64,000 nucleotides of DNA, from assembly GCF_007747655.1 (NCBI RefSeq), contig NZ_CP036274.1:682001-746000 (forward strand). The letters run 5' to 3'. Shown here one piece after another: positions 1 through 64,000 of the stretch. The notes below the pieces were generated by a model, which was not told the origin of the DNA, ran no database searches, and was given only the letters and a program-made list of their open reading frames with translations. Made by a program: the position numbers and the translations under genes. The DNA is from Anatilimnocola aggregata (GTDB taxonomy: Bacteria; Planctomycetota; Planctomycetia; Pirellulales; Pirellulaceae). Every line of letters starts with the position of its first letter. Positions within the stretch are counted from its first letter, which is position 1.

Positions 1-1027
1 GCGCGGTGGGCAAGACGACAATCGGCGCGTCAAGGCCGCCGGCCAGTTCCAAAAACTTTTCGGCAACGGGTTTCGGCATTCCACCGCCGCCGACAATCAC
101 CAGTGAACCTTGCTTCACTTCGGGCGTGGGCCATTTGGTGGGCAAGTAAGCTTCCGTCGCGCGCGCTAAGGCAGCGCGGCGGAGTGAGACCAGGTCGTGA
201 GTATCGCCGGCCTTCAACACCACTTCGCGCAGCGGCCGGCCAGTTCCAGCTGGCAACAGCACGGTCGCCGTCGACTCGCCGATGACTTCCAACTTGCGTC
301 CGCGGACGACGACCGCTGTCTTTTCATCGATCCCGACACCCCACAGCCCGGGCTTCTGCTCGAGCGCTTTCAGCAATCGTGGCATCCGTTTGCGGGCGAC
401 GAAGTGTTGATCGACGATGGCCCCGGGAAGCAGGTCGAAGCCTGTGGCCATCTCGGGTACGACCTTGCCGCCGCCGATCATCACGCGACTTTGAATCGCC
501 GCGCCGGCACTGGCTCCGCCGATCAGACCGCCGCGTTTCAGCAGGTTGTACAGTTCCGTTTCGACTTTTGTGTTCAGGTACGAAGCGGCATGCAGATTCT
601 GATTGGAGCCGAAGAACCAGACAGCGGTGGCTTCTTGCAGCGGCTTCACAAATTCGTCGCTGTTGGCTTCGGCCGCTTCGCGGGTGTGAAAGATTGTCAG
701 GCTTTTGGGCTCGTACTTGCGCCACGGTTCGATGTATTTCAGTTCGAACTCCGGCGTGTCTTTCTCAAACTCATAGCGCGGGCGCGAGGTGGGAATGATC
801 ACCAGCCTGGCGTTTTTGCCGCCGGCGATTTGCATGAACCGCGCGCGAATCCCGTCGTCCGCAGGTACTCCGCCGCCACTCACAATGAGTGTGCCCGGAA
901 TGCCCGCGGGATCGACCAGCGAGAGGCTGTTCAGCGGCGAGATCGGCAGATTCTCGGCTGCCAGAGCAAGCGTGGCAGTCGAGAGCAGGCCGATGAACAG
1001 CAGCGAAGCGGAGAAGCGTGAAGACAT
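1..1027 (-). CDS. Cyanophycinase-like S51 peptidase, truncated by the window edge
   Basis: The minus-strand frame starts at ATG 1027 and is open to the window edge, so the C-terminus is missing. Residues 1-24 form a signal peptide ending ALA, so the protein is probably exported. A peptidase S51 domain follows. It has a nucleophile elbow GGASAGAA with Ser near residue 173 and a downstream DQHFVARKRMPRL segment typical of cyanophycinases and related serine exopeptidases. Near the edge a new block begins (SLVIVGGGGMPKP), which resembles the start of the first domain (TLIVSGGGVPADD). This suggests two S51-like domains in tandem. The real substrate is unknown; planctomycete members need not act on cyanophycin. 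The fold assignment is firm and the duplication likely. Confidence 0.85.
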   Translation of the reverse strand, partial: MSSRFSASLLFIGLLSTATLALAAENLPISPLNSLSLVDPAGIPGTLIVSGGGVPADDGIRARFMQIAGGKNARLVIIPTSRPRYEFEKDTPEFELKYIEPWRKYEPKSLTIFHTREAAEANSDEFVKPLQEATAVWFFGSNQNLHAASYLNTKVETELYNLLKRGGLIGGASAGAAIQSRVMIGGGKVVPEMATGFDLLPGAIVDQHFVARKRMPRLLKALEQKPGLWGVGIDEKTAVVVRGRKLEVIGESTATVLLPAGTGRPLREVVLKAGDTHDLVSLRRAALARATEAYLPTKWPTPEVKQGSLVIVGGGGMPKPVAEKFLELAGGLDAPIVVLPTA

Positions 1028-1038
1028 TGTATTCACCT

Positions 1039-1108
1039 GTAGCGTGGGCTTTAGCCCACGTTGTGTTTGATGCCAGGTGCGTGGGCTGAAGCCCACACTA
1101 CTAAACTA
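1039..1108. repeat. Double-hairpin intergenic repeat, family A copy 1
   Basis: Two near-perfect palindromes (CGTGGGCTTTAGCCCACG at 1043-1060 and GTGGGCTGAAGCCCAC at 1081-1096) are separated by about 20 bp. They are preceded by GTAG and followed by ACTAG. The same architecture occurs at 56953-57018. The right-hand CTA is the stop codon (read as TAG on the minus strand) of the adjacent M50 protease gene. Confidence 0.85.
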
Positions 1109-2206
1109 GCGGATGGCCATGACTTCGGGGGTGAGGCAAACGATGGGGATGATCAGTGATGCCCAGCCCAGGATGATGCGGGGCCAGCCGAGTGGCACTG
1201 TGTCGTCGCTGGTTGGCGGGTGGTCCGTTCCCATCAGCATCACCAGTAAGGCCATCAAGATCAACATTGTGTTGCCGGTGTAAGCAAAATACGCGAACGT
1301 AAGGACCATTAACCCGCGGGCGAGCCAATGGGCACGGCGGCCGAGCAGGCAATAGGTAATGTGGCCGCCGTCGAGTTGACCGACAGGGAACATGTTCAGG
1401 CCGGTGAAGAAGAGGCCCGTCCAACCTGCCATGAGGTAGGGATTCAACTGGCCGAGCCAAGCGCCTGATTTCCAACTGCCGGGATGGGCGGCCTGCAGCC
1501 ACCAATCCATTAGCAGCGGCGGTTTGACTGAGACGATGCCGTAAGCGGCCTCTTGCAGATCGAGTTGTGTGATGCCGAGCCAAAGCACGGGAATCGCCAC
1601 GATGAGGCCGGCGAGTGGACCGGCGATGCCGATATCGAAAATCTCACGACGGTTGGCCTTCCCGCCTTCCATGACGATCACGGCACCCATGGTGCCGATG
1701 GGAGATAGAGGGAATGGAATCACCAGCGGCAAGGTGGCTCGCACGCGATAGATCATGGTCATCACGAAATGTCCCATTTCGTGCGCGAGCAGAATGCCGA
1801 GCAAACTGCACATGAAAGCCAGCCCCGTGGGCCACTCCGCCAGAATGCTCCGCCGCAAAGGCGTCAGGTTTAGCTGGTTAAGACAGGCGGTGAGGACATC
1901 CTGCGGCCACCAGTGACTACAGCCAGCAATAAAGATGCTCACGCAACTGAGCAGGAATAAAATCAGGGGCAAACGCACGGCATAGTAAATGGTGCGAGGA
2001 CCAGCTGCGGCGCGATCGTCCCCCGTGATGTCGGTGACGGCACTCGGTTCGTAACGGACGGTTCCGTCGTCGCTCACTTGAGGCTGCGCGGCATCATGCA
2101 CGTCGGTGGTACTCGCCAGCAGGGGCGTCGAGGCTGGCGCAGGCGAATCGGTAGGCTTAACGGGGTCCATCATTCCAGAATAGCCGAAGACCCGCGCGGT
2201 CACCAT
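1106..2206 (-). CDS. Site-2 protease family (M50) integral membrane metalloprotease
   Basis: This is an intramembrane zinc protease of the M50 family. Members cut membrane-bound regulators or process precursors within the bilayer. Numbered from the ATG at 2206, HEMGH lies at 142-146 and supplies two zinc-binding histidines and the catalytic Glu. NMFPVGQLDGGH (271-282) supplies the third ligand in the usual NxxPxxxLDG form. At least five hydrophobic segments surround these motifs. An acidic, Pro/Ala-rich cytosolic N-terminus of about 70 residues precedes the first membrane segment. Internal ATGs at 2173 and 2170 (MMDP) are plausible alternative starts. The gene stands alone on this strand behind a repeat, so no target can be inferred. 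Confidence 0.9.
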   Translation of the reverse strand: MVTARVFGYSGMMDPVKPTDSPAPASTPLLASTTDVHDAAQPQVSDDGTVRYEPSAVTDITGDDRAAAGPRTIYYAVRLPLILFLLSCVSIFIAGCSHWWPQDVLTACLNQLNLTPLRRSILAEWPTGLAFMCSLLGILLAHEMGHFVMTMIYRVRATLPLVIPFPLSPIGTMGAVIVMEGGKANRREIFDIGIAGPLAGLIVAIPVLWLGITQLDLQEAAYGIVSVKPPLLMDWWLQAAHPGSWKSGAWLGQLNPYLMAGWTGLFFTGLNMFPVGQLDGGHITYCLLGRRAHWLARGLMVLTFAYFAYTGNTMLILMALLVMLMGTDHPPTSDDTVPLGWPRIILGWASLIIPIVCLTPEVMAIR

Positions 2207-2326
2207 GCGGGCGCGGGCTCGGCCTGATCCAGCTCGACGCGATAGCGAGGGTGATGCGCAATCGACCGTTCGCAGCTCGAACGATGCGACCTCCGGAACC
2301 TGAGATTTGACGGTGAATATCTGCTC

Positions 2327-2359
2327 ATTTAGCTCCCTCGCTGACGCGTCGGGCTAAAT
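2327..2359. repeat. Hairpin with CCTCGCTGACGC core, family E copy 1
   Basis: ATTTAGC (2327-2333) and GCTAAAT (2353-2359) are perfect inverted arms around a core TCCCTCGCTGACGCGTCGG. A related core, CCTCGCTGACGCTTCGGG, recurs at 53161-53178. The hairpin lies between two minus-strand genes, about 10 bp beyond the stop of the sugar isomerase gene, where it could act as a transcript-end structure. Confidence 0.55.
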
Positions 2360-2368
2360 AGGAACGGA

Positions 2369-3286
2369 CTATCGTCCGATGAACTGCCGCAAGTAGATGG
2401 CACTCTGCCGCAGCGAGCGTTGGCGGGCTTGCAACGAGTCTTCATAGGCCCGGTCTTCGACTTCGACACAGACCGGCCCACGGTAGCCAACCTCACTGAG
2501 CACCGAGAAAAAGCGACCCCAGTTCACATCGCCCAGGCCCGGCAATTTAGGGGTGTGATATTCGTTGGGATGAGCGAGGATGCCGACGTCGTTCAACTTG
2601 TGCTGGTCGATCCGGACGTCCTTGGCATGCACGTGAAAGAGTTGGTCCTTGAACTCGCGCAGCGGCTGCAGGTAATCCATCTGCTGCCAGATCATGTGCG
2701 ACGGATCGTAATTAAGTCCGAGGTGTTCGCTGCCCAAATCGTTGAACAAGCGCCGCCAGATCTTAGGCGAAGTGGCGATGTTCTTGCCACCGGGCCATTC
2801 ATCTTTCGTAAACGACATCGGGCAATTCTCGATGCCGATCTTCACGCCCCGCTCTTTCGCCAAGGCGACGATCGGCTGCCACGTTTCGATGAGGCGAGGC
2901 CAGTTGTCGTCGACCGATTTCGTCCAGTCGCGGCCAATGAAGGTGTTTACCCGCGAGAGGCCGAGTAACGGCGCAGCAACGATTACTTTCTTGAGATGTT
3001 CCACGCATTTCGCCGCTTCGGCAGCATCCGGCGAAAGGGGGTTCGGATAATACCCGAGCCCGCTGATCTCGACCCGCGCGGTCGTCAGCACTTTGTGCAC
3101 CTCGCTCGCTTTTGCCGGCGTCATATCCGTGACATCGATGTGCGTCACACCGGCGTAACGTCGTTCGGCCTTACTTACGGGCCAGCACATCACTTCGATA
3201 CATTCGAAATCATTCTCGGAGGCAAACGCAGCTACTTCGGTGAGCGAGAGATCGGCGAGAATGGCGGTGACAAAACCGAGCTTCAT
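2369..3286 (-). CDS. Sugar phosphate isomerase/epimerase (AP endonuclease 2-like TIM barrel)
   Basis: The 305-residue protein fits the xylose-isomerase-like TIM-barrel superfamily, a common length for this group. The N-terminus [15 protein letters not shown] with ECIEVMCWP is the first strand and helix pair. Metal-ligand-type motifs follow: GIENCP in the middle, [10 protein letters not shown], a VHAKD strand and a C-terminal VEVEDR. Such enzymes isomerise or epimerise sugars or inositol derivatives. The upstream neighbour on the same strand (3390-4547) is a Gfo/Idh/MocA dehydrogenase, a pairing very common in planctomycete carbohydrate and inositol catabolism. The two may be co-transcribed across a 100-bp gap. 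The exact substrate cannot be read from the sequence. Confidence 0.88.
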
Positions 3287-3389
3287 TTTTTCTGACTCCC
3301 AATGCGATCAACGATGAACGAGTTCTGAGTTCTCAGGCAAGCGCTTGCGAAGTTCTGGTCTCAGAACCTAGAACGCAGATCCATCCCAC

Positions 3390-4547
3390 TTAGACCTCAA
3401 CCCAACCCCTTGACGCATGACTCCTCAGAATCGCTTCGCAGAGCAGAATCTCGCGATGCCCTTCCGCCAGGGTGGGATATGGTTGCGCCGCGCTAGTGGC
3501 CGGCTTATCGAGACTGCCGTAGAAGGAGCGAAATAGTTGCTTGAAGGAATCGGAAAAGCCTTCGTTGTGTCCGCCAGGGTAGGCTGCGATCCCGCGCGCT
3601 AGCGGAGACAATAGTGCTGGATCGCGCACGAGCAGTTCGCTGGCTCGGTCGCGCTGACCGATCCAAAGTTCGTTCGGGCGTTCGCTGTTCCAGGCTAACG
3701 ATTCACTTCTTCCGGCCAATTCGTAACGAATGCAGTTCTTGCGGCCGGCCGTTGTTTGCGAAACGTGTAGATTTCCTTTCGCGCCGCTGGCGAATTGCAG
3801 CAGGATATTGCCGGCATCTTCGGTATCGATGGAGACTTCTTCGTCGTGCACGGGGGTCGCGCGGTCCGCTTGAAAGGTTTCGACACTCGTCATGCCCCGC
3901 GGTCGCTTGCGAATCGGATGGACCGTTTGCAGGTCGGCACACACACTCGTGACTTCTTCGGCCATGATGAATTGAATCAGGTCGAGCCAATGCGTGCCGA
4001 TATCGGCAATTGCTCGCAGCGGACCACCTTCGCTGGCCAGTACGCGCCAGTTGAAGTCGGTTTCGTGCAGCAGCCAATCTTGCACGTACGAGCCGGTGAC
4101 GTGCAGCAACTTGCCAGCTTCGCCCGCTAGCACTCGCGCACGCGCTTCGTGACAGAGCGGATAGAAGCGAACGTTGTAACAGACCCCGGCATGCAACCCG
4201 GTCTCAGCTGCCAACTTCACCAGGTCGGCAGATTCCTGCGACGTCATGGCTAGCGGTTTTTCGCAGAGCACGTGCTTGCCCGCTCGCAGGGCCGCAGCTG
4301 TTTGCTCGGCGTGATAGCGATTGGGGGAAGTGACGTGAACCGCCTGCACCCGGGGATCGTACAGCAGTTCGTCCAGCGACGCATAGCCCCGCGGAATGCC
4401 ATATTTCTCGGCCGCAGACTGCGAGCGCGCCGGCGACGAACCGAGAATTCCCACCACCTGCTGGCCCGCGCGGCGGAGTGCTTCGAGATGGATGGGCCCG
4501 ATAAAGCCCGTGCCGATCAGGGCGACGCCAAACGACATTGACACCAA
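3390..4547 (-). CDS. Gfo/Idh/MocA family NAD(P)-dependent oxidoreductase
   Basis: The 385-residue protein has a Rossmann N-terminus (VALIGTGFIG, residues 8-17) and the family signature CEKPLAM (EKP at 96-98), whose Lys takes part in catalysis. The C-terminal alpha/beta domain includes a GTHWLDL segment with the catalytic His region. The start is ATG 4547 or the internal ATG at residue 4 (MSFGVAL), which gives the more usual N-terminus. The family oxidises or reduces sugars, inositols and related polyols. It is adjacent to a sugar isomerase on the same strand and divergent from the exported protein at 4660, with 112 bp between them for promoters. Confidence 0.9.
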   Translation of the reverse strand: MVSMSFGVALIGTGFIGPIHLEALRRAGQQVVGILGSSPARSQSAAEKYGIPRGYASLDELLYDPRVQAVHVTSPNRYHAEQTAAALRAGKHVLCEKPLAMTSQESADLVKLAAETGLHAGVCYNVRFYPLCHEARARVLAGEAGKLLHVTGSYVQDWLLHETDFNWRVLASEGGPLRAIADIGTHWLDLIQFIMAEEVTSVCADLQTVHPIRKRPRGMTSVETFQADRATPVHDEEVSIDTEDAGNILLQFASGAKGNLHVSQTTAGRKNCIRYELAGRSESLAWNSERPNELWIGQRDRASELLVRDPALLSPLARGIAAYPGGHNEGFSDSFKQLFRSFYGSLDKPATSAAQPYPTLAEGHREILLCEAILRSHASRGWVEV

Positions 4548-4659
4548 GCCTCCGTTTGTTGCAGGCTACTGTAGCGTTTTACTTGCGACAGACTACTCGC
4601 ACGCAGCCTAGCAATCACTGGCACCAGCGACAAGCAAGCTCACCACGGATGATTCGAGC

Positions 4660-5487
4660 ATGAACTCTCTCCACTTCTTTTGCTCGTTGCTGGGTTACGT
4701 TGCGCTCTGTTGCCTATTCCCTTGCTCCATCCTGGCCGCGGAAGTAGAGCCCGAGTCTGCATTCACACCGTCAGAAGGATTTCAGACCTGGGTGACCGAG
4801 ATCGTCCGCGATCAACTTCCCGAAGATTATGAGAAGAGCAAGAACTGGGGAAACACGACCCGCACCTTCGCTGGCTGGAAGGTCGAGCGCGATGGCCTGA
4901 AGATCGAAACTCGCCGTCGCTGGAAAGAAGCGAACGACGGCACGTGGACTCGCTATCGCGTTACGCCTCTCAATCCCGATAAGCACTTCGCGGTTCGCGT
5001 GGAGAAACTCGAACAGCTTGAAGGGAATAGAATTCGCCTGCAACTCACAGCGATCTCGAAGCTAAGGCTCTTCGGGCGGATGTCTCAATGGGAGCATGGC
5101 GTGCAACTGCTGAGCACAAGTGCCGAAGCTGATGCCAAAGTCCGCGTACGCGGCACTGTCGAGATCGCGCTCAAACTCGATCCGACCAAGTTCCCGCCAG
5201 ATGTTTTCATCGTTCCAGAAGTCACCGACGCCGATTTCGCGATCACCGAATTCGAACTGCGCCGCCTCGGACAGTTCGATGGCCCGCTGGTTCGTTCACT
5301 CAGCGATGATACCCGTGCCATGCTCGCCGACGAACTGGCTGCGCGCCGTCCCAAACTCGTCGCCAGCTTGAACAAGAAACTTGCCAAGCAGCAGGACAAG
5401 TTGAAGTTCTCGTTCAGCGACTTGCTCAAATCGGAATGGGGCAAGTTCGTCCCCGCCGATTTGTCTGCCGACGAAAGTGAAAAATAG
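4660..5487 (+). CDS. Exported protein of unknown function
   Basis: This is a 275-residue protein I do not recognise. Residues 1-27 look like a Sec signal peptide (hydrophobic core, then ILAAEVE), so it is probably periplasmic or surface-located. The mature part is charged and predicted mostly beta up to about residue 190. It has a repeated pattern of strand-forming segments (KHFAVRVEKLEQ, IRLQLTAISKLRLFG, KVRVRGTVEIALKL). The C-terminal third is helical and rich in Lys, Ala and Leu. No catalytic motif is visible. It is a single-gene unit, divergent from the oxidoreductase at 3390-4547 and convergent with the DUF454 gene. Confidence 0.7.
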   Translation: MNSLHFFCSLLGYVALCCLFPCSILAAEVEPESAFTPSEGFQTWVTEIVRDQLPEDYEKSKNWGNTTRTFAGWKVERDGLKIETRRRWKEANDGTWTRYRVTPLNPDKHFAVRVEKLEQLEGNRIRLQLTAISKLRLFGRMSQWEHGVQLLSTSAEADAKVRVRGTVEIALKLDPTKFPPDVFIVPEVTDADFAITEFELRRLGQFDGPLVRSLSDDTRAMLADELAARRPKLVASLNKKLAKQQDKLKFSFSDLLKSEWGKFVPADLSADESEK

Positions 5488-5501
5488 AAACTGCTGCGAG
5501 G

Positions 5502-5942
5502 CTAAGCGGCCATGCGCAGTTTGTTGCTGCGGCCACTCTTGATCTTGGCCGTGTCGGCGGTCGCATCCTCACTCACGGCACGTCGTACCGTCGGCAAACG
5601 ACAGACCACAATCACGGCGACGAGCCCGCCGAGTAGTGACACGCCCAGCGGAATGCTGAGCTGCGGATTGAGCGTGAACGTGATGACCGGGGTGGCGAGC
5701 GCCAGACAGAGCGCCGCGAACTTGGCAGCGGGGCGCATGCCGCGATGTTGTTCCCAGTCGCGAAGCACAGTCCCGAGCAGCGGTAGGCGACGCAGGCGGC
5801 GCAAGGCCCGATTGCTGCTGCGGGCAAAGCAGGCCGCAGCCAGCAGCACGAAGGGAGTGCACGGCAACACCGGCAGCACTGCTCCGGCCAAGGCCAAGAG
5901 CACGCAGCAACCGCCGGCGATCATCAAGATGGCGCGCATCAT
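5502..5942 (-). CDS. DUF454 (YbaN-like) inner-membrane protein
   Basis: The 146-residue protein matches the small YbaN/DUF454 family: a first membrane segment (residues 5-36) rich in Leu/Ala with PVLPCTPFVLLAAACFARSS, a basic loop RRLRRLPLLG, and a conserved stretch around DWEQHRGM. Two more hydrophobic segments follow (73-120). Family members are short inner-membrane proteins with no assigned activity. The gene is convergent with the exported protein at 4660-5487, with only 14 bp between stop codons, and divergent from folC. The family call is secure and the function unknown. Confidence 0.85.
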   Translation of the reverse strand: MMRAILMIAGGCCVLLALAGAVLPVLPCTPFVLLAAACFARSSNRALRRLRRLPLLGTVLRDWEQHRGMRPAAKFAALCLALATPVITFTLNPQLSIPLGVSLLGGLVAVIVVCRLPTVRRAVSEDATADTAKIKSGRSNKLRMAA

Positions 5943-6162
5943 CGGTTTGCCCCTCAGTCATCGCCGGCCCGATCTGCCCAATCGTGCGCGATCACTCTTT
6001 CAGAATATCGGCAAGCGGGCAAGTGAAACTAGATGGGGAAAATCCCGAGACTGGGACGGTCGTAGCGATTTTGCCGCGATTTTTGCCTACCCGGCACGAC
6101 AGCTGGCAACCTCACGGGTAGGATAACAACCTTCGCTCGTCTGTCCCTGGTCGCCAAACCCT

Positions 6163-7557
6163 ATGCCCGCCACGCTTGCCGTCGTCGATCGCGATTCGGC
6201 TCTGGAATTTCTCTTCGGTCGCATCAATTACGAGCGGACGACGCAAATCCCCTATCGCACCGGCGGGCTCAAGCTCGAGCGGATGCAGCAGCTGCTGCAA
6301 ATTGTCGGCGACCCTCACATCGGCATGCCCGTCGTGCATGTGGCGGGAACCAAGGGGAAGGGCTCGACGGCGACCATGGTCGCCCGCATCCTGCAAACTG
6401 CCGGCTATCGCACCGGGCTTTATACTTCGCCCCATCTCGAACGGCTCGAAGAGCGGTTCGTCATCAACGGGCTGACGTGCAGCGAACCGGAGTTCGTTCG
6501 CCTGGCGGCCGACCTGCAAGCCGCCACTTATCAACTCGAAGCGCGCGACCCGCTCAATCGCACGCCAACTTTTTTCGAAATCACCACGACGATGGGGCTG
6601 CTCCACTTTGCCCGCTCGCGGGCCGACGTTGTCGTGCTAGAAGTGGGACTCGGTGGTCGGCTCGATTCGACCAACATCTGCCGCCCTACGGTGTGCGCAA
6701 TCACGAGCATCAGCTTCGATCACGTTCGGCAGTTGGGTAACTCACTGGCCGCGATCGCGCGCGAGAAGGCCGGCATTATCAAGCCCGGCATACCAGTTGT
6801 TTCGAGCGTCTGCGAAGCCGAACCGCGTGAGGTAATCGAGCGTATTGCTGCGGAACAGAACTCCCCGTTGATTCAGCGGGACGTTGATTTCACCAGCTCG
6901 ATTCTTACGGATCAACAGTCAGCTGCCACGCAGTTGCTTTATCGCGAACCTGGCGGACCCGCTGCTGCCAGTTATCAACTGGGGCCACTTCCGATCGGCA
7001 TGATTGGCGAACATCAGGCCCTCAATGCCGCGACGGCAATCGCTACTGTCCGGCAACTGCCGCACCAGCGGTTTACGATCCACGATGCCGCCATTCGCCA
7101 GGCCCTGTGGGAAGCGAAGTGTCCCGCGCGCGTCGAAGTCCTGCAGCAGCGGCCGACAGTGATTGTCGATGTCGCTCATAATGTGGCTTCGATCGCGGCA
7201 TTGATCGAGGCACTCACGCAGCGTTTCATCGCGCGGCGGCGGATCCTGGTGTTTGCGAGCAGTCGCGACAAAGACACCAGCGGCATGTTGAAACTATTGC
7301 TCCCGAAGTTCGATCACGTGGTGCTGACGAAGTTCGTCAACAATCCACGCGCGGTCGAGCCCGAAGAGTTGCGTGTGTGGGCCCAGCAGGCGCTCCTTGG
7401 CAGCGGTCACTCGCCGCAGCTTGAATTGACTGCTGAACCCCAAGCCGCATGGCAACGCGCTCGGGCACTGGCCCAAGCCGATGATCTCGTTTGTATCACC
7501 GGCTCGTTCTTTCTTGCCGCGGAATTGCTCCCCACACTGCATCAGGCCTCCCCATAA
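6163..7557 (+). CDS. folC: Bifunctional folylpolyglutamate synthase / dihydrofolate synthase
   Basis: This Mur-ligase-fold enzyme adds glutamate to dihydropteroate or folates using ATP in the cytoplasm. The 464 residues match the family length. Visible motifs are the P-loop GTKGKGST (62-69), followed by the YTSPHLERLEERFVING loop and the VVLEVGLGGRLDSTN segment. An SFDHVRQLG metal-site region is present, as are REKAGIIKP and, in the C-terminal domain, DVAHN (the family DGAHN-type glutamate-binding site). The start is ATG 6163, directly before the conserved N-terminal helix. No other folate genes are nearby, so it is probably its own unit. Confidence 0.95.
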   Translation: MPATLAVVDRDSALEFLFGRINYERTTQIPYRTGGLKLERMQQLLQIVGDPHIGMPVVHVAGTKGKGSTATMVARILQTAGYRTGLYTSPHLERLEERFVINGLTCSEPEFVRLAADLQAATYQLEARDPLNRTPTFFEITTTMGLLHFARSRADVVVLEVGLGGRLDSTNICRPTVCAITSISFDHVRQLGNSLAAIAREKAGIIKPGIPVVSSVCEAEPREVIERIAAEQNSPLIQRDVDFTSSILTDQQSAATQLLYREPGGPAAASYQLGPLPIGMIGEHQALNAATAIATVRQLPHQRFTIHDAAIRQALWEAKCPARVEVLQQRPTVIVDVAHNVASIAALIEALTQRFIARRRILVFASSRDKDTSGMLKLLLPKFDHVVLTKFVNNPRAVEPEELRVWAQQALLGSGHSPQLELTAEPQAAWQRARALAQADDLVCITGSFFLAAELLPTLHQASP

Positions 7558-7802
7558 CGATTTCAATCGTTCTTGATCGTCCAGAAAGCATGCTGAACGC
7601 GTGCGAAGCACGCCAGCGGGCCTTGTTCGCAAAAATGCCGGCAAAACAAGCGTATTTCAATTTGTTTTCGCTTGTGGCGCGCAGCTTGCATAACTACGAA
7701 TTCGTGACGGGAACCCAACAGCCGTCAGCGAGGCCTGTGACAAGAAACATTCGTTGCCAGCGCCTGCCTCGATGCTGCAACAGTCGATTAGGAGTTTCCA
7801 TC

Positions 7803-8066
7803 ATGAAACAGTTCACTTTTGGTTTGATTGCCGCGCTCGGTTTGGCCTTCGTCGGTTGCACACAGAGTGTGCCGGATGCAGCCCGCGATGTACGCGAGGC
7901 CGAAAAGGCAACCCAGGAAAATGTGAAAGAAGAAGTTCGCGACGTCCAAGATGCAGCCATCGAAGGCAAGAAGAATGAGTTGGAAGAGAAACGCGACCTG
8001 GAAGATGCCAAGAAGGCTGAGATCGACAAGGTTAACGACTCAGTCCCCGCTCCGGTCAATCCGTAG
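7803..8066 (+). CDS. Small predicted lipoprotein with charged helical body
   Basis: An 87-residue product starts at ATG 7803, where AGGAG (7790-7794) gives a well-spaced ribosome binding site. An upstream in-frame extension was discarded because it lacks this site. Residues 1-19 form a signal peptide with lipobox AFVGC, so Cys19 is the likely lipid-anchor residue. The rest is almost wholly charged (Glu, Lys, Asp, Ala) and should form one long amphipathic helix, recalling small lipoproteins that tether envelope layers. The very high Glu/Lys content makes homology searching unreliable. No specific family was recognised. Confidence 0.75.
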   Translation: MKQFTFGLIAALGLAFVGCTQSVPDAARDVREAEKATQENVKEEVRDVQDAAIEGKKNELEEKRDLEDAKKAEIDKVNDSVPAPVNP

Positions 8067-8226
8067 TTCGGCGTTAAATACATAGGTGAGTTCGGCGTAC
8101 TCCCAAAAGAGGGACGCTGGCTCATCAACCAAGTTCTGCCCTATGATTGGCAAGTTCGCTTGTTAATTGTGGGGCAGTTCTTTTTTGCGCATCAGCTTGC
8201 TTACGATTCGCAGCAGGAGTGCTACC

Positions 8227-8532
8227 ATGCCCCGCGGTGATAAATCCAAATACACCGATAAGCAGAAGCGGCAAGCTGAGCACATTGCCGACAGCTACGA
8301 AGATCGCGGCACTCCGAAGAAAACCGCCAAGGCCCGCGCTTGGGCTACTGTCAATGCCATGACTGGCGGCGGCAAGAAGTCTGGCTCGGGTGTGGGCAAA
8401 AAGGTAAACAAAGCCCCGGCGAAAAAGGGTGGCAAGAAAGGTGGCGCGGCCGCCGCTGCTCGTCCCAAAGCGGCCCGGGTAAAGTCTGCCAAGAAGGCAG
8501 CAGCCACGCGCGCGAGACGAAAGAAGACGTAG
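8227..8532 (+). CDS. Small basic protein: plasmid-stabilisation-like N-terminus and histone-like tail
   Basis: A 101-residue product starts at ATG 8227, eight bases after AGGAG (8215-8219). The first about 55 residues (MPRGDKSKYTDKQKRQ, AEHIADSYEDRG, ARAWATVN, GGGKKSGSG) match a short family that databases often name plasmid stabilization protein, without strong experimental support. The remaining half is an Ala/Lys/Gly/Arg-rich tail resembling histone H1 and bacterial Hc1-like tails, which suggests nucleic-acid binding. The fusion of a conserved head to a low-complexity basic tail is the notable feature. No toxin or partitioning partner is adjacent. The gene is chromosomal by context, so the plasmid label should not be taken literally. 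Confidence 0.75.
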   Translation: MPRGDKSKYTDKQKRQAEHIADSYEDRGTPKKTAKARAWATVNAMTGGGKKSGSGVGKKVNKAPAKKGGKKGGAAAAARPKAARVKSAKKAAATRARRKKT

Positions 8533-8583
8533 TCCATAAAATCGCGCCGCTTGTGCGTAGCCTTTGGTCAGCAGCCGATTAAA

Positions 8584-9387
8584 ATGCTGCCCATGGAATT
8601 TGACTATGTCACCCTCGTTGTCATTGGCGCTATCTTCCTGGCATTCGTGCTCCTTGTGCCGATCAGTTTGTTTTTTACGCAGCGGTTCTCCCTTCGTCCC
8701 CAAGCCGAAGTGTTTGTTCCCGCGCCGGAGACAATGCCGCCGGTCCTCTTTACTCACTTTGCGAATTCTTATCTCGCATTGCAGCGGGTTGGTTTCGAAC
8801 TGCTGCTATGTGTGAAGGCGCAGGGCATGAAGAATGTCGTAAGCCACGTCGCCTCACTCGTAAATCGACAAACCCTCGATTCAGCGGTCATTACTGCACT
8901 CACAGTTGTCGGCACGCCCCATGTGTTCCTGTATGTAGAGATCTTCCGCCGCTATCGAAACGGGGAGGTTGTGCAAACGAACAATTCCCCTGTGCTGATG
9001 GGATTACCCGAACCGGCATATTGCACTTTCTATCAGTTGCCACAGATTTCAGATCCTTCTCAGCTGTTTCAGATTCATCAACTGCTAATCGAGCGCGCCG
9101 CGCCGCAAGCAGAGGCGTATTTGCGACTCGATGAAGAGTTCGGCGACAATCCCATTGCCTGCATGCAAACAATCTTCGAGGAAGCCGTACAGGATGAAAT
9201 TCGGCGTGGCCTATTCTATCAACCGGCTGGTACTGACTACGCGCGATTTACAGTCTATGGTTCGCTGCGGGCCGGTTGGTCGTTGATCTTTCCCGTCAGT
9301 CTGGTTCGGCGGATACTGCGTGATCGCCGGGCACAGCAGTTGGTTCAGGAAGTAACCGCCAACATTCCCGTTGCCGAATTGAAGTAA
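8584..9387 (+). CDS. Membrane-anchored protein of unknown function
   Basis: The product of about 267 residues starts at ATG 8584 or 8593; an in-frame TTG at 8551 is less likely. One strong membrane segment lies near the N-terminus (about residues 7-30), with the remaining 235 residues on one side. The soluble part contains mixed alpha/beta sequence and no catalytic motif I recognise. A pair of aromatic-rich segments (YCTFYQLPQ, RGLFYQPAGTDYARF) stands out. It is followed after only 7 bp by a second unknown gene, so the two probably form an operon and may work together. Confidence 0.65.
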   Translation: MLPMEFDYVTLVVIGAIFLAFVLLVPISLFFTQRFSLRPQAEVFVPAPETMPPVLFTHFANSYLALQRVGFELLLCVKAQGMKNVVSHVASLVNRQTLDSAVITALTVVGTPHVFLYVEIFRRYRNGEVVQTNNSPVLMGLPEPAYCTFYQLPQISDPSQLFQIHQLLIERAAPQAEAYLRLDEEFGDNPIACMQTIFEEAVQDEIRRGLFYQPAGTDYARFTVYGSLRAGWSLIFPVSLVRRILRDRRAQQLVQEVTANIPVAELK

Positions 9388-9394
9388 CCCCAAT

Positions 9395-9880
9395 ATGGCT
9401 CGCAACGAATCAGATCGCGAAGACTTGCTGCGCGAAGCGACCGCCCTCGTCGAGCGCGCGGAGTACCTTCTGCCCGGTGAAGAAGAGCCTGTGGTGGCGG
9501 GCTTTCGCCGCGATGGCAGTTTCAGCCTGTTCTTTGGCGGCGAGCGGGTAGTGCAATTCAATTCAGCCGGGCAATTGCGCCGCGGTTACTTTCACGGCCG
9601 TTTGCTGAAAGCGGACCAAGGGAAACTCGTCTGGATGACGCGCGAGCGAACCGCCGACGCGGTGATTCTGCTGTCGCAACCTGTTGTCAGCGCTGAGGCA
9701 GGTGACTTATTGCGTCAGGCTACCGAACTGGTCGAGCGTTTGAGTTCGCATTTGCAGCAGGGAAGGTTTACCCTCGTTGGTCAGGTTCCTGCCGAAGGAA
9801 AGATTGTCGAGCGGATCATTGCCTGGTCAGCAAACATGCCGCGTCCGTTGCAGGTTGCCGCAGCGCCGAACGCGCGCTAA
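9395..9880 (+). CDS. Soluble protein of unknown function with an internal helix repeat
   Basis: A 161-residue cytoplasmic protein with no signal peptide and no membrane segment. It contains two similar helices, EDLLREATALVERA near residue 9 and GDLLRQATELVERL near residue 105, separated by a predicted beta-rich stretch (VVAGFRRDGSFSLFFGGERVVQF). This is consistent with an internally duplicated or pseudo-symmetric fold. It starts 7 bp after the preceding unknown membrane-anchored gene and is convergent with the outer-membrane gene at 9914. I recognise no named family; a planctomycete-specific family is likely but inferred. Confidence 0.65.
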   Translation: MARNESDREDLLREATALVERAEYLLPGEEEPVVAGFRRDGSFSLFFGGERVVQFNSAGQLRRGYFHGRLLKADQGKLVWMTRERTADAVILLSQPVVSAEAGDLLRQATELVERLSSHLQQGRFTLVGQVPAEGKIVERIIAWSANMPRPLQVAAAPNAR

Positions 9881-9913
9881 GTGCCCGTTCATCGACCGCA
9901 CGAACTGACAGCG

Positions 9914-11296
9914 TTAGAACGTCCATTGCACTTGCGTTTGCAGGCCGACCCCTTGGTTGTTCGGCAGGCCGACGTAGTCGGTTTCGCGATACGTCACTTC
10001 GAAGCCGACGCGGAATTGATGGGTGACGTCCCAAATCAGGTTGCCGAAGACCGTCTGGTTGTAGGTGATCTGAGCTACGTTCAGGTCGGCATCGAGTGGG
10101 TCGTCGAAGCCCGCGCCAACGTGCGTGTGCAGGCAAGGGGTAAGGTAGTGATAGATTTCGCCCCAGGCCCCGCGGGTGCGAATGCTGTTGAACGTCATGG
10201 TGTTGGTGCTTTGCAGCACTCCGGCATTCAAGAAGCCGAGCCCTTGGCCGACGAAACCTTCGCCCACAATGCCCCAACGTTCGTTGATTCTCCAGCGGAG
10301 ATCGACGCCCAGGCCGTAGGTATTGGCCACGACGTTGGGGTTGAGTGGGATGGCGGTGCGCAGTTGCCCACCCACTGCCGAGACGCCAATTTCGAAGGCA
10401 CGCTTGGGTTCGAGCCCTTCCTGTTTGAGCTCGCCCGTCGCGTAGGCGATGCGCCCTTCGATGTTTGGCCAACCGTTGTCTTCGCTGATGCGCAGCGGTG
10501 GTGCGCCGGTGATGATCTGTGAGATGGGTGTTTGGGAAACAACGCCCGTGGCAATTGGATCGGAGAGCGCTGCCTGAATGGTCCACTGCGAATTGCTGTC
10601 GGGATGCAAATAGCGCTCAACGCGGAATTGTCCCGGAAAGTTATTCCCTGCATTGCCCGAAGCAATCAGCGACGAGAAGGTCAGCATGGTCGGCAAATTG
10701 GGAGAGAAAACGTTGAACTGCAAGCCCGCCGCGATGCGCCAGTCTTCGTTGCGGAGTTCTCCGAACGCCTGCAATGGCAGAAACCCATAGCGATCGACGA
10801 TCAGCGCATCGTTGTAGAACATGGCGAGCATTAACCCGCCCGCTTTGAAGTTGCCCACATCGGGACCAGTGAAAAGCGCGCCCAGGCTACTCGATCGCGC
10901 GAAGATATCGACCGTGTTCTCGGGCTGAACTGCGCCCGGCGCCAGAAACATGGGAATGCCCGGCGCAACGGCGCGGGCCGTGTTGTACATCATGTTGGCT
11001 TGCAGCGTGCCGAAGATGTTGACGTTCCAGAATGGCTGCAATGTCGAGACGTGCGGGCAGGGCTGACAGGGAGCCGGCTTCACCGGACATTCACAAGTCG
11101 CACAGCGACAAGTGGGGCATACGCAATCGGGACAGGGTGGCGCGATTTCGGCGAGGCTATCGGCCACCGAGTGCGAAACGACCGCAGCAGGGAATTCGGC
11201 ATCAAGCTCTTGGCCAGCCGTCGATCGAAGCACGCCAATTCCTGCGCACAGCACGACTGCCAGCAGTTTCATTCCCAAATTTCGAACACGTTGCAT
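9914..11296 (-). CDS. Predicted outer-membrane beta-barrel protein with Cys-rich linker
   Basis: The 460-residue product starts at ATG 11296, or at the internal ATG 11272 (MKLLAVVL), which gives a more typical signal peptide. After the signal lies a short Cys/Pro-rich linker (CPDCVCPTCRCATCECPV, about residues 54-71) with CxxC pairs. The rest is long alternating hydrophobic strands rich in aromatic residues. It ends in VQWTF, a terminal Phe as expected for a barrel recognised by BamA. The barrel could be a porin-like channel. The Cys-rich linker suggests disulfide cross-linking or metal binding in the periplasm or at the surface. The specific cargo is unknown. Confidence 0.75.
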   Translation of the reverse strand: MQRVRNLGMKLLAVVLCAGIGVLRSTAGQELDAEFPAAVVSHSVADSLAEIAPPCPDCVCPTCRCATCECPVKPAPCQPCPHVSTLQPFWNVNIFGTLQANMMYNTARAVAPGIPMFLAPGAVQPENTVDIFARSSSLGALFTGPDVGNFKAGGLMLAMFYNDALIVDRYGFLPLQAFGELRNEDWRIAAGLQFNVFSPNLPTMLTFSSLIASGNAGNNFPGQFRVERYLHPDSNSQWTIQAALSDPIATGVVSQTPISQIITGAPPLRISEDNGWPNIEGRIAYATGELKQEGLEPKRAFEIGVSAVGGQLRTAIPLNPNVVANTYGLGVDLRWRINERWGIVGEGFVGQGLGFLNAGVLQSTNTMTFNSIRTRGAWGEIYHYLTPCLHTHVGAGFDDPLDADLNVAQITYNQTVFGNLIWDVTHQFRVGFEVTYRETDYVGLPNNQGVGLQTQVQWTF

Positions 11297-11417
11297 AGCT
11301 CCCCCCCGAGAGTTGTCAGATAACTCTTCGACGGTGAATCTGGGGCGGCTTTAACGATTTTGCCGGTCGTAGCGGCAGCCGGCGGGTTCAAAGCGGTTCG
11401 CAGTATTGTCCAAGAAC

Positions 11418-11456
11418 GAAAAAAGGCCACTGAGAGCGGGAATTCTCAGTGGCCTT
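11418..11456 (-). terminator. Rho-independent terminator on the minus strand
   Basis: An 11-bp perfect stem (GGCCACTGAGA at 11425-11435 with TCTCAGTGGCC at 11444-11454) has an 8-nt loop. On the minus strand it is followed by six T residues (complement of 11419-11424). In the plus direction only TT follows, so it works for leftward transcription. No normal gene lies immediately upstream on that strand. Confidence 0.8.
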
Positions 11457-11556
11457 CAGGCGGGATTGATTTTTTGAATGAGCGACAGTTGATTCGTCGC
11501 CAGGCAGTTCTACCCAGATGCCCGGGGAGGTCGCTCCGTTCTCGTCGAGTGGGTCA

Positions 11557-11592
11557 TCACCGGTCGTTCTTCCGGCGATGGAAGTGCTGCAT
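11557..11592 (-). CDS. Possible micro-ORF (11 residues) ahead of the terminator
   Basis: ATG at 11592 is preceded on the minus strand by GGAGG (complement of 11601-11605) with an 8-nt spacer, an optimal arrangement. It encodes MQHFHRRKNDR and stops at TGA 11557-11559. A second ATG overlaps that stop (TGATGA) and opens a 15-codon frame ending at 11510. Both finish shortly before the intrinsic terminator. They could be a leader peptide, a micro-protein or chance; length alone cannot decide. Confidence 0.3.
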   Translation of the reverse strand: MQHFHRRKNDR

Positions 11593-12114
11593 GCGTCTTT
11601 CCTCCATGTTAAGACTGGGGACTCACGGTTATCAGCCGGCCGGCTGGCCACCACAAGCCTGTTCGTTCCATCGTTTCCCCTGCGCCGGGGCGTCTTCGAT
11701 GGAACAAACTTATTGCACGCTGCGTGCCAGAACGGCCTTGACTTCTCGAAAACGGGTGCGGGGAGACTTGGATTTGACGGCGAACTTGTCTGCCCATCGC
11801 CCCAAACTCTTGAAGCGGCGAGGTTTAGCAGCGAACCGAGAATTTGTGCCAAGCTTCCATCGATCCCCCCGCTAGCTGGATCGCCAACCCGCAGTTGTAA
11901 AAACGTCTCTTGACCGATTGGCAATTTTACAATTTCACTTTGAACTTTCTTCCGCTAGCGGGCGTACTGCGTGCAGGTGCAAGTAGTGCCGCCCGCCGTT
12001 TTTGCTGGCTAGAATTTGATAAACTTGTCGGCTTGCCTCGCACTTCAGGCGGGGCCACTCATTTTTGCAGTTGTTTTCCATCATCCCGCTCTGCTTCTCT
12101 TTGGCCTCTTTGCT

Positions 12115-13041
12115 ATGACTGCTGCTACTACGCTGCCGGCATCGCCGGTTCGCCCCGCCACTACCGATGAAGTGGTGATCGAAACCCGCACCCTCACCAA
12201 GGTTTACAAAGACTTTTGGGGCCGGGCCAAAGTGCGAGCCTTAAATGCCTTGGACCTGGAAATTCGCCGTGGCGAAATCTTTGGTCTCCTCGGGCCGAAC
12301 GGTTCCGGCAAGTCGACCACCATCAAGCTCGTCCTTGGGCTTCTTTTTCCGACCAATGGCCGGGCTTTGGTCTTTGGCAAAGAGGCGACCGAAGTCACCA
12401 AGAACGAGCGGATCGGCTATCTGCCCGAAGAGTCGTATCTCTACAAGTTTTTGAACGCCGAAGAGACGCTCGACTTTTACGGTCGGCTGTTCAACATGCC
12501 GTCGCAGGTCCGCAAGGACCGCATCAACGAATTGATCAACATGGTGGGGCTCAACTGGGCCCGGCGCCGTCAGCTGCGGGAATATTCGAAGGGTATGACC
12601 CGCCGCATCGGTCTGGCCCAAGCGCTGATTAACGATCCTGAGCTGCTTCTGCTCGACGAACCGACCTCCGGTCTCGATCCCATCGGCACGCGCGAGATGA
12701 AGGACTTGATTCTCAAGCTTCGCGATCAAGGCAAGACGATCGTCATGAGCAGCCACTTGCTGCCCGATGTGCAGGATGTCTGCGATCGAATCGCGATTTT
12801 GCATCAAGGCGAATTGAAAGAGCTTGGCCGTGTCGATGAACTCCTCACCGTGCAGGACGTGATGCAGTTGCGGGCCCGGAATGTCACGCCCGAGTGCGAA
12901 GCGGAACTGCGGGCGGTTCTCGCCCGGCACAATACCGAGCTGCTGGCCGTCGAGCGGCCGACGCTGTCGCTCGAAGAGTTGTTCCTCAATATCGTGCGCG
13001 AAAGCGAAGCCCGACCGGGCAAGCGAGCCCCGAACTCGTAA
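12115..13041 (+). CDS. ABC-2 type exporter, ATP-binding subunit
   Basis: The start at ATG 12115 gives 308 residues; an in-frame upstream extension to 12016 is hydrophobic and unlike the family. Walker A is GPNGSGKST (60-68), Walker B LLLLDEP (177-183) with the D-loop SGLDP. The signature is the variant YSKGMTRR (157-164) seen in ABC-2 exporters instead of LSGGQ. A His switch lies in [10 protein letters not shown]. It pairs with the permease at 13120, 78 bp downstream, and should energise that channel on the cytoplasmic face. The family includes GldA-like and drug or polymer exporters. Confidence 0.92.
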
Positions 13042-13119
13042 GTGCGCTCTTCGTGTGCACCAGCGACAACCTGGTTGCAGCCGCCCGTGAATCAGCCGCC
13101 TTTTGAATAAATCAGTGCC

Positions 13120-14970
13120 ATGCTTTCCTTCGAAAACAGACTAATCACCTATTACGAATGGTTGTGGGGAAGTGCCTACAACTGGCAACAGCCCGACAAG
13201 TGGGGCTTTGCCATCGGCGCGGTGATCATCATCTTTGCCCTCGCGCTGCTGGTGCCGTTTTTCTGGTTCGTGATTGCCTCGTTCTCGCGCGGGCCCAGCG
13301 AAGCCTTTTACCTGGTTTCGCGCTCGATCCTCTCGGTCTTTACCGAAGATGCGCCGGGCTTCTCGCTCCGGCGCACGTTGGCGATTGCCAAGTTGTCGCT
13401 GCAAGAGGCGGTTCGCAATCGCGTGCTAATTGCCTTCGGTTTGTTCCTGGTGGTGCTGCTCGTCGCCGGCTTGTTCCTGGATGTAAAAAACAGCAACCCC
13501 GCGCGCCTCTACCTGAGCTTCGTCATTTCAACGACGAACTATCTGCTGTTGTTGATGACGGTCTTTCTCAGCACCTTCAGCATTCCGAACGATATCAAAA
13601 ACCGTACCATTTACACCGTCGTCACCAAGCCGGTGCGGGCGAGTGAGATGGTACTGGGCCGCATCATGGGCTTCATGGGCATTGGTTCGCTGATGCTCCT
13701 CGCCATGTGCGCCGTGAGTTACGTCTTCATCTTGCGCGGCCTCACGCATTCGCACGAAGTAGTCACCGACAGCTTTCAAGCCGTCGTCGATGAGACCGGT
13801 GCCCCGACCACGATGGAAAAAGGTGAGACAACCAACAACTATCACCACCAGCACGAAATTGTGATCGACGAGAACGGCAAAGCCACCGCTAGTACGGTGA
13901 TGGGGCATACACACGAAGTGACAGTGACCGGAACCGGCAAAGATCGCAAGCTCACGCTTGGTCCGCCACTTGGCATGCTGCAAGCCAAGGCACCCATTTA
14001 TGGCCGGCTTCAAGTTATCGACTCCAGCGGCAACTCGAGCGTCACGGGGGGTATTAGCGTCGGCGACGAATGGAGCTATCGCGGCTATATCGAGGGTGGT
14101 TACAACACCAAGGCAGCCGCCATTTGGACGTTTGACGGAATCACGAAAGAGCGCTATCCCAACGGGCTGCCGTTGGAAATCAACCTGCAGGTGTTTCGCA
14201 CCTATAAGGGGAACATCGAACGTGGCGTGCTCGGCGAAATTATTCTGCGCAACCCCGATGAAACTGCCCGCGTACGACAAAGCGGCCCAATCGTATTCGA
14301 ATCGCGAGAATTCGTTTCGGACTACAAGTTGATTAACAAAGAGAATCCCAAGTATCAAATCGATCCGTTCGACTATGTAAGCGACGATGGCAGAATTCAA
14401 GTCATCATTAAGTGCGCGGAGCCCTCGCAGTACTTCGGCATAGCGCAGGCCGACGTCTACCTCCGTCCGTCCGATGGCATCTTCGAATTGAACTTTATCA
14501 AGGCCTACTTCAGCATCTGGCTGCAGATGTTGCTGGTGACTTGCTTCGGTGTGATGTTCAGCACTTTCCTCAGTGGGCCGATTGCCCTGCTGGCGACGAA
14601 CGCGGGTGTGGTGTTGGGACTGTTCGGCGAATTCGCTCGCAATGTCGCAACGGGCGCCGAACAGGGTGGCGGGCCGATCGAGTCGATCATTCGGCTGGTC
14701 ACTCAGCAGAATCAAACGACCGATATGGAAATGAACGCCATTGCCATGAACATCATCAAAGGGTTCGATAGCACGCTGATGTATTTCATGTACGGACTCA
14801 CCTATATCCTGCCGGATCTAACGCAGTTCGACTCGTCTCAGTTCGTGGCGAATGGTATCGATATTTATCCGGCAGTCGTACTGCGGCAATTGACGATGGC
14901 TCTCGTTTATGCCGCTTGTGCGACGTTTGCTGGTTACTTCTTCCTTAAGTCGCGGGAGATCGCCGCGTGA
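13120..14970 (+). CDS. ABC-2 type permease with large His-rich extracytoplasmic domain
   Basis: The 616-residue membrane subunit of the preceding ABC exporter. Membrane segments cluster at both ends: about 30-55, 105-122, 133-150 and 180-205 at the N-terminal side, then about 460-500, 550-570 and 590-612. Between them lies a soluble domain of about 250 residues. That domain begins with repeated His-containing blocks (THSHEVV, NYHHQHEIV, MGHTHEVTV), each linked to acidic DE-G turns, a likely metal-binding feature. The last codon overlaps the GTG start of the next gene (GTGA), so translation is probably coupled. The transported substrate is unknown. Confidence 0.85.
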   Translation: MLSFENRLITYYEWLWGSAYNWQQPDKWGFAIGAVIIIFALALLVPFFWFVIASFSRGPSEAFYLVSRSILSVFTEDAPGFSLRRTLAIAKLSLQEAVRNRVLIAFGLFLVVLLVAGLFLDVKNSNPARLYLSFVISTTNYLLLLMTVFLSTFSIPNDIKNRTIYTVVTKPVRASEMVLGRIMGFMGIGSLMLLAMCAVSYVFILRGLTHSHEVVTDSFQAVVDETGAPTTMEKGETTNNYHHQHEIVIDENGKATASTVMGHTHEVTVTGTGKDRKLTLGPPLGMLQAKAPIYGRLQVIDSSGNSSVTGGISVGDEWSYRGYIEGGYNTKAAAIWTFDGITKERYPNGLPLEINLQVFRTYKGNIERGVLGEIILRNPDETARVRQSGPIVFESREFVSDYKLINKENPKYQIDPFDYVSDDGRIQVIIKCAEPSQYFGIAQADVYLRPSDGIFELNFIKAYFSIWLQMLLVTCFGVMFSTFLSGPIALLATNAGVVLGLFGEFARNVATGAEQGGGPIESIIRLVTQQNQTTDMEMNAIAMNIIKGFDSTLMYFMYGLTYILPDLTQFDSSQFVANGIDIYPAVVLRQLTMALVYAACATFAGYFFLKSREIAA

Positions 14971-16901
14971 ACAAGAACCAATCTCTTACTCGCAAAGTTG
15001 TTTACATCACTGCGATTGCGCTGCTGATGATTCCTCTCTCGCGTTTGAGCGAGCCCGCTACACTCACGCGCACGAAGGACGAGAGTGGCCAGGTGCGCGA
15101 AGTCGGTACTCCCGGCGGCACCTTGGCCCGCATGCGCGCCGAACATGGCCTGGCGCAAGCCCAATTGGGAGAGATCGATCCAGCCAGCGCCACAATGAAA
15201 CTCGCCACGCTCGGCATGCGTCCGGTGGCGGTCAGTGTGCTGTGGCAATACGCCAATCATTACAAAAAGGTCAAAGACTGGGATAAGTTGGAAGCGACGG
15301 TCGAGCAGATCATTCGCTTGCAGCCCAACGATCTGGAAGTGTGGGACTTCCAGGCACATAATCTGTCGTACAACGTCTCGGTCGAGTTCGACGACTATCG
15401 CTACCGTTACCAATGGGTGAAGAACGGTATCGCGTTTTTGATTCAAGGGACCGAATACAACCGCGACGAACCGGGCCTGCTCAATCAGGTCGGCTGGTTC
15501 ACTGGGCAAAAGATCGGCCGCTCGGACGAAGCCAAGCAGTTCCGCCGCTTGTTCCGCGACGACAAGGAATTCCACAAGCTGTTCCTTGATGCGGGGGTCG
15601 ATGTCGATCAATACGCGGCCAAGGGTTACGACGGCAAGCCCGATAACTGGCTCGTCGCGAAACTTTGGTACGATCGCGCGATGGACGCCGCCCTGAACTC
15701 GGGCCGGCCGATTCGCGGCAAGACTCCGCTGCTGTTCTATAGCGGTGCGCCGATGTCGCTCATCAATGGTGCCGCAGCAATCGAGAAGGATGGCCACTTT
15801 GGCGATCGTGCCAAGGTCGCCTGGGAAAGTGCCTCCGAAATGTGGTACGGCGGTGACGACAAATCTGGGCCCAAGGAAGTGAAGCAGGTCTACGGCAACC
15901 GACTCATTCCCACCTCGGCGGGATTCGACATCCGCTTGAATGACCTGGAAGAGGTCGAACAGCGGATGAAGACTGCCGCCGCAGAACTCGATAAACTGGC
16001 TCCCGGTGTGCGCGAAAAACTGAGTGCCGAAAAGAAAGCAGCGCTGCCGGAAGATGTGCGCGCCCTGCTCGATAAGCCAATTGAAACGCTAACGTCCGAG
16101 CAATATCAAAAGCTTGGCTCGGCTCCGCAGCAAATCATTCCGCGGAATGAAGAGGTGGCCAGCCAGGTGACCGGTCCTGGCCGCGTGCGTGCTCTGCAAC
16201 TGGCCGACCAGTTGGAAGCGGAAGCCAAGCTGGCACAGTACATCAAGATTTATCGCGGTATCGTCAATTTCGAATACTGGCGCGATCGCTGCCGGGCAGA
16301 GAGCAAGCCGCGGATGCTCGCCGCACGGGCCAAGGTGTTTGAAGCCGACCGCAAGCTGGAACTGGGACAAGGCTTCAGCGATGTGCAGAAACTGTACGAA
16401 GACTCGTTTCAGGCCTTCGCCGAAATCTACGCCGACTTCCCCGACCTGATGGCCAATCCCGAAGCGGAGGAGCTTGTCGAGTCGGTCGAACGTTATCGCG
16501 ACTTGCTTTCGCAACTCGACAAGCCGTTCCCTGCCGATTTTGTGCTGAACGAGATGCTCGACAAGCATCAGCGCGGCCGCAAAATTCGCGACCTGGCTAA
16601 ACTCGTCAGCGATGCTGCCACCGATTCGAACTTGCCCAAGAAGTCGGACGATAAGAAGGAAGAAGAATCGAAGAAGGAAGAACCAAAAAAAGAAGAGTCA
16701 AAGCCTGCCGACGAGAAGAAGCCTGAAGAGAAGAAGCCCGAAGAGAAGCCGGCTGCCGACGAGAAGCCCAAGGACGATGCTCAGAAGGTTGAGAACAAAC
16801 CAGCCGAAAAGCAAGCAGACGAGAAGCCCGTAGAGAAAAAGGCCGAAGAGAAAAAGGCCGAAGAGAAAAAGGCCGAAGAGCAGCCAGCGGAAAAGAAATA
16901 G
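14967..16901 (+). CDS. Membrane-anchored accessory protein of the ABC exporter with Lys/Glu tail
   Basis: The 644-residue product starts at GTG 14967, overlapping the permease stop. One hydrophobic segment (about residues 11-25) anchors it, and the rest is probably extracytoplasmic. Residues 60-550 are mostly helical with TPR-like spacing but no clear repeat consensus. The final about 90 residues are an almost pure Lys/Glu/Pro/Ala tail with AEEKK and PEEKK repeats. Translational coupling to the permease implies that it belongs to the exporter, perhaps as an adaptor. I do not recognise a named family. The tail is low complexity and may vary in length between strains. Confidence 0.7.
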   Translation: MNKNQSLTRKVVYITAIALLMIPLSRLSEPATLTRTKDESGQVREVGTPGGTLARMRAEHGLAQAQLGEIDPASATMKLATLGMRPVAVSVLWQYANHYKKVKDWDKLEATVEQIIRLQPNDLEVWDFQAHNLSYNVSVEFDDYRYRYQWVKNGIAFLIQGTEYNRDEPGLLNQVGWFTGQKIGRSDEAKQFRRLFRDDKEFHKLFLDAGVDVDQYAAKGYDGKPDNWLVAKLWYDRAMDAALNSGRPIRGKTPLLFYSGAPMSLINGAAAIEKDGHFGDRAKVAWESASEMWYGGDDKSGPKEVKQVYGNRLIPTSAGFDIRLNDLEEVEQRMKTAAAELDKLAPGVREKLSAEKKAALPEDVRALLDKPIETLTSEQYQKLGSAPQQIIPRNEEVASQVTGPGRVRALQLADQLEAEAKLAQYIKIYRGIVNFEYWRDRCRAESKPRMLAARAKVFEADRKLELGQGFSDVQKLYEDSFQAFAEIYADFPDLMANPEAEELVESVERYRDLLSQLDKPFPADFVLNEMLDKHQRGRKIRDLAKLVSDAATDSNLPKKSDDKKEEESKKEEPKKEESKPADEKKPEEKKPEEKPAADEKPKDDAQKVENKPAEKQADEKPVEKKAEEKKAEEKKAEEQPAEKK

Positions 16902-16910
16902 CCGCTCCTC

Positions 16911-17843
16911 ATGCGAATTGTCTCGCTGCTATCGAGCGCTACGGAAATGCTCTTCGCACTTGGGCTGGGGGAGCAAGTGCTGGCCGTCAGTCACGAATGC
17001 GATTGGCCAGTCGGTGCCCGGCATCTGCCGCGGGCCACGCACTCCCGCATCGATAGCAGTCAACCCAGCGACGCCATCGATGCGCAGGTGAAACAGCTTG
17101 TCGCTGGTGGCGAGCAACTCTACGAACTGAATGAACCACTCCTGCGCCAGCTGCAGCCCGACTTGATCGTCACGCAAGCGCAGTGCGATGTGTGCGCAAT
17201 TCGTCTGGCCGATGTCTTGAAGCTGCGTGACGATTGCCCAGAACTGCGCGCCACGCGCGTTTTGCCGCTCAATCCCTTGTCGCTCGCCGATGTCCTTGCC
17301 GACATTGCGCGCGTTGGTGAAGCCACGGGAGTGCCGTCCCGGGCGGCAGATTTGGTCGCTGGCTATCGCGCTCGAATTGATTCCATCGCCAGCCGCACGA
17401 ACAGTCTCGCTGCCCGTCAACGACCGCGCGTCTTGTGTATCGAGTGGGTCGCACCTTTGATGCCAGCTGGCAATTGGACGCCGGAACTGATTCACCTGGC
17501 CGGTGGCGACAGTGGCCTCGCTATCGCTGGCCAGCACAGCCGCTATGCAACATGGGCAGAAGTGGCAGCATTCGATCCGCAGGTGATTCTCGTCGCCCCG
17601 TGCGGCTTCAATTTGCCACGCACCCTGATTGAAGCCGAACAACTACACCAGGTACCCGGTTGGCAGAACTTCACCGCCCTTCGCACGGGACGGGTCTTTG
17701 CCATCGATGGCAACGGGCTCCTCAATCGCAGCGGGCCGCGGCTGATTGAATCGCTCGAACTCCTCGCGCAATTGCTGCAGCCCGAGATGTTCGCCGACTT
17801 CGGGCTGCGGTCGTATTGGCAACCGCTCGTGTCTGCGCCGTAA
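16911..17843 (+). CDS. BtuF-like cobalamin/iron-complex binding protein
   Basis: The 310-residue protein has the helical-backbone substrate-binding fold of BtuF and FhuD. MRIVSLLSSATEMLFALG is the typical first strand and helix, LQPDLIVTQAQCDVC marks the end of the N-lobe, and FDPQVILVAPCGF lies in the C-lobe. It has no signal peptide, as in many members annotated as cobalamin-binding proteins in Gram-negative genomes, so it may act in the cytoplasm. It begins 9 bp after the ABC accessory gene and could be read with that operon, although no B12 permease is present. Binding specificity is inferred from family only. Confidence 0.8.
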   Translation: MRIVSLLSSATEMLFALGLGEQVLAVSHECDWPVGARHLPRATHSRIDSSQPSDAIDAQVKQLVAGGEQLYELNEPLLRQLQPDLIVTQAQCDVCAIRLADVLKLRDDCPELRATRVLPLNPLSLADVLADIARVGEATGVPSRAADLVAGYRARIDSIASRTNSLAARQRPRVLCIEWVAPLMPAGNWTPELIHLAGGDSGLAIAGQHSRYATWAEVAAFDPQVILVAPCGFNLPRTLIEAEQLHQVPGWQNFTALRTGRVFAIDGNGLLNRSGPRLIESLELLAQLLQPEMFADFGLRSYWQPLVSAP

Positions 17844-17845
17844 TT

Positions 17846-19066
17846 CTACGGCTTGATGACCACTTCTGAACTGACGCTCAGAATGCTGGCCAGGTCTTGC
17901 GCATCTTGCGGGCTGAAGCTAATGCAGCCCAAGGCAGGACCACCGGCGGTCGCGGGGCTCCCGTGCAGCGAGACGTTGTTTCCCAAATCGAGCCACCAGC
18001 CTCCGTAAGGATTAGCCGGATCGTTGGCGGCCAATTGGCGGCCATCGCGACCGACATACAACTTCTCTCGGCTCTTCTCGCGCACTTGATAAGTACCGGC
18101 TGGCGGTTGTTCATCACCAACAGTGAAGGAGAATCGTCCGGCATAGAGCGGGCCCAGGAAGAGAGTCAATTCGCCAGCAGCAACGCTGAGCTCCGCACGA
18201 AACGGACCGGGAATCACTTTCAATTCGGTTCCCGGCACGAGCACTGCAGAATCGCGCACGACGGCCGAGTTGATGTTCATCAATAGCTGCGCGTCGACTT
18301 TGTACATGCTCGATACTTCGTACAGCGTTTGCGTTTTACCAACCACGCGGTGGGGTTCGCCGAAGTGATGTTCGTTGCTGTAGATCACCTTGCCCGCCAG
18401 CGCATCGAGCCAGGTCAGAACTTGTTGCCGCTCAGCTGGGGTCAGGTAGGTGTTATTGGCAAACGGCGAAAGTTCCGCGAGGGCGTCGCGAAACTTGTTG
18501 TCCTGCACGTGCCGCTCGACCAGCAGCCAGGCTTGCTTCAGCTTGTGGGCTTCGAGCGCGGGTGTGGTTGCTGCGGTCGTTGGAGTGGCAGGCGCAGTCT
18601 GAGGTTGCGATGGCTCGATTGGCTGCGAATAAGTTGGTTGAGTGTAGGTAGACGACCCGGCATTGGGATCAGACGGTTCAGTAGCGAACGGAGCAGGTCC
18701 ACTCGGCTGAGTTTCTGGAATCGTTGCTTCTACGGGTTCAACCAGCGGCGGAACACTGCGCTCGGGAGCCGGGTAGTAGGCGGGAATGTCTCTCGTTGGC
18801 GCGATTCCTTGCTGATCGACGACGGGAATCGTCGAGGCTGCAGGTGGCGAATCGATTAGCGGCGGCAACGACGGTTGTCCATTGGCCGCGCCTTGACCAA
18901 AGTCAATTGCGGGGGGCTGCATCTCGGTCAGCTGTTGCTGCGAGAGAGAGCTCGAGGGGGACTTTTCAGGCCCATTGAGAGTGACGTAGACCCCGTACAG
19001 CACGCCGGCCAGCACGAGGATCACGCAAGTCGATTTGAGTGAGTTCACATCCGTCCTCCCTGACAA
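17846..19066 (-). CDS. L,D-transpeptidase (YkuD) with LysM domain
   Basis: The 406-residue protein has an N-terminal membrane anchor (about residues 13-29) and a long Pro/Ser/Thr-rich periplasmic linker up to about residue 165. A helical region and a LysM-like domain (TLYEVSSMYKVDAQLLMNIN) follow. A C-terminal YkuD domain carries the SLHGSP His and the GC nucleophile. Such enzymes cross-link peptidoglycan or attach proteins to it. The usual SHGC context is altered here to ALGCISF, while the Cys itself is kept. It is convergent with the BtuF-like gene, 2 bp apart. The architecture is clear; activity is probable but the motif variation is worth testing. Confidence 0.85.
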   Translation of the reverse strand: MSGRTDVNSLKSTCVILVLAGVLYGVYVTLNGPEKSPSSSLSQQQLTEMQPPAIDFGQGAANGQPSLPPLIDSPPAASTIPVVDQQGIAPTRDIPAYYPAPERSVPPLVEPVEATIPETQPSGPAPFATEPSDPNAGSSTYTQPTYSQPIEPSQPQTAPATPTTAATTPALEAHKLKQAWLLVERHVQDNKFRDALAELSPFANNTYLTPAERQQVLTWLDALAGKVIYSNEHHFGEPHRVVGKTQTLYEVSSMYKVDAQLLMNINSAVVRDSAVLVPGTELKVIPGPFRAELSVAAGELTLFLGPLYAGRFSFTVGDEQPPAGTYQVREKSREKLYVGRDGRQLAANDPANPYGGWWLDLGNNVSLHGSPATAGGPALGCISFSPQDAQDLASILSVSSEVVIKP

Positions 19067-19272
19067 ACTGCAGGCTCAACACGTCGCATCATGCCAGCTG
19101 GCCAACCTTGCACATCGTCGCGCAAAGGGAGCCCGCCCGGCTAAGCCTGACACACCATGCGCACGATAGCGAACTTGCAAAAATCGGCAAATAGCAAGTT
19201 CCAAGAATGCCAAAACCTGTCAGCTGTCACTCGTGGGATAGGCTTCCAGCCTGTCAACTTGACCCCTTAGCA

Positions 19273-20808
19273 CTATTCCGCGTTCGCTTCCGCCACCTTC
19301 TGCTGCCAGAAGTCGCGGGCCTGCCGGTGGAATTGCATCACGGCTTGTCTTTGCTCGGGGTCGGTGAGCGTGATCCGGCGGGCTCGCTCCGTCAGCCAAT
19401 CGAGCATGAACTGGGCCGACTTTTTGCTCACCGTTCGCTCGTAGCCAATCTCAACATAATAGGGGGCAGTCATCGCAAAGCGATATGTCTTCGCCGCGTT
19501 GGTCACCGCGCGAATCATCAGCCAACCGCTGCGGTCGAACTTGACGGTCGGCAGCCGCCCGCCTGCTTTGGCCCATTCATCCAACCGAGTTTCGTGGACA
19601 ACTTTGCCGTTCTGAATCACTTCCAAATATTCGATCTTCTCGCGCGTCGCCAGGTTGAGCGCGATGCTGAGTTCAACGGTCTGCCCTTTCTCTGCTTGAA
19701 AGACATGTCCCGGAGGCTGTTCGTTCACGAGCGGACGAAGGAGTGGACCATTCGTAATGACCACGCGACCTTGCTTCAAACCGTCCCACCAGGCTTCGGG
19801 CGAGAACTCTTCGCAGTAAACATAAACGCGGTTATAGCCTGCTGGATTGGTGGTGAGCCCACTGCCACTGGCAGCCGCGGGAGCGATGCGCAGTCCGCAA
19901 TTGAGCAGATGAAAGTAAGCTTCCTGCGACCAACGTCCTGCGCCGGTCGTGCCCGGATAGAGCGCGCCGTCTTTGGGTTTCTCCCACGCGGCTGGTGCTT
20001 GGATTTCGTCTCGCTGCAGTGACTCACTGGCAACGACGAGGGAATCCAATTGCCCGGCGGCTACCAGCGCGGGCAAATCCCAAAGCGTGGCACTGCGGGC
20101 GGCGATATGTGCTGCTGCTTGTTCGCGCGCTTGGCCCACGATGGCGAAGGGGCTGGGGAACTCCTGACCTGCTGCTCCGAGCGCGAAGGGTTTCGTCAAA
20201 TTCAGCAGCAGGAGTGAAGCTCCGGCCCGCTCGTCGCGGCCGCCGAGAATTTGTGCGAAGCGTCCATCGCTGGATCGCAGCAGTGGGTCGGTCGGCAACG
20301 GCCTCTTGTCCCACAGGCTCTTGTTATTCCACCAGGTGACATCGGCCACGATATCCAACTCTTCCGCCCGCATCAGCAGTTCGACTTCGGCCGGATCGCG
20401 CGCCAGGTGTAAATCGCCGGCGTACCACTTTTCCTTGCGCATGTTCACGACGCGATGCAGGTCGACGACCTTCGTATCCTCAGCACCTCGTTCGATTTCG
20501 AAGTTGCCATAGCGAGTCTTGTACTCGGGCCCGTGTTCCATTTCGAACGTGTAACTGCCCGGCGCGAGATCGAGCGTGATCGTGCCATCGAACGTAAAGT
20601 GATCGTGCCAAAAGGGAGTCTTGGTTGGCGGACGAATCGCTTTGCCGCGGACGTCGCGCAGGATCATCCGCACGGCCAGCGGCTTGCCGGTGTCTTTATC
20701 GACCGCCTCGATCGTGAGTTCGCCGCGGCCGTTGGCAGCACTGGCGGCCGGCAATTGACAACCGATCAGCACGATCAAGGCAACCGAGCAAATTTCCAGG
20801 TATCGCAT
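19273..20808 (-). CDS. CehA/McbA-like exported metallohydrolase homologue
   Basis: The start at ATG 20808 (MRYLEICSVALIV) gives about 511 residues with a lipoprotein-like or Sec signal (VLIGCQLPAASAA). A beta-rich carboxypeptidase-regulatory-like domain comes first (about 25-125: GELTIEAVDKDTGKPLAVRM, then SYTFEMEHGPEY). It is followed by the PHP-like CehA region starting WYAGDLHLARDPAEVELLM and IVADVTWWN. The expected metal-binding GDLHxH is degraded to GDLHLA, so one ligand is missing and hydrolase activity is uncertain. It is a single gene, divergent from the DUF1552 gene. Confidence 0.7.
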   Translation of the reverse strand: MRYLEICSVALIVLIGCQLPAASAANGRGELTIEAVDKDTGKPLAVRMILRDVRGKAIRPPTKTPFWHDHFTFDGTITLDLAPGSYTFEMEHGPEYKTRYGNFEIERGAEDTKVVDLHRVVNMRKEKWYAGDLHLARDPAEVELLMRAEELDIVADVTWWNNKSLWDKRPLPTDPLLRSSDGRFAQILGGRDERAGASLLLLNLTKPFALGAAGQEFPSPFAIVGQAREQAAAHIAARSATLWDLPALVAAGQLDSLVVASESLQRDEIQAPAAWEKPKDGALYPGTTGAGRWSQEAYFHLLNCGLRIAPAAASGSGLTTNPAGYNRVYVYCEEFSPEAWWDGLKQGRVVITNGPLLRPLVNEQPPGHVFQAEKGQTVELSIALNLATREKIEYLEVIQNGKVVHETRLDEWAKAGGRLPTVKFDRSGWLMIRAVTNAAKTYRFAMTAPYYVEIGYERTVSKKSAQFMLDWLTERARRITLTDPEQRQAVMQFHRQARDFWQQKVAEANAE

Positions 20809-20926
20809 GCAACGAGACTTCCGCGCAAGACCTCTGTGACGATTCGACCAGCGCCCGCAATGCGCGCGCAGCGTGCCGCACAAACATAGGTCACGGATTC
20901 TGGCCCAAACTCTTCCATCAATAAAC

Positions 20927-20956
20927 TTGAATTGATCGCTCCCGGTACGCTATTCT
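20927..20956 (+). promoter_or_regulatory. Candidate promoter of the DUF1552 gene
   Basis: TTGAAT at 20927-20932 and TATTCT at 20951-20956 are separated by 18 bp, 48 bp upstream of ATG 21004. The match to a sigma-70-like promoter is fair but based on inspection only. Confidence 0.35.
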
Positions 20957-21003
20957 GCAGGCACCGCTCCCCGGCAGCCCACCTCTCTCCGTTGAGACTC
21001 GCG

Positions 21004-22302
21004 ATGGCCACTTCAACCGCAGTCACGCGTTTGCTGAATCAATCCTCACGCCGTTCGTTCTTGCGAGCTGCGGGCGTAACTCTCGCGCTGCCGATGCTCG
21101 ACGCGCTGCAACCCAAGTTGCGCGCGGGTGAGAAAAAGGTTGTGCCACGGCGAATGGTCTGCATTTGCACACCGCTGAGCGTGAATCCGAATTACTTCTT
21201 TCCCACCGATACGGGTCGCGACTACACACTCTCGCCCTATCTCGAACCGCTCGCCGAACTGCGGAACGATTTCTCCGTCATCTCGGGCTTGTCCCATCCC
21301 GATGTTGGTTCGAGCCACGATTCAATCTTCAGTTTTCTGACTGCCGCACCACATCCCGAGATTCGTGCGGGCTTTCGGAACTCGATTTCGCTCGATCAAT
21401 TTGCCGCGGAGCATTTGGGAGGCCAAACGCGCTTTCCGAGTTTGTCTTTATCGGCCGAAGGCTTTGGGTTGTCGTGGACGCGCAGCGGAGCGCTCGTGCC
21501 GCCGGACCTTTATCCCGCCAGTGTCTTTGCCAAGATGTTTCTCGATGGCAGGCCCGACGAAGTCGAATCCCAAAAGCGCAGGCTGCGGAATGGTAAGAGC
21601 ATCCTCGATACGCTGCACGCCCAGGCGAAGCAATTGAATCCGGCCATCGGCACGCGCGACCGGGAAAAGCTGGACGAGTACTTCACCAGCGTGCGTGAAC
21701 TCGAACAGCGGATGGTGGTGCAGCAGGAGTGGGCGAATCGACCCAAGCCGAAAGTCGATGCCAAGCAGCCCGCGAACAACATGAACTCGGCCGATCTTAT
21801 CGGCAAGAACCGCCTGATGTTCGATTTGATTCACCTGGCCATTCAAACCGACTCGACGCGGCTGATCACCATGCTGCTGCTCGGCACCAGCAATGTGCCG
21901 CCGATTCAAGGGATCTCAGCGGGGCACCACGACCTGTCGCATCACGGGCAGGATCCGAAGAAGATCGAGCAGCTGAAGATTCTTGAGCTCGAGAAGATGA
22001 AGACCGTGCAGGAGTTGCTCTCCAAGCTAAAGAACACGCAGGAAGAGGGGGAGTCGCTGCTCGACCGGACGATGGTCTACTTCAGCAGCAATTTGGGGAA
22101 CGCCAGCAATCACTCGACCAAGAACTTGCCGATTCTGTTTGCCGGCGGCGGCTTCAATCATGGCCAGCATCTGGCCTTCGATCCTAAATCGCCACCGCCA
22201 CTGAGCAATCTTTATCTTTCAATGCTTCATCGCTTGGGCATTCCCAGCGACAAGTTTGGCTCCAGTAGCGGCACTCTCACCGGGCTGGCAGCGAAAGCGT
22301 AG
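21004..22302 (+). CDS. DUF1552 domain protein, Tat-exported
   Basis: The start at ATG 21004 gives 432 residues. The N-terminus contains SRRSFLRAAGVTLALPML, a twin-arginine signal of the kind found in almost all DUF1552 proteins. The mature part has family-like segments: RMVCICTPLSVNPNYFFP, LSGLSHPDVGSSHDS-type sequence, and a C-terminal FAGGGFNHGQHLAF with the conserved His-containing loop. DUF1552 proteins belong to the alkaline-phosphatase-like DUF1501 relatives. In planctomycetes they usually follow DUF1592/DUF1588 cytochrome-domain genes, but here no such partner is adjacent. The role is unknown, and export as a folded protein is likely. Confidence 0.9.
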   Translation: MATSTAVTRLLNQSSRRSFLRAAGVTLALPMLDALQPKLRAGEKKVVPRRMVCICTPLSVNPNYFFPTDTGRDYTLSPYLEPLAELRNDFSVISGLSHPDVGSSHDSIFSFLTAAPHPEIRAGFRNSISLDQFAAEHLGGQTRFPSLSLSAEGFGLSWTRSGALVPPDLYPASVFAKMFLDGRPDEVESQKRRLRNGKSILDTLHAQAKQLNPAIGTRDREKLDEYFTSVRELEQRMVVQQEWANRPKPKVDAKQPANNMNSADLIGKNRLMFDLIHLAIQTDSTRLITMLLLGTSNVPPIQGISAGHHDLSHHGQDPKKIEQLKILELEKMKTVQELLSKLKNTQEEGESLLDRTMVYFSSNLGNASNHSTKNLPILFAGGGFNHGQHLAFDPKSPPPLSNLYLSMLHRLGIPSDKFGSSSGTLTGLAAKA

Positions 22303-22402
22303 CGCGCAATCAGCAACCAACGCATGCGATATTCCACCGGGCGAGTTCGCTGTTGGAGTGCGAACTCGCTGCGCTTGTTGATGCCGCAAGTTTTCTGGAG
22401 AA

Positions 22403-24052
22403 CTACACCGGCAGCACAATCTCGCGACCTTCGACATCGCGAAGATCGATTTCCAGGTGTTCGGGGAACACCGTCGCCGAGCTGAGAATCTGCACGCTCA
22501 TGTTGCAGTCATCTTCCAGCCGGGTGATCTCGCGTCGCTTCTTGTTGTTCAAGTAAGCGCCAACGGGCTCCGAAACCTTGACCGTAGCCCGGGCAATCTT
22601 CGGCTGTTGGCTGGCGAGCATCAGCAGGCGAACGACTTCAATCGCCATGCTTTCGGCAGTCTTCACCACACCACGGCCCGTGCAGCAGGGGCAGTCGCTA
22701 TAAACAGCCGTCTTCAAGCTGGGGCGAATCCGCTGGCGAGTCATTTCGATCAAACCGAAGGGACTCGTTCGCAGAATCTTGGTGCGGGCGCGGTCGCGGC
22801 GCATCGCGTCGCGCAGGGCCCGTTCGACACCGCGGCGATGCTTCTCACGACGCATGTCGATGAAGTCGTTCACTACGACACCGCCCAGATCGCGCAGCCG
22901 CAATTGGCGGGCAATTTCCTTCGCCGCCGAGATGTTCAGCTTGAAGGCACTCGTTTCGGCATCGTCGCCGGTGCGGAAGTTACCGCTATTCACGTCGATG
23001 GCGACGAGCGCTTCGGTTTGATCGATGACAATCGAACCACCCCCGCGGAGCGGCACCTTGCGCTTGTGAATACCAGCGATTTCCTGATCCAACTTGTATT
23101 TGTGGAACAGTGGCTCGCGGCCGTCGTAATGATGCAACCGGTTCACGTGCCGCGGCATCACCAGCTGCAAGAATTCTTTGGCCCGTTCATAGGCATCGGC
23201 CTGGTCGATGTAGATGGCATCGATCTCGGCGGTGAAGATGTCGCGAATGGTCCGGATGATCATGTCGCTTTCTTCGTAAATCACGCCTGGTCCAGTGGTC
23301 TTTCGCAAGCGGCGAACGATCACCTTCCACAGTCGCAGCAGATAGGCCATGTCGCGCGAAAGTTCCTTCTTCGCCCGATCCTGACCAGCAGTCCGCACGA
23401 TGAAGCCCAGCCCCTTCGGCGGATTAAGTTCCAGCAGCGTGTCTCGCAGGGTGCGGCGCAGTTGATCGTCTTCGATCTTGCGCGAGACACCAACGCGGCC
23501 GAGCGCGGGCATCAACACCAAGTAGCGGCCGGGAATGCTGATGTAGGTCGACAGGGTTGGACCCTTGGTCCCAATCCCTTCTTTAATGACTTGCACCAGC
23601 ACTTCGTCGCCACGGCGAAAAATCTCTTGAATCGGCGGCTTGATGCGTGGGCGGCCACCACGGGGCGGACGCCGCTGGCGCTGTTGGCGTTGCGGCGGAC
23701 GGTCACCTTCTTCGCCACCCTCTTCGTCGCTGTCGCCGTTGTCGTCTTCACCGGTATCGATATCAGCATTGCGGCCGCCCATCATCGCTTCGGCCGGGTC
23801 GAAACCACCTTGGCGGAAGTATTGCGACTCGACATCGCTGATGTGCAGAAAGCCGTTGCGGCCGACGCCGAAGTCGACGAACGCAGCCTGAATGCTTGGC
23901 TCCAGGTTTACGATCCGCCCACGATAGATATTGCCGACGTAATTGTCCGCACTCGCGCGCTCGATGTACAGCTCTTCCAGCAGGCCATCCTCAATGATGG
24001 CAATTCGGCACTCCTCGGGCTGCGAGACATTCACCAACATTTCGCTTTTCAT
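22403..24052 (-). CDS. rng: Ribonuclease E/G family endoribonuclease
   Basis: The start at ATG 24052 (MKSEMLVNVSQPEECR) gives 549 residues. An S1 RNA-binding domain begins at about residue 37 (NYVGNIYRGRIVNLEPSIQAAFVDFG) and is interrupted by an acidic run then an Arg/Gly-rich run (97-138) before resuming at EIFRRGDEVLVQV. The catalytic region has IDVNSG (352-357) and VVVNDFIDM with the second metal-binding Asp near 396. CPCCTGRG (454-461) is the Zn-link Cys pair that dimerises RNase E. There is no long C-terminal degradosome scaffold. The enzyme processes rRNA and mRNA in the cytoplasm. Whether it behaves as RNase E or G cannot be told from this. Confidence 0.92.
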   Translation of the reverse strand: MKSEMLVNVSQPEECRIAIIEDGLLEELYIERASADNYVGNIYRGRIVNLEPSIQAAFVDFGVGRNGFLHISDVESQYFRQGGFDPAEAMMGGRNADIDTGEDDNGDSDEEGGEEGDRPPQRQQRQRRPPRGGRPRIKPPIQEIFRRGDEVLVQVIKEGIGTKGPTLSTYISIPGRYLVLMPALGRVGVSRKIEDDQLRRTLRDTLLELNPPKGLGFIVRTAGQDRAKKELSRDMAYLLRLWKVIVRRLRKTTGPGVIYEESDMIIRTIRDIFTAEIDAIYIDQADAYERAKEFLQLVMPRHVNRLHHYDGREPLFHKYKLDQEIAGIHKRKVPLRGGGSIVIDQTEALVAIDVNSGNFRTGDDAETSAFKLNISAAKEIARQLRLRDLGGVVVNDFIDMRREKHRRGVERALRDAMRRDRARTKILRTSPFGLIEMTRQRIRPSLKTAVYSDCPCCTGRGVVKTAESMAIEVVRLLMLASQQPKIARATVKVSEPVGAYLNNKKRREITRLEDDCNMSVQILSSATVFPEHLEIDLRDVEGREIVLPV

Positions 24053-24841
24053 GGACTCGTTTTCTCTCGTGATTTGAAGGCCCGCCCTGGCACCTATCCT
24101 CCGGCGCAGCTGGTCGTAACCAGCCGTCATGTCCGCCGGCCAGTGTTGGTTCGGCCACCGTCGATAACGACGCGCAACTCGCAGACCAACGAACCAATGC
24201 TGGGCGAAAGCCAGCCGCGCAGCGCGGGAGAGTGGCCCGGCGAGGCGCGTGATTCGCGCTCTCGCAGTTTGATGTGGGCCGCCAAGGGCGCTGCCGCCAG
24301 CAGCTTTCGCTCGAGCTGGCTGGCTCGCGACGATAGCCGTCAGGGCAAAAAACAGACGTATACGCAACGTGTACGAAAGCCCGCGAACGGGCGCTAGCAG
24401 CCACTTGGGCTTCAGCCGATGAGTCCAGTTGATAGCAACGGGCGAGCCGTGTCGAACGAGTCGACTCGCCTGGCGCTAATCGCGCAATTCTGTGCGCGGT
24501 TGTACCTTGCCCCGGGAGGGCCGGCCACAAGGACCGGGCATCGAGCGTGAATGGCAAGGTTGGCAACATCGTGAGTGAGGAACAGAGTAGCTGCGAGCTC
24601 TCCGGCCTGATGGCACCCCCCATGCTGACAGCCAGCAAACGAGCGCATCACGCCGAGACTATGGGCGATTATTATGCCGGAAACCAGCCCGCTTCGCGAC
24701 ACCAAACCCCGTTCGGGCCAGAGTTTCTGGCGAATTCTTGGGGCGGCGGCAGTTTAGTAGCCATTTTTTCGCACACCCCGCTTGAGCGAGTCCCAAGTTC
24801 CAGCCCCCCTCGCCCTCGATTGTTGCTTGTTCCGCCCTCGT
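24053..24841. other. Long non-coding stretch upstream of the RNase E/G gene
   Basis: Nearly 0.8 kb separates the RNase start from the next gene upstream on the same strand. Open frames here have atypical composition (Arg/Ser/Ala-rich on all strands) and I judge them non-coding. RNase E genes in enterobacteria have long autoregulated 5' leaders; a similar leader is possible here but unproven. Confidence 0.45.
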
Positions 24842-25216
24842 TTAGTCGGCGTCGCCCCGGCGCTCCGAGTCTTCATCGTCGTCGTCGTCATCATCGGCGT
24901 CGCTGTTGTAGACTTCGAGCGGGACAACCACGACGAGGATCTCTTCGACGTTCACGATGCCGCCGGGAGCCGGGTACTTGCTCAGGCGATGGGCGACCTC
25001 GGCCACGACAAGAATCTCGGCGGTGATGGCCATCACCTGCTCACCTTCGCGCGGCACGTGATCGGTGCGGACGAGAAAGTTCTGATAGTCGTCGATATTG
25101 ACCTCGTTCATCGCGAGGTTGAGGTCGGGCATATAGACGAAGCGAATCGGCGTCCGTCTGCTGGCGGTGCTCCCGGGAAATTTCCGGGGCGGACCTCCTC
25201 GGGGGCGCTTCGTCAT
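24842..25216 (-). CDS. Small protein of unknown function with poly-Asp tail
   Basis: ATG 25216 (MTKRPRGGPP) gives 124 residues. The basic N-terminal 25 residues are followed by a compact predicted alpha/beta core (about 28-100: PIRFVYMPDLNLAMNEVNI, NFLVRTDHVPREGEQVM, GIVNVEEILVVVVPLEV). An extremely acidic C-terminus follows, with eight consecutive Asp apart from one Ala. The opposing charges at the two ends could allow self-association or nucleic-acid mimicry, but this is conjecture. The gene lies 0.8 kb upstream of the RNase E/G gene on the same strand. No family recognised. Confidence 0.6.
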   Translation of the reverse strand: MTKRPRGGPPRKFPGSTASRRTPIRFVYMPDLNLAMNEVNIDDYQNFLVRTDHVPREGEQVMAITAEILVVAEVAHRLSKYPAPGGIVNVEEILVVVVPLEVYNSDADDDDDDDEDSERRGDAD

Positions 25217-25489
25217 GCAACTGCTTTCCGATGTCGGGAGTCGGGCGTGGGCAGAGACCGCTGCGGCGGTACTCATCTACTCTAATCGAAACTTGCAGCT
25301 GGCAAGGCTCGTCGCGGTGCCCGCCGCACTATAGGCTTCCGCACCACAGGATTCTCGGCCTCCGCCCACCTCAAAGCGTAACACTATATCGCGATTAGCG
25401 CGATTCTGAGAGGCGTCTTTTGCGGTAAGTGCCGATTATGCCGGGGCGGCAGGCAGCCCTCACCTCGCATTGCCCAGAAAGCAGCAAAG

Positions 25490-25625
25490 GTCGTAGTCCA
25501 ACTGGCACTCAATGTCATCTGGTTAACCCACTCGCTTGCGAGGGTGAACTGTAAAATCGCAGAACTAGCAGTTCAGCGGCCGCAAGCGGCTCGGTTAACC
25601 AGGTTTGGCAACCTGACATCCATCG
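25490..25625 (+). repeat. Dispersed ~135-bp element, family B copy 1
   Basis: This block closely matches the reverse complement of 30737-30872 over its whole length. Shared landmarks in order are TAGTCCAACT, ATGTCATCT, GAACTG with AAAA, a CGGCCGC-type core, AGGTTTGGCAACCTG and ATCCATCG. Small internal hairpins (CGCTTGCG, CCGCAAGCGG) are conserved in kind. It fills most of the gap between the genes ending at 25638 and starting at 25216. Confidence 0.8.
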
Positions 25626-25637
25626 AGGATTAAGCGA

Positions 25638-26069
25638 CTACGCCCTTTGCTCACCGCTCCAAAGATATTCCCTCGCTTGATCGGTTGCGGCAAGCCAGCG
25701 GCCACCGTCGGTTTCCATGGGGTTCCAGTCCGAACCAGCGACGACTCGTCCCAATGAATACTCGACGCGAAAGCGAACTCGATCTGCCAGAATTTCCTGA
25801 ATCCAATTGATCGCATGTTCGGCGGCTTCACGCTGCCGGTCCTCTTTCCGCTCGGCTCGCGATGGAGAACATTCGAAGTGGCGATGACTGATCTTTCCCA
25901 CCGCTACAGTGAGTTCGTCACCATCGTTGTGGACGACGAGATCACCGACCTCGGGCGCCCTTGCTGGAACGCGGAGAATCTTTGTCGCGTCAGCAGTCCG
26001 GTGCAGTTGCAGAACATCGGGCAAAAGCCCGAAGAACACGTTCGCGAGCTTGGGTGACGGTGCGGACAT
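25638..26069 (-). CDS. Protein of unknown function
   Basis: ATG 26069 (MSAPSPKLANVFFG) gives 143 residues; an in-frame TTG at 26156 would add 29 residues and is less likely. The body has protein-like alternation (EVGDLVVHNDGDELTVAVG, then HFECSPSRAERKED, a helix AAEHAINWIQEILADRVRF and a strand VEYSLGRVVAGSDW). This suggests a small alpha/beta domain reminiscent of immunity-type proteins, though I cannot name a family. It lies downstream of pgsA on the same strand across 260 bp, with a dispersed repeat directly after its stop codon. No toxin gene is adjacent. Confidence 0.55.
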   Translation of the reverse strand: MSAPSPKLANVFFGLLPDVLQLHRTADATKILRVPARAPEVGDLVVHNDGDELTVAVGKISHRHFECSPSRAERKEDRQREAAEHAINWIQEILADRVRFRVEYSLGRVVAGSDWNPMETDGGRWLAATDQAREYLWSGEQRA

Positions 26070-26329
26070 AAGTCTGACGGCTAATTGCCTATACTCTTGC
26101 ACGGCAGTCAAGTTAATCTGCTCTGCGACCAAGGGAAAGAACTCGAATTGTCTCAAGCAGCAAACGTGGGTCGGGCACCCCGTCCCTTACGAAGGGGCAT
26201 TCCATTTTTGGTTGCGCACCGCCCTGCACGACGATCCGATACGCTTCGAGCATTGCCTCGCTGAACCGCTCTGGTTCGTTAGGGACGTGGTCTTTGGCCT
26301 ACCCATTACCCACTATCGGCTGCAGCTGC

Positions 26330-26962
26330 TCAATTCATCTTTTTGGCAGCGATGAAGACATACTCGAGGCCCGAGTAGATGGTGATCGCGATGGAACCCC
26401 AGACGGCGATGGGCAGCACGACTCCCAACCAATCGGGCAGCGGGGTGCCTGCTCCGTACTGGGCAAAGTGACGGAGGGCAACGAGGCTGGCAACGACCGC
26501 GAGGCATTGCACGACCATCTTCACCTTGCCGGCCCACTTGGCCGAAAAATCGCCGCCGCTTCCCTCAATCACCGAGCGGAGCGCGGTGACGAGCAATTCG
26601 CGCCCCATCACGACGGTGGCCATCCAGGCGGCGATGCCTGAGTTCACTTCGGCCGCAAGAAAGATGTAGGTGCCGCAAATGATGATCTTATCGACGAACG
26701 GATCGAGTACGCGCCCCAGCTTGGTCACCTGGCCATACTTGCGGGCCCAGTAGCCATCCATCCAATCGGTGCTGGCGGCGATCACGAACACAATCAGCGC
26801 GGCCGTGAATTGGTGCAGGGGAATGAGCACGAACACGGCGATCGCCAAGACGAGCCGCACCATTGTGATGATGTTGGGCACATTCCAGATATCGTTCTCG
26901 GTGCCGCGCGCGGTAATTGCGTTGAGCTGAGCTGTGGCGTGCTTTTTCTTTTTGGTGGTCAT
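26330..26962 (-). CDS. pgsA: CDP-diacylglycerol-glycerol-3-phosphate 3-phosphatidyltransferase
   Basis: The 210-residue inner-membrane enzyme makes phosphatidylglycerol phosphate from CDP-diacylglycerol and glycerol-3-phosphate, the committed step to phosphatidylglycerol. The CDP-alcohol phosphatidyltransferase signature is complete: STDWMDGYWARKYGQ with KLGRVLDPFVDK (Asp66, Asp69, Asp87, Asp91). The membrane segments NIITMVRLVLAIAVFVL and several later ones fit the six-helix fold. A basic Lys-rich N-terminus precedes the first helix. It follows a Gfo/Idh/MocA-like gene on the same strand by 58 bp, so co-transcription is possible although function does not obviously link them. Confidence 0.92.
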   Translation of the reverse strand: MTTKKKKHATAQLNAITARGTENDIWNVPNIITMVRLVLAIAVFVLIPLHQFTAALIVFVIAASTDWMDGYWARKYGQVTKLGRVLDPFVDKIIICGTYIFLAAEVNSGIAAWMATVVMGRELLVTALRSVIEGSGGDFSAKWAGKVKMVVQCLAVVASLVALRHFAQYGAGTPLPDWLGVVLPIAVWGSIAITIYSGLEYVFIAAKKMN

Positions 26963-27020
26963 GTGTATGTAGCGAGGGTTGAGATTCGCGGCCCACCATT
27001 CGATTTGATGATGTGCGAAC

Positions 27021-28058
27021 CTAGGGCGACTCGGATGTCGGCGGATTCACCGCAACTCGTTTGCCCGTGTAATAGCTTTCGCGGGCGGCGATGACGACCG
27101 ACAGTGCGCGGTAGGCATCTTCCAGGTCGTTCACTTTGCGCACCAGGCTCGTCACGCCCCGATAGAACTGCATGAGTAGATGTTCGCCGACGGGACGCTC
27201 GCTGTCGAGCGATTCCAAGTGCCGGCCCGCTTCGTCGAACCAGGTGAGGGACGACGGCAGGTCGATGAAGGCCATCCCCCGCTCGCAGCAAACTTGCAAA
27301 GCAGCTGGTGGGCGAAAGGAGACCGCTTCGGGCCAGGACGACGGCATATAGCGGCCGCAACTGATTTGCGCGACCGGGCCAACGCCAATTTCGCCAGGAG
27401 GGGAAAAATCGAGGCTCATCATTTGATAATCGTCGCCATCGGGCTGGCCGGTGAGGCTGTGGCGAATGCCCATGACCGAAGTTGGCTCCAGGCCGGCGAC
27501 ATAGCGGCACCAATCGACCTGCTCGATCATTTCGCGCTGCATGGTCGGGCAATTGCGGGTCGGGCGGCGACCGTGGCCAGCAGGTTCGACGGACGAGCGG
27601 CGATGGCAGAAGAGGAGTCGCGGCTTGCCCAGACGCGTCGCAATCAGTTCCTTCATGCGAATGGTCGCGGGAGCTAAACGGCGGGGAAATTCCGCCATGA
27701 AGGCAATGCCTGCCTCTTCGACCCTCTTCTTCAACATGGCCGCTTCGGCGGGAGTGTCGATATCGAGGGCCGCGCCGCAATAAACGCTCTTGCCATAGTC
27801 GCAGGCCGCGATGATCGGCAGCGGGCCGTACCACTGGGGTGAGAGAATCAAGACTACATCGATATCGCTACGAGCACAGAGGGCCCGAAAGCCGTCCATT
27901 TCTTCCGCGCGAAAGTCCTTGGCCGCTTGTTCGGCCAGATGGGCCACTTCACAGCAGATGGCTTTGATTTCAAAGCGATCGGAGAGGGCCCGCAGGGCGT
28001 GCCGATGCCGACTTTCCCAGGCGTCTCCCAAACCCACGATCCCGGCTCGCAGTTTCAT
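27021..28058 (-). CDS. Gfo/Idh/MocA-like protein with degenerate active-site motif
   Basis: The 345-residue protein has a Rossmann start MKLRAGIVGLGDAWESRH, in which the usual GxGxxG is reduced to GLGDAW. At the EKP position of active family members the sequence reads VYCGAALDIDTPAEA, so the catalytic Lys motif is lost. The rest (AEFPRRLAPATIRMKELI, then WCRYVAGLEP) fits the family C-domain. It may bind a nucleotide or sugar without dehydrogenase activity, or use other residues. It lies upstream of pgsA on the same strand and is divergent from the HisA-like gene. The fold is fairly sure; activity is doubtful. Confidence 0.75.
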   Translation of the reverse strand: MKLRAGIVGLGDAWESRHRHALRALSDRFEIKAICCEVAHLAEQAAKDFRAEEMDGFRALCARSDIDVVLILSPQWYGPLPIIAACDYGKSVYCGAALDIDTPAEAAMLKKRVEEAGIAFMAEFPRRLAPATIRMKELIATRLGKPRLLFCHRRSSVEPAGHGRRPTRNCPTMQREMIEQVDWCRYVAGLEPTSVMGIRHSLTGQPDGDDYQMMSLDFSPPGEIGVGPVAQISCGRYMPSSWPEAVSFRPPAALQVCCERGMAFIDLPSSLTWFDEAGRHLESLDSERPVGEHLLMQFYRGVTSLVRKVNDLEDAYRALSVVIAARESYYTGKRVAVNPPTSESP

Positions 28059-28186
28059 GCTCGATCGTCAGCCTGGTTTTACCTCGGTTGTGTCCCTGCG
28101 CGGCCGCCTGCGGCAGTCGAGTTGCGCAGCGAATAGTATAGTGCGAGAAAGATCGTTTGTCTTGGCAGTTTCGAAGGAAGTCTGCG

Positions 28187-28933
28187 GTGCGAGTGATTCC
28201 GGTCATCGATCTGAAAGAAGGACTCGTCGTGCGCGGCGTGGGGGGGCGGCGCGACGAATACCGCCCCATCGTCAGCGAACTCGTCCATTCGTCCCATCCC
28301 GGGGCAGTCGCGACCGCGCTCAAAATCGCCTTCGAATTCAACGAAATCTACGTGGCCGATCTCGATGCGATCATGCTGGGCATTCCCGACATCGAATCCT
28401 GGCAAGCGATCGCCGAAACCGGTTTTTCGCTCCTCCTCGATGCGGGTGTTAGCACGGCTGACGAAGCGGCGACAACCTGGCAACGGCTAACGAGGTTGCC
28501 GACCGAGAATTCTCGCCTGGTACTGGGGCTTGAGTCGTGGAGTGGTCCAGACGAACTGCAGCAACTGGCCGCCGCGGGTCTGATTCCGCTCGAACGAGTT
28601 GTCTTCAGTCTCGATTTGCAAGAAGGCCGACCGATTACGACCGACGCGGCTTGGAAAAAAATGACTGCGGCCGAGATCGCCGCAGCAGTGCTGCGCTGTG
28701 GCATTCGCAGTCTGATCGTGCTCGATCTGGCCGCTGTGGGGAGCGGTCGGGGCATCTCGACGCTCCCGCTCGTGCGAATGCTAAGGGGGGCTTATCCGCA
28801 GTTAGAGATCATCGCGGGGGGAGGAGTTCGCGCAAAGCAGGACTTGAGCGATCTTTCGCAAGCCGGTGGGTCGGCCGTGCTCGTTGCTTCGGCCCTGCAC
28901 GACGGTCGACTCTCGCCCGGCGATCTGCGCTGA
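28187..28933 (+). CDS. HisA/HisF-related TIM-barrel protein
   Basis: GTG 28187 (read RVIPVIDLKEGLVVRG) is preferred because AAGGAAG lies about 7 bases upstream; a TTG at 28157 is the alternative. The roughly 248-residue product begins exactly like HisA (VIPVIDLK). It keeps the phosphate-binding ends of strands (VADLDAIMLG, LIVLDLAAVGSG, IIAGGGVRAKQDL). No his genes are nearby, and the length and N-terminus fit the uncharacterised proFAR-isomerase-related group found in planctomycetes and C1-metabolising microbes (COG1411 type). A link to H4MPT-dependent C1 metabolism is possible by family association only. Confidence 0.8.
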   Translation: MRVIPVIDLKEGLVVRGVGGRRDEYRPIVSELVHSSHPGAVATALKIAFEFNEIYVADLDAIMLGIPDIESWQAIAETGFSLLLDAGVSTADEAATTWQRLTRLPTENSRLVLGLESWSGPDELQQLAAAGLIPLERVVFSLDLQEGRPITTDAAWKKMTAAEIAAAVLRCGIRSLIVLDLAAVGSGRGISTLPLVRMLRGAYPQLEIIAGGGVRAKQDLSDLSQAGGSAVLVASALHDGRLSPGDLR

Positions 28934-29107
28934 GGTGACAAATAGTCGTAGATGACAAATTCTTCAGACCGTGTGCAAATGACCTGAAAACCGCTGCAGA
29001 TCGTCCCTTTCCGTCGGTTTTTCGGCAAGTTACGATAGGGCCTCTCTCCTTGTCGCCGGCTTCCTTTGGCCGCTAGTTCAGCCCTTCAGCTAACGATACG
29101 AACTTCG

Positions 29108-30724
29108 ATGATGAACCCGCCAGTGAAGAGCGCCCTCCTGTGCGCTGCCATGATCTTGTCCGGTGTTTGGTGTGCGACGGAATTCCCCGCCGCGGCCCAC
29201 GCGCAAGAGCCCGCGACTCCGGCCACAACTCCTGCCGAGGCAGAGGCCAAAACAGCGGATCAAGCTGCTCAAGGAACACCCGCAGCGACGCCGGACGACC
29301 ACGCTCATGCCGCCGGCCACGAAGGCGAGCACGACGCCGCGCATGCCGCGCATAGCAATATGGGATTGGAACTGCCGCTAGTATCTGTGCTGCCATTCGT
29401 GTTGCTGCTGCTGTGCATCGCGATCTTCCCTCTGGTCAGTCCCCACTGGTGGGAACACAACACCAACAAGGGAATCATCGTTGCCCTCCTTTCAGTACCG
29501 CTGGCTGCGTATCTGGTCTACGCCTTTGGTACTGCCGGCGTACACGAGATTGCCGAAAAACTGCACGAATACGTTTCGTTCATGATTCTGCTGGCCGCGC
29601 TCTATGTCATCAGCGGCGGCATCTATATCAAAGGTTCGCTCAACGGCACACCGCTGGCCAATACGATGCTCTTGCTCATTGGCGCCTTGCTCGCCAGCTT
29701 CATCGGCACGACCGGTGCTTCGGTGCTCCTCATTCGTCCGCTGTTGCGAGCCAACCGCACCCGCAAACAGGTGGCTCACATCGTCGTGTTCTTCATCTTC
29801 ATCGTGTCGAATTGCGCCGGGCTGCTCACGCCACTGGGCGATCCACCATTGTTCATGGGCTTTTTGAAGGGCGTCCCCTTCGAATGGACCCTCATTCACC
29901 TTTGGCCCCATTGGCTGCTGGTGAACATCATGCTGCTGGTGATTTTCAATATCTGGGATCAGGTCGTGTTTGCGAAAGAAGAAAAGGAACGCGCCGGATC
30001 ACAGTTGGAAGCAGTGATGAAGCACGAGCCGCTTGGCGTCGAAGGGGGGCTCAATCTGCTATTCCTGCTGGGTGTCGTCGCGACCATTTATGCCTCGGGC
30101 AATTTTGCCTTCTTCGGGCAAAAGCCTTGGCCGATTGGAGTGGCCGAAGGAATGATGGCCGGTCTGGCGATCGCCGGGTATCTGACCACCAGCAAGCAGA
30201 ACCGCCTCAACAACAAGTTCACGTTTGGTCCGATCATCGAAGTGGCGGTGCTGTTCATCGGCATCTTCATCACCATGGCCCCCGCCCTGCAAATTCTCAA
30301 TGCCTGGGGTCGACCGATTGGTGGGCGCGAAATCATGGGCGTTAAGTTCGCCATGAGCGAAACCTGGCAGTTCTTCTGGGTGACCGGAATTCTCTCCAGC
30401 GTTCTCGACAATGCACCTACGTACATGACCATCGCTGCAACCGCTTGCGGGTTGAATGGTGTAGAAGTGGTCGGCCCGATCTATCTCAAGACCTTCCTCG
30501 AGAAGGGCGGACCCGATGCGGTGAGACTGCTGGCTGCCATTTCGTGCGGGGCCGTGTTCATGGGCGCGAATACCTACATCGGCAACGGCCCGAACTTCAT
30601 GGTCAAAGCCATTGCGGAAGAAAATCAGGTCCGGATGCCGAGCTTCTTCGGCTACATGCTCTACAGCGGCGCGGTACTGATTCCGATCTTTATCATCGTG
30701 ACGCTCGTCTTTTTCCGGACGTAG
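29108..30724 (+). CDS. NhaD/citrate-transporter-superfamily sodium:proton antiporter
   Basis: The start at ATG 29108 or 29111 gives about 538 residues. A signal-like N-terminus is followed by an Ala/Thr/Glu-rich and then His-rich stretch (residues about 30-80, DDHAHAAGHEGEHDAAH). The membrane domain has about 12 hydrophobic segments. Conserved family features include GTTGASVLLIRPLLRANR, SNCAGLLTPLGDPPLFMGFLKG-type sequence, TGILSSVLDNAPTY and GANTYIGNGPNFM. These match NhaD-type Na+/H+ antiporters of the ion transporter superfamily. The His-rich periplasmic extension is unusual and may bind metal or sense pH. It appears to be a single-gene unit. Confidence 0.88.
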   Translation: MMNPPVKSALLCAAMILSGVWCATEFPAAAHAQEPATPATTPAEAEAKTADQAAQGTPAATPDDHAHAAGHEGEHDAAHAAHSNMGLELPLVSVLPFVLLLLCIAIFPLVSPHWWEHNTNKGIIVALLSVPLAAYLVYAFGTAGVHEIAEKLHEYVSFMILLAALYVISGGIYIKGSLNGTPLANTMLLLIGALLASFIGTTGASVLLIRPLLRANRTRKQVAHIVVFFIFIVSNCAGLLTPLGDPPLFMGFLKGVPFEWTLIHLWPHWLLVNIMLLVIFNIWDQVVFAKEEKERAGSQLEAVMKHEPLGVEGGLNLLFLLGVVATIYASGNFAFFGQKPWPIGVAEGMMAGLAIAGYLTTSKQNRLNNKFTFGPIIEVAVLFIGIFITMAPALQILNAWGRPIGGREIMGVKFAMSETWQFFWVTGILSSVLDNAPTYMTIAATACGLNGVEVVGPIYLKTFLEKGGPDAVRLLAAISCGAVFMGANTYIGNGPNFMVKAIAEENQVRMPSFFGYMLYSGAVLIPIFIIVTLVFFRT

Positions 30725-30736
30725 TCGCTGAACGAT

Positions 30737-30872
30737 CGATGGATACCAGGTTGCCAAACCAGGTTCACCGGGCCGCTGGCGGCCGTTTGAACGGGTGGTT
30801 CGCTTGTTTTGCAGTTCACCCGCGCAAGCGCGTGGGTCAACGAGATGACATGGAGCGCTAGTTGGACTAGTC
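30737..30872 (-). repeat. Dispersed ~135-bp element, family B copy 2
   Basis: Read on the minus strand this matches 25490-25625 along its length, with conserved ends (TAGTCCAACT and ATCCATCG) and a conserved GGTTTGGCAACCTG block. It starts 12 bp after the stop codon of the antiporter gene. The two copies lie in inverted orientation 5.1 kb apart. Confidence 0.8.
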
Positions 30873-30909
30873 GTCGCCTGTTTTTGTGAAGGGGGCGAAG
30901 TCCGATTCG

Positions 30910-30937
30910 GTAGCTGAACGATGGCCCATTCAGCTAC
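30910..30937. repeat. Hairpin with GTAGCTGAA arms, family C copy 1
   Basis: GTAGCTGAA (30910-30918) and TTCAGCTAC (30929-30937) form a perfect 9-bp stem with a 10-nt loop, followed by TTTG. The same arm sequence and following TTTG are found in the larger element at 62809-62871. Confidence 0.65.
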
Positions 30938-31155
30938 TTTGCGCTGGCGCGCAAGGGGTTCCAACTGAGCCGTTTATTCCTACGCGGTACGTGCCGGCGG
31001 CCAATTACGGGCTGAAACGGCACCGGCAGGGCCTGCAAATTCCCTCTCTGCCGAACTGTTTGCCACACTTGTCACGCTGGCTGGCAAGAACGACGATTCT
31101 CTAACGAATAGTTTTCCGCCCAATCAGGGTGGCAAATCAAACCGGAGAGTCTCGC

Positions 31156-32409
31156 ATGTCAAACGATTCCTTTTCTGTGACCAGCAGTTCGTCGTGGGGC
31201 TCGCGGATTACGAGCGCTCTCTTCGGCCTGCTCATTGCACCGGTCGCCATGTTTGCTGGCAGCGGACTCCTGTTCTGGAACGAAGGGAACAGCGTCAAGA
31301 CGGCCAAGAGTCTCGACGAAGGCGAGAAGCAAGTCATCTCGGTTCCGGCCGACCAGATCGATCCAGCCAATAACGGCAAGCTCGTCTATGTCACGGGCGA
31401 GACGGCCGTCGAGGGAGCGCTCCGCGACGAGAAGCTGGGCGTTAGCGAGCCAGCCATCAAGCTGCGGCGCGTCGTCGAGATGTATCAGTGGACGGAAAAG
31501 AAAGAGACGAAAAGGCGGAACAACAAGACAGTCACCACCTACGACTACACGCGCAAGTGGGTCGAAGGCACGGAAAGCTCAAGCGGTTTTCATAAGCGAA
31601 GCGGGCATGAAAACCCCGGTTACATGCCGCTGCACTCGCATGAAGAAGTGGCCGACAAGGTCACGCTGGGCGCGTTCACACTCGATACCAATCAAATTGC
31701 CCAAACCGATCACGCTGGCAATCGCAAGCCTCGCGTGATCTCTGCCGAAGAGTTCGCTGCGATGCCGGAAGAAGTGCGGCGCGATGCGGTTCTGCGTGGC
31801 GACGAACTGTACATGCCGGTGAGCAAGTGGTTCCCTCATGCTCCGAAAGATCAAATCAACAGCGAGTTTGCCGAGGAATTCAGGGGGGGCGGAGAAGGGG
31901 ACACGCAGGTGGGCGACGTTCGCATTAAGTTCGTCGTGGTAAAGCCCGGGCCGACGACCATCGTCGCCGAACAAACAGGGACAGGCTTCGAACCGTTCAC
32001 GACCAAAGCTGGCAAGCCGATCAGCATGTTGCGCACGAAGACGCTGCCGCCGCATGAGATGTTCGAACTGGCCCGCAGCGATAACACCTTCTGGACCTGG
32101 GTGCTGCGCGGTGGCGGGGTGCTGGTTATTTTCTTCGGCTTTATGTTTTTGATGGGACCGATCACTGCCGTCAGCGATTGGATTCCCATCCTCGGCAATC
32201 TGGTTAGCGGCGGTGTCTTTGTTATTGCCATCGCCGGCACGCTCATGCTGGGCTCGCTGGTGATCGCCTCGGCCTGGCTCTTCTATCGCCCGGTCTTCGC
32301 GATCATTGTCTTTTTAGGAGCATTGATGCTCGCAGTTGGGATCTATTACCTCTTCCGCCGCAAGCCCAAACCGATTCAGCACGACAGTGGTTTGGAAATT
32401 GTGGGCTAG
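31156..32409 (+). CDS. TMEM43 family membrane protein
   Basis: ATG 31156 gives 417 residues. The sequence shows the TMEM43/LUMA layout: one N-terminal membrane helix (about 18-38, GLLIAPVAMFAGSGLLFWNEG), whose WNEG ending and VKTAKSLDEG are family hallmarks. A large soluble loop of about 250 residues follows, and then a cluster of three or four C-terminal membrane helices (about 310-408). Human TMEM43 is a nuclear-envelope protein; bacterial homologues are common in planctomycetes and have no known role. It has its own leader after the repeat-rich gap and is convergent with the DUF11 gene, 20 bp apart. Confidence 0.85.
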   Translation: MSNDSFSVTSSSSWGSRITSALFGLLIAPVAMFAGSGLLFWNEGNSVKTAKSLDEGEKQVISVPADQIDPANNGKLVYVTGETAVEGALRDEKLGVSEPAIKLRRVVEMYQWTEKKETKRRNNKTVTTYDYTRKWVEGTESSSGFHKRSGHENPGYMPLHSHEEVADKVTLGAFTLDTNQIAQTDHAGNRKPRVISAEEFAAMPEEVRRDAVLRGDELYMPVSKWFPHAPKDQINSEFAEEFRGGGEGDTQVGDVRIKFVVVKPGPTTIVAEQTGTGFEPFTTKAGKPISMLRTKTLPPHEMFELARSDNTFWTWVLRGGGVLVIFFGFMFLMGPITAVSDWIPILGNLVSGGVFVIAIAGTLMLGSLVIASAWLFYRPVFAIIVFLGALMLAVGIYYLFRRKPKPIQHDSGLEIVG

Positions 32410-32429
32410 GCGTTAGCGACCAGTGCGTT

Positions 32430-34679
32430 TTAACGGTCGAGATAGACGCGGGTGCTTTCTTCGCGGGTGACCGGATTCGGCCACTCGTTGCTGCTGATCT
32501 GAACGCGGATGATGAAATCGCCCGCCTTCTGAGCGTTGGCTTGAATGCGAAAGACGGCTTCCTCCTGCGGATTGAGCCGGGCGAGCGGCTCGAAAATAAC
32601 GCGCGAGCCGTCGTTGGCCGCGCGCGTCGGTCCTTCGCCGGAGAGGGCTTTCAGTTCGGGTGGGAGCATTGCCGAGATGCGAATGTTGGTCGCCGACTTG
32701 GTGCCGATGTTCGTCACCTTCACTTCGTAGGTCGTATCGCTCCCCACTTCGATCGGGTCCGACAGATCGGCAATCGTGTGAATCAATTCCGCAGCAGCGT
32801 CGACGCTGACCACCTGCTCGAAGGCGGTGTTAAGGCCGAGGTCGGCGCGCCCTTCGATCCGCAATTTTTGATCGCCCACTTCCTGCGGCATGGCGGTCAA
32901 CTTTACATTGCCAGCCTTAGTGGCGGGAAGTTCCTGTAAGCTCCAGAAGACCGCATGTTGCTGCGGGTCGTAGGTGCCTTGCGAATCGGTTTCGACGAAC
33001 TTCATGCCGCGCGGCAAATAGGCGACGAGTTCGACATCGCGAGCTGCTGCGGTGCCGGGGTTGCTAACCGAGACGGTGTAAGTGGCTGGACGTTCGAGGA
33101 ACCGCTTCTTCGGTCCCACGACGCCGACTTGCAACTGCGGGGCGATGACTTCGATGTTGATTTCGTGCTGGGCAGCCAGATTGGCATCGCCACGGACAAC
33201 GATCGTGTTCTTGATGATGCCGGCCTTATCGGCGCGCAGGGTGAGTTCCATTCGCTTGGATTCGCCGGGCCGCAGCGTGCCGATTTCATATTCAAGCTCG
33301 TTGCCCGATTGATGCGACAGCCCTTGCGGCACGTCTTCTTCGACCACAACGCCTGTCGCGGCACCAGTGCCGGGATTGCTGACCGTGATCGTCATATTGA
33401 GCGTTTCGCCGATCAACAATTTTTCCGGCGCGCTATGCTCAATGGTGAGGAGTGGCCGAGTGCTGATGGAGCGGGCAGTGGCAGTCGCCGCGAAGGTAAC
33501 TTGCGCGACACTGCCAATTTCGCCTTCGGCCTGCGGCATCACTTGCAATTGAATGACTTTCTCATCGCCGGGCTGCATGGTGCCGAGCGGCCAGACGAGC
33601 GTGCCATCGGCAGCCCGTTGAAATTGCGGCTTGGCTTCGACAAGTTGCGTTCCACGTGGGATCTGGTCAGTCACTTGGACTTGTTGGGCCGGAATCTGGC
33701 CGACATTCTTCACATGCAGTTCGAACGTGGCGAGTTTGCCCACTTGGATTTCAGCGGGGGCTACTTTTTCGAGCGTGAGTGCTGGGGTCTGGGCACCTTC
33801 GAAGTGACGTTCGCCCGGCGTTCCCTGGCCGGTGGCTTCTGAACGAGCACCGGCATCGCGGGGGGATGCAGCAGCACTGCTGCTGTAACCACCGAGAGCG
33901 CGCGGCGCGGGTTCAGCCAGGTCAGTCGCGGCCACTTGCGGAGCATACGAATTGGGCGAAGCTGTTTCCGGGGCCAGGCTCAGAGGTGCCGAACGGAGCG
34001 GCATCGGATTGTAGGCGGTAGGAATGGGCTCGGTCGGCGCGCTGTCGTAACCGGGCGGAGCATACGCGTTGGGCTGCATCGCTTCGGTGGGAGTTGGTTC
34101 GGTGGCAGGATCATCACTTAGCGAGGCACTACCGCGGATGGGATTGGCAGGAGGATCGCCCGGTGCAGCTGCAAAGCTATTGAATGGCGCAGGCTGGCCA
34201 TCGGGCGGGGCGCTTGGCAAAGGTGCCTCTTCGGCAGGGGGCTGCGCGGGATCAGCGGCATAGGCTGCGTTGTCTCCAGCAACCACAGGTTGATAGGGAG
34301 CCAGTTGCGCTGGCGCTCCGGTATCGGCGGAGTAGGCCGGCGGCGTGCTGTCGGCAGGCGGCGTAGTCGCCGGAGTTCCATAAGCATTCGAGTTGAAAGC
34401 AAACGGCGGCGGTTGCGTTGGAGCTCCCACCGGCGCGTGCGGATCATAGACCGGTGCTTCGGCAGCTGCAGGGGTTGCAAACTCAGCAGGGTCACCAGGA
34501 ATCGGCGCGCCGCCACCGGTGACGACCTTCTTCGGTTCGGGCAAGGCTTGCTTGCCGCTGATCCGCCGGTATCCGATGTAGCCCATGGACAGACCGGTCC
34601 CCATCACCAGCACCACAAGGGCCAGCTTGATGTTCATCTTCTCACGAACCCAACGGAGCATTCCCCACACGCGGTTCAT
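32430..34679 (-). CDS. DUF11 repeat protein, membrane-anchored
   Basis: The 749-residue product has an N-terminal membrane helix (about 18-36, ALVVLVMGTGLSMGYIGY) and a long Pro/Ala/Ser-rich linker to about residue 290. Several Ig-like DUF11 repeats follow, each with phrases such as NVGQIPAQQVQVTDQIPRG, NPGTGAATGVVVEEDVPQG, NPGTAAARDVELVAYLPRG and NIGTKSATNIRISAMLPPE. These repeats form rod-like stalks outside the membrane. ATG 34637 (MNIKLALV) is an alternative start. It is the next gene downstream of the ubiquitin-like operon on the same strand (229-bp gap). It could be a partner or substrate, but planctomycetes carry many such proteins, so linkage may be accidental. Confidence 0.85.
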   Translation of the reverse strand: MNRVWGMLRWVREKMNIKLALVVLVMGTGLSMGYIGYRRISGKQALPEPKKVVTGGGAPIPGDPAEFATPAAAEAPVYDPHAPVGAPTQPPPFAFNSNAYGTPATTPPADSTPPAYSADTGAPAQLAPYQPVVAGDNAAYAADPAQPPAEEAPLPSAPPDGQPAPFNSFAAAPGDPPANPIRGSASLSDDPATEPTPTEAMQPNAYAPPGYDSAPTEPIPTAYNPMPLRSAPLSLAPETASPNSYAPQVAATDLAEPAPRALGGYSSSAAASPRDAGARSEATGQGTPGERHFEGAQTPALTLEKVAPAEIQVGKLATFELHVKNVGQIPAQQVQVTDQIPRGTQLVEAKPQFQRAADGTLVWPLGTMQPGDEKVIQLQVMPQAEGEIGSVAQVTFAATATARSISTRPLLTIEHSAPEKLLIGETLNMTITVSNPGTGAATGVVVEEDVPQGLSHQSGNELEYEIGTLRPGESKRMELTLRADKAGIIKNTIVVRGDANLAAQHEINIEVIAPQLQVGVVGPKKRFLERPATYTVSVSNPGTAAARDVELVAYLPRGMKFVETDSQGTYDPQQHAVFWSLQELPATKAGNVKLTAMPQEVGDQKLRIEGRADLGLNTAFEQVVSVDAAAELIHTIADLSDPIEVGSDTTYEVKVTNIGTKSATNIRISAMLPPELKALSGEGPTRAANDGSRVIFEPLARLNPQEEAVFRIQANAQKAGDFIIRVQISSNEWPNPVTREESTRVYLDR

Positions 34680-34908
34680 GGCAATCGCCTCGCCGAAAAT
34701 GCCGCTTCGCGAAAATCAGCACCGCGCGACACAATTGCGCGCGGGGCATGCAGAAGCCTGGCAGCTGGCGGTAATTAGCAAAACAAGCAGGGAGGCGAAA
34801 GAGCAATCCCCGGCAGTTGAGCGGAGAAACTGAAGAGAAAATCGCAAGATTTGCGCGCGATAGCAGCGCCCCTGAACCTGCAGTGAAGCAGCCCTGCTAG
34901 CGGCCCCG

Positions 34909-35583
34909 TTATTCCGGCCCAATGTAGAACACATCGTCATCCTTCCCCTTGGCACCGCGCTGCTTGCGCCCAGGTGAATTGGGTACCGGTGTATTCTCGT
35001 CAATGAAAAGGACTTCGCCCGTGGCTGCGGGAGAGGTCCACCGAACACCTTCGCCCGCGCGATGCGAATAGCTGACGATATTCGACGTGCTCACACTGCC
35101 AGCCGAACGCAGAGGACGACTGTCGACCGGAAGTTGATGCTTGCATTCGTCCTCGTACCAATTCTTGGCCGAGTAGTTGGTTGCGCGGTCGAGATTCAAA
35201 TAGGCACTGCGAGCCATGTCCCACAAACGCTCGCAGATTACGTCGAGCCCCACGTCGGGCATCCATGGCAAACCCATTTCGTTCAGGTTGACGAACCCGC
35301 TGAACGAAATGTTGGGGTGAAGAATGGGAGTGAGCCAGCGAATATCGGGCGGGCTGGTGGGATAGGCATAGGGCAAGCGCACTTCGACCTGGTGAAGTTC
35401 GACAATCGAGATCTCGCCGGTCTGGGTCACATCGCGGGCCAGTCCTTTGCCGCGAAACGTAAAGACATACCGATCGGCTGGTTCCCCAAACGATTCGACT
35501 TTCAAAATGCTGCTGCCGGCACTCAGCTTCTGCAACAGCGCGTGGTCGGCGAGCAGACGTTCGGTGCGTTGCTTGGGATCCAT
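34909..35583 (-). CDS. E2-fold (UBC-like) protein lacking the catalytic cysteine
   Basis: A 224-residue protein with the E2 core: YPTSPPDIRW (the P-x-x-P strand region), LHPN (88-91, the family HPN motif) and LPWMPDVGLDVICERLWDM. It aligns position for position with the active E2 of the same operon (39030-39782). There Cys99 follows the HPN; here residue 99 is Asn (FVNLNEMG), so it cannot form a thioester at that site. This recalls the UEV class of eukaryotic E2 variants. The tail (180-224) carries two acidic-hydrophobic motifs, VLFIDE (191-196) and DDDVFYIG (215-222). It starts 4 bp after the stop of the membrane JAB gene and is the last gene of the operon. Confidence 0.85.
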   Translation of the reverse strand: MDPKQRTERLLADHALLQKLSAGSSILKVESFGEPADRYVFTFRGKGLARDVTQTGEISIVELHQVEVRLPYAYPTSPPDIRWLTPILHPNISFSGFVNLNEMGLPWMPDVGLDVICERLWDMARSAYLNLDRATNYSAKNWYEDECKHQLPVDSRPLRSAGSVSTSNIVSYSHRAGEGVRWTSPAATGEVLFIDENTPVPNSPGRKQRGAKGKDDDVFYIGPE

Positions 35584-35587
35584 GAAT

Positions 35588-37024
35588 CTATCCTACGTTC
35601 TTGCCTGAGTTCTTTTCCGGGCTCGCGGTTTCGGTGGCCGGACTGTCGACTGCGGATGGCGGTGACTCTACCAGTGATTCGTCCACCGGAGCGTGCGCTT
35701 GGTTACGAAACCAATAACCGGCGAAACCGAAGGCCGCCAGTACGATGATGCCGCCTCCTAAATACCACCAGGTGCGGCCGTTTGGCGGCCAGGCGAAGGG
35801 ACTGGTGCTGACCTCGTCGGCGGCGGGCTGCAATTGCTTTTCGAGCGCGGCAATTTGTCCGTCGCGCAGCTTCAGGTCGTCCGCCAGCTTCGTGTTCTCG
35901 GCATGGAGCTTCTCGTTTTTCGCTTCCCAGGTCTCAATCACAGCGGCCTGGTCAAGATTACTGCGCTCGAGTTTTTTGAGGCTGGCTTCGAACTCCGCGA
36001 ACTTGTGCTCCTGCACTGCCTGACTATTGCGCAGCGCCAGTTCCAGATCTTTCCGTTTGTTCATCTCCTCGCGATAGTGCTCGACCAGCCCGCGATCGGT
36101 TCCCTTCACTTCTTGCAGCACGCGATCCATCACCAGCAAGTCGCGCTGGCTCTGATGGGCCAATTGTTCAGCCTCGGCGCGGGCCGCCAGTTCTTTTTCC
36201 AAGCTAAGTTTGGCAACCGCAGAATCGCCGCCATCGGGCGTGGCGAGCAGTTTCCAGGCAATCAGCGAGAGCAGGCAGAACTGCAGCGCGAGCATGCCCA
36301 TCATCGCCATTCCTTCCCACGCGGGCTTCGGTGGCGGTGGTGGCGACTGCACGTAAATATTCGGCGAACCCGCGGAACCAGGTGTATAGCTGGGCATTGC
36401 TTGTTTTCCTTCTAACGCCTGCACGGTCTGTTCGAGTTCGGCCTGTCGAAAACGGGACGCGGTGACAAAGAACCCGCCCGTTCGCCTGATCCGTTCTTTG
36501 GGTTTGCCGGTCCACATGAAGAACGCCCGATCGAGCCGGCAGGGATCGATCACGTACGCCACGTCGAGCGGCTTGTTGAAAAAGTTATCGCAGATGAACA
36601 TGTCCATGCCCGACAAGAACACACCCCAATCGGGATGCGTGTGATACCAGCCGGCCATTTGCATCTCGGCAGGAAACTCGTCCCGCTGGCGCGAGATCTT
36701 CTCCCACGTATCGTGCGTGAACTTGAAGCTTCCCTTCGTGCTTTCGTAATGCTCGGCCCGCAGCGAATCGGAAATGACGACGAAGGGCTGGCCTTCCGCA
36801 TCTTCATAATGCCCGCCCAACATCACGCCGCCCAGTTCGACCGTCTTATCGCTTGCCGCGTGAGCTTCCATATCCAAGAGCACATCGAGGTCGACAAAAA
36901 TCGGCAGATCACGCTCGACGGGCTGGCCATAAGCGACCACAGCAAAATGGCGATTGCGGTCGGGTCGCAGGTTCTGCTGCGGCTGCGACTCCTCGACTTC
37001 GCCAAATTGCATGTCGTCGGACAT
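35588..37024 (-). CDS. Membrane-anchored JAB/JAMM isopeptidase with coiled coil
   Basis: The 478-residue product has an N-terminal JAB/MPN domain with complete JAMM chemistry: Glu64 (VELGGVMLGG), His128 and His130 (GWYHTHPDWG), Ser138 and Asp141 (SGMDMF). A proline stretch (227-234) leads to a membrane helix (about 238-258). A charged coiled coil (about 272-400) and a second membrane helix (about 419-438) follow, then an acidic tail. Such domains cleave isopeptide bonds of ubiquitin-like conjugates. The topology suggests deconjugation at the inner face of a membrane. The gene abuts the E2-like gene (4 bp) and follows the E1. A pyrimidine-rich leader shared with the E1 gene sits directly before its ATG, and no Shine-Dalgarno is visible. 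Confidence 0.87.
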   Translation of the reverse strand: MSDDMQFGEVEESQPQQNLRPDRNRHFAVVAYGQPVERDLPIFVDLDVLLDMEAHAASDKTVELGGVMLGGHYEDAEGQPFVVISDSLRAEHYESTKGSFKFTHDTWEKISRQRDEFPAEMQMAGWYHTHPDWGVFLSGMDMFICDNFFNKPLDVAYVIDPCRLDRAFFMWTGKPKERIRRTGGFFVTASRFRQAELEQTVQALEGKQAMPSYTPGSAGSPNIYVQSPPPPPKPAWEGMAMMGMLALQFCLLSLIAWKLLATPDGGDSAVAKLSLEKELAARAEAEQLAHQSQRDLLVMDRVLQEVKGTDRGLVEHYREEMNKRKDLELALRNSQAVQEHKFAEFEASLKKLERSNLDQAAVIETWEAKNEKLHAENTKLADDLKLRDGQIAALEKQLQPAADEVSTSPFAWPPNGRTWWYLGGGIIVLAAFGFAGYWFRNQAHAPVDESLVESPPSAVDSPATETASPEKNSGKNVG

Positions 37025-37061
37025 AGGGGAAGGGGCTGGGGGTTAGGAACTAGGGGCTAGG
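37025..37061 (-). repeat. Pyrimidine-rich leader before the membrane JAB gene
   Basis: On the minus strand the sequence before ATG 37024 contains CCTAACCCCCAGCCCCT, which differs at 3 of 17 positions from CCTAACCTCTGGCCCCT before the E1 start. Both abut an ATG followed by TCCGAC, and neither contains a Shine-Dalgarno sequence. Confidence 0.6.
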
Positions 37062-37083
37062 GGAAGGCAAGGCACTGATGAGG

Positions 37084-38247
37084 TTAGGCCTTGAATACTT
37101 CTTTCTCATCAGCGGCCAGCAGAAAGGTTTGATACTCACCGCCGCCGGTAACGCGAACAATATCGTAAGCAGGAATGCCGAGGGCAGCGAGTTTTTCACT
37201 GGCGAGCGGATGATCTTGAGCGATGGAGTGAATCATCTCGGGCTGGGCCGCCTGACTGCAACTGGGACACAAAGCTTCATCGGCGGCGACCAGTTGCTGC
37301 GGCCGCATGACGCTGCGCGTATTGCCACAACCACAGTGCAGCGCGAGGACCAGGTCCCGATCGAGTTCGAGCGTTAGCTTGGTACCTGCGGCGAAATGCG
37401 AGCGGGCCGCCCCGAATAGATCCTGCGCGGTAAACGATGCCGCGGAGGCGTCAAGCGAGATCGGCTCGGGGTAAGTCTCGTGGCTGAGGCAATCTTCTCG
37501 CCGCTGATAATGGGTCGTATAGAAGTTGTTGGCGATCCCATTGAAAACCATCGCCGCGCCGGCTTGCACAGGCAGACCGTGCAGCAGTTTGAGCGCTTCC
37601 TGGGTCTGCAGCCCAGCGATCATCGAACCAATCGTCGGGGCAGTCGGCACTTTGCCTGCGAGCAAGTCCTCTCGCTTCAGCAGCGGGCAACTATAGCGCA
37701 AACTGATGAGGCGATAATCGTTCTCGGTCATCGCGCATTCATAGCAAGCGCTGCCCGGCGGCACAAAGACTTTGGCCACGCCACTGATCTCTTGAATCCC
37801 ACCATCCACCCACGGTGTGCCGACTTTCCAGCAGCAGCGATTGACCCACAGTCGAGCTTCGCGATTGTCGAGGCAGCCGATCACCACGTCGACATCGCGA
37901 AATACACCTAGCCCGATGTCGGTCATCACGTTGCCGTGAATCGGCACCACGTGCGTATCGGGATTAATCTCGTGCAGCATCTTCGCTGCGGCGATCGCTT
38001 TGCTCTGGCCGCGGTCACTCGCGCGAAACAGAACCGAGCGCGTCAGGTTCGAGTCTTCGATCTCGTCGAGATCGATCACCAGTACCTTGCCCACACCCAG
38101 CAACGAGAGATTCTTCAGCACCTCATTGCCCAGCGCTCCGGCACCCACGACCAAAATCTTCGCCGCGCGCAGTTTGTCCTGATCCCACCAGCTAATAAGC
38201 CGGAGGCGCGAGTAGCGGTCATCATCGTCGATGATAAAGTCGGACAT
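37084..38247 (-). CDS. E1-like (ThiF/MoeB fold) activating enzyme
   Basis: The 387-residue enzyme is expected to adenylate the C-terminal Gly of the operon's ubiquitin-like protein and pass it to a cysteine. The ATP-binding loop is VVGAGALGN (33-41). IDLDEIEDSNLTRSVLF (58-74) holds the acidic nucleotide-contact residues and Arg70. CYEC (168-171) is a zinc-type CxxC, Cys187 (YSCPLLK) is the best candidate catalytic cysteine, and AGLQTQEALK (211-220) matches the family end-helix. A C-terminal extension has CGC (305-307) and CPSC (327-330), probably a second metal knuckle, then a small domain to residue 387. It lies between the two JAB genes. The canonical RQ is RS here. Confidence 0.9.
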   Translation of the reverse strand: MSDFIIDDDDRYSRLRLISWWDQDKLRAAKILVVGAGALGNEVLKNLSLLGVGKVLVIDLDEIEDSNLTRSVLFRASDRGQSKAIAAAKMLHEINPDTHVVPIHGNVMTDIGLGVFRDVDVVIGCLDNREARLWVNRCCWKVGTPWVDGGIQEISGVAKVFVPPGSACYECAMTENDYRLISLRYSCPLLKREDLLAGKVPTAPTIGSMIAGLQTQEALKLLHGLPVQAGAAMVFNGIANNFYTTHYQRREDCLSHETYPEPISLDASAASFTAQDLFGAARSHFAAGTKLTLELDRDLVLALHCGCGNTRSVMRPQQLVAADEALCPSCSQAAQPEMIHSIAQDHPLASEKLAALGIPAYDIVRVTGGGEYQTFLLAADEKEVFKA

Positions 38248-38256
38248 GGAAGGAGG

Positions 38257-38382
38257 GGCCAGAGGTTAGGGGCCAGGGACCAGGATAAACGCTCAGATTT
38301 GGAGTTTGCAGTCCATGATTATTGATTGCAGCAGTTTTGAGAACCTTGCCTTTCCCTGATCCCTGGCCCCTAACCTCTGGCC
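38257..38382. repeat. 23-bp perfect inverted repeat between JAB and E1 genes
   Basis: The arm at 38257-38279 is the exact reverse complement of 38360-38382, with 80 bp between. The left arm forms the E1 leader and the right arm ends next to the stop codon of the upstream JAB gene. A transcript could fold into a long hairpin between the two cistrons, and the arms resemble the leader at 37025-37061. Confidence 0.85.
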
Positions 38383-38383
38383 G

Positions 38384-38905
38384 CTACCCGCCGAGGCACA
38401 CAAACCCACAGTCGAGGACTTCGTCGGCGCGCCAGTGGAAGAAGCCGAGTTCCTGGCGACGGGGGTCGACGACCATGGCGATTTGCCAGGGGAGCGAAAA
38501 AAAGTTGCGGTGAATGAACAGGTCATAAGCGGAGAGGAAAACGCCAAAACCTGGATGCGTATGTTGCCAGCCGACAACGACCGCACCAGGAAAGCGAAGT
38601 TCCGCCTGCCGGTGCAAGTCAGACCAGGTCTCATGCGTGAAGGTTAGGGACGCGGCCCGCGAAGTGGCTTGCACGGCGGGATGAAAATGCCGCACGATCA
38701 CGCAATTGGGCTCTTCTTGATGAATCTCGCCCAGCAAGAAACCTCCCACTTCGCGCACCAGGTCGTGACTTGAGTACGACAGAATCTCGTCGAGCACGGG
38801 CTCTTCGATCACGACCACTGCGCCGCTCCGATAGAGCGTCCCCAGTTGCCGCGCATCGCGCAGCCGGTCGAGGTCAAAAGGTTCTTTGGCCCGAGCTGAG
38901 GTCAT
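38384..38905 (-). CDS. Soluble JAB/JAMM isopeptidase
   Basis: The 173-residue stand-alone JAB domain has no signal or membrane helix. JAMM residues are complete: Glu52 (VREVGGFLLGE), His115 and His117 (GWQHTHPGFG), Ser125 and Asp128 (SAYDLF). It resembles the JAB domain of the membrane protein in the same operon, sharing the HTHPxxGVFLS block, which suggests duplication followed by specialisation. It should cleave the modifier from targets in the cytoplasm. Because the modifier ends directly in AG, no maturation cleavage seems needed, so deconjugation is the likelier role. It lies between the active E2 and the E1 genes. Confidence 0.88.
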   Translation of the reverse strand: MTSARAKEPFDLDRLRDARQLGTLYRSGAVVVIEEPVLDEILSYSSHDLVREVGGFLLGEIHQEEPNCVIVRHFHPAVQATSRAASLTFTHETWSDLHRQAELRFPGAVVVGWQHTHPGFGVFLSAYDLFIHRNFFSLPWQIAMVVDPRRQELGFFHWRADEVLDCGFVCLGG

Positions 38906-39029
38906 AGCAATGGAATGGTATCAATACGAAATGTTCGCGATTGCCTGAGCCAGAAGCGTCAGCGGCGCGGAGAATTCACTGCCGAAGCAAGTACTCTCCG
39001 GGCGCTAACGCTACCGGCTCAGAAATGGA

Positions 39030-39782
39030 CTATTGAATAAACATGATGTCGGAATCGCTGGCAGCGGGACGAACGATCTCGGCTTCAATGGCGTCATCCA
39101 AAAACATCACGCCACTTTCTTCCGCTTCGTTAGCGCGCCGCGCAATAGTCGCGGCGGGACGAACGGGGGGACGAATGACAGGCGGAATTGCGGCGCGAAC
39201 GGGGACCGGCACCGCGGCGACTGGTGTGCGCACGGGGCGATCGAGCTTGGCCGGCGTCGGCTTTATGCCCATGCTTTCCATTTCTGCCGCCCGGGCAAGT
39301 CGGTCGCGTAGCGGGCGAGCATCGAGCGGCAACTTGTGCGACGACTGGGTCTTGGCCCACAGGGCCGCTTCGCGATTGTAGGGGCTCGTCACGTCGTAGT
39401 TTTCGTAACGAATCATGTCCCACAGCATGTGGCACAATTCGTCGAGCGTAAGGCTCGGCACCCAATACGTACCATAGCCGCCGAGGCAGACCGAGCCGTT
39501 GCCCGAAATGTTCGGATGGAAGATCGGCGACTTCCAGCGAATCTCTGGCATCATGCGCGGATAGCCCGCGCCGAGCCGAATGGTCACTTCGTGACGTTCC
39601 TGAAGTTCGATCGGTCCGCTGTTCTCGCCGCGCATCAGGCCGCGGCCGAGAAAACGAATCTGATACGCCTCGGGCAGGTCGCCATCGGCAGTGAAATGCA
39701 GGATCGAACTTTCGGCCTGCAGCTGTTGCATCGCTCTCAGGTCGCTATGCAGCCGGCGCAGGCGGGGAGATGTAGCGCTCAT
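39030..39782 (-). CDS. E2-like conjugating enzyme with catalytic cysteine
   Basis: ATG 39782 (MSATSPRLRRLHSDL) gives 250 residues; an upstream in-frame extension to 39848 overlaps the gap before the modifier gene and looks non-coding. The UBC core has PRMMPEIRW, FHPNISGNG (HPN 89-91), and VCLGGYGTYWVPS with Cys99 at the E2 active-site position, then LTLDELCHMLWDM. After residue 165 comes a Pro/Ala/Arg-rich linker. The tail carries two acidic-hydrophobic motifs, SGVMFLDD (223-230) and SDSDIMFIQ (242-250). It should receive the modifier from the E1. It shares the whole design with the Cys-less protein at 34909-35583, pointing to an ancient duplication. Confidence 0.87.
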   Translation of the reverse strand: MSATSPRLRRLHSDLRAMQQLQAESSILHFTADGDLPEAYQIRFLGRGLMRGENSGPIELQERHEVTIRLGAGYPRMMPEIRWKSPIFHPNISGNGSVCLGGYGTYWVPSLTLDELCHMLWDMIRYENYDVTSPYNREAALWAKTQSSHKLPLDARPLRDRLARAAEMESMGIKPTPAKLDRPVRTPVAAVPVPVRAAIPPVIRPPVRPAATIARRANEAEESGVMFLDDAIEAEIVRPAASDSDIMFIQ

Positions 39783-39852
39783 GCGAATGTTTGAGCCAGA
39801 AGAGAAGAAAAGACTTAGAACTCGGCAGACCAGGAGGTCTGCCGCCACGAGC

Positions 39853-40161
39853 TTAACCGGCCACGATCTCGGGATAGACGATCAAGTGATGACCGTCGAA
39901 TACCGAGGCGTCGATCAGGGTTTGTTCTTCGCGCAGCCGCTTGCCACCCTCTTTATGATCGAGGCTATAGCTCATCGGCTGCCCGTCGGGACCCATCACG
40001 GGTAAGTTCATTTTGGTGATGATGTTGGGCAGAATTCGCTTCACGGTGACCGTATCGGCAATCACCGCTTCGACGCTCTTGGCGCCGGTCTGATCGAGAA
40101 ACGTAACCCGCGTTCCCTTACGCTCCTCGTTCGAGGACGCTGCATTCGAGGGGACAGACAT
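39853..40161 (-). CDS. Ubiquitin-like beta-grasp modifier protein
   Basis: ATG 40161, with AGGAG (40172-40176 on the minus strand) 10 bases upstream, gives 102 residues. After a flexible 16-residue N-terminus the sequence follows a ubiquitin-like beta-grasp: RVTFLDQTGAKSVEAVI (hairpin), KRILPNIITKMNLP (helix), MSYSLDHKEGGKRLREEQ and LIDASVFDGHHLIVYPEI. The chain ends ...EIVAG, so a C-terminal Gly is exposed without processing. The nearest described relatives are YukD-type and Bil/Bub-type ubiquitin-like proteins. It is first in a six-gene operon with E2, E1 and two isopeptidases, which makes a modifier role far likelier than sulfur carriage. Confidence 0.85.
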   Translation of the reverse strand: MSVPSNAASSNEERKGTRVTFLDQTGAKSVEAVIADTVTVKRILPNIITKMNLPVMGPDGQPMSYSLDHKEGGKRLREEQTLIDASVFDGHHLIVYPEIVAG

Positions 40162-40225
40162 GACCTTATCACTCCTGGCGACGAAATGTCGGCTTGGCAA
40201 GGTATTCGCTCGTCAGCCGTCGATC

Positions 40226-40241
40226 TTACGGCATGCCGTAA
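40226..40241. promoter_or_regulatory. Perfect 16-bp palindrome, candidate operator of the ubiquitin-like operon
   Basis: TTACGGCATGCCGTAA is a perfect palindrome centred about 72 bp upstream of the modifier start codon. The half-site CCGTAA recurs at 40353-40358. The size and position suit a dimeric repressor or activator site, but no regulator gene is adjacent. Confidence 0.55.
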
Positions 40242-40362
40242 CGATTTCCTACCGTCTGCGCTAAAAGGAAGACAAAGTAGACCACTGACAGTTCGCGCAA
40301 GTCATTACAAAGATAAAAGTTAAAGCCATCGATAAGCGTTGCTCTATGGCAACCGTAAGTTC

Positions 40363-40381
40363 TTAGCATTGCAAGTGCTAA
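40363..40381. promoter_or_regulatory. Imperfect 19-bp dyad upstream of the ubiquitin-like operon
   Basis: TTAGCA (40363-40368) and TGCTAA (40376-40381) flank TTGCAAG, giving a 6-bp armed dyad between the modifier gene and the beta-helix gene. It may be a regulator site or the remains of a terminator for the region to its right. Confidence 0.3.
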
Positions 40382-40426
40382 CAGCCAGTTGGTCGGCTTA
40401 GGGAATTGGTTAAAGGGGGCGAGGTG

Positions 40427-42493
40427 TCAGTCGCGGAGTGACTGACGAACGGGTGCTTCGCCAGTGAATAACGAGATTCGCCCGTCGACGCCGACGCCCC
40501 AGGCAGGAGCGCCGTGGGGAATGGCGCCGATATCGGGTTCGGCTTGATCGGCGTCGCGCAGGGGATCGGGCCAGGCAGCAGGGACTTTCAGACCGGAGTT
40601 CAGAGCGGGGCTGTCGGGTTGCAAGTGCAGGTCAGCAGTTGCTGGTGAATCGACCGAGTAAGCAACAAACTTGGGATCGGCGACTTTATCGTGCGTGGTG
40701 AGCCCCGGTTCATAATACTTGCGACTGGCGATGAACAGTGGCGAGGCACGGAACTTGGCAAATGGTTCGCGGGCCAGTTCGGGCCCTTCTTTCAAGCCCC
40801 ATAGCAGGTTGCCACCGGCGCGCACGTTACCTGGCTCTTTAATGCCGGCGAAGCCCGCGCCGGGAACTTGCTCGGCCTGCACAAAAATGTTGTTGAGGAC
40901 ATCGCGCTCGGTATTCCGCAGCCCTTGAGCACCTAGCCCAAAGAGAAAGTAGTCGCGAAAGACAGGAGTCTTGCGCAGCGTGGTGTTGTGATAGAAGCGG
41001 AGCACGGGCCAGGTGGGTCCACCGTGATCGCCGACCAGATGACCTTCTTCGTGCAGATAGCTGCCGGTGGCGTCGGCCTCTTTAGGAGGCGATTTGTAGG
41101 TGCCGCGGCGGAGGTCGATCACATTGCGATAGACGAACACGCCGGTTTCGGGAGTGTGATCGACGGGAGATTCGTCCTTGTCAATCTCGTGCTGCGAGAA
41201 CGGTATCAGGCACGCACCAATCCGGTTCTGCGAAATGAAGAGGGTGTGTGCGCGGAGCTTAGGGCCAGACTCGAGGCCATCGTCGTTAAAGTTGTCGACC
41301 AGGTTGTGATGGAAGCGGAGGTTGGTCGCGCAGCGAAGATAAGCGAAGTCGTGATCGTCGGTGAATTCGCACCAGGCGAGTTCGATGTCGTCATTCAGCG
41401 GTTGATTGTTCTGCAGCACGATCTGATACGAGGCGGTCCCTCGATACTTCATGTGCGCGCGGGAAGTCCAGGGAGCAGCCAAACCGCGAAAGGCGCTGTT
41501 CGTGACGCGAAGGCTCTTCGTCGCATTGACGAGTAGAGCTGGAAAGCCGCCATAGACGGTCAGATGATCGAGTTCGATATTCTCCGAGCCGTAGACGTGG
41601 ATCAGAGGACTGCCCGTCGCGCCGCGCAGGACGAGGCCTTGAATCGTCACGTGCTTGATGCCGGTCAAGCGGAGAACGTTCGCGCCAAAGCCGAGGGCCA
41701 CGATGAGAGGCACGCGGCGCGGATCGGTTTCGCCGCGATACGCCTGCTTGCCAAGCCCCGCCAATTGGTTGTGGGCGAGGCGAATGTGAACTCGCCCCGT
41801 CTGCCGGTTGAACCACATCCCCGGCCCACCATAGAGACCGATCGTTGCAATTTCCTGTTTGTTCCCGAGCCAGTATTCGTTCGGTGAACGAAGATCCTTG
41901 AGCGTGCGATAGCCATGGAGCGGCACGAGTGAATCGGCAAAGTTGCCGAGTGCCAAGGGCCGCTCGTCTTCGATGCCCCACATGGGTTCCCAGGCACCCG
42001 GCAGGAACTGATGCGGCGGCAAGCGCGTGTCGGCATCAAAGTAAGATTTCGCGGAGATGTATTCTCCTTCGGCACCATCGGGAAGTGGTCGCCAACTGCC
42101 AGCTGGGTCTTCGGCAAACTCCCTCAGTCCGCCGTCGAGGATGGCGAGTTCGCCCGGATAGGAAGCAATGGTGATGGGTGCCTCTGCTGTGCCGGAGCGC
42201 ACGAGAGCCACGTGTTCGTAATAGGTTCCGCCGCGGAGATAGATGGTATCGCCCGGCTGTACCTTGCGGGCTGCATAACGCAGCGAGCGCCAGGGTGCCG
42301 CTTCGGTCCCGGCGTTGGAGTCGTGACCACGAGTTGCATCGACGAACAACTTGGGGCCTACGGCTAGTTCACCTTTGGTCGGAGTGGGGAGAGGCCGCTG
42401 CGGCGGGTGCGAACGATACTCGGCTCCGGGGGCGATCGAGACGGCGAGTAGTAACCAGACAAACGTGAGGAGAAACCTGATTCGATCATTCAT
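40427..42493 (-). CDS. Secreted right-handed parallel beta-helix protein
   Basis: The 688-residue product has a clean signal peptide (about 1-23, cleavage near APGAEY). The region FVDATRGHDSNAGTEAAPWRSL with VQPGDTIYLRGGTYYEHV is the start of a DUF1565/pectate-lyase-like parallel beta-helix. Repeated short strands such as NVLRLTGIKHVTIQGLVLRG, NIELDHLTVYGG and SLRVTNSAFRG are the successive coils. Members are often polysaccharide lyases, epimerases or adhesins. No catalytic Asp/Lys/Arg set can be assigned by eye. It is exported and is the next gene upstream of the modifier operon on the same strand, but it is separated by 265 bp containing regulatory dyads. Confidence 0.85.
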   Translation of the reverse strand: MNDRIRFLLTFVWLLLAVSIAPGAEYRSHPPQRPLPTPTKGELAVGPKLFVDATRGHDSNAGTEAAPWRSLRYAARKVQPGDTIYLRGGTYYEHVALVRSGTAEAPITIASYPGELAILDGGLREFAEDPAGSWRPLPDGAEGEYISAKSYFDADTRLPPHQFLPGAWEPMWGIEDERPLALGNFADSLVPLHGYRTLKDLRSPNEYWLGNKQEIATIGLYGGPGMWFNRQTGRVHIRLAHNQLAGLGKQAYRGETDPRRVPLIVALGFGANVLRLTGIKHVTIQGLVLRGATGSPLIHVYGSENIELDHLTVYGGFPALLVNATKSLRVTNSAFRGLAAPWTSRAHMKYRGTASYQIVLQNNQPLNDDIELAWCEFTDDHDFAYLRCATNLRFHHNLVDNFNDDGLESGPKLRAHTLFISQNRIGACLIPFSQHEIDKDESPVDHTPETGVFVYRNVIDLRRGTYKSPPKEADATGSYLHEEGHLVGDHGGPTWPVLRFYHNTTLRKTPVFRDYFLFGLGAQGLRNTERDVLNNIFVQAEQVPGAGFAGIKEPGNVRAGGNLLWGLKEGPELAREPFAKFRASPLFIASRKYYEPGLTTHDKVADPKFVAYSVDSPATADLHLQPDSPALNSGLKVPAAWPDPLRDADQAEPDIGAIPHGAPAWGVGVDGRISLFTGEAPVRQSLRD

Positions 42494-42973
42494 GGTTAGC
42501 TCGCCTGATCTTCATGCGTGGCGGGAGAGAATTCGCTTGCGCTGGTGACCAGGGTAGTCCTTCCTGTGGCGACAATCAAAGCGGGGCGGTGTTAACTGGT
42601 CGGGCTGACAGGCCGATCCGAATGACCGGACTGACACGCAACGGCTGTGTCGCGCGGGACTTATCGGCGGTCTGATGCGGCGGTGGCTAGTCGACGTAAG
42701 TTGTCGACTAGCTTAATCAGGGGGTGTTCAAGAATGGGCGGTAATTAAATATAAGGATTTGCGTATAGTTCGAGAAATGCGCAATTTATATACCAATAAT
42801 TAGGTGGATAGTTGGACAGTTACGTCGATTTTCGGCTCGGGTTCACTGAAGTTACGACGAGAGTCCCGGTTGCAGCCGATGCCCCGCAGGTTGACGTTCG
42901 GCCCATAGCGGCCACAATGGCGGGACTCTGTTGGCCGAACTGTTTGCCGAACTTGATGCAGGAACTAGCTGGC
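42494..42973. other. 480-bp intergenic region with inverted repeat and AT-rich patch
   Basis: This gap lies between divergent genes. It contains a perfect 10-bp inverted repeat (GCTAGTCGAC at 42686-42695, GTCGACTAGC at 42703-42712, 7-nt loop) and an AT-rich patch at about 42745-42805 suited to promoters. GTTGGACAG near 42812 resembles the arms of the inverted repeats at 55243-55340. I see no gene. Confidence 0.55.
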
Positions 42974-43768
42974 ATGTCTGATGTCGATTTGCGGGGTGAA
43001 GTGGCCGTTGTGACCGGGGCCAGCTTGGGAATTGGCGAGGCGACCGCGGTGGCCTTCGCGCGGGCCGGGGCAAGCGTGATTGTGAACTATCGTTCGCACC
43101 GCGAGCAGGCTGAGAAAGTGGTCGCCGAATGCGAGCAGGTCGGCGGCAAGGCCATTGCCATTGCGGCCGATGTCGCCGATCAAGCAGCTGTCGAAGGTTT
43201 GGTTGACGCCGCCGTGAAGAACTTCGGCAAGTTGACGATTGCCGTGAGCAACGCGGCTTACAGCGATCGCGAGGTCTTCTATCAGGCCGATATGGTGGGC
43301 TTCAAGCGGACGGTCGATGTGACGATGTGGGGGGCGTTCTACCTGATGCGAGCGGCGACCCAACAAATGATCAAGCAGGGTGGCGGCGGCTCGATTGTGC
43401 TCGTCAGTTCGCCCCACGCGTTCATCCCGGCACCGCGGGCCATGGCTTACAACATGTCGAAGGCGGCGATCGAGCATGCAGCGCGGACGGCGGCCATTGA
43501 AGTGGCCGAACATCGCATTCGCATCAACGTCATCCAGCCCGGCTGGACCGATACTCCCGGCGAACGCAAATTCGCTAGCGAAGACACGCTGCAAACGGCA
43601 GGGGCGAAGATTCCCCTGGGCCGACTGGGCACGCCGCAGGAAATGGCCGAGGGAATTCTCTATCTGGCCAATCCGAAGAACACTTATCTGACCGGTGCGG
43701 CACTTCTAATCGACGGCGGCATCAGTTTGCCTTGGTGGGCCAATCGCGGGTCGGCAGCTCCCGGGTAA
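42974..43768 (+). CDS. Short-chain dehydrogenase/reductase
   Basis: ATG 42974 (MSDVDLRGEV) gives 264 residues; longer in-frame starts run into AT-rich non-coding sequence. It is a classical SDR: the nucleotide loop is TGASLGIG (14-21), NAA lies near 93, and the catalytic Ser is in VLVSSP (145/146). Tyr159 and Lys163 are in YNMSK. The C-terminal DGG-type end is LLIDGGISLPWW. The pattern matches glucose-1-dehydrogenase or 3-oxoacyl-ACP reductase-like SDRs. The substrate cannot be told. It precedes two small membrane protein genes on the same strand that look functionally unrelated. Confidence 0.92.
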   Translation: MSDVDLRGEVAVVTGASLGIGEATAVAFARAGASVIVNYRSHREQAEKVVAECEQVGGKAIAIAADVADQAAVEGLVDAAVKNFGKLTIAVSNAAYSDREVFYQADMVGFKRTVDVTMWGAFYLMRAATQQMIKQGGGGSIVLVSSPHAFIPAPRAMAYNMSKAAIEHAARTAAIEVAEHRIRINVIQPGWTDTPGERKFASEDTLQTAGAKIPLGRLGTPQEMAEGILYLANPKNTYLTGAALLIDGGISLPWWANRGSAAPG

Positions 43769-43817
43769 GTTGCCTGGTGGAGGCGAACGAGTTGCGAGTA
43801 GAAGGTAGAATCAGATT

Positions 43818-44375
43818 ATGACCACCACGCAGCCACAGTTGTTTTTGGTTCCTTGCTCGTGCGGCGAGAAGTTGCGCGTCCGCGGAGGACAAGCGGGCGA
43901 GAAGTTGACGTGCAAGTGCGGCGCGAGTGTGGCCGTTCCCACCGTTCGTCAATTGCGACAACTGGAAACGGTTGAGGATGCATCAGCCCCTCAGCCAGCG
44001 GCTGCGTGGACTGCCTGGCAAGGTCCGCTGTTCTCGATTGGCGCTCTGTTGCTGTTTGTCGGCGTCGGCGTACTTGTATACACCCGGCTGTTCAGCGTGC
44101 TTCCGAGCGATGAATTGAAGCAGCGCTTCGAAGTGGATGTGAAACGGGCGATGATCCCGGTCGAGCAACTGGGCGCTGCGGATTTGCTGGATGAATTCAA
44201 CGCGCTCCGCGAACAGGGACGGACGACTGAGTTCGACTACGTTTTCGAACAAGCCCATAGTGCGTCGGCCGCTCATCAAACCCGGCAACTGGTCGGCAAC
44301 TCGTTGGCAGGCATTGGTGGCTTGTTGGTCGTTGCCGGAATTGCGATGGCGCTAGCGACCCCACGGCGGGGATAG
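43818..44375 (+). CDS. Zinc-ribbon membrane protein of unknown function
   Basis: The 185-residue product has an N-terminal zinc-ribbon-like unit with Cys13, Cys15, Cys32 and Cys34 (CSCGEKL and CKCGASV). A 35-residue linker, a membrane helix (about 73-91), a soluble helical segment (about 95-155) and a second membrane helix (about 161-180) follow. This small ribbon-plus-helices layout is frequent in planctomycete proteins of unknown role. It lies 50 bp after the SDR gene and 38 bp before another small membrane protein, so the three may share a transcript. Confidence 0.7.
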   Translation: MTTTQPQLFLVPCSCGEKLRVRGGQAGEKLTCKCGASVAVPTVRQLRQLETVEDASAPQPAAAWTAWQGPLFSIGALLLFVGVGVLVYTRLFSVLPSDELKQRFEVDVKRAMIPVEQLGAADLLDEFNALREQGRTTEFDYVFEQAHSASAAHQTRQLVGNSLAGIGGLLVVAGIAMALATPRRG

Positions 44376-44412
44376 TTTCTCAGCGTTCGCCACATCTGGA
44401 GAAAGTCTCGGC

Positions 44413-44964
44413 GTGGACGTCAATCCGTATGCTTCGCCGACTGTTCCCAATGAGCCTGAGACACCGGGAGTAGGTGCCTGGCGTGATGGACCATATTTGG
44501 TCATGCATCTAACGGCCGAGTTGCCCCGCTATTGCATTGCCACAGGTGACCCGGCAGACGGCGCACGCGAGTTTGTGCTGACGTGGAAGAATCGAGAGGA
44601 ATGGCTGAGCCGCACGCACTTGTTCTGGCTTCCACAGACTCGCGTCTATCTGAATCAATACTCTCGCCAAAAGAGACGGGGGCAACTTGGCGTCGTCCTG
44701 TTGGGGCTGGCGTCAATTCTCTCGGTGGTTTCCGTTTCGCCGTCGCTCCAATTCATTCCAGCCCTTTCTCTCGACGAAGTGCGTTCGTGGCTACTTTTTG
44801 TTGCACTCGGCCTGGTCGTTGCGGGAGGCTTTCTTTGGCTGGCCAGTGCAGTCAACCGTCCGCCGTTAAAACAAGTCCACTCTTGGCGAGATTATATTTG
44901 GTTTCAAGGCGCTCATCCTGAATTCTTAGCGCGCCTGCAACCCTGGCCCCTTCCGAGTCGCTAG
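44413..44964 (+). CDS. NPYASP-type small membrane protein
   Basis: The start codon is GTG 44413. The product has 183 residues and begins VDVNPYASPTVP. The NPYASP tag near the N-terminus is a recurring motif in small planctomycete membrane proteins. Two membrane helices lie at about 92-112 and 121-145. The N-terminal soluble part has a conserved-looking RYCIATGDPADG segment. The gene ends in TAG, whose CTAG is shared with the stop codon of the convergent GDSL gene, so the two reading frames overlap by 4 bp. No function can be assigned. Confidence 0.7.
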   Translation: MDVNPYASPTVPNEPETPGVGAWRDGPYLVMHLTAELPRYCIATGDPADGAREFVLTWKNREEWLSRTHLFWLPQTRVYLNQYSRQKRRGQLGVVLLGLASILSVVSVSPSLQFIPALSLDEVRSWLLFVALGLVVAGGFLWLASAVNRPPLKQVHSWRDYIWFQGAHPEFLARLQPWPLPSR

Positions 44965-45947
44965 GGAACCAATGGCTGCTGGCCGATGGCTCCTTTCTCT
45001 TCGATCATTGCGAGCAGAAATAATCGCCGCACAGCGTCGTAGCCGCGATCGTTGGGATCTTCGAGATTGAAATAGTACCAGTAGTGCGGATCGTCGCTGC
45101 GGTAGTGCTTCCTCCAGAATTTGCGGCAGTGAACGCCATGCCCGAGAAACTCGGCGTGCATGGGGACTAAGCGCACGTGCGGATGCTTGGCAGCTGCGGA
45201 GCGGAGGGCCGCGTTGTAGGCACCGTGAATGGGAATCAGGTCGGGCCACGGCGGCAGGCGAACTGTCTCGGGCTGACCATAGCCATCGGACGGGTCGTAG
45301 ATATCGGCGACGAAGATGAGGCAACCACCGGGAAATCGCTCTTCGATCAGCCCGAACAATTCGTCGAGCCGGCGGCCGTAGTTGGCGATCCACGGTTCCG
45401 CTTCTGAGAGCATGGCACCATACATGGCCCCTTCGCGCGGTGGTGTGCGGCCATACCAGTGAATCAAGTCGTTGCCGCCACTCGTCATGACAACCAAGCC
45501 GAAAACATCGGCCGGCTGCGCGAGGAGCTTGGTTTTCACTTGCTCGACGTGTTGCGGAGAGTTGCTGCCAGAGACGGCGATGTTCAGCGTCTGCAAGTTC
45601 GGCAGCACCGCGGCGAGATTTCGCCCCGCGATGTCTGCGAAATCGTCAGCTGGCGGCGCGTGCAGTCGTTTGAAATAGGAACGGCCACCCGTCGACCCCA
45701 GGCCCGCGGTCACGCTGTCGCCAATGCCCACCAAGAGCACGGGTCTTTCTGTCCAAATTGCTTGAAAGGGCTCGAGGGGAACCGGGCGACCTGCTGGCCC
45801 AGTTCCCATCGGCAGGTACAACCAATAGTGGATGTAGCCAGCAGCGAGGCCGACCAACAGCAGGCCGACGATCACCAACCAGCGCAGCAAACGACGGGGC
45901 TTCTTCACCGCCGCTGCAGGAGGCGATTCCAGAACATTGTTGGTCAT
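44961..45947 (-). CDS. SGNH/GDSL hydrolase, membrane-anchored
   Basis: The 328-residue product has a signal anchor (about residues 22-42) and a periplasmic SGNH hydrolase domain. Block I is GIGDSVTAG with Ser78 as nucleophile, block III is SGGNDLIHW, and a His-containing end segment (MHAEFLGHGVHC) fits the catalytic His region. A RSYFKRLHAP insertion follows block I. These enzymes remove acyl or acetyl groups from lipids, glycans or xenobiotics. It is convergent with the NPYASP protein gene, sharing the CTAG stop tetranucleotide. Confidence 0.85.
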   Translation of the reverse strand: MTNNVLESPPAAAVKKPRRLLRWLVIVGLLLVGLAAGYIHYWLYLPMGTGPAGRPVPLEPFQAIWTERPVLLVGIGDSVTAGLGSTGGRSYFKRLHAPPADDFADIAGRNLAAVLPNLQTLNIAVSGSNSPQHVEQVKTKLLAQPADVFGLVVMTSGGNDLIHWYGRTPPREGAMYGAMLSEAEPWIANYGRRLDELFGLIEERFPGGCLIFVADIYDPSDGYGQPETVRLPPWPDLIPIHGAYNAALRSAAAKHPHVRLVPMHAEFLGHGVHCRKFWRKHYRSDDPHYWYYFNLEDPNDRGYDAVRRLFLLAMIEEKGAIGQQPLVP

Positions 45948-46036
45948 GATGAGGAGTCGGAGAAGAGTGTTGAGAAGTGCGGCGCACGAGAACTCCCGAA
46001 CAGCCTTATCGAGTCTAGCTCAACCTGCGCGTGACT

Positions 46037-46426
46037 TCACGCGTTACCCGCACCCTCTTGAATTCCCAGCCACTGCAGGGCTAACTGCGTGATGGGAAAG
46101 AATTCAATCTCTAAGCCTCGATTGGCAGCGACGGTTTGAAAGAAGCGGGTCATCTCGTCGGGTTCGTATCTTTCCCACCGGCAAGCGATTTTGAGCGGCA
46201 GCTTGCTGCCGGCGATGGTCTTGGCCGAGTCGTACGCATCGAGCGTGCTGAGGTTCCGGCGCGGATTGGTGGCCTGCGAGAGGACGCGAGTGCAGTTGTG
46301 CACGCGGCAGAATTCGATCACCGCGGCCCAATGGCGGGCGAGACTCGTAGGGGTTAGTTCGAAGTCGGGTGCGAGCTGTACCACGACATAACTCTCCCGA
46401 AGTTCCAACGTGAAGTTGTCATTCAT
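46037..46426 (-). CDS. Small protein of unknown function
   Basis: ATG 46426 (MNDNFTLELRESY) gives 129 residues; a longer in-frame start at 46531 seems less likely. The body alternates strands and helices: YVVVQLAPDFELTPTSLARHWAAVIEFC, HNCTRVLSQAT, then KLPLKIACRWERYEPDEMTRFFQTVAANRGLEIEFF. This suggests a compact alpha/beta fold similar to SpoIIAA/STAS-like small domains, though I cannot assign a family. It sits between a GDSL gene (convergent region) and the epimerase gene (divergent). Confidence 0.6.
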   Translation of the reverse strand: MNDNFTLELRESYVVVQLAPDFELTPTSLARHWAAVIEFCRVHNCTRVLSQATNPRRNLSTLDAYDSAKTIAGSKLPLKIACRWERYEPDEMTRFFQTVAANRGLEIEFFPITQLALQWLGIQEGAGNA

Positions 46427-46758
46427 CGACACCGCCTGCGTACTAATTTCCGTTAGCAGTTGTCCGCCACGCAGCTGATATTCTACACGTCTCATTATTA
46501 GCGAGGCACCTGCAATCTTGGTGAGTGTCACCTAATCTCATGAGTGCTGTAACCCACTTGAACGGCAACCATATCCACTTCATGTCGGCCGTTGACAGGG
46601 TGGTTTCCGCACTCGCATTCAATTTCGCGTAAAGCCGTACGCTCGATTCTTTGTCAGTTGATTGAGCTGTCACTTCCCCCAGCTTGTAAACGCCCTATTG
46701 TCTCCAGTGCTGCTCACTCTACACTGCCGGGCTCGTTTCACACTCGAAAGTACCAGCC
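46427..46758. other. 332-bp divergent intergenic region
   Basis: This is the space between the small unknown gene (minus) and the epimerase gene (plus). I see no strong repeat, hairpin or gene; it presumably holds both promoters. Confidence 0.5.
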
Positions 46759-47760
46759 ATGAACCAGGTTTCTGCAGGCCCGCTCGTTCTCGTTACAGGG
46801 GCCACCGGCAAAGTTGGCCAGCACTTCTGCGACGCCCTGCTTGCGAGTCCGGCCCACACGACTTGGCGGATCCGCGCGCTCTGTCACAACCGGCAGTTGC
46901 CGCCGGGACCACGAGTGGAATCGGTGCAGGGATCCATTGCAGATCGAAATGCAGTCGAGCGAGCGCTCGACGGTGTGACTCACGTCGTACATCTGGCGAC
47001 GTGCAAAGAAACCCCAGAAGACGTGATGGACGTCACAGTAAAGGGACTCTTCTGGCTCCTGGAAGGTTGCCGCCAGAGCGCTGCGTTCAGGCAGTTCGTG
47101 CTCATTGGTGGCGACGCCGCGCTCGGGCACTTTGTCTATCCACATCCGTTGCCTGTGACGGAAGAGCAGATCCACTCCGCCTATCCCGGCTGTTATGCGC
47201 TGTCGAAAGTGTTGGAGGAAGTGATGCTCGAGCAGTACCAGATTCAATACGACCTGAATGGCTGCTGCCTGCGCGCGCCGTGGATCATGGAGAAGGACGA
47301 CTTCAAATACCAACTCTCGTTTGGCGAAGATGTGTTTGGTGGGCCCAGGTGGCGCGATCTGGTCGGTGCTGCCAAAGCCGATGAGTATGTACGCAAGGGG
47401 CGCGTGCCGGTGATGCTCGATCCTGCCGGCCAGCCTGTGCAAAGAAACTTTGTCCACGTCAGCGATCTGGTCGCGGCCATTCTGCTGGCTCTCGATCATC
47501 CGCAGGCCGAGAAGCAGACCTTCAACATTTGCTGCAACGAGCCGGTGAATTACCGGTTCGTCGCTGAGTATTTGAAGGAGACCCGAGGGCTGCCTGCGGT
47601 CGATGTGCCCACGCCGTACTACTCAACTTGGCTCGACAATGCGAAAGCCAAGTTCTTGCTCGGCTGGCGCCCGCAGTATGACTATCGCCGCCTGATCGAC
47701 GATGCTTACAACTTTCAACGCGCGGCCAGCGACCCACGCAAGATTTGGTATCCGGGGTAA
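46759..47760 (+). CDS. NAD-dependent epimerase/dehydratase
   Basis: The 333-residue extended SDR has an N-terminal Rossmann loop VTGATGKVGQ (12-21) and the catalytic pair Tyr-x-x-x-Lys in CYALSKVLEE. VHLATCKETPEDVMDV follows the NAD-binding beta4 strand, and NFVHVSDLVAAILLALDHP lies in the C-terminal region. The protein fits NDP-sugar epimerases and dTDP-glucose-dehydratase-like enzymes. The substrate is not deducible and no polysaccharide cluster surrounds it. Good start: ATG 46759 directly precedes the Rossmann strand. It is convergent with the YiiX-like gene. Confidence 0.9.
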   Translation: MNQVSAGPLVLVTGATGKVGQHFCDALLASPAHTTWRIRALCHNRQLPPGPRVESVQGSIADRNAVERALDGVTHVVHLATCKETPEDVMDVTVKGLFWLLEGCRQSAAFRQFVLIGGDAALGHFVYPHPLPVTEEQIHSAYPGCYALSKVLEEVMLEQYQIQYDLNGCCLRAPWIMEKDDFKYQLSFGEDVFGGPRWRDLVGAAKADEYVRKGRVPVMLDPAGQPVQRNFVHVSDLVAAILLALDHPQAEKQTFNICCNEPVNYRFVAEYLKETRGLPAVDVPTPYYSTWLDNAKAKFLLGWRPQYDYRRLIDDAYNFQRAASDPRKIWYPG

Positions 47761-47778
47761 AGTATTGAAGCTGGATTG

Positions 47779-48429
47779 TTACCACGCGGTCACAAATGAC
47801 CAGGCTTCGCCGCAAGACCAGCCACACCAGTTGCAGCTTTGGCTGCAGCAGCGACCCCAGCGGACGTACCAAGGATCGATCACTTCGGGCTGGCCAATTG
47901 CGAACTCGACCTTGGGCCGATGACTTTGCTCCAACTGCTTGAGTAGTTCGGCCGGATGAATTTTGTGGGGTTCGGCGAAGGCGTACCGTCCAGTTCGATT
48001 GAGCGTGTTGGCGGCGAGTTCCGCACAGTGCGTCCCATCGCCGGGCTTGCCGCGCACATAGTTCTTCACCGAATAGCGCCGCCCGAGTTGCACGTCGAGA
48101 TGCTCTTGCATCGCAGCAACTTCGGTCGCATCGTACTTCTGCTTCGGCTCGACCACCCACTGCTGAATCGCCTTGCTCTTGCTGCGTCCAGCGTTGATGC
48201 GAGCCAGTTCCGTTTGATAGTCGCCCCAGGTCAGCCGGCGAACCTTCCCCGGTGTCGCTTCATAGATCCAGGTTTCGCTCCCCTCACGAAAGACGAGCGC
48301 CACGTGCCCGATCTCATCGCGGGTCGTGTATTCGACCACGCTGTTGCAGTTCTGCAAAAAGACCAAGCTGCCGTCGCCCACCTCCGGCGACACAGCACAC
48401 AACGCGAGCACCAACCACAGCGAATGCAT
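47779..48429 (-). CDS. YiiX/YebB-like NlpC/P60-fold exported protein
   Basis: ATG 48429 (MHSLWLVLALCAV) gives 216 residues with a short signal peptide; ATG 48465 is an in-frame alternative. Features fit the YiiX family of permuted papain-like enzymes: GDGSLVFLQN, EIGHVALVF (catalytic His) and THCAELAANTLNRTG (catalytic Cys). The C-terminus is unusually Cys/Trp-rich (WGRCCSQSCNWCGWSCGEAW), which suggests disulfides or a metal site. Substrates may be peptides or lipids of the envelope. It is followed upstream by the isopropylmalate-dehydrogenase-type gene with no functional link evident. Confidence 0.8.
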   Translation of the reverse strand: MHSLWLVLALCAVSPEVGDGSLVFLQNCNSVVEYTTRDEIGHVALVFREGSETWIYEATPGKVRRLTWGDYQTELARINAGRSKSKAIQQWVVEPKQKYDATEVAAMQEHLDVQLGRRYSVKNYVRGKPGDGTHCAELAANTLNRTGRYAFAEPHKIHPAELLKQLEQSHRPKVEFAIGQPEVIDPWYVRWGRCCSQSCNWCGWSCGEAWSFVTAW

Positions 48430-48546
48430 GGCAAGGCTTCCTGGAAGTGCGAAACGTCGGACCAAACGGTTCGACCAATTGGAAGGTTATTCGCCGGGGG
48501 CGGCAGACTATTGATCCGCCGCCGATTTTGCTAACTGAGAAACGAC

Positions 48547-49617
48547 TTACAGCGCCCCAACAACCAGGTCGCCGATCTCTTTGGTGCCGTGGCCCATTTT
48601 GCCGGCAGATTGGCTCTTCATCTTGGTGCCGGTGATGGTTTGCACGGCCTTCATCACGCGAGCGCCGGCGGCAGGCTGGCCCGAGTGTTCGAGCAGCATG
48701 CTCATGGCGGCGATGGCAGCGATCGGGTTGATCACGTTCTGGCCGGTGTACTTCGGCGCACTGCCACCCATCGGCTCATACATGCTGATGCCCCCCTTAT
48801 CGGGATTGATGTTGCCGCCCGCCGCGACGCCGAGGCCACCTTGGATCATCGCACCGAGGTCGGTGATGATGTCGCCGAACATGTTGGTGGTGACGATCAC
48901 ATCGTAATACTCGGGGTTCTTCACCATCCACATGCAGCAGGCGTCGACGTGGTTGTAGTCGGCCTTCACATCGGGGAATTCCTTCTGCACGTCTTGGAAG
49001 GTCCGCCACCACAGGTCGTGGCCGTAGGTGAGGACGTTCGTCTTGGCGACGAGCGTCAGCATCTTCCCCTTGGGGTTGTTCCGCTTCTGCGTGTATTGAA
49101 ACGCCCAGCGAATGATTCGTTCGCAGCCCTTGCGGGTGTAAACGGCGGTCTGCGTGGCCACTTCGTCGGCCGTGTTCTTCTTCAGCCAGCCGCCGATGCC
49201 TGCGTACATGTCTTCGGTGTTCTCGCGGACGACGACGAAATCGATATCGGCCGGGCCCTTACCCACCAGTGGGCATTCGACGCCGGGGAACAACTTCACC
49301 GGACGAAGATTGACGTATTGATCGAGTTGAAAGCGGAGTTCCAGCAGCAGGCCTTTTTCGAGGATGCCGGGCTTCACGTCCGGATGGCCAACAGCGCCCA
49401 GATAGACCGCATCGTACTTCTTCAGTTCGGCGACGCCGCCAGCAGGAAGTGTTTCGCCTGTCTTGAGATAGCGCTCGCCACCCCAGTCCAGAAAGTTGGT
49501 GGTGTACGTGAACTTCTCAAGCTTGCTGACCGCTTCGAGCACCTTGAGTGCTTCTTGGGTTACTTCGGGGCCGGTGCCATCGCCGGGAATGATCGCCAGT
49601 TTCAACGGGTTTGCCAC
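48547..49617 (-). CDS. leuB: Isocitrate/isopropylmalate dehydrogenase family enzyme
   Basis: The 356-residue beta-decarboxylating dehydrogenase starts MANPLKLAIIPGDGTGPEV. It contains LRPVKLFPGV, VVRENTEDMYAG (substrate and metal site), TNMFGDIITDLGAM with metal-binding Asp residues, and MYEPMGGSAPKYTGQN in place of the more usual HGSAPD. That last difference puts it in the variant group near tartrate and LeuB-like dehydrogenases of planctomycetes. NAD preference is likely. No leu genes are adjacent, so the leuB symbol is a family-based guess. The start at 49617 faces the thioredoxin gene across a divergent gap. Confidence 0.85.
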   Translation of the reverse strand: MANPLKLAIIPGDGTGPEVTQEALKVLEAVSKLEKFTYTTNFLDWGGERYLKTGETLPAGGVAELKKYDAVYLGAVGHPDVKPGILEKGLLLELRFQLDQYVNLRPVKLFPGVECPLVGKGPADIDFVVVRENTEDMYAGIGGWLKKNTADEVATQTAVYTRKGCERIIRWAFQYTQKRNNPKGKMLTLVAKTNVLTYGHDLWWRTFQDVQKEFPDVKADYNHVDACCMWMVKNPEYYDVIVTTNMFGDIITDLGAMIQGGLGVAAGGNINPDKGGISMYEPMGGSAPKYTGQNVINPIAAIAAMSMLLEHSGQPAAGARVMKAVQTITGTKMKSQSAGKMGHGTKEIGDLVVGAL

Positions 49618-49999
49618 TGCAATTCTCTCAATCGCGAACGTTCAGGGAGTAATAAGCCAACTCGTAAGCTCAAAAGTTTAAACAGCCAAACGGCAGCCGG
49701 ACAGGGTCGGCTTTTTTTTTCGCACTATTTCGCTCGCGAACAAATTGGCGGTCCGGATGTTATCGACAGGTTTTCCGCACCCTTCGCCACGCGCGCCCCA
49801 AAGTCTCCAGGTTGGTTTGCCTCGGTAAAAGCTGCAGTCACCACAATGCGAGACGCTGGAGGTTTGCGAAGTTTGGGCAAAGGGTAATGACAAGCCGGAA
49901 AATTTTACCTATGCTACCGCCTCGCTTCATTCTCCCAGCTCAAACACAAGGGAGAAGGTTGGATTTCGAACGTTCGTCGCTACTTAAAAGGACTGATCA
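49618..49999. other. 382-bp divergent intergenic region
   Basis: The space separates the leuB-type gene (minus) from the thioredoxin gene (plus). A short stem (AGCCG at 49695-49699, CGGCT at 49708-49712) followed by nine T residues resembles a weak plus-strand terminator, but nothing upstream on that strand seems to need one. No gene is seen. Confidence 0.45.
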
Positions 50000-50452
50000 A
50001 TGAGTGGACTAGCGATGGGGTTGATGCTGCAAGCAGCGCTCCTGACAAGTGGGGCCGATTCTTACGACACGGCTTTGCAAGCGGCGAAGGATAATGGCCA
50101 GCCTCTCGTGGTTCTGATCGGTGCCGATTGGTGCCCCGGCTGCGTGACGATGAAAAACTCGACGATGCCCAGCATGGCCCGCTCTGGCCAACTGAAGAAC
50201 GTCAACTACGCCACGATCAATTACGACCAAAACCCAAATCTCGCCCGCCAACTGATGCGTGGTAACTCGATTCCCCAACTGGCCGTCTTCATCAAGACCG
50301 ACAAGGGCTGGCATCGCGAACAAGTGACCGGTGCGACCAGCCCGGGCGCTGTCTCCGCCATGCTGCAGCGGGCTGTCGCCGCCAAGACCAGTCAGGCCGA
50401 TACCAAGGTTGTCTCGGAAACCACCGACACTAGCGCAGGCGGCGGGAACTAG
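50000..50452 (+). CDS. Thioredoxin-fold protein
   Basis: The 150-residue protein has a weak hydrophobic N-terminus (about 1-17) that could be a signal or anchor. The active-site motif is ADWCPGCVTMKN (Cys45, Cys48), cis-Pro is in NSIPQLAVF, and GATSPGAVSAM is the terminal helix region. The C-terminal 25 residues are Thr/Ser/Gly-rich. It resembles DsbD-gamma or thioredoxin-like envelope redox proteins rather than cytosolic thioredoxin 1. Translation probably starts at ATG 50000 after AAAAGGA. It is alone apart from the following DUF6924 gene on the same strand. Confidence 0.88.
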   Translation: MSGLAMGLMLQAALLTSGADSYDTALQAAKDNGQPLVVLIGADWCPGCVTMKNSTMPSMARSGQLKNVNYATINYDQNPNLARQLMRGNSIPQLAVFIKTDKGWHREQVTGATSPGAVSAMLQRAVAAKTSQADTKVVSETTDTSAGGGN

Positions 50453-50569
50453 TTCGTTCAGTCTTACAAATTGATATTGGTGGTAGGTCACTTCGGCTCG
50501 AAGTGACCTTTGAAATTCAGTGCGAATTGAGCGAGCGCTAGCCACTCTTTTGCAAACACGACGATCGTC

Positions 50570-51196
50570 GTGTCTACTCTGCTGATGTTCTCTAACACGG
50601 CAATTCTCGCACTAAGTTGCTTCGGCTTGGCTTCGTTAGTCGCTTGTTCACCGGCGAGTAAACCTGCGCGGTCACAGTCGACTACTTTCAAATCAATGTC
50701 CAAACCGCCCTACGCACCTCGCGAGACCGATCCTTGGGTGATTAGGACTGACTACACCGACAATCATGCCTGGCAAGATGCCCAAACGTTGATTAGCACG
50801 CCTCAAACGAAATATGCGTTCATTCCCCACGTACGCTTCGTGAGCGATGAAAAATATCGCGACAAGAGTCCAAGTGAATTGCTTCCGCTATTTCCCGACA
50901 ACTACCCACATCGGTTTTGCTTCGTTGTGGACCGTCGCACACTTCAAGACCCTGAACATCCAGTTTTGGTTGTTGGCTTCTCGCCGCCTATACCGAAGGG
51001 CAAGGATCTCGCGACGATCATGAAAACGCCTCGACCAGCGATTCGTGATTTTCCGCCGAACGAAATTAAGACCTATCGCGTGATTCCGAGCGAGCTCTAC
51101 GCCATCGAAAACAACTTGTCGATCGGCAACATGGATTTCGACGAGTTTGCTAACGCGGTGGATATGGACAGTGTATTCCGCGGCTTTGCCGAATGA
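50570..51196 (+). CDS. DUF6924 domain lipoprotein
   Basis: The start is GTG 50570 or, equally plausibly, ATG 50585. The N-terminal hydrophobic stretch ends in a lipobox, SLVACSPASK, so the protein is probably a lipoprotein. The body contains WVIRTDYTDNHAWQD near residue 56 and the C-terminal signature IPSELYAIENNLSIGNMDF with DSVFRGF. This matches the DUF6924 family found in actinobacteria and planctomycetes. Those homologues are usually cytoplasmic, so the lipoprotein signal is unusual. The function is unknown. It is convergent with the phosphonatase-like gene, 1 bp apart. Confidence 0.75.
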   Translation: MSTLLMFSNTAILALSCFGLASLVACSPASKPARSQSTTFKSMSKPPYAPRETDPWVIRTDYTDNHAWQDAQTLISTPQTKYAFIPHVRFVSDEKYRDKSPSELLPLFPDNYPHRFCFVVDRRTLQDPEHPVLVVGFSPPIPKGKDLATIMKTPRPAIRDFPPNEIKTYRVIPSELYAIENNLSIGNMDFDEFANAVDMDSVFRGFAE

Positions 51197-51197
51197 C

Positions 51198-52010
51198 TTA
51201 CGGTCTCTCTCCCGTTTCCATTCGCTCGTTGATCCGGTCGATCACATTTGGCAAATCGACCAGGCTGGGAATCACGTAGTGCGCTCCCGCGCCATACAGC
51301 TTGCGGGCGGCGCGGTCGATGTGATAGCTGCGATCGACGTTCGTTAACGACTGCCAATCGGCCAGCGTCATGCCGACTTCGCTACCGCCGGCTGTGATGC
51401 CAATGCTCCAGCAGCCGGCGTTCAGCCCCTCTTCGATATCGGGAATCGTGTCGCCGATCTTCACCACAGTCGCCGGCGGAAATACATTCAGTTCCGACAT
51501 CAGCCGAAACATCATCCACGGCGCGGGGCGGGCTGAAGGGGTGTCGTCCGCGGCCACGTTCGTATCCGCCTCGATACCCTGCAGGCGAGCCGCTTCGTAC
51601 ACACACTCCGCAATCGAGCGGGCATAGTCCGAAGTGGTGCCCACCTTCAATCCGCGGCTGCGTAACTCGGCCAGCACTTCCAGCACATGCGGTGTCAGGT
51701 GACTGTACTGCCGCACTGAGTCGAATTGCAGTGGAGCCAAATCGTCATAGATGTTCATCACGTCGGCGTCGGTCCACGGCCGGCCATGCACCATCTGAAA
51801 CTGCTCGCTGATCGGCGGCATCTCGAGCAGGGCATGAATGTGCTCGTAGTTGTGCAGCCCCATCGACCAGCGAACTTGTGCCGTGGTGAGCATCAACTTC
51901 GATTTGGCGAACGCTTCCAAAAACGCGCGGGCCTGCGCCAGGCACCCATAGTCGACGAGGGTGCCTGCCCAGTCAAAAACCACCAGCTGAATTTTGAGAG
52001 ATCCTGGCAT
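51198..52010 (-). CDS. Phosphonoacetaldehyde hydrolase homologue lacking the Schiff-base lysine
   Basis: The 270-residue protein of the HAD superfamily is PhnX-like along its length: FDWAGTLVDYG (nucleophile Asp13), MGLHNYEHIHALLEMPPIS (cap), GTTSDYARS, TPSARPAPWM and VKIGDTIPDIEEGLNAG. In PhnX the cap motif reads MGLLK, where the Lys forms a Schiff base with the substrate. Here the position is Asn54 (codon AAC, read directly). The rest of the active site is intact. The enzyme may therefore act as a plain HAD phosphatase on another phosphonate-like or phosphorylated compound. No other phn genes are adjacent. It sits next to a long repeat-rich intergenic region. Confidence 0.82.
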   Translation of the reverse strand: MPGSLKIQLVVFDWAGTLVDYGCLAQARAFLEAFAKSKLMLTTAQVRWSMGLHNYEHIHALLEMPPISEQFQMVHGRPWTDADVMNIYDDLAPLQFDSVRQYSHLTPHVLEVLAELRSRGLKVGTTSDYARSIAECVYEAARLQGIEADTNVAADDTPSARPAPWMMFRLMSELNVFPPATVVKIGDTIPDIEEGLNAGCWSIGITAGGSEVGMTLADWQSLTNVDRSYHIDRAARKLYGAGAHYVIPSLVDLPNVIDRINERMETGERP

Positions 52011-52505
52011 CGTCTTTCCGCGACCGAATTTCCGTGGCTTAATCAGAAAAGCAAACCGCCCGGAACGCGAACGACATCAACGGCTGGCAATCGAAGTCAG
52101 AACTGCTCGCTGCCCGCCTCCGTTTAACTTAACGGATCGGCGGCACAGAAAGTAGCGCCCGACAAATCATCTGCCACGCAAAGCTCAGCCCCCTCAGTTC
52201 GACTAGACACGCTGGCACCCTCCCAGCAGGTGCCTGCGATTGGTGAGTTGACGCGCGGCTTGCCCACCGGTCAAGTTGCGCCGTCCCGCGTGCTTCGTAG
52301 CCAGCACAGGGCTGCAGGAAATTTCCGGAATTTGCATTCGCTTCGCAAATTCGCCTCCATTCGCAACCGATGACCCCGCACGGGATTACACGCTTTTTAC
52401 GCGTCCTAAGTCCTTATCTCGCTGCGAAAAGTTCCAAAATCAATTTCCTGATTGTTTCCTGAATTCTCACGACCACCGGCCAGTCATGAAAACAGGAAAT
52501 TTCCG

Positions 52506-52695
52506 TTATTCACAACGATCGCGAAAATTTCCTGATCCGCATAAGGCCTGTTCCGGCAACCAGTTCGGCTCTTTCACTGTAACGCAAGTCCTGTGGTTTT
52601 TGTGATAATCTCAAAATTCAATTTCCATTATCACGACAACTACTTAATTCATAAGTGGCTGTGAATATTTCACTAGAAACAGCGCCATATTCACA
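52506..52695. promoter_or_regulatory. Cluster of DnaA-box-like sequences
   Basis: TTATTCACA (52506-52514) fits the consensus TTATNCACA exactly. TGTGAATAT (52660-52668, reverse) and ATATTCACA (52687-52695) each differ by one base. The sites lie in the AT-richest stretch of the window. No dnaA, dnaN or other oriC-neighbour gene is present, so identity as an origin is doubtful. Confidence 0.3.
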
Positions 52696-52772
52696 TGATT
52701 GCTACCAAATTGACAAAGAAAATCCGGCAAGAATTATAGACAAGTACTGTGACTAGTCCGGTCACGACGCGG

Positions 52773-52970
52773 CCAGAATTGTCGCCATTCACGCCAGTAC
52801 CCGGTAGGTTCTGGCCGCTGGCCGGAACCTGAAGCGGCGAGACACCGAATTTGTAGTTTGCCGGTCGGATGCCAAATGATGGCCCAACTGCCGACCAGGA
52901 TCACATCCGGCGGATGTGACCTACATGCTGACGTGAACGGTTAACCAGAATAGTCGCCATTCACGCCAGT
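52773..52970. repeat. 26-bp direct repeat pair
   Basis: The sequence at 52773-52798 recurs at 52945-52970 with a single mismatch; the shared core is GTCGCCATTCACGCCAGT. The copies are 172 bp apart, start to start. No inverted ends or target duplications mark a known element. Confidence 0.75.
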
Positions 52971-53160
52971 GTGACCGGGGGTACTGACACTCAGTCTCGC
53001 CGCCTTTCAGGAAACCCGAAGCGTGAGCGAGGCGCGTGCTGATCGCGGTTAAGAACCGTCGCAACAGTTAGACCATTCGCTGTTGCCCGCGCTATGGTCC
53101 GGCCCGAGTCGTTCCAGCGCATTTCGCGAGACTTGCACTTCATTACCTCTCGCTCACTTT

Positions 53161-53178
53161 CCTCGCTGACGCTTCGGG
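53161..53178. repeat. CCTCGCTGACGC core, family E copy 2
   Basis: CCTCGCTGACGCTTCGGG here matches CCTCGCTGACGCGTCGGG of the hairpin at 2327-2359 with one difference. The flanks (TTACC on both sides) are changed relative to copy 1. Confidence 0.45.
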
Positions 53179-53228
53179 TTACCTAAAGAGGTGCCACCTT
53201 GACCCGTCATCGCGGGATTCGCACGTCT

Positions 53229-53304
53229 GGGGTCCGGAGGATTTTCGGGCCGTCGCTAAGCGGCTGAAGATACGGTCAACTCGCCCGAAAAACCTCCCGA
53301 CCCC
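53229..53304. repeat. Inverted pair of family D units
   Basis: The 22-bp unit at 53229-53250 (core GGGGTCCGGAGG) faces its imperfect reverse complement at 53283-53304 across 32 bp. A third copy lies at 55184-55205, so units flank the ligase gene at 53354-55072 on both sides. Confidence 0.75.
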
Positions 53305-53353
53305 GGGCAAATGTCTGGCGAAAAGAAAAACTGGCTGGGACGGTCGCCTCGGC

Positions 53354-55072
53354 CTACTGCAGCCGTTTTGCAGCCCAGATTGCTAACTGCTCGCGAAAGA
53401 TTTTGGCGTTGTGCCGAATGTCGACGGGGAGCGAGTTGTGAATGAAGAACGTCTCAATTTGCTGCGTGTAATTGCTCGCTTGAGCCAGCGCTTTTAGTTC
53501 AGCGATTAGTTGCGCTTCGTCGGCCCGACTCTGGGGCCGATGTTCGGGCCAAGGCTCGGCGATGATCACCGGTCGCTGTTTGCCGGCCGCACCAACGCCA
53601 ACCAATGCGCTGCGATAGATCCGCGGGTGCTGATTAAAAATCGCCTCGCATTGAATGGTGAACAGCGTGGCTGTCGGCGTAGTCACGCGATGCGCTTTGC
53701 GGCCGCAGAACCAGAATCGCTCGCCCCGCGGTTCACCGGTGGGTGACGGTTCGAGGTAACCGACATCTCCCATGCGGTGCCACAGTCGCGCGCCGTCCCG
53801 AATCTTGTGCAGCGGATTGCAATCGGTTCGCGTCACGTACTCGCTGGTTACAACCGGCCCCGTCACAATCAGTTCGCCGATTTCACTCGCCGCGAGCTCT
53901 CTCACCTGGCTCATTTCGGTGAGCGGGCCATCGTCGATGGCGATCACTTTCCACTCGATCCCCGGGAACCTGCGTCCGACGCACGTTCCCGCGCCGGTTG
54001 CACTTCGCTGGCGAGTCTCGCGTAGCACTTCGCTGGCTGCGATGGAAGCAACAGGTAAGGCCTCGGTCGCGCCATAGGGAGTATGGACGTCTCCCTCGGG
54101 ATGAATGATGTTTTTCACGCGCTCGAGCACATGCGGCGGGACGGGCGCACCAGCCGATAGGACTCGCGTAACGCTCGGCAATTGAATGTGATGTTGTTCG
54201 CAGTAACGGCCGACGACGTTCCACAGCGCGGGCGAACCAAACGACTGATCCACTTGCCAATCGTTGACCGCTTCGATGATGTTGCGCGGGTCGACGTTGG
54301 CTGGCCGCGTGGGATCCATCTCGGGAAAAATGGTCGTCACCCCCATCGCGCAGTTGAACAGCGCGAACAGCGGAAACGCCGGCAGCGCCACCTCGCCGGG
54401 TTGAATGTGATAGAAGTCGCGAATCTCGTCGGCCTGGCGATTGAAATTGCCGTGGCTGTACAGCACTCCCTTAGGTGGGCCGGTGCTCCCCGTGGTGAAA
54501 ATGATGGCCGCTGGGTCTTGCGCTTGAATGTTTGGTGGGGTGAACGGAGCGTTCAGCGCTTTCAGTTGCGCCAGCGTTTTACCACCCCAGAACCAACGGC
54601 GACCGACCGTCACGTTGTACTTGGCCTGCGGAAATCGCCCGCGCAAGAGCACGCGCAGCGCCTGAGCCAAGGGAATGCCGACGAAGCCCTCGGGCTGACT
54701 CTCGGCGAGGCAGCGAATCAAGTTCGCCCGCCCCATGCCGGGATCGATCAGCACCTGCACTACGCCCGCTTTGAACAGCGCGAACACCAGTGCCACAAAG
54801 TCGATACTCGGCGGCACCATCAGCACCAGCTTCGTGCCTGGGCGAACGCCCATCGCGTGCAGGCCGGCCGCGATCCGGTTCGTGTCGTCGTCCAATTCAC
54901 GAAACGTCAGCTGATCGTACTTTCGTCGGCCTTTGGCATCGCGCCCCTTGGGCACCGCGATCGCAACCCCGTGCGGATTCTGCCGGGCCGTTTCACTCAG
55001 GCGAAACCCCACATTGCATAGCAGCTGCGGCGAGAAAAACGACGAAGATTCCGATCCGGACATTGCGGGCAA
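53354..55072 (-). CDS. oleC: OleC-type fatty acid CoA ligase family protein (beta-lactone synthetase-like)
   Basis: The 572-residue ANL-superfamily enzyme has the ATP loop TTGSTGPPKG, followed by SHGNFNRQADEIR, and an ALFDPALG-like segment here reading ALFNCAMGVTTIFPEMDPT. FGSPALWNVVG, LSAGAPVPPHV, PYGATEALPVAS and WHRMGDVGYLE follow. This set matches OleC, which turns beta-hydroxy acids into beta-lactones during long-chain olefin synthesis. OleA, OleB and OleD are not encoded nearby. The gene is bordered by family D repeat units. The initiator region MPAMSGSESSS contains two ATGs. Assignment to the OleC group is strong; a role in hydrocarbon formation is inferred. Confidence 0.85.
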   Translation of the reverse strand: MPAMSGSESSSFFSPQLLCNVGFRLSETARQNPHGVAIAVPKGRDAKGRRKYDQLTFRELDDDTNRIAAGLHAMGVRPGTKLVLMVPPSIDFVALVFALFKAGVVQVLIDPGMGRANLIRCLAESQPEGFVGIPLAQALRVLLRGRFPQAKYNVTVGRRWFWGGKTLAQLKALNAPFTPPNIQAQDPAAIIFTTGSTGPPKGVLYSHGNFNRQADEIRDFYHIQPGEVALPAFPLFALFNCAMGVTTIFPEMDPTRPANVDPRNIIEAVNDWQVDQSFGSPALWNVVGRYCEQHHIQLPSVTRVLSAGAPVPPHVLERVKNIIHPEGDVHTPYGATEALPVASIAASEVLRETRQRSATGAGTCVGRRFPGIEWKVIAIDDGPLTEMSQVRELAASEIGELIVTGPVVTSEYVTRTDCNPLHKIRDGARLWHRMGDVGYLEPSPTGEPRGERFWFCGRKAHRVTTPTATLFTIQCEAIFNQHPRIYRSALVGVGAAGKQRPVIIAEPWPEHRPQSRADEAQLIAELKALAQASNYTQQIETFFIHNSLPVDIRHNAKIFREQLAIWAAKRLQ

Positions 55073-55183
55073 TTCAATTCAAGGCGAAGCGAGTGCGTAA
55101 GCCTGTCAGTATCGGCCCGGTACTCGCAGCGGTCAACGCGAGCGAGTGGCGGGTGGTCATTCACGCAGGCAATCCAGCGGTTC

Positions 55184-55205
55184 GGGGTCGGGAGGTATTT
55201 CGGGC
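55184..55205 (+). repeat. Family D repeat unit, third copy
   Basis: The 22-bp sequence with core GGGGTCGGGAGGTATTTCGG is the same unit as at 53229 and 53283. It lies about 110 bp upstream of the OleC-like start codon. Confidence 0.7.
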
Positions 55206-55242
55206 TAACGGCGAACAGGCTGCGCGCAAACCGCAAAAGGGG

Positions 55243-55340
55243 GGTGTCCAACTATCGGGTCCATAATTGGACAGTAGGTAGCGCAACTCTCGGGTTTCCG
55301 AGCGATTGGTGTCCAACAATGGGGCGCGAAGTTGGACACC
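55243..55340. repeat. Tandem GGTGTCCAAC inverted repeats
   Basis: GGTGTCCAAC (55308-55317) and GTTGGACACC (55331-55340) are perfect arms across 13 bp. A weaker version, GGTGTCCAAC (55243-55252) with ATTGGACAG (55266-55274), lies 65 bp to the left. Two spaced dyads of one motif suggest regulator binding sites upstream of the sulfatase. Confidence 0.6.
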
Positions 55341-55548
55341 TTGGTTGAAATGAAGGCTGAAAATTTAGGACGCAGAGACGACCGTCACCGGGGTAAAAGT
55401 CTGCTCGGCAAGCACAATAAAGATGCCGCGCAGAACGTCTTGATAACTGCGGATGACTGACAAAACAAATCACGAGATGCTCACGCCAAGTGAGCGCAAC
55501 TCAAATCGGGAAGTTGTTTCAACTGCGATCTTAATTACGGAAACCGCC

Positions 55549-56955
55549 ATGCTGCGCCTCTCCTCTGGGATACTACTCTGCTTCTTGTTTCCGTGTCTCG
55601 CGCTCTCTGCCGATCCAGTTGCGCGGAAGGGCCAGCCCAACATCATTTACATCCTCAGCGATGATCTGGCGCAGGGCGATGTCGGTTGTTACGGCCAGAA
55701 GTTAATCAAGACACCGAATCTCGATCGGATGGCAAAGGAAGGAACCCGCTTCACACAGGCGTATTGCGGAACATCGGTTTGCGCGCCCTCGCGCACATCG
55801 CTGATGACAGGTTTGCACATGGGGCATGCGCCGGTGCGGGCGAACTGGGAAATTGCCAAGGGTGAAGGACAATTGCCATTGCCCGCCAACACCGTGACGG
55901 TTGCCAGCATTCTGAAAGATTCGGGCTATGCCACGGCCTGTGTCGGCAAATGGGGCATGGGAATGTTCGATACAACAGGAAGCCCGCTGAAGCGCGGCTT
56001 CGATCATTTTTTTGGCTACAACTGCCAGCGCCACGCACACTCCTACTTTCCCGCGTATCTCTACAACGATGCCGAGAGGATTCCACTTGCCGGCAACAAT
56101 GGAGTCGGTGGCGGCGAGGCCTACGCGCAGGAGTTGATTCAGCGCGATGCCGAGCAATGGTTGCGAGCCAATCACGCGCAGCCTTTCTTTCTCTTCTATG
56201 CCATTACATTGCCGCACGGCAGACACGAAATTGATGACCTGGGTGAATATGCGACGACCGATTGGACTCCCCTGCAAAAAGCCTATGCCGCGCAAGTCAC
56301 GCGCCTCGATAGCGACGTCGGCCGGTTGCTCGCGCTGCTGAAGGAATTGAAGGTTGACGACAATACGCTGATGATGGTCTCGGGTGACAACGGCTCGTCA
56401 TTCAACGAGACATCGGATATCGGTCGCCGCTTCGATCAATCGATGGGGGGCAAGCTCCGCGGCTTCAAGCGGGGCATGTACGAAGGTGGCCTGCGCCAGG
56501 CGGCGATCGCGCGTTGGCCGGGAGTGGTAACGGCGGGCCGGGTGTGCGAAGAACCGTGGGCCTTTTGGGATTTTCTGCCGACGGCTGCCGAGCTCGCTGG
56601 TGCGAAGCTTCCCGTTGGCTACCAAACCGATGGCCACTCGCTCACGACCATGCTGCGCGGCGGCCCCGCGCCGCAGCGAGACTACTTCTACTGGGAGTTG
56701 CACGAGCAGTCGTTCATTCAAGCCGTTCGCTTTGGCGATTGGAAAGCGGTTCGCAATGGACCTAATGAGCCAATCGAGCTTTATGACCTGAAGAGCGATT
56801 CGGGGGAGAAGAATGATGTAGCCGCGAGCCACGGCGAACTGGTCGCCAAGGCCGAAACGCTGCTGAAAGATGCCCATCGCGACGATCCCAACTGGCCAGT
56901 CTTCGCCACCCAGAAGCAACGTCAGGAGTGGCGGAAGAGTCGTTCAGCAAAGTAG
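55549..56955 (+). CDS. Exported formylglycine-dependent sulfatase
   Basis: ATG 55549 gives 468 residues with a signal peptide (about 1-20). [10 protein letters not shown] (31-40) supplies calcium-binding Asp residues. CAPSR (78-82) is the sulfatase motif in which Cys78 is turned into formylglycine, with TSLMTGLH completing it. GKWGMG and a DNGSSF segment are further family marks. It releases sulfate from sulfated polysaccharides or other esters in the periplasm; planctomycetes typically have dozens. The C-terminus ends in a repeat element that provides the stop codon TAG. It requires an FGE or anSME maturase encoded elsewhere. Confidence 0.93.
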
Positions 56956-57018
56956 CGTGGGCTTTAGCCCACGCACGATGGATAAACGATGTGGGCTTAA
57001 ACCCACACTCCGGGACTA
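56953..57018. repeat. Double-hairpin intergenic repeat, family A copy 2
   Basis: CGTGGGCTTTAGCCCACG (56956-56973) and GTGGGCTTAAACCCAC (56991-57006) reproduce the layout at 1039-1108. The leftmost TAG is the stop codon of the sulfatase gene. The rightmost CTA (57016-57018) is the stop of the LarA-like gene on the minus strand. Confidence 0.85.
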
Positions 57019-58323
57019 GCCCGCGCCGAACCCCGTTTGGCGATTGAACAAGCGATCCTTCGTCGCCCAGAGGCCAGCAGATGGTGTGGGAATGAAGTAA
57101 ATCTGCTCGCCATTCACCTCGTTGAAGCCTTCTTTTAACTGGCCAATCGGGTACTTGAGCAACTGTTCTTCGAGATTCGCATAGCCGAACTTCACTTGCT
57201 CGATGTCCGACTTTTCGAGATGCCCCGGCGCGTAGGTGATCTTGAATCGCCCTTCGCTGCTGCCGTGAATCAGGTGGGCAGTGCCGTGAGCCAGATCCTG
57301 CATATCGGCGTTCTTCTTGTACTGCTCCATTACGGCTGGTGTGCCGCAGTAGCCATACTTGCGAATCAGCGCGTCCACATCGGCTTGTTCGCCAAACCGC
57401 TTGAGTCCCGGCGCCAGAATCAACAATTCGCCCCCATCGGCAATCGCCATCCGCGTGCGATAGACGGCCTTGTTGGCCACCCAGGTGCTGAAGAACTCAT
57501 CGCCTTGCATGACGCAGACGACCTTCTGCAGCGGTTCATCGAAGGTGGCGATGTTTTGTTCGCGCGCCTGGCGGGCAGCGCCCAGGTAGGTTTCCAAATC
57601 ATCGCCGACGAACACGCCGGTATGCACCAGGTGCCCATTCGGATTGCGCGCCAGGACCACTTGCACGTAGAAGTCGGGCAAGTGGCCGAGATACTTCTCT
57701 TCAGCATAGTTGAAGCATTGCCGAACCGGCGTGAGCAGGTTGCCGAGGTTGTTCTCGATGCCGCAACTGGCAGCCGCCATGTGTGACGTGCAGATGAGAT
57801 CCTTGCCAGCGAGGCCAATGAAATAGTTCTTGTTGTGATTGGCAAAGCCAAGGACTTCGTGCGGTACAACGTGACCGATGTTGATGATCAGGTCCCACTT
57901 TTCTTTCATCAGCATGGTGTTGAGCCACAGCGGAAATGCCCAGTCGGCTGCGCCGCCGGTCTTCTCCTTCACATAGTCAGCAGGGACTTCGCCGATGTGC
58001 GTGCAGCCGCCGCGCCAATCGTGCGGATGGATTCGCTCGTGCGGAATCTTGCCGAACATCTGCGCGTTCTGCTCGCGCGTGTGCGGTTCGTGTTGACCGA
58101 GCGTGGGAATGACGTGCACTTCGGCCGATGACGATAGCAAGTTATAGAACGACTCCGTAATCCAACCGCTGCCGGAGTGCATGCGGGTAATATCGGGGGG
58201 GAGCAAGAGAACCCGCTTGGGATCTTTGCAGATTCGTCGCTTGGCTTCATCGAGCGCCCGTTCGATAAGGACTTCGACTTCGGCACGAGAGATTTCAGGA
58301 GCAGATTGTGTGAACCAGGGCAT
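57016..58323 (-). CDS. LarA-like (nickel-pincer lactate racemase family) protein
   Basis: The 435-residue protein has family landmarks: PPDITRMHSG (the DxTR region), LGQHEPHTREQN (catalytic His region), and NIGHVVPHEVLGFANHNKNYFIG with AGKDLIC (second His and pincer-binding Lys region). LarA uses a nickel-pincer nucleotide made by LarB, LarC and LarE, none of which is encoded nearby. Many LarA homologues act on other 2-hydroxy acids. It lies 60 bp downstream of pepA on the same strand, so both may be on one mRNA. The substrate is unknown. The stop codon is part of a dispersed repeat. Confidence 0.82.
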   Translation of the reverse strand: MPWFTQSAPEISRAEVEVLIERALDEAKRRICKDPKRVLLLPPDITRMHSGSGWITESFYNLLSSSAEVHVIPTLGQHEPHTREQNAQMFGKIPHERIHPHDWRGGCTHIGEVPADYVKEKTGGAADWAFPLWLNTMLMKEKWDLIINIGHVVPHEVLGFANHNKNYFIGLAGKDLICTSHMAAASCGIENNLGNLLTPVRQCFNYAEEKYLGHLPDFYVQVVLARNPNGHLVHTGVFVGDDLETYLGAARQAREQNIATFDEPLQKVVCVMQGDEFFSTWVANKAVYRTRMAIADGGELLILAPGLKRFGEQADVDALIRKYGYCGTPAVMEQYKKNADMQDLAHGTAHLIHGSSEGRFKITYAPGHLEKSDIEQVKFGYANLEEQLLKYPIGQLKEGFNEVNGEQIYFIPTPSAGLWATKDRLFNRQTGFGAG

Positions 58324-58383
58324 GGGAGTAGCGAGAATGGGTTGAAGGGATTGGGGACGAAGAGCAGGAGCAGAACGACGGAA

Positions 58384-59844
58384 CTACTTGGCAGCGCGGC
58401 GTGCGATTTCGACGAGTGTGCGAACACCGAAGCCACTACCGCCAGCATCGAGCCAGGGCTTTTGACCATCGAGGAATGCCGGGCCGGCGATATCGAGATG
58501 GACCCACGGTTTGCCGGCCACAAATTCTTCCAAGAACTTGGCGGCAGTGATCGCACCACCCCAGCGGCCGTCGCCGGTGTTTTTGATGTCGGCGACTTCG
58601 CTGCGAATCTGCTCGCTGAATTCGGGATACATGGGCAACTGCCACAGTGGTTCGCCCACTGCATCGCCCGAGGCTTTCACTTCGTCGGCCCAAGCCTGGT
58701 CGTTGGTCATCAGGCCGGCGATGTCGGTCCCCAGGGCAACCACGCAAGCGCCGGTAAGTGTGGCGAGGTCAACGATTTTTGCAGGCTGCGACTGCAGCGC
58801 CACATCGAGCACGTCTCCCAGCACGAGGCGACCTTCGGCATCGGTATTGAGAACCTCAATCGTCTTGCCGCTGCGAGCGCGAAGTACATCGCCCAGCTTG
58901 AATGCGCTGCCGCCGAGCATGTTCTCGACGAGGCCACAAAAGCCAATCACGTTCACGGGCAATTGCAGCTGAGCAATTGTCTGCATGGCACCAAGCACTG
59001 CAGCGGCGCCGGCCATATCGCACTTCATCGTTTTCATGCCGTCGGTCGGCTTGATCGACAGGCCACCGGAGTCGAACGTCACACCCTTGCCGACGAAGGC
59101 AATCGGAGCGACCGAGTCAGCGGCTCCTTGATACTTCAGAATCACCAGTCGCGAGTCACGGTCCGAGCCCTTGCCCACCGCCAGCAAGCTGCCACAGCGT
59201 TCGGCCTCTAAGCGGGCGCGGTCCCAAACTTCAATCGATAGCCCCGAACTTTCGGCCACGCTGACGGCTTCATTCGCAAACGATTCGGGATAAATGTCTC
59301 CCGCCGGTTCGTTTACCAAGCGACGGGCGAGGTTGACGCCACCGGCGAGAATCTCGCCGCGGCGAATGTCGTCTGCCGAAGCATTCGCCCAGCCAAGTTG
59401 TGCCAGCGGGAAGCGGTTCTTTTTGGCGCGATACAAGTCTTGACCGACACAGCCCACGAGACTTCCGCAGATACCACTTTCGAGCAGTTCGCCCGACCAG
59501 CCTTCGCCCAGGTAGAAGGCAACCAGCCCACGTTCTTTACCTGCCAGTGCTTTGGCGGCAATTGCTGCCGAGCGAAATGCGGTGCTGCGATCGACAGTCG
59601 CGCGTGCACCAAGACCAATCAAGGTGGCTTGCTTGGCTTGGGTTCCTGGCGGTGCGAACAGAGTGACGACTTCGCCGCGCTTACCGCTCAAGTCTTTCGA
59701 TTCCAGCAGTTTCGTCAGCAGTCCTTGTGTGGCCCGGTTCAAAGCCTCCGCTGCACCACTCAGCGGTTCGTCAGCATAGATGCCCACCACGACCGCATCA
59801 GCCTGGATGGTTGCCACGCCGTCTTGAATTGCCGTTACCGCCAT
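58384..59844 (-). CDS. pepA: Leucyl aminopeptidase (M17)
   Basis: The 486-residue cytosolic aminopeptidase has typical M17 length. Metal-binding and catalytic motifs are visible: VGKGVTFDSGGLSIKP (Lys and Asp ligands), KCDMAGAAAVLGAM and NTDAEGRLVLGDVLD, the family signature. An Arg-rich N-terminal domain of about 160 residues precedes the catalytic domain. The enzyme removes N-terminal residues from peptides; in other bacteria PepA can also bind DNA. It probably shares a transcript with the LarA-like gene. It is divergent from the toxin-antitoxin pair. Confidence 0.95.
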   Translation of the reverse strand: MAVTAIQDGVATIQADAVVVGIYADEPLSGAAEALNRATQGLLTKLLESKDLSGKRGEVVTLFAPPGTQAKQATLIGLGARATVDRSTAFRSAAIAAKALAGKERGLVAFYLGEGWSGELLESGICGSLVGCVGQDLYRAKKNRFPLAQLGWANASADDIRRGEILAGGVNLARRLVNEPAGDIYPESFANEAVSVAESSGLSIEVWDRARLEAERCGSLLAVGKGSDRDSRLVILKYQGAADSVAPIAFVGKGVTFDSGGLSIKPTDGMKTMKCDMAGAAAVLGAMQTIAQLQLPVNVIGFCGLVENMLGGSAFKLGDVLRARSGKTIEVLNTDAEGRLVLGDVLDVALQSQPAKIVDLATLTGACVVALGTDIAGLMTNDQAWADEVKASGDAVGEPLWQLPMYPEFSEQIRSEVADIKNTGDGRWGGAITAAKFLEEFVAGKPWVHLDIAGPAFLDGQKPWLDAGGSGFGVRTLVEIARRAAK

Positions 59845-60022
59845 GAAACGAGTTCCCTCTGACTAATCTTCATCCGAGTTGTGACCGCACGTACCCGGAT
59901 TTTAACGCCCGCTGCCGAGAATGGCAGATGGGAGAGAGGGGCCTCGGCTAGCCGAACCAAGTTTGATGGCTGATCTGTTGCTCGCTAGAATTGAGGAAGT
60001 TCCCATCCTTCAGGACTGCACT

Positions 60023-60253
60023 ATGACCATCAACCTGGCTGATTTCGGCATCGATCGACTCAATCGTGACGAACGAATGGAACTAGCGATTGCCATCCTA
60101 AGATCGGTTGCCGAGTCACCGGACGTTCCAGTACTTTCGGACGCACTTAAGGCGGAACTGAATCGGCGAATGGACGCGTACGAACGTGATCCAGGCAAAG
60201 TGCTGGGTTGGGAGGACGTCCGGGCTGAAATCTATGCTTCGCTGCAAAAATGA
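60023..60253 (+). CDS. Antitoxin of the addiction-module component family
   Basis: ATG 60023 gives 76 residues, the length of the TIGR02574-type addiction-module component proteins. LNRDERMELAIAILRSVAE is the conserved N-terminal helix and LKAELNRRMDAYERDPGKVLGWEDV the C-terminal one. These antitoxins pair with ParE/RelE-fold toxins. Its stop overlaps the ATG of the toxin gene (ATGA), giving translational coupling that favours antitoxin made first. A longer in-frame extension upstream is not supported by family length. Confidence 0.88.
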   Translation: MTINLADFGIDRLNRDERMELAIAILRSVAESPDVPVLSDALKAELNRRMDAYERDPGKVLGWEDVRAEIYASLQK

Positions 60254-60549
60254 GCCGAAGTCTGGTTATCACTCTAGAGGCGAAGGATGATCTTCGCGCT
60301 GCTGCACGCTGGTACGAAGATCAGTCGGCAGGTCTCGGTTTTCGCTTCATGCAGGCGATCGACCATGCCTTGGATTTAATCGCCCTTCATCCCGAAATTC
60401 ACGCGATTGTTCACAGGGACGGACGGCTCGCAAAAGTTGAGCGATTTCCATATGCAATTTGCTATCGCCTTGAGAGATCCCGAATCCTTATTTTCTCAGT
60501 CACTCACACGTCGCGTGATCCGGCGTACTGGCAAGATCGGCTACCGTGA
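60250..60549 (+). CDS. ParE/RelE-superfamily toxin
   Basis: The 99-residue protein has the small RelE/ParE fold: AKDDLRAAARWYEDQSAGLGFRF is the helical hairpin, and HPEIHAIVHRDGRLAKVERFPYAICY the central strands. ILIFSVTHTSRDPAYW is the C-terminal strand with conserved His and Arg. RelE members cleave ribosome-bound mRNA, ParE members poison gyrase; which applies cannot be told by sequence alone. It forms a type II module with the overlapping antitoxin gene. It lies between pepA and an FAD oxidoreductase, unrelated to both. Confidence 0.88.
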   Translation: MSRSLVITLEAKDDLRAAARWYEDQSAGLGFRFMQAIDHALDLIALHPEIHAIVHRDGRLAKVERFPYAICYRLERSRILIFSVTHTSRDPAYWQDRLP

Positions 60550-60611
60550 TTCATCGCGCAGACAATCTGCCACAGAATTCCCCCCAAATACCACGCTGGG
60601 GCCTCGCGGAC

Positions 60612-60617
60612 TATAAT
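60612..60617 (+). promoter_or_regulatory. Candidate -10 element of the FAD oxidoreductase gene
   Basis: TATAAT lies 73 bp upstream of ATG 60690. No good -35 hexamer is found at normal spacing, so support is limited. Confidence 0.3.
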
Positions 60618-60689
60618 CGCTTGTTCGCATGCGGATCTTCCTGCTGAGTAACGAGTCCGCGCTGATTCTGCTTCCTCTCTGCGAACCGG

Positions 60690-62795
60690 ATGGTTGTTAT
60701 GAGTGCTTTCAGCTTGATTTTTCGCGGCTTATTCGCCGCTGTGCTGGTTCTGTCTTCGTTGCCGCTGACTGTGGCCGCTCCAGTGACTGGCTCGTACGAC
60801 GTCGTCGTCTACGGCGGTACTGCAGGGGGCGTGGCGGCCGCGGTGCAAGCTCGGCGGATGGGAAAAACCGCGGTCATTATCGAGCCCGGCAAGCACTTGG
60901 GCGGGTTGACGAGCGGCGGCCTGGGCGCGACCGATATCGGCAATAAAGCGGCCATTGGCGGCATCAGCCGCGAGTTCTATCAACATGTGCGCAAGCACTA
61001 CAACGATCCGGCAAACTGGACTCAAGAAGAACCCGAAAACTACAAGAGCGGTCGCGGCAGCGAAGGGGCGAAGGAAGATGCCATGTGGACCTTTGAGCCC
61101 AGCGTGGCTGAAAAGATCCTCCGCCAGATGTGCGCTGACGAGAAGGTCGAGATCATCTATGGCGAACGACTAAACCTGAAGGATGGCGTACAGAAGCAGG
61201 ATAAACAGATCGTTTCTATCCGCATGGAAAGTGGCAAGGTTTTCGCTGGCAAAATGTTTCTCGATGCCACCTACGAAGGCGATCTCTTCGCTCTGGTAGG
61301 CTGCTCGTATCATGTCGGCCGCGAAGCGAACGCCGTCTATGGCGAAACGCTCAATGGCGTGCAAACCAAAAATGCTCGCTCGCACCAGATGGTCCCCGGT
61401 GTCGATCCTTACGTGAAGAAAGGTGACAAGACCAGCGGTCTGTTGCCTGGCGTACATGGCGATTCACCGGGCGAAGAAGGTGCCGGCGACAAACGCGTGC
61501 AAGCCTATAACTTCCGCATGTGCTTAACCGACCGCGAGAACAACAAGATCCCATTCAGCAAGCCAGACGGTTACGACCCGGCCCGCTACGAACTACTGCT
61601 ACGAAACTTCGAAGCGGGCGAGACTCGCGCGCCGTGGGCACCAACGCTGATGCCGAATCGCAAGACCGATGTGAATAACAATCACGGTTTTGCCAGCGAC
61701 AACATCGGCATGAACTACGACTATCCCGAAGCCGACTATGCCAAGCGGGACGAGATCTTTAAGGACCATTTGCTCTATCAGCGTGGTCTGATGTGGACGC
61801 TGGTGAGCAACCCGCGCGTGCCGGAAAAGATTCGGAACGAAGTCAGCCGTTGGGGACTCTGCAAGGATGAATTCCCCGAGCACGATGGCTGGCCGCACCA
61901 AATGTACGTGCGCGAAGCCCGCCGCCTTATTAGCGACTACGTGATGACCCAGCACGATTGCCAGGGCCGCCGCGAATGCAGCGATTCCGTCGGTTTGGCT
62001 GCGTACACCATGGACTCACATAACGTCCAGCGTTACGTCGATGCCAACGGACAGGTCCGCAACGAGGGGGACGTGCAGGTAGGCGGATTCTCCCCCTATC
62101 CCATTTCGTACAAGTCAATCGTTGCCGCCGAAAAAGAGTGCAGCAACCTGCTCGTGCCGGTCAACCTGAGCAGTTCGCACATCGCCTTCGGCAGTATTCG
62201 GATGGAGCCTGTCTTCATGGTGCTAGGCCAGTCCGCTGCGACTGCGGCGTGCCAGGCCATCGATGACAACGTGACTGTGCAGAAGGTCGATTACAAAAAA
62301 CTGAGCGAACGACTTGCAGCCGACAAACAAGTGCTGGTTTGGACCGGTCCCAAGCGAGGTGCTCAAGGCGGGATCGATCCCAAGACCCTCAAGGGAATCG
62401 TCGTTGACGACAGCGCGGCGAAGACGACCGGCACTTGGGGCGTGAGCAATTCGACCAGCGGTTTTATCGGCACCCAGTATTTGCACGACGGCAACGAGCA
62501 GAAGGGGCAATTGAGCGCGCAGTTTCTGATCAACGTTGACAAGGCCGGCGAATACGACGTTCGCCTGGCTTATACCGCGTTCACCAACCGGGCAACGAAC
62601 GTTCCCGTCACGATCAAAGCCGGCGATGTTGAAAGGGAAGTGACGGTCAATCAACGGAATAAGCCGGCCATCGACGGTATGTTTGTTTCCCTCGGCAAGT
62701 TCAAGGCCGACAAAGAGATCGTCGTCACCATTTCCACCAAGGGAACCGACGGCCACGTGATTGCCGATGCTGTACAGGCTGTGTTGGTAGAGTAA
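60690..62795 (+). CDS. Exported FAD-dependent oxidoreductase with golvesin-like C-terminal domain
   Basis: ATG 60690 or 60699 gives about 700 residues with a Sec signal (to about residue 29). DVVVYGGTAGGVAAAVQARRM is the FAD Rossmann loop, with EPGKHLGGLTSGGLGATD directly after, as in the planctomycete FAD-dependent oxidoreductase family (FAD_oxidored). FGSIRMEPVFMVLGQSAATAA is its C-terminal signature. Residues about 570-700 form a beta-sandwich like the golvesin/xanthan-lyase C-terminal domain. The role is probably oxidation of a sugar or glycan in the periplasm, but this is inference. It is followed by a large inverted repeat and an aldehyde dehydrogenase gene. Confidence 0.85.
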   Translation: MVVMSAFSLIFRGLFAAVLVLSSLPLTVAAPVTGSYDVVVYGGTAGGVAAAVQARRMGKTAVIIEPGKHLGGLTSGGLGATDIGNKAAIGGISREFYQHVRKHYNDPANWTQEEPENYKSGRGSEGAKEDAMWTFEPSVAEKILRQMCADEKVEIIYGERLNLKDGVQKQDKQIVSIRMESGKVFAGKMFLDATYEGDLFALVGCSYHVGREANAVYGETLNGVQTKNARSHQMVPGVDPYVKKGDKTSGLLPGVHGDSPGEEGAGDKRVQAYNFRMCLTDRENNKIPFSKPDGYDPARYELLLRNFEAGETRAPWAPTLMPNRKTDVNNNHGFASDNIGMNYDYPEADYAKRDEIFKDHLLYQRGLMWTLVSNPRVPEKIRNEVSRWGLCKDEFPEHDGWPHQMYVREARRLISDYVMTQHDCQGRRECSDSVGLAAYTMDSHNVQRYVDANGQVRNEGDVQVGGFSPYPISYKSIVAAEKECSNLLVPVNLSSSHIAFGSIRMEPVFMVLGQSAATAACQAIDDNVTVQKVDYKKLSERLAADKQVLVWTGPKRGAQGGIDPKTLKGIVVDDSAAKTTGTWGVSNSTSGFIGTQYLHDGNEQKGQLSAQFLINVDKAGEYDVRLAYTAFTNRATNVPVTIKAGDVEREVTVNQRNKPAIDGMFVSLGKFKADKEIVVTISTKGTDGHVIADAVQAVLVE

Positions 62796-62808
62796 AGCTG
62801 AAATAGCC

Positions 62809-62871
62809 GTAGCTGAATTCGCCAGAATTCAGATGATTGCAACTCGACTGAATTCTGGCGAATTCAGCTAC
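62809..62871. repeat. 24-bp perfect inverted repeat with nested palindromes, family C copy 2
   Basis: The arm at 62809-62832 is the exact reverse complement of 62848-62871, with a 15-nt loop. Each arm itself contains CTGAATTC and GAATTCAG as a smaller palindrome, so GAATTC occurs four times. The terminal GTAGCTGAA/TTCAGCTAC ends and following TTTG are shared with 30910-30937. It begins 14 bp after the oxidoreductase stop and ends 17 bp before the aldehyde dehydrogenase start. Confidence 0.9.
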
Positions 62872-62888
62872 TTTGAATACTTCGAACT

Positions 62889-64000
62889 ATGTCCCTGCAA
62901 CCTGTTCTCATTGCTGGCGAGTGGCGCGCGTCGAACTCAAGCAGTTCTTTCCAAGCGGAGAATCCTGCCACGCAGGAAAAACTGCCGGCCGAGTTTCCCA
63001 TCAGCAGTTGGGCCGATTGCGATGCCGCGCTCGCGGCTGCGACGAGCGCGGCTGCGGAGTTGCGAGCGCTTCCCGCCGAACGGATCGCGGAATTCCTCGA
63101 AGCATTTGCCCGGCGAATCGAAGCTCGCAAGGACGAGTTCGTCAAACTGGCGAATCAAGAGAGCGCGCTACCGGCGTCACCAAGACTGGCCGATAACGAG
63201 TTCCCACGTACTACCGGGCAACTTCGTCAAGCTGCGGCGGCCGCTCGCGACGGCAGTTGGTCGATGCCGACCATCGACGCAGCGAATAACATTCGCTCGG
63301 TCCTCGCGCCAATTGGCCCGGTGCTTGTCTTTGGTCCCAACAATTTTCCCTTTGCGTTCAACAGCGCAGCGGGCGGGGACTTTGCAGCGGCGATTGCCGC
63401 CGGCAATCCGGTAATTGCCAAGGCCAATACTTCGCATCCCGGCACTTCGCAATTGTTTGCCGAGGAAGCTCTGGCGGCGTTAAAAGAAACCAAGTTGCCG
63501 CTGGCGACAGTGCAACTTATCTATCGCACCAGCCATGCGGATGGCGAGAAGCTGGTCGCCGATCATCGCGTGGGGGCCATCGGATATACCGGCAGCCGCC
63601 ATGCAGGACTGAAGTTGAAAGCTGCTGCCGATGCCACGGGCAAGCCGTTTTATGCTGAACTGTCGAGCGTGAATCCGGTTGTGATCTTGCCAGGCGCGCT
63701 GGCCGAGAAAGCCGAAGAATTGGCAGCGACCTTCACGACTAGTTGTTTGATGGGCGTCGGGCAGTTCTGCACGAATCCGGGCCTGATCGTACTGCTCGAA
63801 GGCTCGCTGTCCGAGACGTTTATCACCGATGTGACCTCCCGCTTTCAAGCGGCTCCGGTCGGCACGCTCCTCTCGTCGGGCGTTGCCACTTCGCTCACCA
63901 AGGCGATTGCGGCGCTACAAGATGCCGGAGCAAAGCTGCTCGTCGGCGGCACCACTGGCGGCGGCAAGGGACATAGCTTTGCGAATACGCTGCTCCGCGT
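62889..64000 (+). CDS. NADP-dependent aldehyde dehydrogenase, truncated by the window edge
   Basis: ATG 62889 opens a frame that stays open to the end (at least 370 codons). It is an aldehyde dehydrogenase of the alpha-ketoglutaric semialdehyde type: WRASNSSSSFQAENPATQE at the N-terminus, GPVLVFGPNNFPFAFN (the Asn in the active site), AELSSVNPVVI (catalytic Glu region) and GVGQFCTNPG with the catalytic Cys. Such enzymes finish the oxidation of pentoses and hydroxyproline to alpha-ketoglutarate. No ribosome binding site is obvious; the gene directly follows a large hairpin. About 130-150 C-terminal residues lie outside the window. Confidence 0.9.
   Translation, partial: MSLQPVLIAGEWRASNSSSSFQAENPATQEKLPAEFPISSWADCDAALAAATSAAAELRALPAERIAEFLEAFARRIEARKDEFVKLANQESALPASPRLADNEFPRTTGQLRQAAAAARDGSWSMPTIDAANNIRSVLAPIGPVLVFGPNNFPFAFNSAAGGDFAAAIAAGNPVIAKANTSHPGTSQLFAEEALAALKETKLPLATVQLIYRTSHADGEKLVADHRVGAIGYTGSRHAGLKLKAAADATGKPFYAELSSVNPVVILPGALAEKAEELAATFTTSCLMGVGQFCTNPGLIVLLEGSLSETFITDVTSRFQAAPVGTLLSSGVATSLTKAIAALQDAGAKLLVGGTTGGGKGHSFANTLLR

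Follow-up and report, generated by a model that had tools for sequence, protein, structure and literature searches.

The operon and its products

Six tandem open reading frames occupy the minus strand at 34909-40161 of the window, the whole 64-kb stretch of DNA that was analysed. In order of transcription they encode a ubiquitin-like (Ubl) modifier, an E2 (E2a), a JAB isopeptidase (JAB1), an E1, a second JAB isopeptidase (JAB2), and a pseudo-E2 (E2i). The features are:

39853..40161, minus strand: Ubl modifier, YukD family, 102 aa, ending ...PEIVAG (Pfam YukD, 4.4e-15); TTG 40200 is a possible start of a longer ORF
39030..39782, minus strand: E2a, active E2, 250 aa, Cys99 (UQ_con, 1.3e-12); GTG 39848 is a possible start of a longer ORF
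39096..39113, minus strand: E2a tail SIM-like motif GVMFLD, residues 224-229 (position by hand from the protein sequence; motif family counted)
39033..39050, minus strand: E2a C-terminal SIM-like motif DIMFIQ, residues 245-250 (the final Q lies outside the counted pattern)
38384..38905, minus strand: JAB1, soluble JAMM isopeptidase, 173 aa (Pfam JAB, 2.4e-10; JAMM residues)
37084..38247, minus strand: E1, 387 aa, one adenylation domain and a C-terminal Cys-pair (zinc-ribbon-like) region; candidate catalytic Cys187 (ThiF, 2.2e-54)
35588..37024, minus strand: JAB2, membrane-anchored JAMM isopeptidase, 478 aa (Pfam JAB, 4.5e-8; JAMM residues; TM segments)
34909..35583, minus strand: E2i, Cys-less pseudo-E2, 224 aa (UQ_con, 1.1e-10)
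34999..35016, minus strand: E2i tail SIM-like motif EVLFID, residues 190-195 (position by hand from the protein sequence)
34918..34935, minus strand: E2i tail SIM-like motif DVFYIG, residues 217-222 (position by hand from the protein sequence)

Genes and order are those of the first-pass annotation, and a profile search placed the six proteins in the Ubl, E1, E2, and JAB families named there, every Pfam match exceeding its curated cut-off (rounded E-values from 4e-8 to 2e-54). The intergenic gaps, previously put at 4 to 124 bp, run from 4 to 136 bp by the coordinates: 136 bp separate JAB1 from E1, and 70 bp separate Ubl from E2a, given an E2a start at ATG 39782. A survey of relatives found the same gene order in dozens of genomes, so the operon is more than a chance arrangement.

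The modifier contains a single YukD match and ends, as annotated, in glycine. No other product of the operon is as well conserved: median identity to the window protein is 79.5% for Ubl and 39 to 60.5% for the other five. Among relatives this conservation stops at Ala-Gly: 48 of 77 Ubls end exactly there, and the remainder mostly bear short, variable C-terminal extensions. Such a pattern fits a processed modifier. Searched against PDB sequences, the Ubl profile gave weak matches to ubiquitin-type proteins (best E 0.01). The YukD-family identity had been overlooked in the earlier annotation. YukD itself is described in PMC1779556 as not covalently conjugated to other proteins, a report that counts against a conjugation reading.

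The E1 has one ThiF match, at residues 15-253. Cys187 is kept in 72 of 72 sequences; Cys125 is equally invariant. PDB sequence matches are UBA7, UBA5, and UBA3, and in the phmmer alignment with UBA5, by our reading, Cys187 does not fall on the catalytic Cys of that protein. This misalignment and the invariant Cys125 both weigh against the reading favored below.

Both JAB proteins were rightly called isopeptidases: each has the Pfam JAB domain with intact JAMM metal-site residues (H-x-H-P...S-x2-D), found in 30 of 30 JAB1 and 60 of 60 JAB2 sequences. At the hydropathy threshold used, the window JAB2 has one predicted TM segment; 50 of the 60 JAB2 proteins, the window's counted among them, have two.

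RING proteins in relatives and in the same genome

A RING gene lies beside the operon in 52 of the 59 relatives' loci with enough flanking sequence. There are one to three such genes per operon. Their products are membrane proteins bearing a Prok-RING_1 finger, predicted to be E3s, and all five relatives' proteins tested score above the cut-off for that family. The window operon has no RING gene. Two RING genes do stand in tandem elsewhere in the 9.0-Mb genome, about 7.1 Mb from the operon by contig coordinates (E 2.5e-77 and 5.5e-71), and both products score above the Prok-RING_1 cut-off. The description of the operon as complete was therefore mistaken, since the RING gene usual in relatives is encoded elsewhere. 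We take a RING gene inside the operon as usual, not as defining, for RING-type Ubl systems. Other features of such systems can be seen in the sequence: a single operon encodes Ubl, E1, an E2 with its Cys, and JAMM peptidases, and the same genome encodes related RING proteins. The gap in the window operon nevertheless counts against our preferred explanation.

The E2 pair and the accessory JAB

Counting from ATG 39782, the E2a cysteine is residue 99, in agreement with the earlier annotation. It is present in 77 of 77 aligned E2a rows and in 70 of 70 rows of A3. An AF2 model of E2a has an ordered UBC core (pLDDT mostly above 90) with the tail left as coil, and its Foldseek matches are UBE2A/Rad6 and UBE2D. 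E2i and E2a share 40% identity over 156 residues. At the aligned active site, 0 of 24 E2i sequences have Cys, with Asn-type or other residues there instead, as the label of a Cys-less E2-fold protein implied. A UBC-family protein without the catalytic Cys has the sequence hallmark of a UEV.

E2i and JAB1 come and go together. Across 58 loci, both are present in 21, both absent in 34, and discordant in 3, which amounts to agreement in 55. Independent contrasts yielded three supported pairs, 2.4 of them concordant on average, which is not significant. This distribution suggests that E2i and JAB1 form an accessory pair. The first-pass annotation had regarded the double isopeptidase and the E2 pair as an unusual version of such operons. 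The active and inactive E2s, and the soluble and membrane JABs, are as described, but they are no one-off: the second JAB and the dead E2 recur together in relatives.

The E2 tails

The tails of both E2s contain a repeated motif, D-[IV]-x-F-[IL]-[DE]. It is enriched in both proteins: the 77 E2a tails contain 129 copies, versus 3.6 in shuffles, and 22 of 24 E2i tails contain at least one. In the C-terminal motif of E2a, I246 and F248 are nearly invariant in A3. These conserved, motif-bearing tails are a further point missed by the earlier annotation.

The consensus for SUMO-interacting motifs is a short hydrophobic core with acidic flanks. The tail motif, set in a disordered tail, matches that type, and so resembles a SUMO-interacting motif. 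Such motifs bind the groove between beta2 and alpha1 of SUMO (PMC12687455). The conserved motif on both E2s may be new, and looks like a putative tag-docking site. It is absent from the E2s of six class-B planctomycete loci (L022-L027), two of which had no tail past the cut used.

A natural Ubl-E2a fusion (L060), modelled by AF2 from an alignment of 42 E2a rows and three fused rows, its own among them, gave a poorly modelled Ubl half (pLDDT ~40). A DNA pattern scan of the window's genome for the C-terminal motif returned six sites, versus two in a backward control. One is E2a itself, and one was excluded for an in-frame stop in a variable codon. The other four were rejected as motif carriers: three continue through a Trp codon, and the fourth, before a stop, ends no ORF of at least 40 aa. 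The scan therefore found no other carrier of the C-terminal motif in this genome.

A proposed reversible, membrane-associated conjugation system

We favor a model (probability roughly 0.7) in which the operon encodes a reversible membrane-associated conjugation system that uses a YukD-family Ubl together with a Ubc13/Mms2-like E2 pair. The E1 would adenylate the C-terminal glycine of Ubl and probably carry Ubl on Cys187, from which it would pass to Cys99 of E2a. Membrane proteins with a C-terminal RING-like finger would direct Ubl to lysines of membrane-near proteins. The tag would be removed by JAB2 in the membrane and by soluble JAB1; in relatives whose Ubl has a C-terminal extension, both enzymes would also trim the precursor. 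The dead E2i most likely pairs with E2a as Mms2/UEV does with Ubc13, steering chain building or substrate choice, and would act in concert with JAB1. Ubl is probably also bound non-covalently, by the SIM-like tails on the two E2s.

A bolder version is possible, but on balance doubtful: the E2 tails, as counterparts of SIMs, would hold the YukD-type Ubl non-covalently, letting the E2a-E2i pair build chains processively at the membrane in the manner of Ubc13/Mms2, and JAB1 would be dedicated to editing those chains. Ubl chains would then be written, read, and erased within a bacterium. If these readings are right, bacteria possess a membrane-associated Ubl system of RING type that includes both a SIM-like motif and an E2 with a pseudo-E2 partner, traits mostly associated with eukaryotes; how E2-UEV pairs and the non-covalent recognition of Ubl arose would then become directly testable. 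Singulisphaera acidiphila DSM 18658, a cultured carrier with a complete genome, has the core set and an adjacent RING gene, without E2i and JAB1 (L107).

Alternative readings

Anti-phage defense, with virion proteins tagged in the manner of Bil and Bub, is an unlikely role. It would suit the patchy occurrence of these genes: with the own genome counted in both, 33 of 392 genomes in the phylum have Ubl relatives and 11 of 146 in the order have E2a. The bacterial Ubl systems studied so far also appear primarily anti-phage (PMC12687455). However, of 80 loci, 62 of which extend 3.5 kb upstream, 43 share an opposite-strand gene lying upstream of the operon at a distance of 1.1 to 3.7 kb, and further neighbors also recur, so the loci look like stable chromosomal places rather than defense islands. 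The typed neighbors in the window are a DUF11 protein, a TMEM43 protein, a short-chain dehydrogenase, and two proteins without a Pfam match; PADLOC has no match for Ubl or either E2, and only partial matches for the E1 and JABs. Earlier caution about a defense role is upheld. A non-conjugated Ubl serving type VII secretion is highly improbable, despite the Pfam name YukD, the non-conjugation report (PMC1779556), and one WXG100 gene in the genome. That sole match lies at C1:7677086, about 7 Mb away by contig coordinates, with no obvious secretion ATPase within 19.5 kb around it (ORF list inspected by eye). The typed neighbors of the operon include neither WXG100 nor FtsK-like ATPase genes, and in relatives Ubl is tied to E1, E2, JAB, and RING genes. 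With the single WXG100 gene so far from the operon, the secretion link was rejected. A sulfur-carrier or cofactor pathway is scarcely credible: ThiF and MoeB models give the E1 its best NCBIfam scores, but far under their cut-offs, and against such a pathway stand two E2-fold proteins and two JAMM peptidases in the operon, the RING genes that accompany it in relatives, and an E1 in which the Pfam search found no rhodanese domain.

Two further alternatives concern parts of the model. A decaying, functionless duplicate is quite an improbable reading of E2i: it lacks the catalytic Cys throughout, and its conservation falls below that of E2a (median identities to the window proteins of 43.3% and 51.5%), but the gene is kept at full length, nearly always with the tail motif, and its presence follows that of JAB1. 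The tail ligand is a closer call. In eukaryotes, some E2 tails bind E1 or E3, the acidic Cdc34 tail among them, and the motif could likewise bind the RING protein, the E1, or another partner rather than Ubl, at somewhat less than even odds. No structure shows docking on Ubl, which favors such a partner. On the other side, the hydrophobic core and acidic flanks fit a motif type whose known ligand is SUMO (PMC12687455), and class-B operons have E1, RING, and a different Ubl, yet E2s without the motif in the loci seen. Reversible conjugation of a YukD-family Ubl remains our preferred reading of the whole.

Comparison with known systems

The Ubc13-Mms2 (UEV) complex of eukaryotes consists of an active E2 and a Cys-less E2-fold protein, which is the combination found here; the difference is that the E2a-E2i pairing is a prediction, for two proteins that share the identity given above. 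Burroughs, Iyer and Aravind (2011; Mol Biosyst 7:2261) reportedly predicted prokaryotic Ubl-E1-E2-RING-JAB operons, and are said to have proposed that YukD-like Ubls are possibly conjugated. Their operons reportedly resemble the present one in grouping Ubl, E1, E2, JAB, and RING genes in Planctomycetes. PMC4197634, crediting its reference 15 (Burroughs 2011), places Ubl-conjugation operons in Actinobacteria, Planctomycetes, and Acidobacteria. Related planctomycete operons are thus already in print, and this type of kit was predicted before. Among the literature matches listed, which come mostly from papers outside subscription and so not from Burroughs 2011, neither the E2 tail motif nor the pairing of pseudo-E2 with JAB1 is described in any title or opening of an abstract.

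The class-B planctomycete operons share a related Ubl (4 of 6 loci), an E1 and a JAB with a hydrophobic stretch (5 of 6), an E2 (6 of 6), and RING proteins. They differ in having one E2, with no E2i or JAB1 seen, and additional FHA and RING-trypsin membrane genes, a typing made in L023 only.

The first-pass annotation had drawn a comparison with Bil, which does not hold on domain architecture. BilABCD also combines Ubl, E1, E2, and JAB, but BilA has two Ubl domains and BilD two adenylation domains, one inactive and one active (PMC11354881); there is one of each here, and relatives' operons come with RING genes. With one Ubl domain, one ThiF domain, and the PADLOC results above, Bil membership was rejected.

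The Ub/E1/E2/RING/Rpn11 cascade of Candidatus Caldiarchaeum subterraneum, shown biochemically, is a point in favor of the conjugation model (PMC5654768). A single compact locus encodes the same activities there, and the JAMM enzyme of that cascade both trims the Ubl precursor and removes conjugates. Its RING protein is small (srfp), and one E2 is described; the planctomycete RING proteins have TM segments, and the present operon adds a second, dead E2, a second JAB, and a YukD-type Ubl with a single terminal Gly.

Operon content and gene order

The minus-strand operon at 34909-40161 encodes, in this order, a YukD-family ubiquitin-like modifier (Ubl), an active E2 (E2a), a soluble JAMM isopeptidase (JAB1), an E1, a membrane JAMM isopeptidase (JAB2), and a Cys-less pseudo-E2 (E2i). 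Open reading frames and Pfam matches bear out the six genes and the order listed in the first-pass annotation; the gaps, put there at 4 to 124 bp, are actually 4 to 136 bp. Whole-genome search of the 9.0 Mb, one-contig genome (C1) found no YukD match besides this Ubl, and only two UQ_con matches, E2a and E2i.

The JAB1-E1 gap is occupied by a 31-nt inverted repeat (38254-38284 and 38355-38385; arms 94% complementary, 70 nt apart), which could be an mRNA fold or a small mobile remnant. Exact genomic copies of its 19-nt core are its two arms only; three other places have two mismatches. Elsewhere in C1, at about 7.676 Mb, lie a WXG100 protein gene and two small same-strand neighbours (L028:10681-11763); the ORF list read there contains no obvious type VII ATPase in 19.5 kb.

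Of the order's 146 genomes, 11 contain E2a relatives, the window's own genome counted. Scanning a public genome collection yielded 308 Ubl relatives, the best 80 of which define loci L029-L108. Among these best 80, 75 record titles name a planctomycete and two (L035, L042) name no group; the other three are bins titled Abditibacteriales (L086), Riflebacteria (L092), and Wallbacteria (L102). Gene order was taken from the 59 loci with their own Ubl call and at least 6.5 kb beyond the Ubl; the remaining 21, too short or with the Ubl only within a fused ORF, were left uncounted. The order Ubl-E2a-E1-JAB2-RING, where RING is a membrane protein with a Prok-RING_1 finger (a predicted E3), is found in 26 of the 59; another 19 have this order plus JAB1 and E2i, with one to three RING genes; and 14 have other orders or partial sets. 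Throughout the 59, every component called lies on the same strand.

A third order, E1-Ubl-E2a-JAB1 with JAB2 not called, appears in L092, L101, and L102 (Riflebacteria, Planctomycetota, and Wallbacteria bins), the first two being short contigs. A second operon type, class B (L022-L027), comprises a related Ubl (four of the six loci have a Ubl call), an E1, a JAB, and one E2. L023, its sole typed locus, also encodes an FHA membrane protein, zinc-ribbon and RING proteins, and a RING-trypsin protein.

Catalytic residues and the modifier

Alignment shows the catalytic Cys of E2a in all 77 rows; in the same column all 24 E2i rows have a residue other than Cys, most often N (10 rows), followed by D, S, G, and others. 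The JAMM residues are intact in JAB1 (30/30) and JAB2 (60/60). In the AlphaFold2 model of the window E2a, pLDDT mostly exceeds 90 across the UBC core and is 50 to 80 in the tail, which is modelled as coil; the best Foldseek matches are to eukaryotic E2s, UBE2A/Rad6 and UBE2D among them.

E1 cysteines 125, 168, 171, 187, and 253 are present in 72/72 rows, and 305, 307, 327, and 330 in 99% of rows. Cys187 is the candidate thioester cysteine, because Cys168 and Cys171 resemble a zinc pair and the nucleotide-binding part of the ThiF domain appears to include Cys125. A phmmer alignment to UBA5 places Cys187 off the catalytic residue of UBA5.

Median identity to the window protein is highest for the Ubl (79.5%), followed by E1 (60.5%), JAB1 (56%), E2a (51.5%), E2i (43.3%), and JAB2 (39.3%). 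Ubl conservation ceases at Ala-Gly, the exact end in 48 of 77; the others mostly carry a short variable extension (long in L102), and L075 has Ala-Arg. Lysines 28, 50, and 70 (numbered from the ATG at 40161) are kept in 97 to 100%, so Ubl chains formed through them may be possible. Three related metagenome-assembled genomes encode Ubl and E2a as a single ORF, in which PEIVAG is followed directly by the E2:

L059, 8301-9242: Ubl-E2a fusion ORF, Ala-Gly then E2 sequence
L060, 10001-10942: Ubl-E2a fusion ORF, Ala-Gly then E2 sequence
L065, 9977-10918: Ubl-E2a fusion ORF, Ala-Gly then E2 sequence

Either a JAB would cut this fusion, or the E2 would bear its own Ubl.

A predicted ligase and a probable membrane site

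A RING gene lies less than 2 kb from another component in 52 of the 59 loci; the seven others are L043, L054, L062, L075 (Ubl alone), L102, L106, and L108. The relatives' gene downstream of E2i encodes an amino-terminal transmembrane segment and a carboxyl-terminal finger, C-x2-C...C-x2-C-x3-H-[HC]-x2-C-W...C...C, with nine invariant columns over 37 rows; all five finger proteins tested exceed the Pfam cut-off for Prok-RING_1. The window operon contains no RING-type gene. Its genome has two tandem RING genes at C1:7864122-7865793, both above that cut-off, and we infer that this pair serves the operon.

A conserved gene upstream of the relatives' operons, on the opposite strand (L031:6985-7785(-) and relatives; 43 of 80 loci), encodes a protein with no Pfam match at E 0.001. 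The window genome's copy, at C1:3064125, is in a third place, apart from both operon and RING pair. In this lineage, operon and likely ligases thus lie apart.

Both JAB2 and the RING proteins have predicted transmembrane segments, which suggests a membrane site for conjugation and for removal. The proposed reaction order is modelled on established E1-E2-E3-JAMM logic and on the archaeal cascade of PMC5654768.

The E2 tail motif

Both E2a and E2i have long, variable carboxyl-terminal tails, marked by conspicuous D-[IV]-x-F-[IL]-[DE]-like motifs. The pattern was written after viewing these same tails, whose rows are related, so the following ratios serve as a description of the motif and are no test of it: 129 matches in 77 E2a tails versus a mean of 3.6 (highest 10) in 300 shuffles, and 38 in 24 E2i tails versus 0.7 (highest 4). 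At least one motif is present in 71/77 E2a and 22/24 E2i tails, and at least two in 44/77 E2a tails; the last E2a motif is the very C-terminus in 62/77. A stricter C-terminal form fits 58/77 E2a proteins, the window's DIMFIQ being among the 19 misses by its last letter.

For contrast, the last 70 residues give 1 match versus 2.3 in shuffles for E1, 1 versus 1.1 for JAB1, and 0 versus 5.4 for Ubl. JAB2 (5 versus 1.0) and RING (8 versus 0.9) show an excess, so the pattern also occurs outside the E2s. The motif is absent from class-B E2s (0/6 loci, two without a tail past the cut). Five related loci without E2i (L076, L078, L079, L080, L084) have a motif-like [SG]-[EQ]-M-F-F-V stretch in the JAB2 tail.

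The E2 tail core and its acidic flanks resemble SUMO-interacting motifs. The groove bound by such motifs is described in PMC12687455.

E2i and JAB1 as a probable pair

Among 58 loci with E2a, E1, and enough flank, 21 have both E2i and JAB1 and 34 have neither; JAB1 is alone in two (L054, L102) and E2i in one (L044) (Fisher p 1.6e-12, relatedness ignored). In a quick tree built from E1+E2a (59 rows: the 58 loci and the window), each gene requires at least eight changes. Well-supported branches leave only three independent pairs, of which a mean of 2.4 are concordant over random pairings, putting significance out of reach. E2i and JAB1 are likely to be a functional pair.

Relation to known systems

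Conjugation of YukD-like Ubls was reportedly suggested by Burroughs et al. in 2011. A literature search, which left most subscription journals outside it, found neither a linked pseudo-E2/JAB1 pair nor the E2 tail motif. The kind of system is already known, since a 2014 review (PMC4197634), citing Burroughs et al. 2011, places related Ub/E1/E2/RING/JAB operons in Planctomycetes.
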